Source: Thysanoteuthis rhombus
Lineage: Eukaryota; Mollusca; Cephalopoda; Oegopsida; Thysanoteuthidae
NCBI GenBank assembly: GCA_963457665.1
Contig: OY735212.1
Location: forward strand, 6,538,237 to 6,602,236
Direction of reading: 5' to 3'
Length of the DNA: 64,000 nt
A program made the translations under genes and the position numbers. The first letter of the stretch is position 1, and each line of letters begins with the position of its first letter. Positions 1 through 64,000 of this stretch are shown here, piece by piece. Under the pieces are notes generated by a model, which saw only the letters and a list, made by a program, of their open reading frames with translations, did no database searches and was not told where the DNA came from.

Positions 1-600
1 TAACGATGTCTGTATTCGATCATAATTGAAGTCACTGTTAGTAATACGGCATTGACATTCCGCTGAAGATTCGTGATAGAAAATTGCAGGGAAGCGTAAA
101 ATCTGAAAATACATGAAAAATAAGAAAACCAGAAAAAAAATGATATAATGCTTTTAGCACTGCTTTTCTAATTAGGTGACTTTTCAACTTAGAAACGTAG
201 ATAATTCAACCCATCGTGTTCGAACTGAATAGGACAACACCCTCCCAACTCAACACACCAAACGTCTACCAGGTTTCATATGTTCTAAACGTCAAGACCT
301 CCAAGTAATTGCTCAAGAGGAAGATGGCTACCGTTACAAGATGAGGAACTATTATGGGTTATTTGTTGTCCTCACCAGATATTGTTTGTTTTTCTCACAA
401 TAATAAGGTAAAGCAATTTCCTGTCTTTACCGTGGGCTTTTCCTTCTGCCCCAGGCAAATATGATTCTCTTCATTCATTGTGCACATTTTTTTTTAACGT
501 CAATCGACCTGCCACCAGTATCTTGGTACCTTATTTCCTGCAGATCGCAATGTTACATATAATCTTTGGAATGTACATTGCAAAATGAAATGTCCAGCAG
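1..600. other. Unassigned AT-rich sequence
   Basis: I see no coding potential, RNA gene or repeat family in this stretch. It has short homopolymer runs only, such as a T run near 488-495. Confidence 0.5.
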
Positions 601-639
601 TTGTCAGGCGTTATTGCAGCACAACATTCATATTGCCAT

Positions 640-884
640 TTCTCTCTGATATCTCTGAGCGACTACTATTTCTCTCTGATATCTCTGAGCGACTACTATT
701 TCTCTCTGATATCTCTGAGCGACTACTATTTCTCTCTGATATCTCTGAGCGACTACTATTTCTCTCTGATATCTCTGAGCGACTACTATTTCTCTCTGAT
801 ATCTCTGAGCGACTACTATTTCTCTCTGATATCTCTGAGCGACTACTATTTCTCTCTGATATCTCTGAGCGACTACTATTTCTC
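640..884. repeat. 30-bp minisatellite, 8 copies
   Basis: A 30-base unit, beginning TCTCTCTGATATCTCTGAGC and followed by GACTACTATT, repeats about eight times with essentially no differences between copies. Because 30 is a multiple of three and the unit has no stop in two plus frames, both frames stay open for just over 100 codons. I read those frames as artefacts. The near identity of copies points to a recent expansion. Confidence 0.95.
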
Positions 885-931
885 CTTTTGCATATCAGTT
901 ACGGCTAAATAAAGTCCGACACACCAGCTTT

Positions 932-1016
932 CGAACGAATACTGAAGTTAGGCGACACTGAGCCTAGTTAGTACCAGATGAGGGTCCAACTGCGAATATC
1001 AGGTGCTGTAATCAGC
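932..1016 (+). repeat. 5S rRNA-derived relic (copy 1)
   Basis: The stretch aligns to the 3' two thirds of animal 5S rRNA. It has a box-A-like ACTGAAGTTAGGC, then GCCTAGTTAGTACCAGATG, then AATATCAGGTGCTGTAATC, in the order and spacing of the 5S internal promoter (box A, intermediate element, box C). Many substitutions and the missing 5' third rule out a working 5S gene. It is most likely the head of a 5S-derived SINE or a processed pseudogene. No recognised body follows it. Confidence 0.65.
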
Positions 1017-2100
1017 TGGGGAGGTATCCCCAGTTAGTGACCACAAAATGTATTGAACACTTTCTTTTGGAAGTCTTCAGTTTGGCCAAGAGGGGGAAAG
1101 TGGGAATAGGGCACAACACTCCCTTTACACTAAGCGCTCAGGGATTGCAGCTGAAAAGTATATCCACTACAGGTCAAATTTGGCCAAAGACGGCCTCAGA
1201 TCTGGTATCGGGAAATAATTTCAGTATCAGGTCTGAACTAAAGCTTTGGGTTGACACAGATTGCTCTACTGGATCTTAATACCATTCTTCGAGAAATGGA
1301 AAGGATAAGAAATATATCCTAATATGGATTTGTTACTGGGTGCGAAATGAAACACCTGACGGTGATCTGTGGATTCACCAGTGTGAAAACTATTTCAACA
1401 GAAGAGATGCAATAGAAATATTTTGGATGAAATGAATGGGTGGACAAGGAAAATATGAAATGTTAAGATTGTGCTTTTGTTATGTCGGTCGATATCAGTT
1501 CGAAACACATTGATTACTTAAAAACCCAAACAACCGAATTCCCTCTGGTAGAAATTGTCAACTTGGCTCTTTTAGGTCAATCACTAAATGCTTTGTTTCT
1601 TTTGTGTTTGTGAAAACTGCAAATTGAATATTTACGTTGCCAAGATAGCCTACAGGGCAGTGCCTGGATGATAAGGCTTGTAAAACTTATGAGTACAGTA
1701 TTGAAAAATTAAAAATGATTAAGAAAGATATGGGTTTTAATGGAATTCATGGAACGGTGGATTTCCTAATCCTAGGGGATGTTTTATACTATTCTAAAGA
1801 GTGTGGGAATGAGCTTTGGGTGTTTGTTTGAATTGTCATGGTCCCGACTGCCCTATTCTTCATAATGGAATTGACCGGATAAGATAACAGTTGAGCAAGC
1901 AATGAAGGCGAAGTAATCAATTTCCCACGTAACTGAGGAAATTTCGCGTGGCACACGTGGTACGTAGCCGACACCAGTGTGTTCTAGAAAAACAAAAACC
2001 AAACTCTTGAAGAAAAATGAGTAGAATTGCATTGCAATCTTACATTCACTGATTTTTTGACAATTTTCTTCCTACTGTATCGCTAGTATGAATCTTTGGT
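1017..2100. other. Unassigned sequence
   Basis: No gene or known family was recognised. A short stretch near 1116-1135 (ACTCCCTTTACACTAAG) is nearly shared with 35857-35876, which may mark two eroded copies of one repeat. Confidence 0.4.
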
Positions 2101-2180
2101 ACGGGGTTTAGGGGATGATGCTGGAAATTTTGATCGGGGGGGGGGGAGTCGTTTGAAAAGGGTTGAGAACTACCGACCTT
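2095..2180 (-). mobile_element. Possible hAT-type transposon end
   Basis: On the minus strand the segment begins CGGTAGTTCTCAACCCTTTT, which resembles the CAGTGGTTCTCAACC-type terminal inverted repeat common at hAT-superfamily and related non-autonomous ends. Inside lies an 11-base C run (a G run at 2136-2146 on the plus strand). No second end or 8-bp target duplication was identified, so this is a weak call. Confidence 0.3.
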
Positions 2181-2524
2181 CAACCAGTTTACATGCAGTT
2201 ATAGAGCACAGTAATAACATCTTTCTGTGCCATGCTATCATCAAAGATCGTCATTAGTATCTCTTCAGCGTCTGTCGTTGAAGATGGATCCGCCAAACCT
2301 GTCGGTCATGGGAGCCGTAGCGCAAATATTTCCCGACAGAGATGATATCTCACCAATATTTCCTGGCAGAAAAATGGTTTCTGATTTTAAGCAAAAAGAC
2401 TTCAATCAAAGAATCATTACCAAATCAATTATATCAACTAATTGTAGGGTCTGTATAAAATGGCTTTTACGTTAATACAAGTTACATTATACCGACTTTT
2501 GTTTAGAAATTCTAATGTTTTCCC

Positions 2525-2698
2525 ATCTTTGGTGTTGACACAACGTTTCGGCCTATTCATCAAACGACCCCTTTCGGGTGTAATGTGTAATATTTGTAAA
2601 GAAATTTTCCCTTTTATAGGTCTATTATCCCGCAGATATTATATATTACACCGTGGCCATAGAATTAAACAGTCCAAACGTTGTCAACACCAAAGCCT
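2525..2698. repeat. Inverted pair carrying GAAACGTTGT motif
   Basis: The minus strand at 2527-2562 reads GTTTGATGAATAGGCCGAAA followed by CGTTGTGTCAACACCAAAG. A facing plus-strand copy of its second half, AAACGTTGTCAACACCAAAG, lies at 2676-2695. The minus-strand sequence resembles the CTGACGAAGG...GGCCGAAACGTTGT segment of the SINE at 36.6-37.1 kb, so this is probably an eroded relative. An open frame spanning 2460-2738 has no recognisable domain. Confidence 0.45.
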
Positions 2699-2739
2699 AG
2701 TAGAGATTACGTTGACCAAACAGAAGTTTTTGCGTTAAT

Positions 2740-3660
2740 TTCTCTTCTCAGACTTATAGAGAATACTTTTCATAATTCTAACCAGGATGAGAAAGATATT
2801 GTGGGGATATGAATCATTGCGTATATAGGTATAGACAAGACACATTGAAAAGAAAAAGAATTTGAGATATCACATGCAGATATCACTCAATGAGCACAAT
2901 TATCTCGTATATAAATCTCAAAATCGTTAAACTATTTTCAACTCGGTTACTTGGATCCAATCAAATTATTTTTCTGAAATTGCAAGAGTCAAGGCGAATA
3001 AGCGATAATCATAAATCAACTAAAAAAATCTGAATTTATTATATCCTTTGTCTAAATAGACATATGGTGTTGAAAATTAATTGGCCCAACTTCCTCTTGA
3101 AAATCATGGATCCGTCCCCGAAGATTATGAGACAACATCCATATCGACAGTTATTAGAAAGGACTATCAAACCTTTTGACTGATTTTCCTATGCTCGGCT
3201 ACAAAGCTAAACCATTATTTGCTTTCGTGTACTAATGATGTTGTTTTGAAAATTACAAAAAAAAAAAAAAATACCATTAAAATATTGATGACAATGTTGT
3301 CAGACAGTAGCCAGGGGTGTTGTATTTGATTTCTGATCGATATCCCTAATAATAACGTTCTGCAGCATTTCTGTAAGCAAGAATGTCTAGAGAATATATC
3401 GGAAAGAAATAATTTCCAACTTTTTAATTGGACCGGATACAGTTTCTAAGTTATCATTAATATTACCAAACTTTATAATGCATAAAATTGTATGAAAAAT
3501 AGAACTATATGGTATTCGAATGTACAATATTTTTTTTTTTTTTTTTTTACTCCAACTATGTGGGTTTATATGTATTTTCTGTATGTCTGTGTATGCATAT
3601 TTGAATGAAAAATATTGAGATAGGATGTGAATTTTTAGTGATAAGTATCTTTAAAAATAA
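2740..3660. other. Unassigned AT-rich sequence
   Basis: Nothing recognisable beyond homopolymer tracts: an A run near 3257-3271 and a T run at about 3531-3549. These could be old poly(A) tails, but no retroelement body was seen beside them. Confidence 0.4.
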
Positions 3661-3669
3661 TCGTAAGTG

Positions 3670-5060
3670 CGTGTATATATACACATATATATATGTATGT
3701 GTGTGTGTGCATCTGTATTAATGTAAATATATGTATGTGTGTGTGTGCATCTGTATTAATGTAAATATACATATGTGTGTGTGTGTGTGTGTGTGCATCT
3801 GTATTAATGTAAATATACATGTGTGTGTGTGCATCTGTATTAATGTAAATATACATATGTGTGTGTGTGCATCTGTATTTATGTATATATACATATATGT
3901 ATGTGTGTGTGCATCTGTATTTATGTATATATATATGTGTGTATGCATCTGTATTAATGTAAATATACATGTGTGTGTGTGTGCATCTGTATTAATGTAA
4001 ATATACATTTGTGTGTGTGTGCATCTGTATTAATGTAAATATACATATGTGTGTGTGTGCATCTGTATTTATGTATATATACATATATGTATGTGTGTGT
4101 GCATCTGTATTTATGTATATATATATGTGTGTATGCATCTGTATTTATGTATATATACATATTTGTGTGTGCATCTGTATTATGTATATATACATATATA
4201 TGTGTGTGCATCTGTATTTATGTATATATACATATATGTGTGTGTGTGCATCTGTATTTATGTATATATACATATACATATGTGTGTGTGCAACTGTATT
4301 TATGTATACATATACATATGTGTGTGTGCAACTGTATTTATGTATACATATACATATGTGTGTGTGCATCTGTATTTATGTATACATACATATACATAAA
4401 TGTGTGTGCATCTGTATTTATGTATGTATACATATATGTGTGTGTGCATCTGTATTTATGTATGTATACATATATGTGTGTGTGCATCTGTATTTATGCT
4501 TATATACTTGTATGTGTGTGCGCATCTGTATTTATGTATATATACTTGTGTGTGTGTGCATCTGTATTTATGTATATATACATGTGTGTGTGCATCTGTA
4601 TTTATGTATATATACATGTGTGTGTGTGCATCTGTATTTATGTATATATACGTGTGTGTGTGCATCTGTATTTATGTATATATACATGTGTGTGTGTGCA
4701 TCTGTATTTATGTATATATACATGTGTGTGTGTGCATCTGTATTTATGTATATATACATGTGTGTGTGTTTGTGCATCTGTATTTATGTATATATACGTG
4801 TGTGTGTGTGTGCATCTGTATTTATGTATATATACATGTTTGTGTGTGTGCATCTGTATTTATGTATATATACATGTGTGTGTGTGTGCATCTGTATTTA
4901 TGTATATATACATGTGTGTGTGTGCATCTGTATTTATGTATATATACGTGTGTGTGTGCATCTGTATTTATGTATATATACATGTGTGTGTGTGCATCTG
5001 TATTTATGTATGTATACATGTGTGTGTGTGCATCTGTATTTATGTATGTATATATGTGTG
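3670..5060. repeat. GT/TA-rich minisatellite, about 37-bp unit
   Basis: A unit of roughly 34-42 bases repeats across about 1.4 kb. It combines a (GT)n run, GCATCTGTATTTATGTA and a (TA)n run ending in ACATG or ACGTG. Unit length varies because the GT and TA runs change length. Early copies read GCATCTGTATTAATGTAAAT and later ones GCATCTGTATTTATGTATAT, so two variant blocks can be told apart. Several overlapping frames are open on both strands, encoding Cys/Val/Ile/Tyr or His/Thr/Tyr runs. These are artefacts of a stop-poor repeat. Confidence 0.95.
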
Positions 5061-5240
5061 TATTTATGAATGTATGCACGTATGCATGTGTGTATTTATG
5101 AATGTATGCACGTATGTATGTGTGTATTTATGAATGTATCCACATATGTATGTGTGTATTTATGAATGTATCCACATATGTATGTGTGTATTTATGAATG
5201 TATCCACATATGCATGTGTGTATTTATGCATGTATTTACA
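5055..5240. repeat. 32-bp minisatellite block
   Basis: Directly after the previous array the unit changes to about 32 bases, built from GTGTGTATTTATGAATGTAT followed by CCACATATGTAT or GCACGTATGTAT. There are roughly five copies. It shares the GTGTGTATTTATG core with its neighbour, so it probably arose from the same array and then expanded separately. Confidence 0.85.
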
Positions 5241-5310
5241 TACGTATGCATGCATTCGTGCGTGTGTTATGTGTATGCATTTGTGTGTTCGTCCGTTTCC
5301 ATGCGTGTGT

Positions 5311-5312
<2 letters not shown>

Positions 5313-5370
<58 letters not shown>
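5313..5370. repeat. (TA)n(GT)n compound microsatellite
   Basis: About 44 bases of uninterrupted TA are followed by a GT run. It closes the tandem-repeat region that starts near 3.67 kb. Confidence 0.95.
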
Positions 5371-5659
5371 TCTTGTATTTGGGTGTGAGGTATATTTGTT
5401 AGTATAATCTATATTTGTGTAATTGTGTAACGTGTTCTCCTATTGGTAATGATTGCTTTTATTCTTGTCTTGATTCTTAATATGCAAGTTCATGAATTAG
5501 ATGTTTCATTGATCATTTTTACTTATCGTAGTTTCATGGGATGAAGGGAGACTCACACATATATGGCAGGTGTGCACCCATGTATACATTTATATGTACA
5601 CATAGAAATAAATATATGCATATATGATCCGACGGAATGGTCGTTAATTGCTTTATATT

Positions 5660-5795
5660 GAGTAGATACTTATTTGACAAGGCAAATGTATCACTCACCC
5701 TAGACAACGTAAATTGAATAAACAATCAAAATGGTACCGCAACATGAATCGAACTTGCTACCAATAGGGTAGCTGCTATTACCATATAGCTAAAT
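5660..5795 (-). repeat. tRNA-like SINE, minus copy
   Basis: Read on the minus strand, a tRNA-like head with a B-box-like AGTTCGATTCA is followed by ATTGTTTATTCAATTTACGT and TGTCTAGGGTGAGTGATACA. The same tail follows a B-box-like element in the plus copy 70 bases to the right. A-box similarity is poor, and I cannot name the source tRNA. It is degenerate and almost certainly inactive. Confidence 0.6.
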
Positions 5796-5859
5796 AGAAC
5801 GACAAGGAATGAGATGAGGATTCGTATTGAAAGCAGTTATTTGGGCCTTTGTATCACCA

Positions 5860-6010
5860 CCGGATGTTTACCTCAATTGTAAGAGCATTGCTACGTCGAA
5901 GCAGCTACCTTTCCCTGGCAGGTTCAATCTCTGCAGCAGTCCCATTTCTTTTAATTGTTTATTCTATTTATGTTGTCTAGGGTAAGGGATACTTCAACTG
6001 TTTGATGACG
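5860..6010 (+). repeat. tRNA-like SINE, plus copy
   Basis: GGTTCAATCTC resembles a B box. It is followed by ATTGTTTATTCTATTTATGT and TGTCTAGGGTAAGGGATACT, matching the minus copy at 5660-5795. The two copies face each other head to head around a roughly 65-base gap. Divergence between them suggests two old insertions, not one recent inverted duplication. Confidence 0.6.
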
Positions 6011-6029
6011 AAGATCATTCCAAATAAGG

Positions 6030-6032
<3 letters not shown>

Positions 6033-6081
<49 letters not shown>
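6033..6081. repeat. (TA)n microsatellite
   Basis: Uninterrupted TA dinucleotides just downstream of the plus SINE copy. This may be an expanded SINE tail. Confidence 0.95.
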
Positions 6082-6084
<3 letters not shown>

Positions 6085-6434
6085 TAATGTGTGTATTTAT
6101 CTTTGCATTTGTGCACATTTAATTCAAAGGGAAATATTAGCTGTATAGATATTTGAGTATATATATTTATAAAATGAATTTGTGTACATGATTATACCTA
6201 CTTCTTCCACCTCTCTCTCCGTCATGTGTATGAGAGAGCACTCATAAGTTTAGTAGAAAAAAACATGACTTGTGATTTATGGTAGATTTGTTTTTCAAGA
6301 GTGGTGAACGTTATGAAAATCATTCGCCATTCTTGAAAAATGGATTTACTATGGATCCTGTATTTCTAATCTTATGTTGATATTCCTCTGTTTTTTAATG
6401 GAGGACTTTTTAAAATTATTTTCAAATAATGTGA

Positions 6435-6438
<4 letters not shown>

Positions 6439-6496
<58 letters not shown>
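6439..6496. repeat. (TA)n microsatellite
   Basis: About 56 bases of near-perfect TA repeat with no recognised flanking element. Confidence 0.95.
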
Positions 6497-6502
<6 letters not shown>

Positions 6503-6799
6503 TTAATAAGACAGTTTACCAATAACAGATTTCAAGGCAAGTGAACAAAATCAAAACAAAATAGTTTAGAATGTTATATAATTAACCCCATGATTGGCTA
6601 TATTTTTTTTCTCAAAGATTTATTTGTCTAAGGAGATAACAATAGAATACTTATGAAATGGTAATCTTTCCTTTATTTATTCATATATTCATTCGTTTAT
6701 AAATTCTCAAAGGCTTCTCTATATCCTGTTGATTTTAGTTGGCAGGAAAATGTAGGGCGACATGGCGTTTTTGATATCTTATCATCGTCAGTCTCTTAG

Positions 6800-7600
6800 T
6801 GTTTGTCGTTGGACACATACATAAGATTCACCAGGTCTCTCTATCAAGGGCGTAGCGCAGACAGTACTTTCTAAATTTGTCTAGTTCGTCACGCGATCTG
6901 TCGGTCACTGTTTCACATATGATCTCTGGGAATCCACGTTGTGAGTCGTGATGTCCAGCATTTGATATTCTTGCTATATAATCAGCCCATCGGCATTTGA
7001 GTTTTCTAATGGATTCTATATCTCCCTAATGTACTGTGCTGTCTTTCTACGTGATGTTGAGCGTGGTTCTTTTTTGCGCACGTTACATGGTTCTCAGTTT
7101 TAGGGTTAAGTATTTGGTCAAGTCTCTTGTTTCTGCCTCAAAGGCGAATATCGGGAGGATGTATCGGTTGAGTACCCTTTTTAAGACCAGCAGCATTTCT
7201 TTTTTTTTTTTTTTTTTGAAGGTTGAACTTGCCCCACAGCTTGTCGAATGAATTGATTCTTCACTTGATTTCTCCGTCATGGAGATCCGTTGTCCTAGAT
7301 TGTTCTTGTGGTCAACTTTTTTCAGCTCTGCGTGTTCGATTTTGATTTTTGCTTTATCGTCCATAACATTTGTTTTCCTCAAGTTTCTTCCTTCACTACG
7401 CCTAGCATCATTTTGAGATCATGAAGGTTCCCAGCAGGAACGACAATGTCATCAGCAATCTGAGGTTACTTGCACATTCTCTGTCCATTTTGATTCCTTT
7501 ACTTTTCCAGTCTTGGTTTTGTGAGGAGTTTGGGTGAGCTAGTATCACTTTATCTTATTTTTTTCGAACTGAAGATGCCCAGTTTTTATTTAGCCTAAGT
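6800..7600 (-). pseudogene. RTE-type LINE fragment, reverse transcriptase C-terminal half
   Basis: On the minus strand I read, in order, SNLR with an ADDIV-like catalytic motif (ADD codons at 7448-7456, one base missing just before them), then a segment ending LGQRISM, then NRYILPIFAFEAETRDLTKY, then TLKLRTM. The 3' part keeps the usual C-terminal block (HHDSQRGFPEIIC-like, DELDKFRKYC). This is the expected order for the RTE clade reverse transcriptase C-terminus. It carries frameshifts, stops and an A run near 7200-7217, so it is a dead 5'-truncated copy. Confidence 0.8.
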
Positions 7601-7604
7601 ACCA

Positions 7605-8860
7605 CAAAAATTGTTCTTGATACGTTTGAAATATCTTTTTTGTACGGATGTATAATAATGTTCTGGAGCACGATACACTGCAAATGTGTCGTATTAAACA
7701 TAGAGCTACTAGAGATACCTGCCCCAAAACCTTTTGGGGGTACCAGGAAGAATCTAGGACCATTTTATCATTACAGTAATCGGCTTAGCCATATATGAAA
7801 CTTCTTACAAATCTGTGCACACACACACACATATATATATGTATATATATATATATATGTATATATATCCTTATTCAATTTAACATGTTCCGTTAGTCCG
7901 AGTTAACTTCTTCTGAAAACATTAACTTTGGCTTTCTGAATTGTTTCTTCGACCTAATACTCACGGATGAGTCATTGAATTATCATCCATATCCAAGACA
8001 CAAATCATATATATATAGGCCCCCAGTTGAACTGTACCTCAGGACCCTATTAAGATCAATCCAGCCTACGTTAGAACATAATCTCAGACCTCTCAACTGC
8101 TCGTCATCATTATTAATCCCTTAACGCAGAAGGGTAGCAAAATACACAGAATAAAATGAATAAGTTATAGGATAAGCACAAATCACGTTTGTCTTTTTGT
8201 TAGTAAAGTTTTCTTCTGGGTGAAACTCCGCTCCATAATTCTTTAGCCCACGCATCTCCCTTATTGACCGGTCCGTTAAGCTTTAGATGCTATTACTGTT
8301 TTTTCACAGCGAACTGGGAATAAAAAGAAGCAAATAATTGATTTTCTATGTAACAAGAATCAAGTGCTTTGGGTTCACTGAGTGTCTGCAGTAAGTTTTT
8401 GAAAAAAATGTTCCCATTATCGTAATGGCGGCTGTCTGGTTAACAGTTAAGGAGATTTAGTCTTGTTGATCTGTGGTTATTATTAGATTTGATCTCGTCC
8501 TCAGGAATATAATGTCAACAAGATTATGAATGATAAGGGATAAACGTTGGCTAAAGAAAGAGTGTTATAAAGAAAATCGTGAAGGATAAAAAAAGTAACG
8601 ATGAATATAATGAGAACAAGAACGGCCTGTTCGAAAATAGCATTGTTCACACACTCTGGTATATTTCAGGCATTGTTGACAAATTACAGAATTTCATTGT
8701 TTGGATTTCCAATATTTCATCCAAAACGCAAATGCATTTCTATATTAAAAATATTCAGAATGCATTTTATATTCAAAAAGTCCGATTCTGCGAGTAACAC
8801 GTGAATTATTCCTGACCACTGACAATCCTTCTCTTCCCGATTTTCAATGCATTTCTATAG
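7605..8860. other. Unassigned sequence with a CA/TA microsatellite
   Basis: A (CA)n(TA)n tract lies near 7817-7868. The rest shows no recognisable gene or family; small open frames near 8579-8804 have no domain similarity I can see. Confidence 0.4.
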
Positions 8861-8879
8861 TTGGATACACAGGTTTTCG

Positions 8880-8952
8880 TAAGATTACCGAAGTTAAATG
8901 ACGTTGTACCCAGATGGGTGACTATCTGGGAATACCAGGTGTTGTAAGCGGT
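8880..8952 (+). repeat. 5S rRNA-derived relic (copy 2)
   Basis: ATTACCGAAGTTAAATGACG is followed by GTACCCAGATGGGTGACTAT and CTGGGAATACCAGGTGTTGT. The last two match the 3' half of animal 5S rRNA closely, including the box C region. Several bases between box A and the intermediate element are lost. It lies about 240 bases upstream of an RTE 3' end in the same orientation. Confidence 0.75.
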
Positions 8953-9189
8953 GAGTGCATTGTTCTGCGGGCGTCTCAGCCGTCGATTAACAGAACGAAT
9001 TGTCAAGCTAGGACCAGACTGCGCACACAGTCCTTCCTCGCGTACACACTGCTCCATGGAGGTTACATGATAGTGTGCTCTCCTAGGAGCCGCCAATACT
9101 TGTATGCGGCTGTGATCAGAGTCAAAATCATTAGAAATGCATTTGAAATCTGGAACCAAATCAAAAGAAAACTAACTTGCATAAGTGTG

Positions 9190-9480
9190 AATCATGCTCA
9201 ACGTCACATAGAGAGATCGCAAGAAGACGGCACAGAAACTTAGAGGAAAAGCAGGAATTCGAAATATCATACAAACCATTAGAAAACTTATATGGCAATA
9301 GACTGGTCATGTCGCAAGAATGACAGATACCTGCTGGAAATCACGACTCAACGTGGATCTCCAGAGATCATATGCGAAACAGACGCCCACAGAAAAGGGG
9401 CGTGACGAGCTAGACAAATTCAGGAAATACTGGCTATCAGGCTGCTGCTGATTTCTGTCCCCAATCAATCTTAACCTCAA
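9190..9480 (+). pseudogene. RTE-type LINE 3' end
   Basis: Translation gives GIRNIIQTIRKLIWQ, a stop, TGHVARMTDTCWKSRLN and then GRDELDKFRKYWL. This is the hallmark C-terminus of RTE-type reverse transcriptases (usually xKWxWAGHVARMxDxRW...RWRDELDKF). Only the last 90 or so codons remain, with an internal stop and a frame change after WKSRLN. Truncation at the 5' end is typical of target-primed reverse transcription. Confidence 0.8.
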
Positions 9481-9559
9481 CTTGTCACATGTACGGCTAA
9501 TGGTTCCATCTCTATTTCTGTAAAGTCTGCATTCACTATTATGCTGTGTCTTATCTATC

Positions 9560-10970
9560 ATGGCCTTTTATATGATTGTTCTGAACCATCATTATAAATG
9601 ATTCAGTTTCTCTCTCTAGAGATCCTTTTTCGAACCATGTTGTCTTATCTGTGATGCTGCCTATTCGTTTCCTCTAAATATCGTTGTTTAGTTAACTTTT
9701 TTGGCTTTTCATTTGTTCTGCACTTGCTTTTTATTATAGCGATTCTTTGCTTTTTAGATGCGCTAGTATCTCTAACAGCAATATCTGTCTCTGACGGATC
9801 GACATTGCAAGCGCTTCACACCATCTCCACGGAACATTCTCCTGATCTTTCAATGAATCTGATGTCGCTCAAGTGGCTCTTTATCATTACGTCATCAGTG
9901 CATGGAATTCTGTTTTACTCCGTCAGAATACAGAAATGCGTCAATTGTATGAAAACAGTTCCATTTTACTACGATAGTAGCGTCAAATGAAAGTGCTTTC
10001 AGAGGAAATGGCTTTAAAATGTAAGAGCTTTGAAGGGAATGAGAACGATCTTGTTTATCTCACCAAAGGAACTGCCCAGGTATTTGTCAACTTGAAGTTC
10101 CTGCAGCTTGGTATTGTTTATCATATTATCCTTGTTTTTGTAAAGTATTATTTGCCGACCTTATCGTTAATCTCATTCTGCCTAAAGTGAATCCTATGGC
10201 GGAATTTCTAGGTAAGTGTAATTAAAAACTGTCACCATAGGTTTCTTCAGTTTTCAAATGTGTCTGTCATTGCAATTCACGGTTGTATAAGTTTTTTGGA
10301 AGTTGTATCTCGAGAGCCTATCTCACTTTTCTCTCTTTGTAATTCAGTTGTATTCATTTTGATAAATGAATTAATCTATTGAATCAATGTTTCTCTACCA
10401 TAAATTGAAATTGGCAGGTTGCTCTCTTAATTACTGAGCCAAACTGACGAGACTTGCATATCTTTAAAGTCTCACAGATACGCCAGAGATTATTTCATTT
10501 TAGTATATGAATACATTTATACAAATATATTTATTTTGAATTTATTATATACACAGTATGAAAGATGCTGTAATCATCTTCGGTCGTAGTGCCTCGGCCA
10601 GGCTTGTTGTTTTCCATCTTTCACCCTTACAAAGTTCTGAAATAAGTTTTCAAAGCGAATACAATGGATATTCTTTGACTGAATTGCCAGCCCCCACCCA
10701 CCAAAAAAAGATATTTCCCCGTATCTGAAATCAAAGATGTATTTTAGGTTAATTTGTGATGTATAGCTTCTACCAATTGACTCTGATAGAATATTTGATT
10801 GTGCTCTTTGAGCCGAGCGATCTAACAACATAATCTACTGCTTTGCGTAAGAGATTGTTAGCCATTGCAAAAAGGAACCCAGAATGGATGGCAAAAGGCC
10901 AAACCACTCTGACATAAAACTCCCCCAAACTATTTGCAAACAATTTCAGACCTATGACATGCCTGCTTCG
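9560..10970. other. Unassigned sequence with weak open frames
   Basis: Two consecutive plus-strand frames (9724-9990, 9987-10190) are open and leucine/isoleucine-rich but match no family I know, and no splice signals stand out. At 10229-10258, CTGTCACCATAGGTTTCTTC plus AGTTTTCAA matches the outer end of the R1 repeat, so a short R1 remnant is likely there. Confidence 0.35.
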
Positions 10971-11055
10971 AACATTTTTTTAAACTAATTTAAAAACCTT
11001 GACCTATACTACAGGCATATTCCTGGCTATATTTTTTCACATATCCACAAGCTGT

Positions 11056-11325
11056 AAGTTTGTGTATGAGGGCGGCTTGACCCCGAGAATAAGATATAAT
11101 TAGTGCATATGACCTCTAATGGACAATTCAAAGTTAGAGCAATGTGGACATTTTCAAAAAATATCATTTTGGCATTTTGATAGAGATGAATATAAATTTA
11201 TATACAAGGGTAACTTGACCGCATTATGAACATAAAATGTGGTAATGACTAGTAGAGGTCAATTAAAGGTTAGTCTATTTTGGCAACCTAAAATAATCAA
11301 TTTTGGCTTTTTTTGACTCACCTGA
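11056..11325. repeat. Diverged ~138-bp tandem duplication
   Basis: Two successive segments (about 11056-11185 and 11194-11322) share an ordered series: AAGTTTGTGTATGAGG versus AAATTTATATACAAGG, GGCTTGACC versus AACTTGACC, GACCTCTAATGGACAATTC versus GAGGTCAATTAAAGG, and ATCATTTTGGC versus ATCAATTTTGGC. Divergence is high, so the duplication is old. No coding potential. Confidence 0.6.
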
Positions 11326-11329
11326 AGGA

Positions 11330-12490
11330 CTGCAATCTTCACTTTGAGAACCTCTATCTTAGAATACCTTTCAGTATTGATTTTCCCCCGACCAGCACGG
11401 CTAGTAGTGTGTATAGAGTATATACTTCATTGGCAGAGGTAATAACTCGTTGTTAAATTTTATTAGTTCCTGCAGAAGGCCTTAATGAGTCCTTTGGGTC
11501 CTATAAGAGATTATAACAGTTTTTAAGGGTTCCTTAGTTTTATATTTCGTTCATTGTTTCAGGTTCTTAGTGGTAACATACAAAATAACAGAATCGGACA
11601 GACTCACCATAATAGTCAGTGATTGATTAACCACGTCGACAAAATTAGAATCCATGTAAAAAAAATCCATCAAAGTATAAATATGGACGGATCGGATCGT
11701 ATTCATGGCTTCACGCGTGAGAACAGATGGGGACTCCCCACTATAGTTATTCATTTGAAAAAACATCTGGACCTTTTTTATATTTTTCAAGTTCGAGCAT
11801 TTTAACGGTAACCTTATTCATTACCTCTGGTTACAATGCAGTATTCAGGTTTCTAAGAGTTTACATATCATTCATACTTTTAGTTCGACATAGATCGAAA
11901 TCATCTTCGGTTATTATCGGGTGTTGGCGACTACTGAACTCACATTTTTTCCTTTTTTTGAATTTTTAAAAGCTAATTTGCTAACAACGTGCCTGGGGTT
12001 CCATTAGTACATTCTAAACAATGTAATGGGGATATGTTTGTATCCTAACTTACGTTGTCACATGAAGAATGGTAGGAATTTGATGATAGAAGGATGCGAT
12101 AACTGAATATATTGAAGAAATGATAGTTTGGGTGATAATATTGAAAATCAGAGAATTGGGAGGAACCTTTGTTTTATTTATTATTTGCCAATCTTGGTTG
12201 ACCAGATTTTTGCCAGTTATTGGTTTACAAATGTCTGCATATTCCAATCTGTGGATATTACATTTTTTATAGTTATCTAAAAGTATCTTTTTCATCTATT
12301 GATTAATTCCAGTCTACATTGTCAACGCACCAAAATATTACAATCCATTCGCATTAACAACAACGTTACAAATATGGATAGACGAGTCTACGTCAGACCA
12401 CGTGTGATTATTTATATCTGGTGATACCTGTTTGATTTTTTTTTTTTTGCCAAGTTACACTCAAACACAGTTGCCAGACGCCTTTGTATG
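11330..12490. other. Unassigned sequence
   Basis: Only short open frames without recognisable domains. A T run occurs near 12438-12449. Confidence 0.4.
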
Positions 12491-12494
12491 ATCT

Positions 12495-12655
12495 TGGGAC
12501 CAAATTATGTAGCTTTTGTATTGAAATAATCAAATCACTTAAAATCCACTATCAGAGCAAATTTGGTTGGTCTTTGGACCAAGTTAGTACCTGAATAATC
12601 AAATAATTCAAAATTCTTCAACAGACCAAGTTTGTAGGAAAATTCAATTAAAATT
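12495..12655. repeat. Diverged ~85-bp direct repeat
   Basis: A segment with GGGACCAAATTATGTAGC, AATAATCAAATCACTTAAAA and CAGAGCAAATTTG is followed by a second with GGACCAAGTTAGTACC, AATAATCAAATAATTCAAAA and CAGACCAAGTTTG. Order and spacing are preserved, so this is an old tandem duplication. Confidence 0.55.
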
Positions 12656-12659
12656 CATT

Positions 12660-13300
12660 TCTTTTAGAATCTATCATTCATTTATATGTATACAGCATCA
12701 TATCATTTGTGTGAAAGTGATCGCTATCTTCCGTTTCAGATTTCTATTTTTGGAACCGAATTGCTTTGTTCAGTACCAAATTTTGCCAAATTTTGGTCTT
12801 GAAAAATACCAAGTGCAAGCTTGCAATATCAATGCACTCCCTCTTATAGAATATTACCCTCCCTTACCATCTGCACTATCCTTCATTATAAGTATAACCT
12901 AAGTAACGAGCGAGAATAGTTACTCGTCAGACTAACGAAGTCATACCTTGTGTGATGAAACATTACCATCGAATACAAACACTTCGAACCCCCACCATCT
13001 TCCCTGTCACCCCCAGGGATTCTGTTAATCTGATGCAGCCGTTTCCAGAGACCGTGCAGACAATTGGATTAGCGATAATTTCCCGTCTGGGTTATTACGT
13101 GTGCCTCCATTGAGAGGAGACTTGTTAAGTTTTCCATCGTTGCCTTAATCAAGTATGTCAATGCTATATACTTATTGGATGGTTAAGTTGAACCAGAAAG
13201 GGTAGAGCATAGGAGGAAGAAGAAGAAGAACAACAACATAAAGAGACAGAAAAGTAAATAGGGGGAGAAGGGAAAGTCTCGTTTTCACCCCCTTTTCTCG
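12660..13300. other. Unassigned sequence
   Basis: No recognisable gene. A short GAA/AAC-rich patch lies at 13210-13245. Confidence 0.4.
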
Positions 13301-13304
13301 TTCA

Positions 13305-13590
13305 ATCTAAAGACACACGCATACACACACTCTTTTGGCACAAACACGGACCGTCTCTCTGATGACATAAACACATGCACACTAAAGGCGAACTAACACA
13401 TGCTCCAATACTAAAAGCATACATACAAACATAAACTTATACACTGAAGGCAAAACATAAAAACACGCGCATACACTCTAAAGGCATGAACACACACAAT
13501 CATATGCTAAAAGTACACGCAAATACATATGCACACTAAGGCATGCACATAAAATGTACACACACTATAGGGACACATACACATAAACGT
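13305..13590. repeat. Eroded ACA-rich minisatellite
   Basis: The phrase ACACTAAAGGCAT, in variants such as ACACTGAAGGCA and ACACTAAGGCAT, recurs roughly every 30-45 bases within CACACA/ACATAC-rich sequence. There are about seven degenerate units. This looks like a tandem array that stopped homogenising long ago. Confidence 0.6.
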
Positions 13591-13599
13591 GAATTATCG

Positions 13600-14270
13600 A
13601 CAAAAATAAATGGAAACCAAAAAGAGAATAGCCTAATTGATACACTAGTACAGTCAATGATCTTAAAGGTAATATTACTCAATAGGTATAAGGTGGAAGT
13701 GAATTTCGTATAAACTGGTCCGAAGAAAAAGAAAGCAAGAATTTATTTAGTTGAAGACACCAACTCTTTCCTTAAGTCTCTCATCATCTGCGTACTCTCA
13801 GGGAGTCATATACTGGAAGAATCCATACGAATTCGCATAAAGTGGCATTATTACAGTGAAACTTTACGATAATGTAACCTCAAAATGTCTCATGTACTTT
13901 TAGTGATGCAGCATTATCGAGATTCCATACGATCAGAGTAATCTTCCAATATTCATTCCGTGCGATATAATTATTTTCGACGTTTTGGATCAGAGAATGC
14001 AGAGTCATACAAGTGTGCTATTGCATGGCGGCTTTACGTTTCTTCTTTAAAAAAGTAAGTCGTAAAACAATTAGTATGTACTCTTTTTTCACTATATCCA
14101 GGACTTTATTAGTCGTACTATAAACGTAATAGTTTTTCTTTACTTCGCGCAGTGATATTGATATCAAAAGAGACTTAGATGCTTTGAAGAAAAAAAAAGA
14201 GAGATGATATCGAAGAGAAAAATAGATTTGAAGAAATTACTGGCTCACGATCAATTTATATTTGATAGAC
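13600..14270. other. Unassigned sequence
   Basis: No coding or repeat signature recognised. Confidence 0.4.
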
Positions 14271-14277
14271 TAGGTCT

Positions 14278-14362
14278 TCGGCGATCAGCGAAGTTGAGCA
14301 AGACCGAACCTGATTGGTATCTGGATGAGTGACTGTATGGACAAACCAGGTGCCGTAAGAGG
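14278..14362 (+). repeat. 5S rRNA-derived relic (copy 3)
   Basis: CGATCAGCGAAGTTGAGCAA, then ACCTGATTGGTATCTGGATG, then ACAAACCAGGTGCCGTAAG follow the 5S rRNA order from box A through box C to the 3' end. Substitutions in box C and loss of the 5' third argue against a working gene. An RTE 3' end lies about 360 bases downstream in the same orientation, as it does for copy 2. Confidence 0.75.
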
Positions 14363-14714
14363 GAATGGTTTGTGATGGTACTCCAGGCGCTTGTCATCTA
14401 AATGTCTATTTCACATACCGTGATCGAGATTAGCTGGACGATATGGAAAGACAAGATTTGACCAGTGTAAGGGCATTTGAAAGTAATTAAGGAAATTACT
14501 TGAAAAAAAAAAAAAAAGACAACAGAGACGAAGAAGCAGAAAATAATCGGAAAAAAAAGAACATGGTTAAAAAGAGCGAATTCACTTACCGGTTGAGAAG
14601 TCAACTAATAAAGAAAAGAAAGAAGATGAAGACGAATATTTCATTCATTTTCTCACCTTAAATGTTCTCTTAAAACAATATCATGTTACTGTAGTTATGT
14701 GTACAAAAGATACA

Positions 14715-15000
14715 CATGGAGAGATCGCTTGACAGCAGAGCATATCAGTAAAAACAGGAATCAGAGGGATGAAATTCATCAGAAAACTAAAATGGCAAGT
14801 GGCAGGCCATGTTTCAAATATGAAGGATAACCGCTGTACATCACGGCTCAAAACGTGGATCCTCTGAGATCATATGAGAAACTGTGACCGGCTGAAAGTA
14901 AGATAAGACGATTCAGACCGACTGAGATTTTGGCGCCGCAAAGCTTGGGCAAGACTGATCCGTCGAATTCGGGAGAAGGTCGTCAAAAGTCTGGTGATGA
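14715..15000 (+). pseudogene. RTE-type LINE 3' end
   Basis: The sequence encodes remnants of TWRDRL...TGIRGMKFIRKLKWQ, VAGHVSNMKDNRCTSRL and an IL-rendered version of the WIPRDHM block at 14851-14880. The C-terminal LDKF block is badly degraded. It is 5'-truncated and ends near a GATGACAATAA tail. Confidence 0.75.
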
Positions 15001-15004
15001 CAAT

Positions 15005-15600
15005 AAACTTACCCACGTATAATACTTACTTATATTGCATGCGTGTAAACGAAAAATACGATGTTTAGTTCTAATGGGTAATATCACGTAAAATCGATGG
15101 TAGCAAGAAATACATGAATGATTAGTTTGTCGTCGTTATCAATTAGAAATGCTTTCAATCAAGCATGTGTAGAATGGTTGTCTATACATCGTCATATTGT
15201 AGTGGATTGTTCCCCAGTGATATATTACATACACGTTGTTTTATCTATCACGCCAGCCAAGCAAATTGTGGTCCAGTTCGTGAATTACCAGTAAAGAAAA
15301 GAAATATTGCACTAAAGCAAATTGATGTTGCAACATCATGCTCGTCTATGGGTCCCTCATATTTTTTGTTTTACATTTTATCCCTTTTCCTCATATATGT
15401 GTCTTGTAAAGAATATTTTTTTCCTTGAGTCACGCCAAGATATATTCTTTCATGGCATCCACAATCATAATCAGATCTTACAGCTTATTTCTTTTCCGTT
15501 CTCCAATTTCCCATTGATTACGATTTCTGTAATAACAGTCGACATTTTTTGTCTCTCCTTCTTAGCAGTGGGATAAGTTACTCGAGTAAGAACGCGACTG
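15005..15600. other. Unassigned sequence
   Basis: Open frames at 15165-15428 and 15322-15576 overlap and have no recognisable domain. Confidence 0.35.
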
Positions 15601-15612
15601 ATGGATAAAGTG

Positions 15613-15624
15613 CAGCACACACAT

Positions 15625-15665
<41 letters not shown>

Positions 15666-15813
15666 AATAATGTTTGTGTGTATGTATGCGCATATATATA
15701 TAAAGAGAGAATGAGGAGGAGCAACATATATATATATATATATATATATATGTATACACACACACAATGTTTGTGCGTGTGTGTATATTTATATATAGAG
15801 AGAATGAGAAGCA

Positions 15814-15860
<47 letters not shown>
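15613..15860. repeat. Cluster of compound (CA)n(TA)n microsatellites
   Basis: Three alternating CA/TA tracts (about 15613-15668, 15726-15770 and 15814-15860) are separated by a twice-repeated linker with AGAGAGAATGAG and GCAACA. The whole block therefore looks like one compound unit duplicated in tandem. Confidence 0.9.
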
Positions 15861-15861
<1 letters not shown>

Positions 15862-16154
15862 TGTTGTATGTAAACAAGAAAAAACTGCTGAAGGTAAAAA
15901 AGTATTCCTTGTCTATCGTTTTTAGTCAGACATATATCAATGAAAGATTGCTGCTTAAATAAACTATATATGGCTAGGCCTTACGAAAGAATGGGAAATA
16001 AGTTGAATAGTGATAGTTTGTGTCTTAGAACATAAGTATGAAAAAAGACTTATAATTACGTTGAAGAATTGAGGAGAATGAATTTGCATTAGCCAACAAG
16101 AGAAGGAGAGGTGGTATGTCTGTTGAAAATGTACGATCAGCAAACTATCATCCA

Positions 16155-16245
16155 GAGGGAAAGTACCAGTGGCCAATCGGTAAACAGCTCAGAAAATAGA
16201 CCAGGCGAACCGAGTTCAATCTCAGACTGAGATACGATGGTCTGT
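16155..16245 (+). repeat. tRNA-like SINE head (degenerate)
   Basis: GTGGCCAATCGGTAAACAGC resembles a tRNA A-box region, and GAGTTCAATCTC, about 50 bases later, resembles a B box. Together they have the layout of a tRNA-derived SINE promoter. No intact tRNA cloverleaf can be drawn with confidence. Confidence 0.45.
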
Positions 16246-16565
16246 TCTTTGGAATTTGGATTTTTTATGGACTTCTCGGCATCTGGAAAAGAATTGATGA
16301 AAATAATACGTGGATAAGTGAAGCATTTTAAAGTATTCAACATTTCGGGTCCTAAGTCAGTTTTCATGGAAAAATGGACTTACCTGTTTTGTCATTGGGA
16401 TTCGGATCATTCCTTGGCTTGCTTGATTTTATAAAATCAATATCTCGACAGAAAACATTTGACAAACACCAATCCATGGACCAGTGAAGTATTTCAAAGT
16501 ATCTCACATTTTTGGTCCTAACTCTATCTTCATCAGAAATGGACTCACCTGCGTTTGTCACTGTA
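16240..16565 (-). repeat. R5: ~167-bp diverged tandem repeat with CTGATGAAG motif
   Basis: On the minus strand two copies (about 16395-16565 and 16240-16398) share GTCCATTT, then a CTGATGAAGATAGAGTTAGG-type stretch, then ACC(A/C)AAAATG, TACTTTGAAATACTTCAC and CCATG. The best 80-base segment looks about three-quarters identical between copies. The CTGATGAAG...GGACCNGAAA pattern is related to the motif in the 36.6-37.1 kb SINE. Minus-strand frames of 65-76 codons here are repeat-derived. Confidence 0.6.
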
Positions 16566-16994
16566 CAACAGAATACAAAACCAAAGGAAAAAAACTGGGT
16601 GAAAAATGGGTGGTTATTTTTATCTATTTTTTTAAGGTCTAGGGCAGTGTCTGTTGCAATTGGGCATGTTTGAAGCGTCGAGACTTCATTGTATGTGTAG
16701 CAGTCTGAAATAATTTTTGTTCGTCCGTCGTACTAAGCTAACGCTTCAATGTTTGTTGGTAACTTCTTTTCAGTGTTGCCAATTTAGATAATTCTTAACA
16801 GAAGTCAGTGAGATGATTTATTAAAACCAAGCAGGAATATCTACATTTTTAAAATTTTAACATTTTTCAGTTGATATCCAGAGAGCTGCTGCTCCAGATA
16901 ACTTCAATCTCGACACTGCACTGCCTTGTGTGCTGAATAATCGCGTTGTATACATGCATACAGATATTTGTTCAATTATAGATATACAGAGGTT

Positions 16995-17480
16995 AACTTG
17001 GAGCAATGGTCAGATGATAACATTTACTTTCAGACCTTATCTAATTCGTCGCGCACGAATTTTGTCGGCCATATTTTTGTTTATGATCGTTGGTGGTCTA
17101 CGTTCTGAGTCGTGATGTCCTGTGGTTGTCTTGCAACATTTGAGTTTATTAATGGTTTCTATGATATCTCTGACTTGTTTTTCTTTTAATGTACTGTATT
17201 CTCTTGTGATCTCTCCATGATTCTCTTATGCACGTTGTATGGTTCTGTGCTTGAGGGTCAATCTTCTGGTTAGGTTCAATGTTTCAGCTCTATGGGTGAC
17301 TACCATGAGGATGCATTGGTTATTACCCACCTTTTCAAGATAAATGATATTTTCTTTTTCTTAAAAGCTGAGCTTGCCCTGCCGAGAGCTTGCCAACCTC
17401 ATGTGATACTTCGCCTGGTGGTTTCTTCTTCTTTTGAGAATGTCATGGAGATTCGTTGTCTTTGATAGATTTAGTAGTCT
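16995..17480 (-). pseudogene. RTE-type LINE fragment, C-terminal region
   Basis: Minus-strand translation shows the usual order (MEIR, thumb-region LTLKHRTIQRA-like block, TRE, VRDIIETINKLKC, the ITTQNVDHQRS block and RDELDKV) with several frame changes. It is the C-terminal third of an RTE-type reverse transcriptase, 5'-truncated and dead. An R2 copy begins next to its upstream side. Confidence 0.75.
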
Positions 17481-17504
17481 AAAGAAAGCAACCCTCTGTT
17501 TTGT

Positions 17505-17655
17505 GTTCTTATCATTATATCTTTGCCTTGTAAGGCCCCCAAAGGCCAAAAAAGCCTTTTCCACAGAAAAAAAATTAGACGTTGTCTAGTGGAGTATTGA
17601 TGCCAATATTGCAGATAAAACAGTATAACCAGGAACGCAGGAACACACTAAGACT
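17505..17655 (-). repeat. R2 interspersed repeat (minus copy)
   Basis: Read on the minus strand this contains TTCCTGGTTATACTGTTTTA, then TTGGCATCAATACTCCACTA, then AAAAGGCTTTTTTGGCCTTT and GGGGGCC. The same blocks occur in order at 26.2, 38.2 and 53.9 kb. No coding capacity. Confidence 0.6.
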
Positions 17656-18004
17656 TGTGCATTCAAGAAGGGATAAAAACTCTCCACCACACTTTGGTAG
17701 CTACAGTTGTTCAATTGGAAAAGAAATGAGAATATCAAGATGATGGTCGGGAGAAAACCCAAGCGCCAGATGAGACTAAAAGTTCTTTTAAGGGGAAATT
17801 ATCAATGAGAAGTATAAACATGATAGGAATATATGGTGTTGGAAAGAACATGAATCATGGGATATCCCTTTAGAAGGTGAAATCATGACTTCTAATCGTG
17901 ACACCATGGTTGTCCAGTTATTGATCGGGATAACAAGTTTTGATATTATTGTAACCGGTGTTTTATTAATTAACTGTAACTACTACTCTACCTCATTTTA
18001 TGAA

Positions 18005-18390
18005 AATAGGTTTCTTTAGTCTTCAAGTTGGTCCAGCTGACTGGCTATATATTTACCACACAATCAAAGCCGCACAAATGGTGCTAGAGGGCTGATATTT
18101 TAAACATTTGTTATATCTACAAATGACTTAAAAAAAATTACCTTAAATAGGTTTTTATCGGGATGGAGTGTTCCTCCAATTTGCAATCTAAGTTCATGAC
18201 AACTTTTAGTTAGTGTTCAGCACAATTCACATTTGCCTTTTTTTGAAAATTCAATTTTTTTAGTGATCACTATCCAACAAATCATTGATCGACCCCTTTT
18301 CCGAATTTTCAACTGATCACCCCCAATAGCATACAGCTAAAAGGTGTTGGTTATATGACGGTTCCTATTGAGTGACTAACTAGACCTGTT
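18005..18390 (-). repeat. R1 interspersed repeat, copy A
   Basis: One of at least seven copies of an unnamed repeat (R1). In R1 orientation the inner end reads GGTCTAGTTAGTCACTCAAT, followed by GGAACCGTCATATAACCAAC, GGGGGTGATCAGTTG and GGGGTCGATCAATGAT, and ends in TAGCCAGTCAGCTGGACC. Length about 385 bases. It faces copy B across roughly 215 bases. Confidence 0.7.
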
Positions 18391-18600
18391 TTAAAGTTTT
18401 TATAACAATGGGTTGTCTCTCTATGGCAGTAAGCCAATAGCACTGATCGGAATTACAGAGTAAGCTACCAAGTGTTGGCTCAATGCCGTAGAGTGACAAT
18501 CTAGGTCGAGTTGTAAGAAAAACAAAAGCAACCAAGAAATTTAGATTGAGGTAAAAAGTAACCAAAGCTTATGAGATGGTCGTATGTTTCCCAAAGTATA

Positions 18601-18975
18601 CAAACCGGTCTGGTTAGTCACTCAATAGGAACCGTCACGTGACCAATATCTATTTGCAGCATGGATGATCAATTAGAAAGAATGGAAAAGGGGTGATCAA
18701 TGAATACGTTACTTTTCTCATTTTTCGTTAGTTTGCGATAACTAAAAAGTCCACGTGTTCAGAATACAAGAGTGAACGCAACCGGGCATAAACTAAAGGA
18801 CCGGTTTAGCATAGCTTACATTGACAATTGAACCATCCGCTAAAAATTATTTGGGGGGTAATTTCATTTTTTTTTCTAGACATAATGAGTAAATTAAAAA
18901 AAAATGCAGCCCCAAAGCAACATTAGCGCAGCTTGTGCGCGAGACGATAGATAGATAGCCCAGGAGAGAGGCTCA
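18601..18975 (+). repeat. R1 interspersed repeat, copy B
   Basis: It starts GGTCTGGTTAGTCACTCAAT and then AGGAACCGTCACGTGACCAA. GGATGATCAATTAG, AAAAGGGGTGATCAATGAAT and ACGTTACTTTTCTC follow, then AACTAAAGGACCGGTTTAGC and a GCGCAGCTTGTGCGCGAGAC end block. This is R1 order throughout. It is inverted with respect to copy A. Confidence 0.75.
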
Positions 18976-19119
18976 CTTAGAATTTTGGTTGACTATTTAT
19001 AACAACGCCCATGATCGGATGAGTATTGAAAGACATGGTTGATGATGGGTATGGAAAAATGGGGGTAGGGAGCCATGAGGGTGCGTGAGTCAAAAGTCTT
19101 GTCCGATTTAATGGGATCG

Positions 19120-20470
19120 AAGAACTTTTTTTAAACCAAAATTGAATTTCGCTTAAGATGTACCACTTTCGGATATGAATTTCTGCACATATTTTTCTGC
19201 TTAAAACGATTACCGACATTCGCTGCTTTCGAAAAGAATTCCAAATCTAATATATTCTCGCGATTGGAAGTTTCGTATTTATTGGAATTCGTTGAATTCA
19301 TGATTAACATGAATTCGTCGACCAAATCTTAGAGCCGACGGGGAAGCAATTTCTAGACACACTAACATGCAAAAGTAAGCGGGGTTGGGGCAACTAACAT
19401 GCAAAGATAGATCTTATGTCAGATTTGCTTTCTTATGCAGTTAGTAAAGACATTAAGAGCAGGGATTTCTTTTTTTCATTCCAAGATTTGCCCAACAGAC
19501 TATAACATAGACCACTGTTTAGAATATTTAAAATGAAACAAGCATAACTTCTTTTATACTAGATTGTTTGAAATTTCAGAACTTTTGGTAGGAAGGAGAT
19601 CTCTTTCATTGACACTGCTTGAGAACAGATTCTACATTGCTTTTAGCAGGGTGGAGTGTACTTCGAAGGACAGATCTGTTCGGGTTGCGCTCAACAACTT
19701 GTCAACTGTTTACCTTCTTTTTATAGAAAGCTAGCTTGTCTAATTCGACCAAATGATATTCACACTTTCATCTGTGTTGAATCTCATGACGATTTCCAAA
19801 CGTTGGGTTTCTTATCTGAGAACAGAGCCGATCTGATGCATGTAGAATAAGCGGATGCTTGGGGCTTTGCGGCCACCAGGGAGATCACAGATCACTTTAA
19901 ATGTCCTGCAATGTGCTTTGAGGGTTGGGAGTAAAATAGAATTCTGCTCTAGGCCTCATAAAGACGTGGGTCAGGCCTTGTTAAGAACAGCAGGAACTTC
20001 CAGAGGTGGGTGTTCCTTTTTATATCCAGAAAGGCAAGGAAGACGTATTAAGAACTCCAGATAAATATGCAAGTGTTATGGTATCTCAGTGCCTTGCGTA
20101 TATTTCACTTCATCCAATAATGGCCGACTTGCGTCTATAATTCCAGGACGCAAGTCGACGAGCTCTCTTTTGGAATCGTATCATTCCATTTTTACTCGAA
20201 AATATTTCGCATGAAATGCTGCCTCCATCGATTATCGATAATCTGCCATCATAAATCCCTTTAATTCAACAGTTCCAGTGTAAGAGAGAATCAAATTTAT
20301 TTGAAAGTGGCAGACATTGCCAATAATGGGAACTCTGCTTTTTGTGATAAGACCGACGCACAGTTGCTGTTAATAAATGCAAATGGACAGCATTCTTTCT
20401 CAGTCTCCAATGATCGAATATACTATGTAGTGTTTTAGAAAACTTCAACCAAAATTGCCGACAATTTAGT
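19120..20470. repeat. R3 duplication, first copy
   Basis: A block of about 1.35 kb aligns in the same order and strand to 20690-22110. Shared landmarks include GAAAAGAATTCCAAATCTAA, TCGTATTTATTGGAATTC, AAGCAATTTCTAGACACACT, CCACTGTTTAGAATATTTAA, CTTTTGGTAGGAAGGAGATC, GAAATGCTGCCTCCATCGAT and TTAATAAATGCAAATGGACA. It carries a short perfect hairpin at 20125-20157. No long open frame or known domain. Confidence 0.75.
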
Positions 20471-20690
20471 TTTTAAGTGGGTCTGTCATCCCGTTCATAT
20501 ATGCTGACAAATAACTTATCCAAAAACGAATACACGAAAGTTGGTTAAAGATACCTACGTCAACCTTTCGAATTATTGTTAACATACTGACACAGTAGAC
20601 AGGTTTGAGCATATCCTTAGCATAGCAACCTGCATTTACTACAGGAAAAAGAAGTTGGTTTTATAACCAGAGAAAAGAGGGGAAATCCAG
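20470..20690. other. Linker between R3 copies
   Basis: The first 50 bases (GGGTCTGTCATCCCGTTCAT then ATATGCTGAC) resemble the outer end of R1, as does the sequence following the second R3 copy. The remainder is unassigned. Confidence 0.35.
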
Positions 20691-22110
20691 AAAAAAAGAT
20701 TCACTTGCTTTGAATAAAATTCAAATCTGATATAATCTTGAGATTGAGGATTTCGTATCTTTTGAAATTGATTTTATTCCTGATCAACATAAATGTAACG
20801 ATCAAATCTTACAGCAGACAAGGAAACAATTTCTGGATACACTCACACGCAAAAGCGTGTGAGGCCTAAAATTAAATCGACTTTTGTGTCAGTTCTGTTT
20901 TTTTTCTGAGGTGAGATGAGTAAATACCCTTAGAGCAGACAGGGATTCCTACTTCTGAAATTTGCCCCAAAAAGTACAAAATAGACCACCATTTTAAAAC
21001 ATTTGAAATAAAACAAGTTTATATTCTTTAATATCATTTCGTTAAGAATTTTCTAACTTTTGGTCAAAAGTAGATCTTTTTCATTGACACAACTTCAGAA
21101 CTGAGATTCTAGGTTACATTCTTTACTCGGAAAGAATGATATTCTCAAAGTTTTTAACATTAAGTCTCGTGGGGGTTGAGGTCCGAAATCAATTTTTGCT
21201 CAGGGCCCCATGAAGGTTTGGGCCGACGATACTCAAGAACAAAAGAACTTTTCATGGGCACTATTTCTAAATTGCACATTCACTTTACACCCTTTCTTGG
21301 AATTATCCGAATATGGCCATACGTCGACTTACACCCAATCGTACGTACACCACCATGAGAGTTGAAAACCCATTAACTGTAGATGGTGAGAATTCCAGTA
21401 ATTCTAGTTTATTGACTCTACTCTGAGTGACGAAAATTTCAGTCTGGTCATTGTCAACTTGCTAAGACCGGGTGTATACGTCAGGTTCATGTACTCAGTA
21501 GCTATTTTAGTACATTCTAGGCTGTGTTATTTGGGCTGAGGTATCCTTCCGATGCACCTACATCCTGCCAAGGTGCAGATCATAAAACCTGGTCTCGACC
21601 AGACTTGAGACTGGCAAGGATTACTAAGCTGATGCATACAACAAAAAAAACAGGATATTGTTACCGGCCTTCATATTCCATTCGAGCTAGTCTTGAAGTG
21701 AAGTTTTACCATAGCGTTTCAGGATATACAGTGCTTCAATTCAACGTATAATGATCGATTTACGTACAGGTCGTGAGTTGTCCATAGAACGTAATGTCAG
21801 CCCATTTTTACCACCCAAATTCTCTGAATGGAATGCCGTCTCCGTCAATTACCGATGATTTGCCATCGTAAATTCCTTGTATTCAAAAGTTTTAGAGTAA
21901 GGGAGAATAGAATCTATTCGAAAGTGACAGACAGACTCCATCATTGGCCGCCAGCAATGGAGCTTGTACGTTTTGTGATAAGAATGACGCACATTTGCCG
22001 TTAATAAATGCAAGTGGACAGCGTTCTATCTCAATCTCCAATGTTAGTATACATCGCATAGTATCTAATTCCTTCTGTTTCTTTTTTTTGCACTGGATAT
22101 TTCACGAAAG
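20690..22110. repeat. R3 duplication, second copy
   Basis: It aligns to 19120-20470: GAATAAAATTCAAATCTGAT, TCGTATCTTTTGAAATTG, AAACAATTTCTGGATACACT, CCACCATTTTAAAACATTTG, CTTTTGGTCAAAAGTAGATC, GGAATGCCGTCTCCGTCAAT and TTAATAAATGCAAGTGGACA. It is longer than the first copy by an insertion around 21360-21770 that contains an R4 repeat. Divergence is substantial, so the duplication is old, or both are copies of one dispersed element. Confidence 0.75.
21595..21705 (+). repeat. R4 interspersed repeat (copy 1)
   Basis: GGCAAGGATTACTAAGCTGA, TGCATACAACAAAAAAAACA and TTACCGGCCTTCATATTCCA match 54555-54630 in order. The function and class are unknown. It sits within the extra segment of the second R3 copy. 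Confidence 0.6.
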
Positions 22111-22204
22111 GATCATTTCGTATGAGAAACCAAACCATAGAGACCGTTTGTGATATTGTGGAGATGCGGTACAACAACAAATTAGAAACTGCAAACCAAA
22201 ACTG

Positions 22205-22590
22205 TCAACCTAGTCGGCCATATATGTACGCATATCGCGTATAAGCCGCTGCAATCGAGCAACAGGGATGAAAAATTAAACATATACTCCTCATTATGTT
22301 TTGAAAAAAACAAAAACATAACAGTTTTTTGTTCTTTGAAAATCCCCAATAATGTTTTTGTATTATGGTGTTCAATTTACCACGCATATGTATGATAAGT
22401 TGGTCAATTAGTCATGTCCAGCAGTGATCATGCTGGATATCCAAGAATTCAGATGTCTTAGTAATTACAACCCTCGAAAAGGCGAGAAAAGTAACTTTTC
22501 CATTGATCCTCCCATTTCCCCCAACATGGCACTGCTGCCAAATGACATTGGTCACTTGACAGTTTCTATTGAGTGACTAAGCAAATATAT
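22205..22590 (-). repeat. R1 interspersed repeat, copy C
   Basis: In R1 orientation: TTAGTCACTCAATAGAAACT, TGTCAAGTGACCAATGTCAT, GGGGGAAATGGGAGGATCAA, TGGAAAAGTTACTTTTCTCG and a distal GCAGCGGCTTATACGCG block. It lies directly after the second R3 copy. It is full-length but diverged. Confidence 0.65.
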
Positions 22591-22599
22591 GGTTCCTTT

Positions 22600-23190
22600 T
22601 ATTTGGATTAGATATTGTATTATGTGCATGTCATTTTGTATATGAAACCAAATCTCTAACAAGACTTGTGATATAGTGAAGCTGTATAACAATGGAAGAG
22701 TTTTGCTAATCTCCGTATCTCTATGTATTTTTCTACTGGGATGGTTAGGTCACGTTGCTTGCCTTTCTATGTCACGCTGCACTGATGCTTGCAAGACTGA
22801 CTGGAGCCCTCCCATCACCCCTCATTTTCTCCCTATTCTTAAATATGGTTCTGAAAGAGCACAGGAGTTAATTTGCTGGTTGTATTGACAATTTGGTCTT
22901 GTTTGATGGCCTTCCAGGATGACAAATCGTGAGATCAAACTTGTTCCAAACTATGTTTTCAATAATCTATTCCCTTCCTATTTAACATGAATTTTCTTCT
23001 TCAAAAATTTACCGATGGCTACTTCACCCTCTCTCAATTAGTTAAAACATAATCAACCAAACTTTAATTGGGAAAATACTTGTAAGTGCACGTTGAGAAT
23101 ATTATAAAAAGAGTCCGAAATAACATAACAATGATAGAAAATGAAACTGAATATAACTAAAATGAAGAAAAACTTGCAAAAAAAGGAGTG
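22600..23190. other. Unassigned sequence
   Basis: No recognised gene or repeat. A 70-codon frame at 22676-22888 lacks supporting signals. Confidence 0.4.
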
Positions 23191-23195
23191 GTGTA

Positions 23196-24050
23196 AAAAT
23201 TGCAACGGGGTGAGTGCAGTGGAGATTGCAACGGGGGTGAGTGTAGTGAAGATTGCAACGGGGGTGAGTGTAGTGAAGATTGCAACGGGGGTGAGTGTAG
23301 TGGAGATTGCAACGGGGGTGAGTGTAGTGGAGATTGCAACGGGGGTGAGTGTAGTGGAGATTGCAACGGGGGTGAGTGTAGTGGAGATTGCAACGGGGGT
23401 GAGTGTAGTGGAGATTGCAACGGGGGTGAGTGTAGTGGAGATTGCAACGGGGGTGAGTGTAGTGGAGATTGCAACGGGGGTGAGTGTAGTGGAGATTGCA
23501 ACGGGGGTGAGTGTAGTGAAGATTGCAACGGGGGTGAGTGTAGTGGAGATTGCAACGGGGGTGAGTGTAGTGAAGATTGCAACGGGGGTGAGTGTAGTGG
23601 AGATTGCAACGGGGCGAGTGTAGTGGAGAATGCAACGGGACGAGTGTAGTGGAGAATGCAACGGGACGAGTGTAGTGGAGATTGCAACGGGACGAGTGTA
23701 GTGGAGATTGCAACGGGACGAGTGTAGTGGAGATTGCAACGGGACGAGTGTAGGGGAGATTGCAACGGGACGAGTGTAGGGGAGATTGCAACGGGACGAG
23801 TGTAGTGGAGATTGCAACGGGACGAGTGTAGTGGAGATTGCAACTGGACGAGTGTAGTGGAGATTGCAACTGGGCGAATGTAGTGGAGATTGCAACTGGG
23901 CGAGTGTAGTGGAGATTGCAACGGGGCGAGTGTAGCGGCGATTGCAACGGGGCGAGTGTAGCGGCGATTGCAACGGGGCGAGTGTAGCGGAGATTGCAAC
24001 GGGACGAGTGTAGCGGAGATTGCAACGGGGCGAGTGTAGCGGAGATTGCA
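23196..24050. repeat. 26/27-bp G-rich minisatellite
   Basis: About 32 copies of a unit GATTGCAACGGG...GAGTGTAGTGGA. The first half (to about 23610) has a 27-base unit with GGGGGTGAG. The second half has a 26-base unit with GGGACGAG or GGGGCGAG, including AACTGG and TAGCGG variants. The minus strand stays open in all three frames for more than 300 codons (for example 23053-24072), encoding CNLHYTHPR-like ninemers in the 27-base part and cycling through three frames in the 26-base part. I treat those frames as artefacts. Confidence 0.95.
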
Positions 24051-24059
24051 GGGAAAGAG

Positions 24060-26190
24060 AAATAGGAGCCAAAACACTCTGCAGTGAATTAAAAATGCAA
24101 ATGGGAAATGTTGCCGACCATCAATCATGGATATGACCAAGCAGAAGGCACCTGAAACTCAGATGCACTCTTTCATCATCATAGCCAAGAAGAAATGTAT
24201 CTGGAAAAAGGACATCCAATTCAAAGATTGGCAAGACCTAGAAAAACGGCAGTATAGCGTCTGAGCTCATTAAGTATTCTTGTAATCAGTGCTAAATACA
24301 TCATATGTGTGGGTATAGATATGTCTGTGCATTGTACATGGTACATTATAAATCTGATGAGAAACAGTAAATACGATTGTATTTGCTACTACCAAAGTGA
24401 AATACCCCTCGAAATCGTAGACCCACGTCCACTGGCCCCTCCCCGTTCTTGCTGATTCTATCACTGATTAGATGGGACTATCCCAGCATCCCTTTTTCTC
24501 TCAAGATTTGCCATTTCCGCTACCTTTACTCTTATGTATATAACTAATTTATTTGTACGAACACGTAGACTTAAATATCCTTTTACCTTATAGATACATG
24601 CAGGCGCCTGCTATAGAGCACATCATCACTAGTGAATTATGTTGTCATTGAATGCTCCTCTATTTTAACCCTGATTGAAAACTAAATCACATTTTATAGA
24701 TCAGTGTATGTTGAACTATATTAATGTCACACAACGCCAAGTCTGTGTTACACAATCTCATTCACCAGATTTCCTCATGTTTCTGATCATTTTCATCTAA
24801 TTCTCCTTCTGTGCATAATTTCAATTCACTTTATATAATGTGTAGAAAGCATGAATTAACTCAATTCTTAAGTGTTCATTTGAACCATGTTTTTTGAACA
24901 TCCTAAAATGAATGAACAAAAGTAGGAGCAACAGAAAACTATCAGAATTTTTATACTTCACATAAATTTAGCAAAAAAAAAGTCTTAGAACTTAGAATTA
25001 GATTTTTACTACAAAAATACCCTTTTTTTTCAAGTATATAAAAGTTTAAGTATCCGAGTGAATTAAGTAATTCACCTTTCATGTTTCATTCACCCTTCAT
25101 TTATCCCTCTTGTTTCATTCACCCTTAAAATAATCTCATACACTCTTGGGTGAACAATTCACTAGTTTAAGAAACACTAGCATGGATACACATAATAGAC
25201 TTCCTTGGCAACATGAATAAGAGACACGGGAGACAAATGTCCGGATACTGACCTTCCTTATAACCCATCTACAAAAATAGAACAGAGCACAGAAATCTAT
25301 AATATTAGCAAGAACAACTAGACGTCTATCTCGTGAAATGATTTTTGTAGTAGATGTGAAACTTTGCAGCCGGTACCAGGTACTTTTTTTTGTGAAAGAA
25401 CACAGATATTTTGAATGAGTCAAATATTTTTCTCTTCTTTTTCTACAAACTTCTTCCTTTTCCTTCTTATCTTGACACTTTTTGATGTTATCATATATAT
25501 ATTTACTAGCTAGGCTTATTGCAAAAAACGAAGTAGCAAAAACTAATTGATTATTTTCCGCCCGAGAATCTTGGAATACTGGAATGTTCTACCAGATTAT
25601 GTAATAAACAGAACTAGTATAACTAATCTTAAGAATAACTTGGATCATGTCGGGTAGGAAATCAATTGATGGCAAATTGGGGAGTTATCAGCTGAAATAT
25701 ATAATAGAATTTAGGTGAACAATGTGGTTGGTAAATGTTTCCCTTCACAGACTAACTTTAAAAAAAAGCTCCGTACTCATTTTTACCGCTTGACTTAATG
25801 TGTATTCTGTAGTTTAATACGTATTTGAGGTATGTTTTGTATATTAGTATCACTTAAACTCCTTTCCGAGTTCAGTCTTTTTAAAACTGGATTCTTTAAA
25901 CGTTATACGCCAACAAGAGAAATACTTATATACAAGTACTAGCAGGAAAACCCTGTCTTAAAAGGGAACAAACGATCCTCAAATTTGCCAACATTAGCGA
26001 GGGAATGATGCTGTATGCAAGAGTGCGCCTGAGTCGGTCTAGGATGTGAGAAGTTATTTGATCCTCGGGCAATGCCAGGAGTACCTACTTGTGAATAAAG
26101 CTTATTTTCAGCGCATTTTCTCCGTTGTCTCGTTTTTTAATCTGCAATCATTGGACAACCGTAGTCACCAAAGAGATCGAGGGGTTCTTC
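24060..26190. other. Unassigned AT-rich sequence
   Basis: Two kilobases without a recognised gene, RNA or repeat family. A short TTCATTCACCCTT phrase recurs three times at 25075-25125, and (TA)n occurs near 25492-25503. Confidence 0.4.
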
Positions 26191-26199
26191 CCCTTTTTA

Positions 26200-26525
26200 T
26201 ATGTTCCTGGCGATACCGTTCTGTCTACAGACTTAAAAAATCCCAGTAAAAAAAAAAAAATTTCTTATTTTACCTTTTGAAAAAAGCCTTTTGACTTCAT
26301 GGGGACTCATTTTGACTGGTTTACTAATAGCATCTAGATGTTTTCCCAAACTCTATTTAAGATGCTTTCCAGGGTAAAACGTCGATGATGTCATTGATTG
26401 AATATATTCTGACCATATCTGTTCTTTGATGGAATTAATTTTACATGACATCAAATTTTGGCGCTACGGTTGTTCAATTATTGATTGTGATGGTGTCTTT
26501 CTATTTTTACGAACGTTTTTCACAT
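26200..26525 (+). repeat. R2 interspersed repeat (plus copy)
   Basis: TTCCTGGCGATACCGTTCTG and TCTACAGACTTAAAAAAT match the reverse of 53950-54000. TTGAAAAAAGCCTTTTGACT, CATGGGGACTC, GATGATGTCATTGATTGAAT and CATCAAATTTTGGCGCTACG then match 38256-38570 in order. Typical R2 length appears to be 320-430 bases. Confidence 0.65.
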
Positions 26526-26529
26526 TATT

Positions 26530-27420
26530 TTCTTGATCAGTTTCCCTTGCACCTGTCTTTCCCTTATCTTTTTCTCTTTCATTCTTAAGTTTTTATTCTC
26601 ATTTTTCCTTCTCCCCTTTGTGGAACATTGCTTCTTTCGATCTCCTTTCTCTTCCAACTCATTCTCTATCTTTTATCTCTCTAAAAAAAAAATACTGATT
26701 TCTTTTTACATTTCTAAAGACAGTTTTCGTTTGATCTAAATCTTTGAGATGAGCTAGCGTCTCTAATTTCGATTGCCATCGCTGACTGACTAGCTCACAT
26801 ACTAAAATGAGAGTAATGTCCCTTGCTCATAGTTGTTGATTCAAATGTTTTTCATATAAATATGTTTCGGCTTCTCCTAGATGTCATAAAATTGCCAATT
26901 CGATGGTTATTGATAAAGTAAATAATATTTTTAGTAAATTCTCGATAATTAAAGTAGCATTCAATTTATTGATGTGTAATACATTTCCTAAATTTTAGAT
27001 GTACATTTGGAGAATCCAGACGCTTTACGGGTTTGAAGTTGTTTTGATGACTTGATATAACTTTGAAATTAGTTGGCAACATTGCCCTTGCTAGATCTTC
27101 ACATAAGGGAATAACTTGTGCATCTATGGTCTGCCTTTCAGGCTTGTAAATTACTGCATTGATCAGCAGTTCTTCCTTTTTCCCTCAGCATAATTTTTTC
27201 TTTCGATTCTACACCAATCGTCTATTTCCTCCTTTGTTTCTTCACCCCTCTCTCTTCCAACGCATAACATTTAGTTTTAATTTCCATTTTATTTTCCTCT
27301 CCTCTAACCTCCAAAACTCCTCCCCTTCTTCTCCCTCTCTTTTAGTCAGTTACTCCTCCTCCTCTTCGGTTGTCTGCCATTTTTTGCAACCTGACCAGGT
27401 CATTACCACTTGAGTTTCTT
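26530..27420. repeat. CT-rich tracts flanking unassigned sequence
   Basis: Pyrimidine-rich stretches at about 26540-26700 and 27160-27380 contain CTTCTCCC, TCTCTTCCAAC and CTCCTCCTCCTC phrases. Similar ones recur near 59310-59505 and 61390-61630. They give Ser/Phe/Leu-rich open frames that I reject as genes. The middle portion is unassigned. Confidence 0.5.
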
Positions 27421-27424
27421 GTTC

Positions 27425-28660
27425 TAAATGCACATTTGTTTTTTCTATTCTCGAAAGACTATTGGTTTAGATTAGTTTGCAGCACCAGTGTATGGAGACT
27501 TCAGTGCCCCATTTTGAGAGATGGATTTAGTAAATCCTCAAGATAGCACTGCCGAAATAATTGCCCCCTTAAGTGAAAGGCTAATTTTAGTCTGTATTTT
27601 TTTTTTGTGCCTCAGCATTGATTCACTTCGTATAAAATCCACCCGATGTGACGCCAAATTCGTTATAACGGCACTCAAATTCCCGATGATAACGCAACAA
27701 CGGGAGTCTATTGTACTTTACCACCTCTTTCTGGTATTGTAACTCATTCAGTTTCCCCCTCTCTTCCTATAGTCTTTTTTTTCTTACTTTCCTCCAACTC
27801 TCCTGATTTTCCTTTTAGTAATGTTTCCGACCAATGCGGAATAGCGACCAAGAAATCTCCACTTGATATCATGCCAACTCTGTTCGTATTTCGGATAGAA
27901 TCATGAAACAAATACTACTTTATTGATTTCTACTTTCTTACTCGGCAGTGGCTACAATCATAAATTCATCCATGTTGTTTCTTTATTGCGACTGCTGCAT
28001 TTTTTTTTTCAACGACTCGCAAACTATTACATTCCCCATTCTTCATGTTATAAACTTCCGTCGCCATATTGAATTTACCGTCTCTGTCTTCCACATCATC
28101 GAAACTCATTTCTTGGCCAAACGAATATATTAAAGAGATTTCTGATAAGTGAAAGTAGCACGACGTTTCCGAGAAGATTTTTTTTCCGTACATTATAGCA
28201 CAGTTTTTGCCACGAGTCCTCAGGGATAAAGAAGAAAAAGATGACTGAAAGTGGATATCGTTTATCGTTTAATTTACTTTTTTCTTTACGGCGTCTGATA
28301 TCCGGTTTGCCGGCGACATTAACCTGAATAGTTTGTCGGTTAATGCAGGCCTCTTTTTTTCCATGGAAAAGCAGAAATTGTCTGACAATTTGAGATATCA
28401 GCATACTGATTATATTGAATGACTGTTTACAGAAAATGAAACTTTTGAGTTTGGTTTAGTATTGGAGAAACGATGCCGGAAATTAACTTTTAAAAGATCC
28501 ATACCAATTTAAAGTGAAGGGTCCGTCTTATGCAAGGCACTCACAGTGGAGTATACGACATGTGACGATGTCAAGTTTCAATTGCATGAGATACCTTACT
28601 GATCTTAGCAAGTTTTTTTTCTATTTTTTACGACCAACATCTTTGACAGGATACAAGTCC
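27425..28660. other. Unassigned sequence
   Basis: Several frames of 60-100 codons exist on both strands, without recognisable domains or conserved starts. Confidence 0.35.
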
Positions 28661-28665
28661 TTTGA

Positions 28666-28674
28666 ATACACACG

Positions 28675-28725
<51 letters not shown>
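28666..28725. repeat. (CA)n(TA)n compound microsatellite
   Basis: A CA run switches directly to a TA run, like those at 15.6, 44.1, 44.4 and 50.9 kb. Confidence 0.95.
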
Positions 28726-28728
<3 letters not shown>

Positions 28729-28739
28729 GTGACACAAGA

Positions 28740-30595
28740 TTTTTGAAAGTTCTTTTAATGTTTAGTGTTTTAAGCTGTACAGGTTTTTAGTTATATATAT
28801 ATACCTTAAAGAAAAATGAAACTTTCGAGGTTAGGTTAGTAGTAGAGAACGGTATCAAAAATGAATTCGTAAGGTTCCAGACCAGGCTGGAGCAATTTTT
28901 ATCCTGAAGATCGTTTACAATATGATAGTTTTGTATCCAATTCATCGTATCCATTTGATTTAAGTCATACGTTGTGCAACTCCAAATAATAATACGGGAA
29001 AATCCTTACAATATTGAAGATGAAGAATACTTACTGTCGGATTGAAAAAGAAAACAACCCCAAAACTAACTCTAATGTAAAATCACACATCAAATTATGT
29101 GTTTGATGTTTTTAACTTCGGTGATCGTACGAGCAACAGTGTATTCGACTAAGTCTATGGAGAGGAAAACGATTCTGAATTTTGATACCACAATATCAGA
29201 ATAGAGGTTGGAAGACCGGATAAAAGTTTTGGGGGTAGGCCTTATGTTTTTATGTCTTGCAGGCGAAAAATATGAATCCATGATAATACGAAGCCACGGA
29301 AATAGCGTGTTTGTTTTTGTTAGATATATCCACACATCACAAGAGGCACTTTTTGGTCGGTTGTTCGGTCGGGCAGTCCCAGTTATGTTAATCAACAGAA
29401 CGAAGAAGGATTAGCTCTTTGTGTTTTATTCACCAGCTACTATCATGTAATATGTAATGTCATCAATAGATGACATTTGAAGCGTTTTTTCTATTCCTTT
29501 TTTTTCTATTTCTTTTTCCACAGTGTTGTCATGTATCAATATTCAAATAACTTTACGGCTGAAAATCATGTATATATATGTATATATATATATATATATA
29601 ATCTCTATTTAAAGTGCACTAATAAAAGAAAATCTAAGCATAAACTAAGACTAGAACAAATCATTGGTTACAATAGTACATTTACTTTAATTAAAACTTC
29701 CTAATCGTTTTTTTGATAGCAATATTTTCAAGTGAACTGCTACTACTACCACGATTAGCAATGCTACTACTACTACGTTTCGAACCCCTTTAAACTCGGA
29801 AATCACAGATGGTGGACGTATTGTAGAAATTGTTTCAACTATTTTTTAATGTTTTCATCATAGTAGATATTGCTACATGAATGTCTACGAATTATCAATC
29901 AATGAGAACTATGTATTTTTTTATGGGACGAAATATTGTCAAATTGTGATTCATATTTCGTATGTTCTGATATAACCGCAGGGGTGTGTGTTGTTGAAAC
30001 TTATATAGCTATAAAACATTGATTCTTCTGAGACCAATGCAAAAATGAGATTTTTGCTCTCTTTCTTTTTTTGAATTCTATTGTTCACCAACCAAAGATA
30101 GGTAAGGAAATCAGAATTTCGTATGCAACATCACATGGGCCGTAGTTTTTTAGATTGTAAAATTGATTTCCACCAGCAAATATCAAAGGAGAATGACATA
30201 AGATAATTTCAGTACGTTTGCATTCATTTGATAACGTTTGGAACACACAAATGTGGTCGGATAGAAGATTTCTTACTTTGAAGCATCGTTTCAATTCTTT
30301 TAATGTCCTCTCCGATCGACTCATGTATCTGTTAACGATATTTTCTCTGAGCCCTTATCTACGATCGTATCGGCCCTGCTGCATTCATAAATGTTTTCTT
30401 CATTCTAGTTCGTTCGTATGACCGCCTGAAGATCCCTCGTTCAAAACGTTTATATTCTTTGTCCTATCACGTTTTATAGCCATTGACCGTTCCTTGATAC
30501 TTTTTGCGGAGTCCTTTTGTGCATCAGTAGATATTAAGTTAAGAGAAGAAAAATCAACCGAAGCCAATAAAACAGGTATGGGCTGTTTGCTGTGG
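28740..30595. other. Unassigned sequence with a short TA tract
   Basis: (TA)n at 29571-29600. A 101-codon minus frame at 29090-29395 has no domain I recognise. Nothing else stands out. Confidence 0.35.
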
Positions 30596-30604
30596 ATGCA
30601 TGAT

Positions 30605-30840
30605 ATATTTGCTTAGAGCGGTGGTTCTCGAACTGTATCGTATGACGGCACACTTGGGAATACATTTGACTTACACGGCAAACCAACTGTAAAAATCAAA
30701 TGAATCAGACAAAGATATTTCAGTAGTCAATGAACAAAACTTTTGATCATTACTCTTAGGAATTTGAGGCTTAATCTGTGGTAGAAATAAATCTTTTTCT
30801 ATTACTCTTACTTTGCCTTTCCATAACTTGTCATAATATA
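30605..30840 (+). mobile_element. Possible hAT-type non-autonomous element, 5' end
   Basis: GCGGTGGTTCTCGAACTGTA followed by GACGGCACACTTGGGAATAC and ACACGGCAAACC resembles the start of many hAT-type MITEs (CAGTGGTTCTCAA...GCGGCACAC). The far end is not visible and may have been removed where an RTE fragment now begins. No transposase is encoded. Confidence 0.4.
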
Positions 30841-30844
30841 TCAA

Positions 30845-31275
30845 AACGAAATCATCATCAGTCCTTCAACTTCAGTCGTTGGAAATAAACCTGCGCCAAG
30901 ATTCACGAGGTGTCGCGAAGCCAATACCAATTTGTCAAGTTCATCATACCATCTCATATTCTGCCAGCCACAGTTTCGCCTTTGGGAATTCACGTGTGGG
31001 TCGTGATGACCAGCAGTTGTCTGCAACTCTTGCAGGATAACCATTTGAGTTCCTATGGCATATCTGACTCTTGTTTTTTCTCTAACATACTGTGTTGTTC
31101 CAAGATCTGACCACTTGACGTTAGGCATTATCTCCCGTACTTGTTTCATGGTTTTCAGTTTGAGGGTCAATATTTCGGTTAAATTCCATGTTTCAGCTCC
31201 ATAGGTTACTATCGGGAAGATGTATTGGTTATAAACCCCTTCAGTTCAAGACTGATGAGATTTTCTTGTTTTATA
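30845..31275 (-). pseudogene. RTE-type LINE fragment, C-terminal region
   Basis: Minus-strand translation contains the LTLKLKTMKQVREIMPNVKW, then RDRKRTQYVREKTRVRYAIG-like, then the HHDPHVNSQR block and YDELDKLVLASRHLVNLG. These correspond to the usual C-terminal blocks of RTE-type elements. Stops and frame changes are present; the piece is 5'-truncated. Confidence 0.75.
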
Positions 31276-31357
31276 TGCATCCTAACTTATAATATATCAT
31301 CAGTGGAATAAAGCCAGTTCATTACCTTTCAAGAAACAATTTATCTGATCCGTCAGA

Positions 31358-31620
31358 AGTGAGTGTGTAGCCTAGTGGATAGCGGTTCGGGCAATTGACT
31401 CGACATGTCGAATTTAAACCCCGGCTGTCTCTCTGTGTTCACTTCCGCACTAATGCTCTTGGGAAAGGCACGAATCATCTTGTCCCAAAGCTATGGTGAA
31501 ATAGCATTGGCGTATCTGGAGGCCAAAAATTATGACTTGCCCTTTGGCACACGTACCAGGATTACAGTAAAGATGATATCCAAGCAGGACAAAGGAGTTT
31601 GAATTGGCAGATTCCGATGG
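31358..31620 (+). repeat. tRNA-derived SINE-like repeat
   Basis: GTGTAGCCTAGTGGATAGCG matches a tRNA A-box context well (TAGCCTAGTGG), and TCGAATTTAAACCCCGGCTG occupies the B-box position. A body with CTCTTGGGAAAGGCACGAAT follows. The head is clearer than in the 5.7-kb pair. It may end near the GACAAAGGAG stretch at 31590-31600. Confidence 0.6.
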
Positions 31621-31659
31621 ACTGAAGTTTTGACATTGATTACGTTCTACCTGTAAGGG

Positions 31660-32590
31660 AAACACATAATCTAATTATTCCATTATTGCACTAGCATCTC
31701 TTTGAATAAGTGACTACTCGTTTCTTCTACCTCAATAATGAATGAATCATGATCAGAAGAGCAAGGAGTCAGTCAAGGCCTGAGCTAATAGTCCGTTGAG
31801 TCAATTTACATTTCTATTGTTTATTTTTGTTGTTTTTACCCTGTAACAAAGACAAGAAGGGGGCTAAACTATTTACTTTTTGTCTATACCATCAAGTTAA
31901 AACCATCCGATATATAAAATGAACTTTTTTCTTTAGACTTTTGAACCCAAGACCAGATGATCAGCAGGTGGCTGGCTCTCTTGCCAAACTGACAATTCTC
32001 ATATATCAAGGGATTTATCTATCGTATATACTATACAAAAATTATAGCTATAATCTACTGCGTGAAAAGAAGTAACAATGAAATTTGATCCTGTAGCAGC
32101 TAGGTTTGTTCATGTATTTTAAATACCAACTTTTATACCGAATCATTTTTTTACATTTGATAAGATCTAAAGTCTTGTCGAAATTCCAATATTAGGTAGG
32201 TGAGGCTCAATTACTATAATTTTCTAAAAAAAAAACAACAAAAAACAAAACAAAACAAAATACTAAAAATCTAAACCAGGCAGGCTAACAAAATAAGTAA
32301 TGATTCCTTTACTTGATTTTCAAAAACTGAAGCAAATGCATGCAAAAGACATTTTTTCTATTCTTTCTTAGTGCTGACTATGGATTCAATCGTCCTTGTC
32401 TAAGTTTTCCATATAAGTTTCTGTTGAATCTCATGAAGCGATACAAAATCGTTTTCGCCTCTCATACACACGGTTCAAATACTCTCGTCTCTGCTAAGTT
32501 CACATGTAGGTATGAGATAGTCAAGCCATTTTATAAATAGGCATGTCGTATCGGCTTAGAAATTTCAATACTCAACTGTATTTGAAGGCC
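31660..32590. other. Unassigned sequence
   Basis: An AAC-rich low-complexity patch (AAAAAACAAAACAAAACAAA) lies at about 32226-32262. Otherwise no features. Confidence 0.4.
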
Positions 32591-32602
32591 TCTTGAATCC
32601 TC

Positions 32603-32729
32603 TAGGCCCTGGTGCAATGTACCGACTGCTCTTTGAGGCCTTGCATATAGGTAGTAACCAGGCTCAATGTTGCTTAACTTGGATGATCGAACCAGAACTG
32701 GTGTATTCATCGTGATTCGGTCGTGGTTG
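32603..32729 (-). repeat. 5S rRNA-derived relic (copy 4), near full length
   Basis: The plus strand reads GTAGTAACCAGGCTCAATGT, TGCTTAACTTGGATGATCGA and ACCAGAACTGGTGTATTCAT. This aligns to the reverse complement of animal 5S rRNA from the intermediate element back to the 5' end. The box C side (32603-32640) is poorly kept. This is the only copy with a recognisable 5' third. Confidence 0.65.
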
Positions 32730-33100
32730 ACGGGTCTCTTTTGAGCAGTTTATTTTGTGAACGCTTTCAGTAGGGAAACCTTCTTATTCTTCGTTCGCCC
32801 GTGAAGCCTTTCTCTTCTTTCGTGCGTGCCCCTGAAGGTTCCATTCAATTTCCCAGAAATTGCAGAATGGAAAATCCCATCGGACAGAGTTTAATTAGTT
32901 TCTTGGCGCCTTGTTCAATGTTTCGTTCCCATTACCGATGGCACATTCAGCCTTAATAAACTCTGAGAGTTTCTCTCTCAACGCCTCCGTACCCGAGTTG
33001 GCTGCGGGAACTCGTGAAATGAACTTTTCTGCAAGTTACCCTCGAATTATTCCGCGCTACCCTCCGTTGCGGAAGGTATACTGCAGGCGATCAAGAAACA
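32730..33100. other. Unassigned sequence
   Basis: Part of a 113-codon plus frame (32911-33252) that runs into R1 copy D. No domain is visible, and the frame is probably chance. Confidence 0.35.
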
Positions 33101-33104
33101 AAAC

Positions 33105-33443
33105 AGGTCTGGTTAGTCACTCGAAAGAAACTGTCACTGATCAACATCTTCCTGAAGCATGTCGTGTTGGGGGTGATCAATTAAAAAAAAAATCAGGAAA
33201 TAAGTTACTTTTCACGGCTTTTGCTGGGCGACGATCATTGAGAAAAATATGACTCCCCCCTAAAGGTGAATTCTACAAGACCAATATTGCATAAAATTAC
33301 ATTGCTCATTTTCTTCCTACTGAAAACCTATTTCGGAGAGTTTAAAGTAGATGTTTATTTTTTTTAGCTTTCTAGCTCCAGTGGTGTAGCCTGTACAAGT
33401 GATACATCCATAGCCAAGTAACAAAGTGAAGAATCCTACGTTG
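33105..33443 (+). repeat. R1 interspersed repeat, copy D
   Basis: GGTCTGGTTAGTCACTCGAA, AGAAACTGTCACTGATCAAC, GAAGCATGTCGTG, GGGGGTGATCAATTAAAAAA and AATAAGTTACTTTTCACGGC are R1 hallmarks. The distal half has GTAGCCTGTACAAGTGATAC followed by ATCCATAGCCAAG. It sits some 370 bases after the 5S-like relic. Confidence 0.75.
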
Positions 33444-33644
33444 AATGTTTCTGATTAGCCCTCCATAAGCATAATCCTATCCTGTCTCTGCATAACTATT
33501 TTCCTTGACCCCCAAAGAACCAGATATGCCTTGTTATACAACAAAAGTAAAGCAAAATCTCTTTATATTATTTACAAGAAGATCAACAGTTTTATATATA
33601 GCGATATTGTAATCTCCCCCCCCCACCTTACTCTCTTTTACCCT

Positions 33645-34799
33645 AGTCTCTGGCTCTTTTTCCGTCCCCTCCAGCTCTTTTCCCGTCCCCTCTAGCTCTT
33701 TTCCCGTCCCCTCTAGCTCTTTTCCCGTCCCCTCTAGCTCTTTTCCCGTCCCCTCTAGCTCTTTTCCCGTCCCTTCTCTAGCTCTTTTTCCGTCCCTTCT
33801 CTAGCTCTTTTTCCGTCCCTTCTCTAGCTCTTTTTCCGTCCCTTCTCTAGCTCTTTTTCCGTCCCCTCTCTAGCTCTTTTCCCGTCCCCTCTCTAGCTCT
33901 TTTCCCGTCCCCTCTCTAGCTCTTTTCCCGTCCCCTCTCTAGCTCTTTTCCCGTCCCCTCTCTAGCTCTTTTCCCGTCCCCTCTCTAGCTCTTTTCCCGT
34001 CCCCTCTCTAGCTCTTTTCCCGTCCCCTCTCTAGCTCTTTTCCCGTCCCCTCTCTAGCTCTTTTCCCGTCCCCTCTCTAGCTCTTTTCCCGTCCCCTCTC
34101 TAGCTCTTTTCCCGTCCCCTCTCTAGCTCTTTTCCCGTCCCCTCTCTAGCTCTTTTCCCGTCCCCTCTCTAGCTCTTTTCCCGTCCCCTCTCTAGCTCTT
34201 TTCCCGTCCCCTCTCTAGCTCTTTTCCCGTCCCCTCTCTAGCTCTTTTCCCGTCCCCTCTCTAGCTCTTTTCTGTCCCCTCTCTAGCTCTTTTCCCGTCC
34301 CCTCTCTAGCTCTTTTCCCGTCCCCTCTCTAGCTCTTTTCCCGTCCCCTCTCTAGCTCTTTTCCCGTCCCCTCTCTAGCTCTTTTCCCGTCCCCTCTCTA
34401 GCTCTTTTCCCGTCCCCTCTCTAGCTCTTTTCCCGTCCCCTCTCTAGCTCTTTTCCCGTCCCCTCTCTAGCTCTTTTCCCGTCCCCTCTCTAGCTCTTTT
34501 CCCGTCCCCTCTCTAGCTCTTTTCCCGTCCCCTCTCTAGCTCTTTTCTGTCCCCTCTCTAGCTCTTTTCCCGTCCCCTCTCTAGCTCTTTTCCCGTCCCC
34601 TCTCTAGCTCTTTTCCCGTCCCCTCTCTAGCTCTTTTCCCGTCCCCTCTCTAGCTCTTTTCCCGTCCCCTCTCTAGCTCTTTTCCCGTCCCCTCTCTAGC
34701 TCTTTTCCCGTCCCCTCTCTAGCTCTTTTCCTGTCCCCTCTCTAGCTCTTTTCCCGTCCCCTCTCTAGCTCTTTTCCCGTCCCCTCTCTAGCTCTTTCG
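33645..34799. repeat. 21/23-bp pyrimidine-rich minisatellite, about 50 copies
   Basis: The unit is CTAGCTCTTTTCCCGTCCCC plus TCT (23 bases). A 21-base form (one CT fewer) occupies the first 100 or so bases, then a TTTTTCCG...CCCTTCT variant block, then a long nearly uniform 23-base block. Shortened 22-base units (TTTTCTGTCCCC) occur near 34268 and 34543, 275 bases apart, as expected if a 12-unit block was duplicated. The plus strand is almost entirely C and T. Confidence 0.95.
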
Positions 34800-34804
34800 T
34801 CCTC

Positions 34805-36560
34805 CCCGTTTATATGGACCCTTTCTACCTTTTCCAATTTTGGTCTGAAAGAATGTGAATTTAGTTATGTCCTGCTCATCACAGGTGAGAAAAGGCTGTC
34901 ATAATCTTCGTTTAACTGGATGAGCAAGCCTATTACTGCGAAGTCAAGGCATTGATATGTACCATCGATGGAATGGTCAAGCCGACATCCATGGACAGAT
35001 ATACATAGGAGAAAGCACTAACAAGTACGGTAATTCAATAGAAGATTCACTTCTAAAACCTGCGATAAGACTAGATAGAATCGTGCAAGGTGGGCAATGT
35101 CCAGGAATTGATTAAAAAATTCAGTGTTAGGTCTGATGTCTCAAATCTAAACATATCACCGAGACTTTGTGTACATCTTTGTTACACTCACAAGATATAT
35201 CAATATATTTCATATGTTCCATCATTTTTGACACCGCAGGTAAACTAGTATTTCTGCAACGATATAAAATCTTTTAAAAATCAGTGATGCGATGGGTGTC
35301 AAATTTGGAAATGATATATAATACATTTGTATTTGACTCAATTTTAGCGCTAAAATTATATTCGAGCAAATCTTAATATTGCAACGACACATATGGAGTG
35401 TAGTAATTGTATTTAGATAAGCGTTCAAATTATCATATATAAATAGTTAAAGCTGAAGTAAGGAATAAAATTTGCTCTCAGAAACCTGGTTATCTTGTTA
35501 GATTATCAAACAGAACTTAGAGAGGTACATCATCGAGGGTGATAAAATACTTCCATAAGAAATGTTGAAAAAAAGATATATATATATATATATATATATG
35601 GAGTAAGGATTTGCTACACAAACACGTTTGTTTCTGCCCTGCTTGAGCTTCTTTAGACGAATGATTTGCTCTGTTTTAGATTCCGATTTAGAACATTTTT
35701 TGTGCGTGTCTATTTTTCTTTGTGGTCAGATCATCATTTCATTCTCTTTCTTATATATTCATTGTTTAGTGTTATTGCTCATGTTTTTTATCTAGTGGGA
35801 ATTCTGTGCTTCTTGGCAGCTATAAATCATAGATCAGGAGGGTATGATGTAGGCATACAACACCCTTTACACTAAGATTAATCAACCATATATCATCATT
35901 CACAAACTAAAATTATAAAAAGGTACATCACCGTCGATATATTATTGGAGACTGATAGCAAACTCAGTTACAGTAAAATGGAAAATATCAAAACAAGCAT
36001 ACATATGCCAGAATATTGAAACCCCATGTTACTTATGCTCAAATGAGAAATTTGAAATCCTCACTTTTGCCCATAAAACAAAAAAAAAATTGAATTATTA
36101 AACAGGAAAAATGAAGTAGCGTTAAAATGCCGGGATCGCTCAAAACATCTATTAACAAATATAACTCAATAACCCACATAGCGACTTACAACAAATTAAC
36201 TACTATTGATATTTCACTACCCAAGCCACTTTGAAGAACAACCCAATCGCCATACATATCTAAGGCATGTGGAAACAGACCAAACTCAAAATGAATAAGC
36301 AACAAAAGGAATCTTAATTTGGGAAACAAATTCAAGTGAGAATAAAATACTCTCTGGGGGGAAACGTACCACAAAGTATTGATAGATCAGCTACATACTG
36401 AAAATGATAATGCCTACACCGCACTCTCCTAAATTATGATTCATAAGTACCACTAAACACACACACATATATATATAGGAAGATCCTACCACCGCAAAAA
36501 TGTCCTAAATAGGAATCTTGACCGAATCTTTCACCTGAAAAAAAAAGCCCAAACAGGGAA
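34805..36560. other. Unassigned AT-rich sequence
   Basis: (TA)n at 35577-35600 and a short (CA)n(TA)n near 36459-36478. No gene or known family recognised. Confidence 0.4.
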
Positions 36561-36565
36561 GAAAC

Positions 36566-36577
36566 ATGAACTTATTT
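36566..36577. repeat. Left flanking 12-bp direct repeat
   Basis: ATGAACTTATTT here is repeated exactly at 37151-37162, bracketing the palindromic SINE dimer. It is a candidate target-site duplication. Confidence 0.6.
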
Positions 36578-36857
36578 TTTTTTTTTATTATTATTCGGAC
36601 CATCCTCATCTTTGTTGTTTTTTATACAACGTTTCGGCCGTTGCACTCTACGGCCTTCGTCAGGTATCATCTGGGAGATTTTTGGGAAGTAACGAACCGA
36701 ACCCTTTATTTTATCCGACGGGGGTATATCGACCGTACTCCCCTCTTTCAGCGTTAGTAGTATTGTTATACTGCCTCACACTAGGATCGAACCTAGTACC
36801 ATCAGATTACTTAACAGTAATTTGTCTGATGCTGTAACCACTGCGCTATGTGTCCAT
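36578..36857 (-). repeat. tRNA-derived SINE, left (minus) arm of palindrome
   Basis: Read on the minus strand, a tRNA-like head has a perfect A-box-like TAGCGCAGTGG (36838-36848) and a B-box-like GGTTCGATCCT. It is followed by a body with CCTGACGAAGGCCGTAGAGT and ACGGCCGAAACGTTGTATAA. The element ends in an AAT-rich, then poly(A), tail, seen as T-rich plus strand at 36575-36592. This arm includes the full head, and 255 of its bases (36587-36841) match the right arm exactly. Confidence 0.85.
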
Positions 36858-37150
36858 GTGGTTACAGCATCAGACAAATTACTGTTAAGTAATCTGATGG
36901 TACTAGGTTCGATCCTAGTGTGAGGCAGTATAACAATACTACTAACGCTGAAAGAGGGGAGTACGGTCGATATACCCCCGTCGGATAAAATAAAGGGTTC
37001 GGTTCGTTACTTCCCAAAAATCTCCCAGATGATACCTGACGAAGGCCGTAGAGTGCAACGGCCGAAACGTTGTATAAAAAACAACAAAGATGAGGATGGT
37101 CCGAATAATAATGGAAATAATAATACCTCATCTCAAAAATTCCGAGTTAT
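36858..37150 (+). repeat. tRNA-derived SINE, right (plus) arm of palindrome
   Basis: Bases 36858-37112 are the exact reverse complement of 36587-36841. The copy begins inside the A box (GTGG), so its promoter is truncated; the B box, body and AATAATAAT tail are intact. After the palindrome it continues with GGAAATAATAATACCTCATC to 37150, which has no counterpart in the left arm. The two arms are separated by only 16 bases. Confidence 0.85.
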
Positions 37151-37162
37151 ATGAACTTATTT
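37151..37162. repeat. Right flanking 12-bp direct repeat
   Basis: Exact second copy of ATGAACTTATTT found at 36566-36577. Confidence 0.6.
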
Positions 37163-37164
37163 GT

Positions 37165-38180
37165 GAAACTAATCCTTACCCATTATATTATAAGTTCTAG
37201 TCTGAATCAACATAATGTTAAATGTATATAGCATTTTATGAAATAAACCTATTGAGCATCAGACATCATATATTATATATTATCCGGATTTTTATTATGT
37301 GTGAGTGTGTGTGTTGGATGAAAGACACTTAATTTGATGAAATTACCTTGAAATATTCAACAAAAGGACCAATAAGCATATGCATGTAAAATTCCCCCCC
37401 CCCCTTTTTTTTGCATATACAAATCCTATTTTGTTAGTACAAATCAGGATGATCGGTCAAAACTAGTGTATTTGCCCTTTTGTAATGGTGTTTGAAGGAA
37501 GATGAGAAATAAAAACCAGCGTATTTTGGTGTGCTTAAATGTCTTAAACCTCACAATCCACTCGTTTAATTTGCAAAGTGACTGGCTATGTGTTCTGTAC
37601 GTAACATTTGTCATTTATCGAACGTGACAACCAGTGAATGCTGATTAGAGAGCAAAATCCTTCAATTTCTTTAAAAAAAAACAAAAACGGGTTCATCCCT
37701 AAACATGAACAAGAAACTGTTGTGCAGCGTAATATTTTTAGGTTTAGTACTTTGTAGTGGCACAATTATTCAAATACTATCCTTGTTTTTAGTTGCGTGT
37801 ATCAACCAATGAAAAGAATTATGAAGTGAAAACGGGAATTTTGTACAATACATAAAGGAAATATCAGCTTGCGTGTTTGATCACAGAAATACACTCTATA
37901 TAAATATCCAGTCGTGTTAAGGGATGGTCATAGATTAAATCAATTTGAGTTAACAGGCGTGCAAAAAGCATTTGACGCAGAAGTTTGAACCCAGAAATTG
38001 TCCAAGAGATGTGAAGGCACGAAAATGAAAGAAAAAAAAAGCCAGAATATTCAAGGGAGACAAAATTTTTGAAATTTCCATCTGCCTAAAGATATCTTGC
38101 ATTTATGTAACTTGTTTCATAGTCATAGAACAACCCTAGAAATCAAAGATAGCGAAAAGGGTTCAATCCGTTTTGATGTG
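37165..38180. other. Unassigned AT-rich sequence
   Basis: A C run then T run occur near 37394-37412. No features recognised otherwise. Confidence 0.4.
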
Positions 38181-38184
38181 TGAT

Positions 38185-38610
38185 TGTTTCTGGCGCTCCC
38201 GGACTTGAAAATTGGCATTAATACTCGATTAAAGTCGTAAAAATATTTTTTCATTTTTGAAAAAGGGCTTTTTGGACTTGGTGGGGGCTTTTTCATTATT
38301 TTGATGATAACGTCTCGATTTACCAGATTCTAAGTGTGTCTCGATGTTCTTTTAAAGACTTTGATTTAGCCGTTCTCCAGAGAAAATAACATCTAAATCC
38401 TCCACCATGTAGATGTTTCTAGACATCTTTTTTTTCTTTTCTAATTTTTTCTACCCTTTTAGATGCCTTTCAATGGAAAACACCAATGATGTCATGAACA
38501 GAATTTACTCTGATTCTATTTATTCTTCGATAGAATTTCTTTACGTGATTTCAAATTTTGACGCAACGGTTGTGCAATTGACGGAGATGTTGGATTGAGT
38601 ATTAATTCTT
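38185..38610 (+). repeat. R2 interspersed repeat (plus copy)
   Basis: GACTTGAAAATTGGCATTAA, TTGAAAAAGGGCTTTTTGGA, CTTGGTGGGGGC, CACCAATGATGTCATGAACA and TTCAAATTTTGACGCAACGG match the other R2 copies in order. It is the longest copy; an extra TTTTCT-rich stretch at 38425-38455 may be an insertion. Confidence 0.65.
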
Positions 38611-38619
38611 GACAACCAT

Positions 38620-39185
38620 TTCCCTTCATCTTAATTGTTGTAATTTTCTTTATATCACATCTCAATTTGGGACGTCGATCTACAACTATGACTGATCCAC
38701 CATCGAATAGGCAGTATCAGAACAGCTTAGACGTCTAACCATTCTACCCTGTTGCAAAAAGGAATGTGACTTCGAATCTCGCCGAGAGTTTATTCAGAAG
38801 TTCTGATCCACGGTGTTTTTACTCACTCTCGTAGATGGACAGCCTGTTTTTAGTTGTATTTTATGAAAAGTTGATTTCTTCCAACTGAGTTTTATCGATT
38901 TTCAAAAAGGAAGGCTGCAAATCAAGTACAAGTTTTGAACAAAAACTGACTCAAATTTTGCCTCCAGTTTGTTACCGATGTTGATAAAATTACTATAATT
39001 GGTTTTTATATCCATTCCCGTAAGCAATGACCTGAAAACTAGTATCTTTATAAACTTTCTTTGCAAATAAAGCTAAAACTGAGAAATATTTATGTATAAC
39101 TGTTTATCTATCTATTAGAAACAGTAAACGAGAACGGTAACTATGGGTATTTTCTGTTTTTCAGTTAATTTGGCCAATCGACCGG
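38620..39185. other. Unassigned sequence
   Basis: A weak B-box-like GACTTCGAATCTC at 38769-38781 is not accompanied by a clear A box. Nothing else recognised. Confidence 0.35.
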
Positions 39186-39190
39186 CTGAC

Positions 39191-39902
39191 TATCTATCTA
39201 TGTCTGTCTACGTCTATGTCTATCTACGTCTATGTCTGTCTACGTCTATGTCTGTCTACGTCTATGTCTGTCTACGTCTATGTCTGTCTACGTCTATGTC
39301 TGTCTACGTCTATGTCTGTCTACGTCTACGTCTGTCTACCTACGTCTATGTCTGTCTACCTACGTCTATGTCTGTCTACCTACGTCTATGTCTGTCTACC
39401 TACGTCTATGTCTGTCTACCTACGTCTATGTCTGTCTACCTACGTCTATGTCTGTCTACCTACGTCTATGTCTGTCTACCTACGTCTATGTCTGTCTACC
39501 TACGTCTATGTCTGTCTACCTACGTCTATGTCTGTCTACCTACGTCTATGTCTGTCTACCTACGTCTATGTCTGTCTACCTACGTCTATGTCTGTCTACC
39601 TACGTCTATGTCTGTCTACCTACGTCTATGTCTGTCTACCTACGTCTATGTCTGTCTACCTACGTCTATGTCTGTCTACCTACGTCTATGTCTGTCTACC
39701 TACGTCTATGTCTGTCTACCTACGTCTATGTCTGTCTACCTACGTCTATGTCTGTCTACCTACGTCTATGTCTGTCTACCTACGTCTATGTCTGTCTACC
39801 TACGTCTATGTCTGTCTACCTACGTCTATGTCTGTCTACCTACGTCTATGTCTGTCTACGTCTATCTACGTCTGCGTCGATCTACGTCTGTGTCTATCTA
39901 TA
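39191..39902. repeat. 16/20-bp minisatellite
   Basis: The first part repeats TACGTCTATGTCTGTC (16 bases, about seven copies). From about 39337 the unit gains a TACC to become TACGTCTATGTCTGTCTACC (20 bases), repeated about 25 times almost without change. It ends in degenerate TCTATCTACGTCTG units. All three plus frames are open for 228-264 codons because no frame of the unit contains a stop; I do not propose a gene. Confidence 0.95.
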
Positions 39903-39964
39903 TGACGAAAAGCAATAATTGGGCAAGAAAAACTTAGACACTTCTTTGTTTTTCGATCCTTCCC

Positions 39965-40215
39965 CTGCCTTAAATAGGTTTTCAGTGTAAATCCATACAA
40001 AATCGATCCCAAAGTTTGTGTCCGTCAGTAATCGCTTTTTTTTCATTTATCCAATTCGGACTTTTTGAGTGATTACTGTCTAAAAAATGCACGAGAAGTA
40101 AGTTTTCCATTTATCAAAACTTTTTTCATTTTTTTTTATTGATCATCCCGAAAGTGATATGCAGCAACAACACGTTAATCATGCAACGTTTTCTATTGAA
40201 CGACCAAACCTGACA
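39965..40215 (-). repeat. R1 interspersed repeat, copy E (partial)
   Basis: In R1 orientation: GTTTGGTCGTTCAATAGAAA, ACGTTGCATGATTAACGTG, GGGATGATCAATAAAAAA, ATGGAAAACTTACTTCTC and a GACACAAACTTTGGGATCGA block. The outer third is missing or too diverged to see. Confidence 0.55.
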
Positions 40216-40219
40216 CGTC

Positions 40220-40847
40220 TATCTTTGTATCTAAATACGCGTTGGATATATGATTAAGTCGTAAGTTGATAGGGATAAAATGTAAACTTATCAACGTATG
40301 CATTGCAATAAAGCGCCTGAAAAGAATTAAACCTAGGGTAAATAAAATGTCTTTGTATGACTCTCGGTGCGTGATGAACTAAAAAACCAACGGAGCAGTT
40401 CAATGATCTTTCCACGAATGTCTTGAACTAATCGGGTCTTTCAAAATATTAAAAAAAATGCAATGGTAGTTGAATTTCTTTGGAAGATACTTTATATATG
40501 CGTGAACGATACTGGGCACAAGATGAGGGACCAATTCAACATGAATCTACATTGTTAATCGAACTTCTGCAACATATTGAGGGGGAATTGTGAAATACGT
40601 AGGAACCTGCCCCGGCATCACATTAGTACAAACAGAATATTTCATAAGGATATGCGCAGTTTTGCTTACACAGAGACATTTGGTGAGCTACGGTAAGATA
40701 TGTGTATAAGAACGAATGACTCAAATATTGATTTATGTTATTGTCAACATATACCCGAGGAAAAAGATTAAATTATGCCTAATATTCATATGAGCACAGG
40801 GGACATTCATCTGATATCTACAGTGTGTTTGTTTACATACACACTCA

Positions 40848-40882
<35 letters not shown>

Positions 40883-41248
40883 AATTTGAGCAAACATTCA
40901 GCTTCTCATTGCTTGGCTTAGAGAGTTGAAAACAGGAGCATTACGCAAAAAAGACCGACATTTCATTGAAATGTACATAACAATGTATGCATTTTGTTAC
41001 ACAAACACATATGTAAATGTGTTGTATTAGACGTTAAACGCTCATGCAATGTTAGAGAAAACAAAATACATTCACATGTTTAAACCAAATCAGGTGACCA
41101 AGCATACTTGGCTGTAACTATCCACGCGATTCTCAGGATAAACACTCAGAAGTACCCGGCTGTTACAACACCCACATTGAACAAATATACGCACGGGTGT
41201 CCATTATTCACAGCTAGATATATCCAATTCATGATATGCGTATTCGTA

Positions 41249-41296
<48 letters not shown>

Positions 41297-42195
41297 CCGA
41301 TGAAATCATTGCAGCATACATCCGCCCACAGGAAGAGGAATTTTCCAGTACCATATGAATTCACCCTCAAACCAACTAAATAACCAAACGATAATTAAAC
41401 CCCTAAAATTGAAATTGATTTGGGCATGGCAATAATAGCCAGCAGAACGAGTGGAAAGGCCCAGAAAGAGAGACCATAGAGTGATAGGATGGGACAGGGA
41501 AAGTTAGAAAAAGGATGACCTTCTCTGTTTGTTAAACACAATGGTTTCAAGGCAGAAGCATCGCGTGTTGAAAATTGAAGCCAGTCAACATCGACCGTGT
41601 TGAATAATCAAATCATATAAACCAGAAACGGATCCAACTTTTCAACGGAACTTTGTTCGGTGGAGAAAACGAGAAAGAACGGGCAGACATGGTGGTGGTG
41701 ATGAAGATTGGCTAGGACAGGCGTTGATATGATGATGATGATGAACAGGCATTGTTGTGGCGATGAGGGTGAGGTAGAGGGACGAACGCACTTGTTGTAA
41801 TGATGATGATGGAGCGAGGAGAGATAGCGATATCGGAATGAAAGGTTTCGTATTTTTAGCCTAAATCATACAAAGAGTGCATTTAATATGTTCGTGGAAA
41901 AGAGAAAGAGGGATACATACGAACGATGCTATGATAGAAAACAGAGGCCCCAATTTTCGCGCCCACAAATGTAGAGGGGGGGGATTAGTTGCAGGTTTGG
42001 GTGTGACTCCTACCTATCGAAATTTCCGTCGTCTTTACAATGTTTGGAGAATTGATGTATTTGTATTTTTTATGTGGGTGCCCTCGTATATTTTTGTATT
42101 TATGAAAGTACTTGTAATGAACAAAAAATAGGGGGGGGAATTCTTTGTAGTCAGTTACATGTATAACAATCATCCCTCGATAAACTGAGGCCGAC
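40220..42195. other. Unassigned sequence with microsatellites
   Basis: (TA)n at 40851-40879 and 41252-41292. GAT/GGT-rich trinucleotide sequence lies at about 41688-41815. A G run occurs at 41977-41983, and another near 42131-42138. No gene recognised. Confidence 0.45.
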
Positions 42196-42209
42196 CACCC
42201 AACCGGGGG

Positions 42210-42415
42210 ATGTAAACAGTTCTCATGGATCCGAGGAAGGACAAAAGTGAAGGATTATATACGAACAATTGAGACAAAAATGGAGATGGGCTGGATATTT
42301 AACAAGAAAGTGATATTTGCCCATGGAACAGTAAATGCTCGGGGAAGGTCAAACAAAAAAGGTTAGCTTATCCACGGTCGTCACTGGATGAGATGAGAAA
42401 GGTTTCTGCCTAGCA
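42210..42415 (+). pseudogene. LINE reverse transcriptase C-terminal remnant
   Basis: The sequence encodes RTKVKDYIRTIETK and then, after a one-base shift, KWRWAGYLTRK. This matches the KWRWAGHLxR hallmark at the C-terminus of RTE/jockey-like reverse transcriptases. The KVKDYI variant differs from the other tails in this window, suggesting another subfamily. It is a short, dead fragment. Confidence 0.6.
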
Positions 42416-42419
42416 GTAG

Positions 42420-43259
42420 AATTAAAATGGCTACTGCTACTGATATGCATGTATATGTAAAATGAGTAACGAATTTTTCAAAGGTTCGTTCCGGATTGTA
42501 CATTCCTGTAAATAATCTTTACTCATTTTATAATCGCTCTACGGATGGTATTGAGCATTTTTTTAAAAAGATATGCTTAATACGTATACACCAGCTTGTT
42601 CTCTTACATGTAAATGATCATTTGGTGACACCTGCACATATCCTGGGGATCCTCGATGGTCTTTTTTCCTGTCCCTCAAGTTTTTTTTTCAAATATATTG
42701 GCAAAGTTTTCCGTTTTTACGATATCATAAGAATATCTTGACGTCCAATCTCGCATGTTATGTGTGACGTAGTCACGAAATAATATGAACTGGACGGAAA
42801 CATTTTCATCAATAATCAAAGTATTAAGAGCAACGTTCGTCAAAACAAGTCAGTACACTGAATTAATCGAAAAAATATTTTCCTTTTGTTATCTAATTCA
42901 TACATATTTGTCAGATATTACATCAACACGTGCACACTCACACACACACAAACACACGTACAGAAAAAGTAAATTATCTCGGATATATACACACTGTATG
43001 TAACCAAAAATACGTCAACTTGAAAATCTCATTATTATACGACAGTCAACCATTATAATACACAAAATTTCCATAAACATTTGTCAAATATAAGTGCAAA
43101 CTGAATATTATGTGGACTTTAATCTCTACTCCTTGTCATCAGTGCTTTTGAGGGCCAATCTGTAATCACTAAGCAAATAGACCACTTCGATAGTTATGCT
43201 GGAAACTAGTACGATAAGCATCTTTGACGGTAATTTGCCGATCCTTTGTGTAACATCTC

Positions 43260-43302
<43 letters not shown>

Positions 43303-44105
43303 AGCAATGGTTTATGGGAATTTAGTCTCTTACTATACAATACTTTCTAATCGACGATGTATTTTAGCTTCCATTCCACGTTTACATATATATCTGAAAT
43401 AATTCAATTTTAATTCAAATTCGAAATAAAGGCGATACAGCATCTCCCGTGTGTTTTGTCATCAGATAACGTGAACTTGGGTGTTTGTGTTCATATTTCT
43501 AGTTATTCAAAGTTGTAACATTCATTCAATATTCCTAATTTATTATTCTAAACACACTCTCTCTCACTCACACAGAGACTATATATATATATATATATAT
43601 ATAATGACATTTATCAGTAGAATGGACAGTTAAATATATTGGACAAATACAAATGTATGTGTGTGTTGTTTTTTTCCCTTATTCTCTTGTTCGTTTCGTG
43701 TTGCCCATCCAACTGTATTTCATTCTCATGTCCTTTTGCAAAGCGCATCACAACAGGATCATCACTTGCCCTTTTTCAAAAAGATTAAGTTGCAACCAGA
43801 CACTTCAAACTATAACAAACAGTAGAAGTGATGCATGATAAACGTAATTGATGACTAGGACTGGGAGAGTCTGGGGTGACAGAAACAAGAATTGTTGGGT
43901 TTGGAACCAATCCCGACCACACAATTCTTCTCTACTCACCACCGACATTTCACTTTCATTTGTTTACATCGAGTAATATTGGAAGTTGCGTCTGTTTGTC
44001 TCGGGTAAATTTGAAATGTTTATTCCACTTGATTTTCATTTGCATGCAAATATCAAGTTTTAAGGACTTTTGAGCACATATGCGTAATTACACCCACAAA
44101 AATTC
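42420..44105. other. Unassigned sequence with microsatellites
   Basis: (TA)n at 43262-43300 and 43580-43602, CA-rich near 42938-42958. No gene recognised. Confidence 0.4.
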
Positions 44106-44123
44106 ATGTGTATCCACATTTAT

Positions 44124-44124
<1 letters not shown>

Positions 44125-44202
<78 letters not shown>
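44125..44202. repeat. (CA)n(TA)n compound microsatellite
   Basis: About 15 CA dinucleotides run straight into about 22 TA dinucleotides. Confidence 0.95.
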
Positions 44203-44205
<3 letters not shown>

Positions 44206-44375
44206 TTTAAATGCGTTGCAACACAGGAAATATAATAAAATTATAATGAATATTCAAACTATTTGCCTTCGACTTCTAAGCACTAATATTGATCTGTTCA
44301 CAAAAGAACAAAAATACATAGGATATTTTTATTCAATTATATCTAATGAAAAACTATACCTTATTGTGTGGGACT

Positions 44376-44377
<2 letters not shown>

Positions 44378-44443
<66 letters not shown>

Positions 44444-44455
44444 TGTGTGTACATA
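44378..44455. repeat. (CA)n(TA)n(GT)n palindromic microsatellite
   Basis: A CA run, a TA run and a GT run follow each other, so the block is its own approximate reverse complement and could form a long hairpin or cruciform. Confidence 0.9.
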
Positions 44456-44459
44456 GGCT

Positions 44460-46150
44460 ATATATGTGTAAATTTTGCTATCTATACACGCAGCTTTATA
44501 TGTATAAATGCATTTATAAACACACGCTAAGTTACATATATCTATTGGAATAAACGTATACATTGATGTATAAGCAATCAATACCCATGTAATTACATAT
44601 GTTTGTATACATATGTCATTTTATGTGAAACGATCATATGAAATCAATTAAGTGTATACGTGCTGAGTTTTTTTAACGTTCCCCTTGTTTCTCTCGCTTA
44701 TATTTATTCACAATTTCATATGCAAATGTACACAAATAGAATCGGTGAAATAAACAGAAGAGGGTAAAGTTGTAGTGTAAATGCGAATATTAATATTCGT
44801 GAATGTATAGTTATTATATACTAGCTGAACAGGTCTTTATTTTCAGTTATATAGTTTATCATAAACAGTTCCTGTGCTACGTTCCAGAATAAACCATTTT
44901 GGGTGTCAGTTTTCTTTCTCTCCTGATCTGTCGTATCAAGTGTCAAAATACAGATGCCGATCATGTAATGGCTGACTAACCTCTTGTTTATTGATGTTTT
45001 TTTTTTGTTTTCTCTCGAAATTAAACTGAAAAAAAAATTTTTTTTAACCAAAATACTGTGCGTAACGTCCCCTTCTCCATCGGAAAAGTGGACCAGTTCA
45101 AAGTAAGGGCGAGATAACACGCACAAACATGACCTCATAATGCAAGGGACATTTAGATTCCAGCCTCTATAATCAACAAAAATAAGTTTTTCGCAAACCA
45201 TGAATTGTTGCTATGCAGATTCCTACAACTGTCCGACTGAAGTAATATTTATGTCAGAGTTACGTAACACATTAATTATTTTTATGTTTTTCTTTGAACT
45301 TACTAAAATTTTGAGGTACCCTTTATAATTCAACACTAAATGCTGCAGGCATTGTCCATATGGTGACTGACAAACTCCACGCCCATTGACGTATATTGAA
45401 TTTATAGATATACTTAAGCACCGTGTATTGTCAATGCAGGATATCCGTCAAACCACCTGACTTCTAATCGTTTGTAAAAAATCAATGATTCTCCGATGAT
45501 AACGAATATCTCAGGACCTTTTCAAAAACAAAACTTGGAGGGAATGGGCGAGAGGTTTGAATAATCCAAAATCATTCACCTATGTGCGCGTAGATATAGA
45601 TATCAAAGACTGTGGACGGTTCTCTTTATATACATACATTTGACCAACCACTCTCGTGTAAATGAAGTAAATGGATATCAGCAGACATAGAACTCAACCC
45701 AGGGAAATGAAGGGATGTCAAAGTATCCCTCAGAGATTGATACCATCCCACGGTAAAAGGTTTGTCTTCTGACCCGCTACAACACGCAGGAGGAAACATC
45801 TCCAGAACTGCTGATGGCTCTTTTATTCTTGTGTCATTTTCGAATGATACTTAGATACTCATTACTAAAACTTTGTGAAAACTACATTTAGCAGACAAAA
45901 AATCAGATAGACTTAAAATGCTCAAATCTTCTGAAACAAATTTCATTATTTTAACCTTCAATGTACAGCATTAAACCGCAAACATATTACCTAGTAAGCA
46001 TTCAAATAAAGATTTCGATTCAGACTTTTGCAAATACTATCAGCAAGGAAGAAGGTTGGGTGAGGAATTAATCCTTACTTCTTGAACCATGTAACCCAGT
46101 GCTATCTGCCACATAACACTTGGCCGCGTACATCATTATTCTAAGTAGTA
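44460..46150. other. Unassigned sequence; one 126-codon minus frame
   Basis: The minus strand at 44821-45201 is open for 126 codons. Its protein contains YFELVHFSDGEGDV, but I recognise no domain. The frame passes through a complementary A-run/T-run pair at about 45029-45046. It could be a degraded exon or chance. Confidence 0.25.
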
Positions 46151-46159
46151 CTAAGTACC

Positions 46160-48625
46160 AAGACTTTCTGCCAGCATGTCATGTGGTAGGGCAAGGCCCA
46201 CCGTTTCCCATGGTTAATAAGATCTAGTATATGCCAACCGTTCCTGCTGGGTCATCGGTTCCCCAAAAGATCAGCCGCAACCACTTGCTTTGGTTGGGTG
46301 TGGAGTGTTCAAAGGGTGACTCCCCAAATACAACATGAAGAACGTTACCATAAAAAAAAATCCTACTGGGCCTATAGTTTCAAAAACCGAAGACATCACT
46401 TGTTTGGATTGTCGCACACATAGCTTTCCCCAAGAAAACAGTACTGTACATTGGCTCCTACAACGCCGGAATACACTCAACAGACATCATAGCAAAATAA
46501 GTCCCTGAGGAGAGCTGATCGAACTAAACAGCAAACATCTTCTATACAATTACGAAAAGGAAAAAGAAAAACAAAGTGGAGTTGGCTTTCTTATTCATAA
46601 AAAAGCTCGTTGAATTCAAAGCCACCCAAACGCGTAACCAGTGACATTGTACAGCTCTCAAAGAGGTACAAGCAAAACATCATCCAAGTTTACGCTCATT
46701 CTTTACAGTCGATCGACAAAGGTACAGAAAATATAACAAAGTAAATTGTATGATACAAAAAAACAAAATATTCCAACATCACTATGAGAGACTTGTATGC
46801 CAAAGTGGGACAAGGTAATGAAAAATGCATCGGAAAGTGTTGATACAAATGCAGAATGATAGGGGTGATAATCTTAATTTCTCAACTGCCAGCAGGTTCA
46901 AAATTATGAACACTTTCTTCAAATTGAGAGCCAATAAAAATGACTTGAAAGAGCTCCTATCACGAAACCAAGAACAAAGTAGATTTCATCGTAGAAGACA
47001 AGAGCGACACCGTCAAGTATATTCAAGTTCTAAATCAAGTCAATATTGGAAGTGACCACAGAATCATAACCACTTTGCGTATAAAATGAGCTTACCCGAT
47101 AATTTAAGGAGCTAAGAAACAATATGACAACCCCTGAATTGAATTGGCCAAAATGCTTAAGCCGAAGAACACACAAACCATAAGTAAACTTTCGGAAGAA
47201 ACAAAATTTCATGAAAGAACGCAGAAACTGCAAGAACTGAATAAAACCATCCACGAGGAACGGAGAATATCAAAGAAAACAAACGACGGCAGTCACTGAA
47301 AGCCTTTTCAAAAAAGGCACGAGCTTCCAAAGTATTGGAAAATCTTTCGGCACCAGAAGAAAGCAAATAAGTTTTCAGAGCAAATGAAGACTAAGGAACA
47401 GATTTGGACCAAATTGTCGAACGTGCTCAGGAATTTTACGAAAACCTTTATTCCACCAAACAAAGGATACAGAAATAAACACAGGCCGAAAGTAATCAAT
47501 TTGAGGATTTCAGATATTACTGGACATGAAGTGAAGCAAGCCATCAAACAAACAAAGGAAGGAAAGGGCGCTGAACCCAATACCATCATCATTGACCGAC
47601 ACAAAAAGCTGGACAAGTCATTACTAGGAAATTGCCAACCTGTGCCTCAAACGAAGTACCAGAAAATTGGAGTATCACAATTAAAATGCTGTTATATAAA
47701 TAAAAGGAAACACAAAAGAACTCAACAACTATGGGCCAATAAGTCTATCTAACTGCATCTACAACTTCTTCACCAGAGAGATCCTCAACTGACTCACCAA
47801 AATGCCAGATGAAAGCCAACCACAGGAACAAGCTAGTTTTTCAAACATCGTCCCCTTAAAGAACCTTCACGATTTCCAACAAATGTCAGACGAATTGAAT
47901 GAAGATAACAAGGAAGCTGGCCTCCACATGAATTCAAGCAAAACAAATGTCATGTAAAACAAACTTGAAGACACGCATAAAGATCAAAATGGAAAATGCA
48001 GTGTTGGAGGAAGTGGACCACTACATTTACTTTAGACAACAAACCACCATGAAATCTTAAAAAAAGACATCAAGCGAATAATCACGCTAGTTTAGCAAGA
48101 TCACGGTCGAAAATACTCAATTTTCAAGATTAAGAAACTCCCACTCGTCATATAGTGAAGGATATACAATGCATCCTCCCAATAGTCACATATGGAGCAA
48201 AGACATGGAGCCTAACCAAAAGATTGACCCTTAAACTGAAAACAACGTGCACAGGAGAGAATCATGTACAAACAAACATGAGATAACACAGTGCATTAGA
48301 GAAAAGCCAAGAATTCCAGATATCATAGAAACCATTGAAAAACTCTAATCGCAATAGATGGGCATGTTGCAAGAATGTCAGACAACCACTAGTCATCATG
48401 GTCACAACCTGGATCCCCAGAGATCATATGCGTAAGTGCAGCCAACAAAGCAAGATGGCGTGACAAGCTGGATAAATTCAGAAAGAAATGGCTCTGCGAC
48501 GCCTATGACAGATGAATATGGCAATTTTTTTGGGAGGATCCATATCCAACAGGGGAAGCTACAAAGCTGTGGATGATAATGATGGTCTCTGTTAGCCAAA
48601 AATCTTTGAAAGGTGGGTGAAAGCC
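46160..48625 (+). pseudogene. RTE-type LINE pseudogene with internal deletion
   Basis: The order of blocks follows an RTE element. An endonuclease part has GVGFLIHKKAR (about 46580), NDRGDNLNFSTASRFKIMNT (about 46855) and VNIGSDHRIITTLRIK, which includes the SDH motif (about 47040). A linker with ITGHEVKQAIKQTKEGKGAE (about 47520) follows. Reverse transcriptase starts with NNYGPISLSNCIYNFFTREI and QPQEQASF, then jumps to LHMNSSKTNVM. The palm segment with the catalytic FADD motif is therefore missing. C-terminal blocks GHVARMSDN and RWRDKLDKFRKKWLCDAYDR are present, followed by GATGATAATGATGG. Many stops and frame changes make it non-functional. The 5' limit is approximate. Confidence 0.85.
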
Positions 48626-48639
48626 TTCATGCTTTTCAT

Positions 48640-49859
48640 CCTAGGGAGAAAGCGACCGTAAGACCCCGATTTCCACTCCAATCACACATTTCTAGTTGAT
48701 GCAAGATATCTAAAAAGATAATGAATGTTTGAAATCGTACATTTTCTTTACTCTATCTTAAAGATAAGACTTGTGAATAGGACAAATTCCATATCAATTA
48801 TCAAAGGAGTCAAGAGAACCTACGTCATAACTAAATCTTATTTACAAGATATTCAACCCTTATTACGTTCGATCATTATCACTTCGGAAATTCAAACATT
48901 CGATCATTATTGCATTCGGAACTCCAAACATTAGAAAGTTTCAATTAGAAAATAAACTCTTGTTTCGTGACTCCCATACTTATGTAAACTAGGTAAATAG
49001 ATACATTTCGAAACTGTAGCTCTTGTCCCATGTTATGCAAACAACTTTATTGGCAAGTTGCATTAAAAAAAAAAATATGGGCTTTACATTGATACTCTAT
49101 TTATGGAGAGATTTTACTGCAATCAATAGATGGGTTTTTAAGGACACTTTGTATAGATTAATATTTTTATTATCACACGAGATATGCTTCTTGGTTGGAA
49201 TAAAGTACGACTTTTGTATGGAATGATATTCTCTTATCTCTTCATATAAATAATGTGACTTTTTCATTTTGTTTCGATGTTTTCTTCGTTCAAAACTTGC
49301 AGAGTCCATTGTTTCAAATAATGGGTGGGATATTTTTCATCAGCATAATAGAATAAAATATATTTCTGATGAAAAAATGGTCTATCCGAATATTTGAACA
49401 TATTGCGTCATTCTTATTGAAAAATCATAGATCATCTATATTTATAGTTTTATAGTTCAAATTGCGTAGTTGTGTGAACAAACGTTTGCTACCATTTTTC
49501 TGGGGTGGGGAATATATTTTCAGGAGGGGGGGAATAGGGGCCCATAATGATACATTCGGAATATACCTTCGTGGCAACCCTATTATCAGAAAGTAAAGAT
49601 AATAATACCCTTTTTTTATGGGAACATTAGCTCGGGGTTACATAAGACAATTTTATTGTACCATTAACCTTTATTGACCATAAAGTTCCAACCCTCAAAC
49701 AACCTTCATCTCGGTGAAGGCAATGCCCCATTGGTCATCCCTAGCGAAAGCCCATTGTTAAGCATATGGTTACACACACACACACACACATGCGTAAAGT
49801 TCACTTCTTTTCTGTCAATAGATATCTGATCCTTAGATGATTTCAGCTTGGGTATCTCT

Positions 49860-49893
<34 letters not shown>

Positions 49894-50722
49894 CATTTTC
49901 TGATTTCTTGAATCATTCCCAGCATGTCTTAGCGTGTAGTTCAGTGATTCTGAACGTGAAATGAACGTCAACAAATGAGTTGCAATTAAGAATTTGGATG
50001 TGAAGAACGAAAAGTGCGCCGTGGCTCAAAATAGAGCCCTGTTGAGGCTCATCAGATCAATTCCTGATTATGAAATTTTAAATAATTATACCTTATGAAT
50101 TCATGATTACAGAACACTGTTACTTGATAATTTTGTCGTAGATTCCATAGTGAACAGTTAACTCTGTGATGTTTAAAAGCGATTAAGTAGATGCGTTATC
50201 TTTACTAAATTTCACAGAGTAAAGAAATCTCAAATTTTTAATCAAGTAACTTTCATACATTAGTATTTTTGCAAAGAATTTATCTGTTCATGGGTACTTT
50301 CCTCGATTCAAAACGGTACATTTTGATAAATTTCTGAATGTAACAGTACGCTGGTATACATTTTCAACAGCAGATTTATTCTATTATAGTAAAGGGAAAA
50401 CTATTTTTTAGCTGTCGGGGTGAGACTGGGATCACCAAAGGGGAAGAGCCACAGGTGTAGTTGTTAGATTCAGATGTCAAATCACACTTGAATCTATCAA
50501 GGTCTCATTGTGAATGTGAATTGTCTCAAATCCTGCAAGCAACGGTTTGTTCATGGGTGAGAATTCAAATCGTGTTTAGGTGCATTTATAGAACAAAAAG
50601 CAGTTTTATATTTAGCATAAATATAATGCTCGGTTTTATTGAAGGGGGAGATGAATCAACTAAGATTGGGTCAAATAAAAACCAAAAAGTTTTTCCTTAT
50701 ATAATGGAGAATATGTTCGTGC

Positions 50723-50782
<60 letters not shown>

Positions 50783-50920
50783 GTATATGTATATATATCA
50801 CTCATAATAGACAATCTGACTCGCATGAATTCTCCATTTTATTCATTATTTTCAACAGCTTATACTTTTGTCACAACAATGGCCAACATATCAGAGGTTA
50901 TTTGTATATACACACACACA

Positions 50921-50965
<45 letters not shown>

Positions 50966-52270
50966 CTTCGATTTCCTTCCGCTTCTTTTTTATTGATACC
51001 CAGAGCATTACCCGTTCATCGTCATCATATGGAGTGTTTTTTTTTGTTTCTTCTTTGTACTATGCAACAAATTCCCTGCAGCTGCCGTGTCAATAACTTG
51101 AATGTTAACCTGCGTTGTGCATGAGACCACCCGAATTGGACGACTGCCTGTGGTCACTAAACAGGGTAATGAAAAGAAATTGTATCGACAGTGAAAAAAA
51201 AATGATTCAATCATTTGATGTAGGACGGACGACAAAATGAGAAACTGGTTTATAAAAACCAGTCGGTCGTTGAAATTGGGCATCTCATGTTGGTATTATT
51301 TATATACGTCGGCATTTTGTTTCTTTTTATAGCGTCATGTGCTTTTCTCATTTTAGATCTGTCTATATAGGCTGGACCATATTTATCTATATTGCTAGCT
51401 ATCTCTAGTTTTAGATGTATCAACACACATCTCTATAACAGGATCTGTCAGTCCGTCCTTAATATATTCGAAATCGATTTTCGGCACATGGTAGGACGAA
51501 TCTTCTTATCCCAGCATCTTCACCGTGCTCCAACTGAGAGAATAAAACTAAATCAGGTAGTTTCCCTCCTTTATGTTATGACTTAGAGGATGGGCTCAAT
51601 TAAAAAAAATTGCAATGCAGAGCTGGATCCTGATTTTATGGCAACCGTGGAATTAGGGCATTTAAAGAATAGAAAAAATCTCTATCATCAGAATTAGCGA
51701 CAAACGATCTTATCAGACCTTCTCTCTTTAGGATATATTTTCTTTAAAAATACTATTAGTACATACATCTTCCGATATAGTTCACCACACAGAACAGTTG
51801 CATACATCATGATGACCCTAAAGGAATCCTCTGCCTTGATTCCAATTTATGCTTCCAAAGGAAAACACCTGATGTTAAATTTATTTTTACAACGGAAACC
51901 TTTCAACCACTGGAAAGCATACACACGCCACACGCTCCTGAAGATGGGAACATCTCCCAAAATATGTATAGCACACCAATTAATCAATTTTATGCATCAA
52001 CTAATTAATGAAGTTTCCATACCCTCCTACTCCTGAGTCTCATACCTTATATTTCACCCACACACATATATATATAAACATTGAAAGTTGATTTTCTTTT
52101 ACTTACATGACGCCCCTTTGACAGGCAAATATTAATTGAATCGTAGTAATGGCTGGTAGAATGTAGACACACTATAAGACTAATATCCTTGCTTATTTAT
52201 CAGTTGATGAACAATATTTGGGTAAGAGATGTATGCATCAGTAGAGCAATAATTTCATGGAGATTCCTTT
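48640..52270. other. Unassigned sequence with microsatellites
   Basis: CA repeat at 49770-49790 and (TA)n at 49860-49890, 50725-50776 and 50912-50963 (the last preceded by CACACACA). Open frames of 60-167 codons include a TA-repeat-encoded tyrosine/isoleucine run and are not convincing. Confidence 0.4.
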
Positions 52271-52279
52271 TCCTACGTA

Positions 52280-52505
52280 GATAAAGTGGTTTATTTTCTT
52301 CAACTCTGCGTTTTCGATTTAGATCGTCGTTGTCCTCAACATGTTTGTTGTACATGGCATTTATTTCGCTGAAGAATAGCTTTCTTGCGTTCAGTTTGCC
52401 AAGCGTTTTCTGTCAAAGGAACGATCTCGTAAGAAAATCTGAGATTACTTAGGTATTAGCCGTCTATACTGATTCCTTTGTTTTCCCAGTCTTGTTTCTA
52501 GTTGA
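52280..52505 (-). pseudogene. RTE-type LINE fragment (minus)
   Basis: Minus-strand translation shows remnants of the palm-to-thumb region: GIS*DG*YLSNLRFS-like, then the SAKCTTNMLRTT block. It ends at 52280 with the segment that normally precedes DHYIYLG. It is closely followed by an opposing RTE fragment. Confidence 0.55.
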
Positions 52506-52634
52506 AAAGGTTATCTTTCTGTAGCCTGGTGAAGGAACTGCTGTGTCGCTTGATATGTTGCAATATTCTGTCATATATGGTCTCCATGAAATCCTCTAAA
52601 GAAGGAAAAATTAAGCGGATGTTCACATTAGGTT

Positions 52635-53125
52635 GGCAAGCTTTCGGTAGGGGAAGCTTAACTTCCAAGAAAAAGGAACATATGCAACAAATGCATTCCC
52701 CTGATAGTCACCTATGGAGCTGAAAAATGAAACCTAACCAAAAGATTGACCTTCAAACTGAGAACCATGCAACGTGCACATAGGTGAAACATGCTCAGCC
52801 TCCCATGGTGAGATCACAGGACAATACTTTAGAAACAACATAGGAGTCCAAGATATCATAGATTCCATTAGAAACCTCAAATGGCAATGGACTGGACATG
52901 TTATAAGAAAGTCAGACAACCATTGGACATCACGACTCATAATGTGGATCCCAAGTGATCATATGTGAAATTGCAGCTGACAAAAAGTTAGATCGTATGA
53001 CGAGCTAGATATACTCAGAAAATACCCGCTCCGTGGTGCCCAAGATAGAGAGGTCTGGTGAATCATGTGGAAGGACTATGTCCAATGATAGACACTAAAA
53101 TATTCACGATGATTATGTGCGGAGA
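52635..53125 (+). pseudogene. RTE-type LINE 3' end (plus)
   Basis: Encodes GWQAFGRGSLTSKKKEHMQQ, then IVTYGAEK, KRLTFKLRTMQRA, GVQDIIDSIRNLKWQWTGHV and IRKSDNHWTSRLIMWIPSDH, then YDELDILRKYPLRGAQDREV. This is the full C-terminal order with one or two frame changes. Together with the minus fragment at 52280-52505 it forms a divergent pair. Confidence 0.8.
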
Positions 53126-53129
53126 AGGT

Positions 53130-53825
53130 TTGGCACAGTTCTTGCTTGAACAGCTAAGAATGTAAACCTTGTCTATCAACCAGCGCACTCTAATGGCACC
53201 CAATGACTGTGCAATAGTTTTCATCGTCTATTCTTTCAACAATTGCTGACTTGCAAATTTCAGTCGTCCAGAAGAGAAAAAAATGAATCAATTATGGACT
53301 TCCAATTTTCTGTGTAATCATTCAAAGAATTGAAATGTCTGTGAATTTATTTTTAGCTGTGTAACTCTTTCCCTCCAAGCTACGAACATATCAATCACTC
53401 AACATACGTCTGTACCTATGATATACCCACTTTTCTCAGTATTTTTTGAAACTAGTCTTTTAGATATCAATGATGCCATCTCTTTTTGATGTTTTCAGTA
53501 TAAAGTAGGGTTTTCTCAAACACAGGCATGAGTCAACGTAATAATCAAAGGGCTACTTTGTTACAGAACTATACGCTTATGTATTTATTCCTGCAATCAT
53601 CCTGTAGGAACTAGAACAAAAATCGAATAAAACCTTTCAGGACGCCCGGAAACTTGAATTTGTAACAATTTATGGTTACATCGAGGACAAGCGAAAATTG
53701 ACCAAAACAAATTGATTCCAAACGGGTTTTTCCCTCAGTCCTTTCAAGAAGCTAAAAAATAAAAATACAAACATATTCTTTCCTTCAAATAAAATCGAAA
53801 AAGATTCCGCAGGAAAACATTGATT
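53130..53825. other. Unassigned sequence
   Basis: No gene or known repeat recognised. Confidence 0.4.
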
Positions 53826-53829
53826 GGAA

Positions 53830-54020
53830 AAACATCCCCAGAATATAGATGTTATAATTACATTCGTCAGAAGAGGCCCTCACTGAATTTTAAAGTTCAA
53901 AAAAGATTTTTTTCAAAAAATCAAAACACTTTAGAAGTGGTCTATTGGAGTATTGTTAATTTTCAAGTCTGTAGACAAAACGGTATGTCCAGGAACACTG
54001 GAATTCAAAAACACATGCAC
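53830..54020 (-). repeat. R2 interspersed repeat (minus copy)
   Basis: In R2 orientation: GTTCCTGGACATACCGTTTT, GTCTACAGACTTGAAAATTA, AACAATACTCCAATAGAC, TTGAAAAAAATCTTTTTTGA and AGTGAGGGCCTC. The right half of R2 is absent. Confidence 0.6.
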
Positions 54021-54309
54021 ATAGACGAAAGATAAGAATGATCGAAGCCAAGCATGCAAGACAAGTTACTTTCCGTTTTTGGCGGGAAAATTTTGTGAAA
54101 GAGAAGATGTCTGTTCATTTCAGAAATTGCATCATTACTACTTAGTATTTTAATAAATATTAATGATCTCAAGACATGGAAATTAGGCTCATTAGATTGA
54201 CGTGTTCAGAATATGTAAACCCTTTCCTGGCTTTGAAAATGGCTAAGATTGGCCATGTTTTTCAATGACTAGTTTTCCAAATATCTGCTCAGATAGTGTA
54301 AAAGAGAGG

Positions 54310-54485
54310 TCTGTTTGGATGATATAATAATAAGTACGTTTGCCTCATGCAAAAAAGGTCCCTGGTTCGATTCCTGATATGAGCGAAGAGCACGGAAAAT
54401 TTTCTATTAGGACGAATTCCCCAATGCACTTGGCAGCTGAATGAGTACACTCTAAGCTGGGTGAAGGTTTCTCTTCGGTGGACTT
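54310..54485 (+). repeat. tRNA-like SINE with intact B box
   Basis: CTGGTTCGATTCCTG at 54361-54375 is a good B box. The A-box region (TTTGGATGATATAATAATAA) is degenerate. A body with GGGTGAAGGTTTCTCTTCGG follows. The class is inferred from layout alone. Confidence 0.5.
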
Positions 54486-54542
54486 GCATACTAACAAGGA
54501 GATAATCATAAAAAAACGAATTTGTAGGTGATAAGTCTTGGT

Positions 54543-54640
54543 ATCAACTTGAGACCCGCAAGGATCACTAAGCTGATGTATGCAACAAAAACCGGATCTT
54601 TGTCACCGACCATCATACTCCATCAGGGGGTTGGCTCTTG
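54543..54640 (+). repeat. R4 interspersed repeat (copy 2)
   Basis: CGCAAGGATCACTAAGCTGA, TGTATGCAACAAAAACCGGA and GTCACCGACCATCATACTCC parallel 21610-21690. It starts about 60 bases after the tRNA-like repeat, so R4 might be that SINE's tail or an independent element. Confidence 0.6.
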
Positions 54641-54958
54641 AGGGACGTGTGATACACGCACTTTTAGCTTTGTGAATGGTTAAAATTGGCTAGATCTCAT
54701 TTCCAAATAACTGAGCAGCTAAGAATATTATGCATATAAAAGAATACCAAAGCACAATCATACAAAGTATTGACTAATATCAACGTAATAATTATGGTAC
54801 GTATTGATCATATATTAACACATTATTGGAAACAATTTTAGCCATTCAAAGCCTGTCAATGAAAAACGTAGCCAATTTTAACCATTCAAAAATGGCTCCT
54901 GTATTCCCGGAAATTAATATCCGTATACAGAAGAGGAAAAAAACAAAAAACGAAACGT

Positions 54959-55356
54959 ACAGATCTCTTTAATCACTCAAAAGAAACCACAGCATGGCTA
55001 ATGTGTTTTGGTAGCATGCAGTGTTAAGGGTGATGAATTAAAAAAATTGAAAAAAAGGTTGATCCATGAATAAGATACTTCTCTTGCTTTCCGGTGGATC
55101 ATTAACAATCCAAATTTTCTAAGAATAACCACTAACTCAGCCGGATATGAAGTAAGAAACTAATTTAGCATAAAATCATATTGCAAATTCAATCCACACT
55201 GAAAAAATGTTATGGGGGTCACAAATAGAGACAAAGAGCGTGTGTGTTTCAATTTTCCGTATCATAGCACTATTCGTGCAGCCTGTACGCGTGATACATG
55301 CATACATAGCCAGTCAGCCAAACCAACTTGAAAACTGGAGAAACCTATGGTGACAG
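54959..55356 (+). repeat. R1 interspersed repeat, copy F
   Basis: AGATCTCTTTAATCACTCAA, AAGAAACCACAGCATGGCTA, TTAAGGGTGATGAATTAAAA, AAGGTTGATCCATGAATAAG, AAGAAACTAATTTAGCATAA, GTGCAGCCTGTACGCGTGAT, ACATAGCCAGTCAGCCAAAC and CTGGAGAAACCTATGGTGAC cover the whole R1 order. It is the best copy for defining the outer end. Confidence 0.75.
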
Positions 55357-55359
55357 TTT

Positions 55360-55881
55360 TGGTTGACGTTTTCTACCTAGTCATAAGATCATTTTGAAAG
55401 TTCATTAAAAGAAAAACCTAAAAACATCGAAATTTTGTAGCAAGGGACGATGTGCATAGCTTAAGGTTAAAACCAAGAATATATTAAATATTTTCAGATA
55501 GTTTATAACCGTGTACATTGGGAATAGAAAAGTGTTGCGTTAATATACATATATGTCTGCAGGCTATCATGAATTGAAGGTAACCAATAGTGTATATCAA
55601 AAATAGATTCATCAGATAACTTTCTCGTACACAGACAGGGATAATGAGAGAACTTATTTTTGTTTTGATGGTGCTCAGGGACCTTTTCAGCTAAAGTTTG
55701 TTAGATCATCTCGTAGTATCTGTTAGAACTTCCCAGACGCCGCTACCTTCAGGCCGTGTAAAATTATAAATACAACAGGAAAAACATATTTGAAAAAAAC
55801 ATGGCCACGAACTAGACACACCCAAGTAAAGAAAATAACTTCCGAAATATAACCTCATATTTATTCAAAAAGTTTAAAGTA

Positions 55882-55913
<32 letters not shown>

Positions 55914-56297
55914 CAGGTTCTACGGTCATATAAAATGATACAATTTCTATAGAGCATATAATAAAATTTATGGTCACACCATTAGAAATAGACTTGATAT
56001 TGATAACCCAGTAGCGAGAATTAAATTAGGGAGAATAAAAAATATAGTGAATTTTAAAAAAATATTGATATGGACAATAGTTATGCGCAGACTCACAATT
56101 ATTTATTAGTTTTCTCACTATACCAACTGTTTCTTTTCAATTCTGAGTGTTATAACAAAAATTGTCTCGGTGCAGGTATTTTTTTCTTCTCAAGTACGTT
56201 ATTTATGGAGCCATTTATGATATGCTTTTTTGTGAAACTTCGTTCAACAAACGAAACCTAGTTGCTTTTTGCTTGATAATTTCAATTTTTGTTGTTT

Positions 56298-56350
<53 letters not shown>

Positions 56351-56690
56351 CATACATACACATACACATGTGTTCTAGTCACAACATCATTTGAAAGTTA
56401 GAAATTTTGTAGCGAGGGACGATGATCTTCCTGGATCTTTCAATTACGTTAGGAAACTTCTGAATAGAACCAAAAAAAAAAAAATATTGAAAGATATAGC
56501 GCATAAAATGTTGCAGTCTGGATAGATATATAAGATGATAATATTACTCCAATGATTTCAATACATATTTGATATAGATGACACAAAATTATATAAACCA
56601 CAAATCGAGACGGATAAAAGTATCTCTCGTAATGTTAGCGGTTTTTTTTTATATAACTAAAGGACTTGATGATTCAAAATTACCTGAAGT
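55360..56690. other. Unassigned sequence with (GA)n and (TA)n tracts
   Basis: (GA)n at 55885-55913 and (TA)n at 56301-56347. Stretches near 55990-56060 may be upstream parts of the Penelope-like relic but are too degraded to assign. Confidence 0.4.
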
Positions 56691-56719
56691 ATCAAATCAT
56701 AAAAAACGCCCTTAAAAAA

Positions 56720-57990
56720 CGAGACTAGTGCTAAAAATATTTTCAAGTATTAACAGATCTCTAGGAATTTCAAAATAAATTTCTCGTCGTACCAATCGAT
56801 AAAGTGGCAAATAATATTGCATTCATGTGAAAAATATATTATTCAAAAGATATTGTCCGAGGTAGGTTCACTAAAGACATTATCAGCCACGTATAACGTA
56901 TCTACTTGTGAACCAGATAATATCATGCTGAATAAAATCAATTTATATGAAAACTTTGGACTCAAAATAGATGAAAAAAATACAAAGTTATAAATTATGT
57001 ATTGGGTACCTAAAATGCTTGAAAATCCAAAGATGCTCACTTTATTGCAGCCTCAAGAATTTGATAAACCTCTTAGCAATATTATTTCCAAAGTATTTAA
57101 TTCAATATACAATCAAATACAGAAGTTTCATATCAAAATTAATTTTGTAGTAATTCAAATCTTTTTAGGGTGGTAAATAATTCAATGCCCATGAAAAAAA
57201 AAATGAAGCGATAAATATACCCTAACCTTCGAATTTACACTATTTACACTAAAATTCCCGATGAAGATCCTATTAAAGAATTAAATGAGATAATTGACTA
57301 GGCATTTGCAGGAGGAAATTGTAAATATATATGAGTTTCCAAATCTTAAAGCTTTCTGGGGGAAAACAGAAGGCAAGACTTGCTTTACGTGTTAGTCATC
57401 TGATTGAGGAAGGTTACTTTAAAATGGGTGATCAAATATTCAATCAGATCATGGGTGTCCCAATATGAGTAGATCCTGTGCTTTACTGGACAAATTTATA
57501 TTTACATAGAGATTAATATATATTAATGTCATATTTGATTAGAACTAATATAAAGCAATCTCGCACATTTTTAAATTACAACCATTTTATTGACGACTTA
57601 ATATAATGTTGGAGAATTCAGAAAGTCATACGGTAATATATACCCTGAGGATCTTGAATAAGTGTAAACATAACGGGATGAAAGCCACGTTCGTAGATTT
57701 GGATATCAAAATCGAGGATGGAATGTTTGTCAATAAATTATTTGATAACCGATATCCCTTCCCGCTCAATCACGTACGAAAGTCTTTTTAAAACAAGCGG
57801 TATACCATACTATATATTTTACGGGATTATCAGAGTATTTGAGAATAGCTAGAGCTATACATGGATTTATCAGGTTTTACATTGGAAATTGGTTGATCGA
57901 GATAGCAAATTTAGTAAGATTTTTAAACAATTTGATAAAACCATGACTAAACTTCCTGATCCTTTTTAAAGCTTACCATCTTGACCATAA
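56720..57990 (+). pseudogene. Penelope-like reverse transcriptase pseudogene
   Basis: Blocks appear in family order: KFLVVPIDKVANNIAF (about 56777), a short FIAAS match (about 57045), IPDEDPIKELNEIID (about 57258), GYFKMGDQIFNQIMGVP (about 57410), a VDPVLYWTNLYLH stretch, and the catalytic FIDDL at 57586-57600. ATFVDLDIKIEDGMFVNKLF follows at about 57688, then LRIARAI (about 57840). This is the arrangement of Penelope-like and related reverse transcriptases. Stops and frame changes interrupt nearly every block, and no GIY-YIG endonuclease was recognised downstream. The clade assignment is from memory of motif order and should be treated as probable. Confidence 0.65.
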
Positions 57991-57999
57991 TGAAATAAT

Positions 58000-58847
58000 T
58001 ACGAAAGTTAAATATATTAATGAGAGTATAAAAATGAAATGCATGAACAATGTATAGGAAATAAGTAAATATGAGGTAATGTTAGGGGAACTACGTAACT
58101 AGAAGAAATGGATTCAGTCTTTGTTAATGTGAGAAATTTGGCCCTGATCCATTTGTCTGACTGAGAAGTGGTTGGTTTTGGTCGGAGATTGAACATGGAA
58201 TGTCCAATTGTTCAGGTATATTAATGGAATAGCCCATTGAGGTGTTATTACCCGCTAGTTAGCGGTTTGGCTCAGTTTCCACCATCTATATAAGGATACC
58301 TTATGATTATTTAAAAGAAAATAAACAGATTGGTGCAAGCAAGATGGTATATGACGTAGGAAAATTGACTTAGTGGAAAAATTTTCTTTGTAATTAGTAT
58401 CCTTGAAGATGATATAAGTTTGTATGTAGTCTGAGGTTATAGCTGACACAAAGGATTTATTATTTACATTAACACTCAATAGATTCGATACGAGCCATGA
58501 GTCACCTTTTGTTGGTATACTTGCTTATGCCTCATCGGTTAATGTTTTTTTTAATAGTCTACGTAAGTAAGCATCGTTAAAAAAAGTAAATGTGTAGTAT
58601 GAAATAATATCCATGTACGATACATCATCATATTACCATGTTGATACAACTCTTGTTTTTAAAATCCCGGAAACAGTTACAAGGTAAAAAACTGATGATC
58701 CCAACAAGTTATATCTTGTATATTGTACCTCCATAACGATGTATATGTAAAACAGAAAAAAACACCAACAGATATTTGAAAATAAGTGACTGAAATGACA
58801 CAAAAAGTTCGATTTTTTTGTCAGTGCTTTGTGTTTAAATCGTAAAG

Positions 58848-58890
<43 letters not shown>

Positions 58891-60595
58891 TGTATGTCCT
58901 AATTAGTTATATGAATAAGTGTATTTATACTTGAAATATTTTGGGAGTGGGCAGAAAAATATCTTTAAGTTAGGATAACGCCCCCTACAGAGTATGTATT
59001 TCAATGTGGTATTTTATTAAATAAACACGTTTTTCACCATAGCACAACCAGGATGCATATCGTTATGAGATTTTCGGTAGCACAACTCCATCAAACTGCT
59101 CCAACTTGGAGAATGAAGCAATTTCAAGTCCAATGTGCAACCCAATAATAACAATGTTGGGTCTTCATTCGTGCTTACCCCTATTTTATATCATAATGAC
59201 GAGGTCTGGCAAGGGGGGTAGGTCCAGGTATATTAAATGTAGATTCAAGAGTAGTTATTTATTCATTTGCAAATCCTACATATAAATAGAATCAATCGCA
59301 GCCATCAGCCACTCTCTTTTCCTACCCTTTTACCAAACTGCCTCACCTTTTTCTTCCTCTCCCTTCCTCTCTTCTTATTGAACTTCGAATTTATTTTTCC
59401 CCTTTCTTTCTCTCATCCCACGTACTCTATAATTAAATTCACCTCCTTTTCTTCCATCCTACCCTCTCATTAAATCACGACATTCATTTTCTCTCCTCTT
59501 CCTTCCCGATGTGGCTGTCACACTTATAGCATCGGTAGCAACCCTAAGCCCATCTTCGTCTCGCGCACCTATCATTATTGTCACCGAAAAGACTGTTCAT
59601 TGACAAGTAATTATGATATATCTTCTATAAATGGAAAGTGATAAGATATCGAGTTCAAATGGCCGCTTAAAGCTGCCTTTAAGCGAAGATACGTCTTTAA
59701 GATAATAAATGCTACAGTTACCATCATCAATACTATTCATATTTCGATTGTTCATTTTCATTGCTGTGACCCCAAAGTTCATTCCCCAGTGAGCTATTCA
59801 ACGTGGAAAAAAAAGGTCCAGTGTGAAAATAATGAGACGCTGTAGTATATGGAAGTATGTATCTTGAATGTGCTCTGAATGATGGATGCACCAAAAACGT
59901 AATAATATTTTAGTGTCCATAATAAGCAATGGACAGTTAAATCGACACTCTCAGCCGTCAAAAAATGTTTAGATATACTGTGTGGAAATAATTCAAATAA
60001 TTTTGAAAAATGTCATTTAGAACGGAAAACGACAATGTGTCGGTCGAAAGAAGCTTTCGAGGATTTAAAAACAATAATTTCCCCCGCCTTTCTAATGTTA
60101 ATTACGAAAATTAAGAAAAAATGTACCACCAAAAGACTCTTCATCAATTCTCTTATTTCTTTTTATTTGTGCACTGTTTGTAACATCGAATGAACGAAGC
60201 TTTGAAAATTTACAAACGGGACCACCTTCCCTGCATTTAACCAAAAAGGTTTTTTTTACTGGCCATTACTTTTTTGTGTATCCGTAGCTAAGAGCACACC
60301 CGTGATACAAACCACCATACATTACTAATAAGAAGTAAAGATTATTCTTTTTTCTTTTAAGGTTTCTATTTTTGTGAGAGATTTTAATTTGCGCTTTCTG
60401 ATCGTAGACATGCTTTAGGGAACTGTTCGTTTCGGAGGAAGAAGCTCGAAAAATCTCGTTCACTGAAGGAATTTTATTATACAATAACCACTGATAAGGT
60501 TTACACTTCCGCAATAAATCCTTCTCCCTTCTGTTTTGTTTTGTCTCTTTTAATTCCCTATTGCCTGTATTTTGAATCGTACTGCCCCTTTCTTC
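58000..60595. other. Unassigned sequence with TA and CT tracts
   Basis: (TA)n at 58852-58888 and a CT-rich stretch at about 59310-59505. No gene recognised. Confidence 0.4.
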
Positions 60596-60602
60596 AGTTT
60601 TT

Positions 60603-61115
60603 AAATGGGTCTAGCTAGTTATCTAAGTATATGTTGCGCGTATAGGCTGCACTAGTAGAGCTTAAGTTCTGAACATTTAAACATTTAATCCTCATTATAT
60701 CTAGACAACACTTTTTGTGTTTTGAAAATTACTTCCCCCAAAGAAATTTTTGGTGAATTGGATTCAATTAACGTGAATCTATGTTAAATTGGCTCCTCAG
60801 TTTGTTCCCGGTAGTATTCACGCTTGTTCTTTTAGAAATTATCCCCCAATTATTTTTTAGTGGAGAGCACAAACATTTACAATGTAGATTTATATTAAAT
60901 TGGCCTTTTAGTTTGTGTCCGGCAGCGTTCACTTAAAGAAAAAGTTTGATTTAATTTTTTTTTTTTGATATCATTACCCAACAAAAGGTGGAAGAAGTAA
61001 CTTGTTTATTGATCACCCCTTTTTTTCCAGTCCACTAATCGATCATCCTTACCGAAGCGTGCCGCCAAAATGTTTTTGTGACGGTTTCTATCAAGTGACT
61101 GACAGATCAATTGTG
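60603..61115 (-). repeat. R1 interspersed repeat, copy G with internal duplication
   Basis: In R1 orientation: CAGTCACTTGATAGAAACCG, TCACAAAAACATTTTGGCGG, AAGGATGATCGATTAGTGGA, AAAAGGGGTGATCAATAAAC, AAGTTACTTC, then a CCGGACACAAACTAAAAGGC block. A second, related block with CGGGAACAAACTGAGGAGCC follows about 120 bases on. The distal GCAGCCTATACGCGCAACAT end is intact. The doubled middle explains its extra length of about 120 bases. Confidence 0.7.
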
Positions 61116-61119
61116 GAAG

Positions 61120-61885
61120 TCTTTTCAATTTTGTTCCATGCTCTTCCATTATATCATTTTCTATAAATTTTCATCTTTTCACCACTTCCAATATCAGACC
61201 GGTTTAATCACTGTTGTTGGGTCTGTTATTTATGTGTTCTGACGTTTATATCTATGTGTCCAAGCTGTAATAATTCATACTTGAAACTCAAATTTTGCGC
61301 ACAGAAATAAGTATATTTCATCGGGGTTACTTAAATTTACCCCAACCATTGCTTGATGTTGGAGGTAAAAAGCTGCATATAAGGTGACGGTTTAATATTT
61401 CCCCTTCATTTATCGAAACCATTTCTCCCTCTCCAAGCCCTTCTTTTTTCAGAACCCCCTCTCTGTTTCTGTCTTCCTTCATCTTTTTATCTTCCTTCAT
61501 TCCTTTCTTGCCTTTTGCTTGTCTTTCCTCTTTTTTCTCATTCGTAACCTCTCAACCTTCATGGTGACTTTCCTGTTTTTCCTCCCATTTGTTTAATACT
61601 CTGCACTCCCCACTCCCCACTCCCATTCCCCAGATTTCTTGAGCATATATTCCGTTAAGAATTTGAAGATATTGTTCGTGCACACGATGTATGGATAAAA
61701 TGTGGCTATCGCCAAGTAGTTGACAAAATGACCTCGAATGAAACACATACATAAAATGGAACAAAATAACTTCGACAGTATCCAAAAAACTTATGGAAAC
61801 CAAATATACTGATTATTTCAAAAGCATTGAAATTATTTCATAAAATTGATCTCAGACCAGACAGGATTTATGAAAACGTGTATAT
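61120..61885. other. Unassigned sequence with CT-rich tract
   Basis: Pyrimidine-rich 61390-61630. No gene recognised. Confidence 0.4.
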
Positions 61886-61889
61886 TTAA

Positions 61890-62145
61890 AATGCCGAGGG
61901 CTAATCGTGTGAATTCATGGCAAACCGTGTTTTGGGCTGACAATGCCTCAAAATTGAGAGATCCAAGATGGCCGCTGTTCCGAAAATGATTATTTACCAA
62001 GTCCTGAAGGCAAATCGTGTTGATATATGGAATACAATATTTTTAGGGGTATCGAGGGTTGCTGAATCCCAATAAGCAGTTTACCAAGCTAAAAAAAAAA
62101 ATGGCTGACAATGCTAGAAAATTGAGTAATCTAAAATGCTACCAC
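61890..62145. repeat. Diverged tandem duplication
   Basis: AGGGCTAATCGTGTGAATTC (61897) pairs with AAGGCAAATCGTGTTGATAT (62007). GGCTGACAATGCCTCAAAAT (61934) pairs with GGCTGACAATGCTAGAAAAT (62102). Spacing differs between the pairs by about 58 bases, so the second unit has gained sequence, including an A run at 62091-62101. Confidence 0.55.
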
Positions 62146-62149
62146 TACG

Positions 62150-64000
62150 GAGCTAAATGTATTCAGGTAAATATTGTCAACAGACAAGAGAGCCTACATT
62201 TCATTCAAATCCTTCATATTTGTGGAATCGATTCTCATAATCTCTTTATAGATTGGATATGCACAAAGTGTCTGTATTTTATATATAATGCAAAAATTGA
62301 CGTCCCTAGGTCTTTTAGAGCAGAATTGAATTATTTCAAGAGACATGCGGATCCATGAATCAACTTCTGGAGACACGACACAAACTTCTATTCCTAATGG
62401 AACCTCCATGGATACTTTGACGGGAATACGTAGTAAATTGTACTAATTCATATACTCGGTGTTTACATTTTTTCACTATGCTATCAAAAACAGAAAAAAT
62501 TCTGCTGGTTGTTCTTACTATTGGGAGGTATGATTAGTTAAGCGCTAATTCTTTCCTTTCGTCACATTTATCTATCGGACACTCATATGGATAGTGGACA
62601 GTATCAGCGGTGGCACGAAGTCTGACTGCGTCCACTCTACTGCAAATGTTTTAAAGATTTACTTCTTTCTGAATTTCTTACATCATATTCCAGCTTATTT
62701 TAAAATAATTTTTCACATTATTTTCTCAAAACTTTTCGATTATCTTTTAGATTTTTTTTCCAGATTATTTCCTAGTTTTTCAGGGCTCCTCAAATATACC
62801 ACGTCCCCATGACCTCAGCACTCCCCTCACTCCATTCTGAGGTTTGCAGTTTCCCACGCCCCCGCTCTGACAGTATATCCAACGGTTAATTTGAAAAAAA
62901 GAACCTCAAACAAGATAAAATGGCGGCCATTTATTTGTTACTTTCTATACAGTTCAATTTCTTTGCCTCTTTGTATCATCAGACTATACACAAGATGGCG
63001 GCAAAATTTAAATTTAACACGTTATTTGTCACTCTTTTAAAATGCAAAGTTTATTCGAGAAGAAAAGGTAACATCTCCTGACCTTTTGGTTTCCACAAAC
63101 ACAAAACCATTTAGCATAGTCTCAATCATTCAGTAACGATTTTCCTGTCAAAAATAAACTTATGACTGTTTTAAAGGTCAAATATCAAGTTTAAAATGAC
63201 AATAAAGCATAAATTACTAAGACGGCAGGAATGTGTAAACCTGAAATGCCACGTGTAACAACATTTGGTGATAGAAAACTAAATAGTAATAGAAGCAAAT
63301 ACACCAGTGGTTCATAAGTCAAGCAGATCGTCCATTTAACATTAACTAATGAGCGTTAGGTTTCCCAAAGACATTAGGATCCAGGTAAACCTTTGAAGGT
63401 CGAAATGGTCCGCACCTCTCAGAGAGATATCAAAAAGCCTCAGGTCCTTTTGGGCATCTCACAAATAAAACATATTTACATGTCAACATTGAAAGAAGTA
63501 AAACAGTGTTAAATTTGATTAGAGGTAAAATAAGTTATTAATTGCATAAAAGGATGTAGACAAAATAAGATTGAAGTTCGTGAGTCATAAAAGACAAGCT
63601 ATCATCAACATTTGAGAGCCTAACGCGATCCGGTGTCAGTCCAACTAGATTCGTGTTGCCCTATGGAACGGCCTGAGCCCTTCAAAATGTAAAGATCCCA
63701 AAGTGCATTCTATTGAAAGCTAATTATCCGCTACAAAAATGCACCTCCTCCCAGACCACAAGGAGCTGATTGATAAAAAAATCAATCGACTCCAAGCCAT
63801 TAAACAAGTGAAATTTATTTCATTAACTATAGATTCCAATGAAAGTTTTCATTATTCGAAGTTTAATGCCGTAAAATCGTATGAAATGTGAATATACAAG
63901 ACGTTGACTGAACCCTACCGGAAATTTCTTCAGACAAATCCCCTGAAAGCCAAGATATTTTCCATATTGATCTAGACCTAACTAAATCATTTTCAAGTTC
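62150..64000. other. Unassigned sequence
   Basis: Contains two AAAATGGCGGC/AAGATGGCGGC sites at 62917-62932 and 62991-63002. A 99-codon plus frame at 62059-62358 has no recognisable domain. No gene is supported. Confidence 0.35.

What the first reader, a model, noticed from the sequence alone, without database searches (positions are those of the whole stretch)
36566..37162. Perfect 255-bp palindrome of two facing SINE copies inside one 12-bp target-site-like repeat
Bases 36587-36841 and 36858-37112 are exact reverse complements by eye, separated by 16 bases. The left arm has the complete tRNA-like head; the right arm starts inside the A box. ATGAACTTATTT lies just outside on both sides. One insertion event carrying both arms fits this better than two independent insertions. 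A snap-back during reverse transcription at the RNA 5' end, with the new cDNA priming on itself, would give a perfect inverted repeat whose loop is the head. The extra 38 bases at the right end are unexplained.
Basis: partly seen in the sequence, partly recalled or inferred. Interest (0 to 1): 0.75.

Follow-up and report, generated by a model that had tools for sequence, protein, structure and literature searches.

The report
Penelope-element repeat inserted head-to-head
The mirror-image repeat is one insertion of a short, tRNA-headed repeat belonging to a Penelope-type jumping gene in a squid-like genome, and it looks as if both strands of the cut target were extended by copying the element's RNA, once from each of two start points, which bears on how this poorly understood class of jumping gene integrates.

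Summary
The palindrome is real: two exact 255-nt arms, 16-nt loop, one 12-bp target-site duplication (TSD). It is not a lone SINE oddity. Of 87 loci sampled from the same genome by a 3'-end 24-mer, 65 carry two facing copies. The repeat is the pseudo-LTR (pLTR) of a Penelope-like element (PLE): a reverse-transcriptase ORF ends just upstream of complete units, and in L088 an ORF starts inside the unit. The 'extra 38 bases' are the PLE 'tail'. Of 57 pairs with both 3' ends readable, 55 have one long and one short tail; 41 of those 55 have a TSD at the outer edges (1.1% in controls). In 34 of 55, and here, the arm reaching further into the head has the short tail, so neither arm can copy the other. 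This argues against snap-back and for separate priming from each cut target strand, joined at microhomology. New here, as far as my searches go: a tRNA-like head in the pLTR, arm 5' ends clustered there, and the one-long/one-short rule. Endonuclease class, ribozyme and pol III transcription are not shown.

The parts
36566..36577 (.). target-site duplication, left copy (ATGAACTTATTT), followed by a run of T to 36586
36587..36861 (-). left arm: pLTR unit from position -3, complete tRNA-like head, short tail (ends at AATAATAAT)
36772..36857 (-). tRNA-like head of the left arm (box A 36838-36848, box B 36783-36793; Rfam tRNA match at 36777-36852 of 25.2 bits, below the 29-bit gathering score)
   Evidence: box names by eye
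36858..36861 (.). head-to-head junction: GTGG can be assigned to either arm (4-nt overlap)
36858..37150 (+). right arm: pLTR unit from position 17 through the long tail
37029..37150 (+). stretch matching the start of the PLE ORF (ATG at 37029; peptide MIPDEG..DEDGPNNNGNNNTSSQKF in L088)
37036..37042 (+). CTGACGA, hammerhead-ribozyme-like core, with GAAAC at 37064; mirrored at 36657-36663 in the left arm; no Rfam hammerhead match
   Evidence: by eye
37088..37133 (+). 3' stem AGATGAGG (37088-37095) / CCTCATCT (37126-37133) in the predicted RNA fold, with the short-tail start site in its loop
37113..37150 (+). the 38-nt long tail, present on one arm only; the long reverse-transcription start lies at its end (inferred)
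37151..37162 (.). target-site duplication, right copy (ATGAACTTATTT)

Best explanation
The palindrome is one integration of the pLTR unit of a Penelope-like element. Shown from sequence: two facing units, one 12-bp TSD, one long and one short 3' tail, overlap letters at the join; the same facing arrangement at 65 of 87 sampled loci; PLE ORF sequence attached to or starting in the unit at other loci. Inferred: the PLE protein (perhaps a dimer, as modelled in print for another PLE) nicks both target strands about 12-13 bp apart. The 3' end of each strand primes reverse transcription of unit RNA, one strand starting at the distal site (long tail) and the other at the proximal site about 35-38 nt upstream (short tail, GGAAAT). 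Each cDNA runs towards the RNA 5' end or stops early, and the two cDNA ends are joined head-to-head, often through a few nt of microhomology. Pairs in which both arms reach the head, nearly as here, are the rare end of that distribution (2 of 55). The RNA template probably often begins at the tRNA-like head, read by pol III, so the pLTR also behaves as a SINE.
For: 65 of 87 sampled loci are facing pairs. 55 of 57 pairs with both tails readable are one long/one short (p about 2e-14 against even odds); long tail on + in 28 and on - in 27. TSD of score 9 or more at the outer edges in 41 of 55 against 1.1% of 275 cross-locus controls. In 34 of 55 the short-tail arm reaches at least 10 nt further to the head, in 16 the reverse, 5 level. 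Joins with no inserted base: 26 of 55; of these 20 overlap by at least 2 nt, simulated 15%. PLE ORF: RVT_1 31.0 bits over the 29.6 cut-off in the L053 ORF; that ORF ends just upstream of a complete unit in L053, L065, L072, L089; the L088 frame runs from the unit into RT sequence. In print: a purified PLE cuts and extends both strands and starts at two adjacent internal RNA sites that match the genomic tail (PMC11167929, parts 1-2 of 4 read). Head-to-head pLTRs, a 31-bp tail optionally on one of them and 8-10-bp TSDs in rotifer PLEs (PMC3846280, passages and Discussion read).
Against: The endonuclease is assigned by eye only: Pfam and PDB gave no GIY-YIG match for this ORF, and the single-sequence model failed (pLDDT 34). 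In print the two strands showed no difference in start site, so the strict one-long/one-short pairing is not explained by the in vitro data. Arms of a pair share private variants more than the mean of permuted pairs, which fits one source and does not separate two sibling RNAs from one RNA used twice. 8 of 65 pairs have an arm that reaches neither tail site, and 22 of 87 loci look single in the DNA held. 14 of 55 pairs have no TSD of score 9 or more, and rotifer PLEs also include insertions without TSD (PMC3846280). Why the short-tail arm is more often the longer one (34 to 16, p 0.015) is unexplained. The sample was picked by an exact 3'-end 24-mer and covers contigs C1-C6 only.
Confidence: 0.78

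Rival explanations
1. Snap-back or self-priming: one cDNA (or an antisense RNA) folds at its head end and copies itself, giving a perfect inverted repeat (the first reader's idea; self-priming is also the reading favoured, but left open, for rotifer PLEs in PMC3846280).
For: Arms share private variants above the permuted mean; the upstream end of the unit holds a small palindrome, TGTCCACATGGACA, and L007 is joined at a similar one.
Against: The copied arm can be no longer than its template at either end. In 34 of 55 pairs and in the window each arm has sequence the other lacks. Tails differ at two fixed points in 55 of 57. In the window the complementarity of the arms ends at the tail, with no inverted copy of the target flank (not tested at other loci). 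Identity of young arms is uninformative: ten other hits match the window arm over the same 263 bases at 100%.
Confidence: 0.08
2. L1-type twin priming on one RNA: the second target strand primes internally on the same RNA.
For: A few loci fit: L026 has inverted 103-152 next to 153-315, L038 has inverted 8-43 next to 46-279.
Against: In 57 of 65 pairs both arms start at a tail site and overlap, so the same RNA stretch was copied twice.
Confidence: 0.07
3. Two independent SINE insertions, the second landing in or beside the first.
For: Nested insertion is common in large genomes (general knowledge).
Against: One TSD encloses both arms in 41 of 55 pairs; 47 of 55 joins have no more than 20 extra bases; all 13 close pairs read face each other; tails are complementary in 55 of 57.
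Confidence: 0.02
4. Assembly fold-back artefact at this locus.
For: No reads were available.
Against: The arms differ at both ends and lie inside one TSD, and the same anatomy recurs at tens of loci.
Confidence: 0.03

Closest known systems
Penelope/Poseidon-type PLE insertions (Anolis PAc, PMC11167929; rotifer Pen2a, PMC3846280)
   Same: facing pLTRs (rotifer), a 30-40-nt tail on one of them, short TSD, AT-rich targets, ORF starting in the pLTR, internal reverse-transcription starts (Anolis, in vitro)
   Different: here the pLTR carries a tRNA-like head, many copies are pLTR-only pairs, and long and short tails pair almost strictly within each insertion (55 of 57)
tRNA-derived SINE (SINE2/tRNA of Repbase, as listed in PMC5753468, passages)
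   Same: tRNA-like head with A and B boxes by eye, short interspersed copies, TSD, 5' ends clustered at the head
   Different: 3' end is the start of a PLE ORF, not a LINE tail; 65 of 87 sampled loci are head-to-head pairs
Animal non-LTR retrozymes (PMC7761336, passages)
   Same: short non-autonomous repeats with a hammerhead motif; the passages link them to PLEs through shared type I hammerheads
   Different: retrozymes are said to lack promoters and to form circular RNA; here there is a tRNA-like head, and RNA circles were not tested
L1 twin priming (recalled)
   Same: both target strands act as primers
   Different: twin priming gives an inverted 5' part of one RNA, not two copies of the same 3' part

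Membership tests
Penelope-like element (PLE) | reverse-transcriptase ORF attached to the repeat | tested here: met
   RVT_1 31.0 bits, cut-off 29.6, in P0002; 22.8 and 25.4 bits, below cut-off, in P0001 and P0004; none in P0003.
Penelope-like element (PLE) | RT of the telomerase-like PLE clade | not tested
   No PLE reference proteins were on hand and no tree was built.
Penelope-like element (PLE) | C-terminal GIY-YIG endonuclease | tested here: inconclusive
   By eye CVYSIPC-C-EYTGET-R-L--R-EEH in L053, weakly echoed in L096; no Pfam or PDB match; model failed.
Penelope-like element (PLE) | pLTR that includes the ORF start, repeated or inverted beside the ORF | tested here: met
   L088 frame begins in the unit beside an inverted unit; ORF ends upstream of a complete unit in L053, L065, L072, L089. 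No full copy with both ends was fetched.
Penelope-like element (PLE) | 30-40-nt tail on one of two facing pLTRs, with TSD | tested here: met
   One long and one short tail in 55 of 57 pairs; TSD of score 9 or more in 41 of those 55.
tRNA-derived SINE | tRNA-derived head with pol III boxes | tested here: inconclusive
   A and B boxes by eye; Rfam tRNA 25.2 bits, below gathering 29; ARAGORN found no tRNA in the window.
tRNA-derived SINE | transcripts starting at the head | tested here: inconclusive
   28 of 152 arm 5' ends fall at -10 to +10, 13.3 per 10 nt, against 1.3 and 1.0 per 10 nt in the bins on either side; no RNA data.
tRNA-derived SINE | 3' end shared with a LINE partner | tested here: not met
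   The 3' end is the PLE ORF start; LINE libraries as such were not searched.
Hammerhead ribozyme | core CUGANGA, helix II, GAAA with correct pairing | tested here: inconclusive
   Core letters present by eye but one extra A before helix II; no Rfam hammerhead match at gathering or at E 10 on the element.

The most novel reading that the evidence does not exclude
A SINE that runs on Penelope rather than LINE machinery: each pLTR of this element is at once the 3' end of the autonomous PLE and a pol III-driven SINE, and insertion is made by obligatory paired reverse transcription, one target strand starting at the distal RNA site and the other at the proximal site.
Probability: 0.45. Interest if true: 0.8.

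Novelty: new variant of a known kind. Interest (0 to 1): 0.62.

Why it matters
How PLEs integrate is open: PMC3846280 (Discussion read) favoured self-priming but left it undecided, and PMC11167929 (parts 1-2 of 4 read) says further steps remain to be validated. Pairs in which each arm holds sequence the other lacks, with one long and one short tail almost every time, are a direct genomic test and favour priming from both target strands. A tRNA-headed pLTR would extend the set of machineries that SINEs can use. In the listings of my paper searches (each shows at most 20 of the papers found) I saw no title or abstract on a PLE-mobilised tRNA SINE; that library lacks most subscription papers, so this is weak evidence of absence.

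Tried and rejected
Snap-back, twin priming, independent insertions and an assembly artefact were weighed and set aside as main explanations (see rivals). I first took L018 for two different templates because its arms differ in identity; the alignment shows a shared private variant plus what look like later CpG changes and a deletion, so I dropped that. A subfamily test with a wrong diagnostic column returned nothing and was redone (63 of 65 pairs concordant, L021 and L038 not, both on few sites in one arm). Covariation of the 3' stem gave nothing decisive: 508 of 528 cells in 66 arms pair, but the stem hardly varies. Structure prediction of the ORF end from one sequence failed. A Pfam GIY-YIG search of the genome found 7 places over the cut-off, best E 6.4e-6; L098, fetched at one of them, has no match to this PLE's ORF. 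The ORF start gave only weak PDB matches to group II intron-like RTs, E 0.013. Rfam miRNA models match the palindrome below their gathering scores, best mir-2807, 48.6 bits against 54; any long hairpin can do so. The 30-mer of the head has 1106 genome hits while the B-box 20-mer has 232 and the body 29-mer 242, so the first part of the head seems to occur in other repeats too, which I could not read.

Full report
Observation. The two arms are exact reverse complements over 255 nt, with a 16-nt loop and the same 12 bases outside. BLAST against a unit reference places the left arm at unit positions -3 to 283 (the last few positions are the A/T run) and the right arm at 17 to 320 (the last few are the TSD). 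The junction letters GTGG fit both arms. Coordinates of the named motifs were checked.

Genome context. The window is G000:C15:6538237-6602236 in a 2.73-Gb assembly of 514 contigs. A 24-mer of the 3' end has 1259 exact hits and none for the reversed control. The tool lists only the first 100 places in contig order (C1-C6). In that list I read 13 pairs closer than 1 kb, all with the minus copy first and the plus copy second. A different 29-mer from the body has 242 hits; in its first 100 places I read 10 pairs closer than 600 bases, all facing.

Sample. All 100 places make 87 distinct loci (L009-L097 without the repeats L019 and L030). The choice rests on an exact 3'-end match, so old or 3'-damaged copies are under-represented. 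With a reference that includes the PLE 3' UTR and the long tail, 65 of 87 are facing pairs and 22 look single in the DNA held. At least 9 of the 22 (L011, L039, L053, L058, L061, L065, L070, L072, L089) match the PLE ORF, so a partner may lie outside the stretch fetched.

Ends. Of the 65 pairs, 8 have an arm that reaches neither tail site; of the other 57, 55 have one long (position 295 or more) and one short (272-290) tail and 2 (L012, L088) have two long ones, L088 being the start of the PLE ORF. The long tail is on the plus arm in 28 and on the minus arm in 27. A TSD of score 9 or more lies at the outer edges in 41 of 55, against 1.1% of 275 cross-locus controls; the commonest lengths are 12 and 13. 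In 34 exact TSDs that I copied from that output, 78% of bases are A or T and 44 of 68 primer ends are T. An earlier, cruder scan with a narrower class of pairs gave matches of 12 or more in 30 of 60 pairs and of 10 or more in none of 27 loci then called single.

Which arm is longer. In 34 of 55 pairs the short-tail arm reaches at least 10 nt further towards the head, in 16 the long-tail arm does, in 5 they are level. In the 34, each arm holds sequence that the other lacks, so one cannot be templated by the other. The window is of this kind. Both arms reach the head in only 2 of 55.

Joins. Of 55 pairs, 26 are joined with no inserted base, 21 have 1-20 extra bases and 8 have more (ends are BLAST ends). 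Of the 26, 20 share at least 2 nt; random pairs of end points give 15%. In L012, L013, L041, L045, L060 and L091, for example, the arms are separated by, or include, PLE ORF or UTR sequence.

5' ends. Of 152 arms, 28 start at -10 to +10, at the tRNA-like head (13.3 per 10 nt; the bins on either side 1.3 and 1.0), 18 run further upstream into PLE UTR or ORF (11 of them to the end of the reference), and 23 start at 175-190, just before the PLE ATG. The first cluster fits pol III transcripts; the second may be the PLE mRNA start or a stop at a folded RNA. Neither is shown by RNA data. The eight loci L001-L008 were chosen by similarity to the window arm and are biased (L001 is the window itself): of the seven paired ones six have one long and one short tail by eye, L004 has an arm that starts internally, and L006 is a single copy in the DNA held.

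The autonomous element. L088 holds a frame open over 565 codons, to the end of the stretch fetched, that runs from the unit into RT sequence, with DEDGPNNNGNNNTSSQKF encoded by the tail. L053, L065, L072 and L089 carry the end of the same ORF, then a short UTR with an A-run, then a complete unit. RVT_1 passes its cut-off only in P0002; NCBIfam gives RT models far below their cut-offs. The endonuclease is by eye.

Same source. 63 of 65 pairs have both arms in the same subfamily, which timing alone could explain. Shared private variants per site are 0.0078 against a permuted mean of 0.0041 (sd 0.0014, largest of 200 0.0084) in 14 young pairs and 0.0067 against 0.0025 (sd 0.0011, largest 0.0070) in 28 old pairs (4 young, 9 old and 10 mixed-class pairs were left out, for short overlap or class). 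One old pair, L081, supplies 9 of the 18 shared old variants. So a common source of the two cDNAs is likely, not proved; one RNA used twice and two sibling RNAs cannot be told apart.

RNA features. In the predicted fold the 3' part forms a stem AGATGAGG/CCTCATCT with the short start in its loop. The CUGACGA-GAAAC core resembles the minimal hammerheads of PLE pLTRs described in PMC7761336 (passages read), but an extra A precedes helix II and Rfam gives no hammerhead match.

Literature. PMC11167929 (parts 1-2 of 4): a PLE protein cuts and extends both strands and starts at two adjacent internal RNA sites that match the genomic tail, with no difference between strands in vitro. PMC3846280 (passages and Discussion): facing pLTRs, a 31-bp tail optionally on one, TSDs in some copies, and self-priming favoured but undecided. 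PMC13282606, PMC8967140, PMC5753468 and PMC12910113 (passages only): Penelope and SINE content of octopus, coleoid, human and fly genomes; the passages shown say nothing on PLE-driven SINEs.

Verdict. The locus itself is an ordinary member of an unusual family. The value lies in the family: it gives a genomic test of PLE integration and a possible SINE that depends on PLE machinery.

Noticed in passing
window 638-1014: A perfect 30-bp tandem array (638-884, 8.2 copies, 100% matches) lies just before a 5S-rRNA-like stretch at 897-1014 (Rfam 44.2 bits, gathering 38).
   Followed up: no
window 3688-5248, 23199-24050, 33647-34797, 39217-39900: Further long tandem arrays (periods about 38 with overlapping rows of 32 and 64, then 26, 23 and 20).
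   Followed up: no
L096:517-2022: A facing pair lies between two parts of a different, broken PLE (about 32-42% protein identity to this one).
   Followed up: partly
G000, head 30-mer: The first part of the tRNA-like head has 1106 exact hits, against 242 for the body and 232 for the B-box part: another abundant repeat seems to share the head.
   Followed up: partly
152 arms of L009-L097, unit 175-190: A second cluster of arm 5' ends just before the PLE start codon (23 of 152); cause unknown.
   Followed up: no
G000:C45:35.7-37.6 Mb: A cluster of reflectin-like matches.
   Followed up: no
L007:1773-1786: At this locus the two heads are fused at the small palindrome GTGTCCACGTGGACAC.
   Followed up: no
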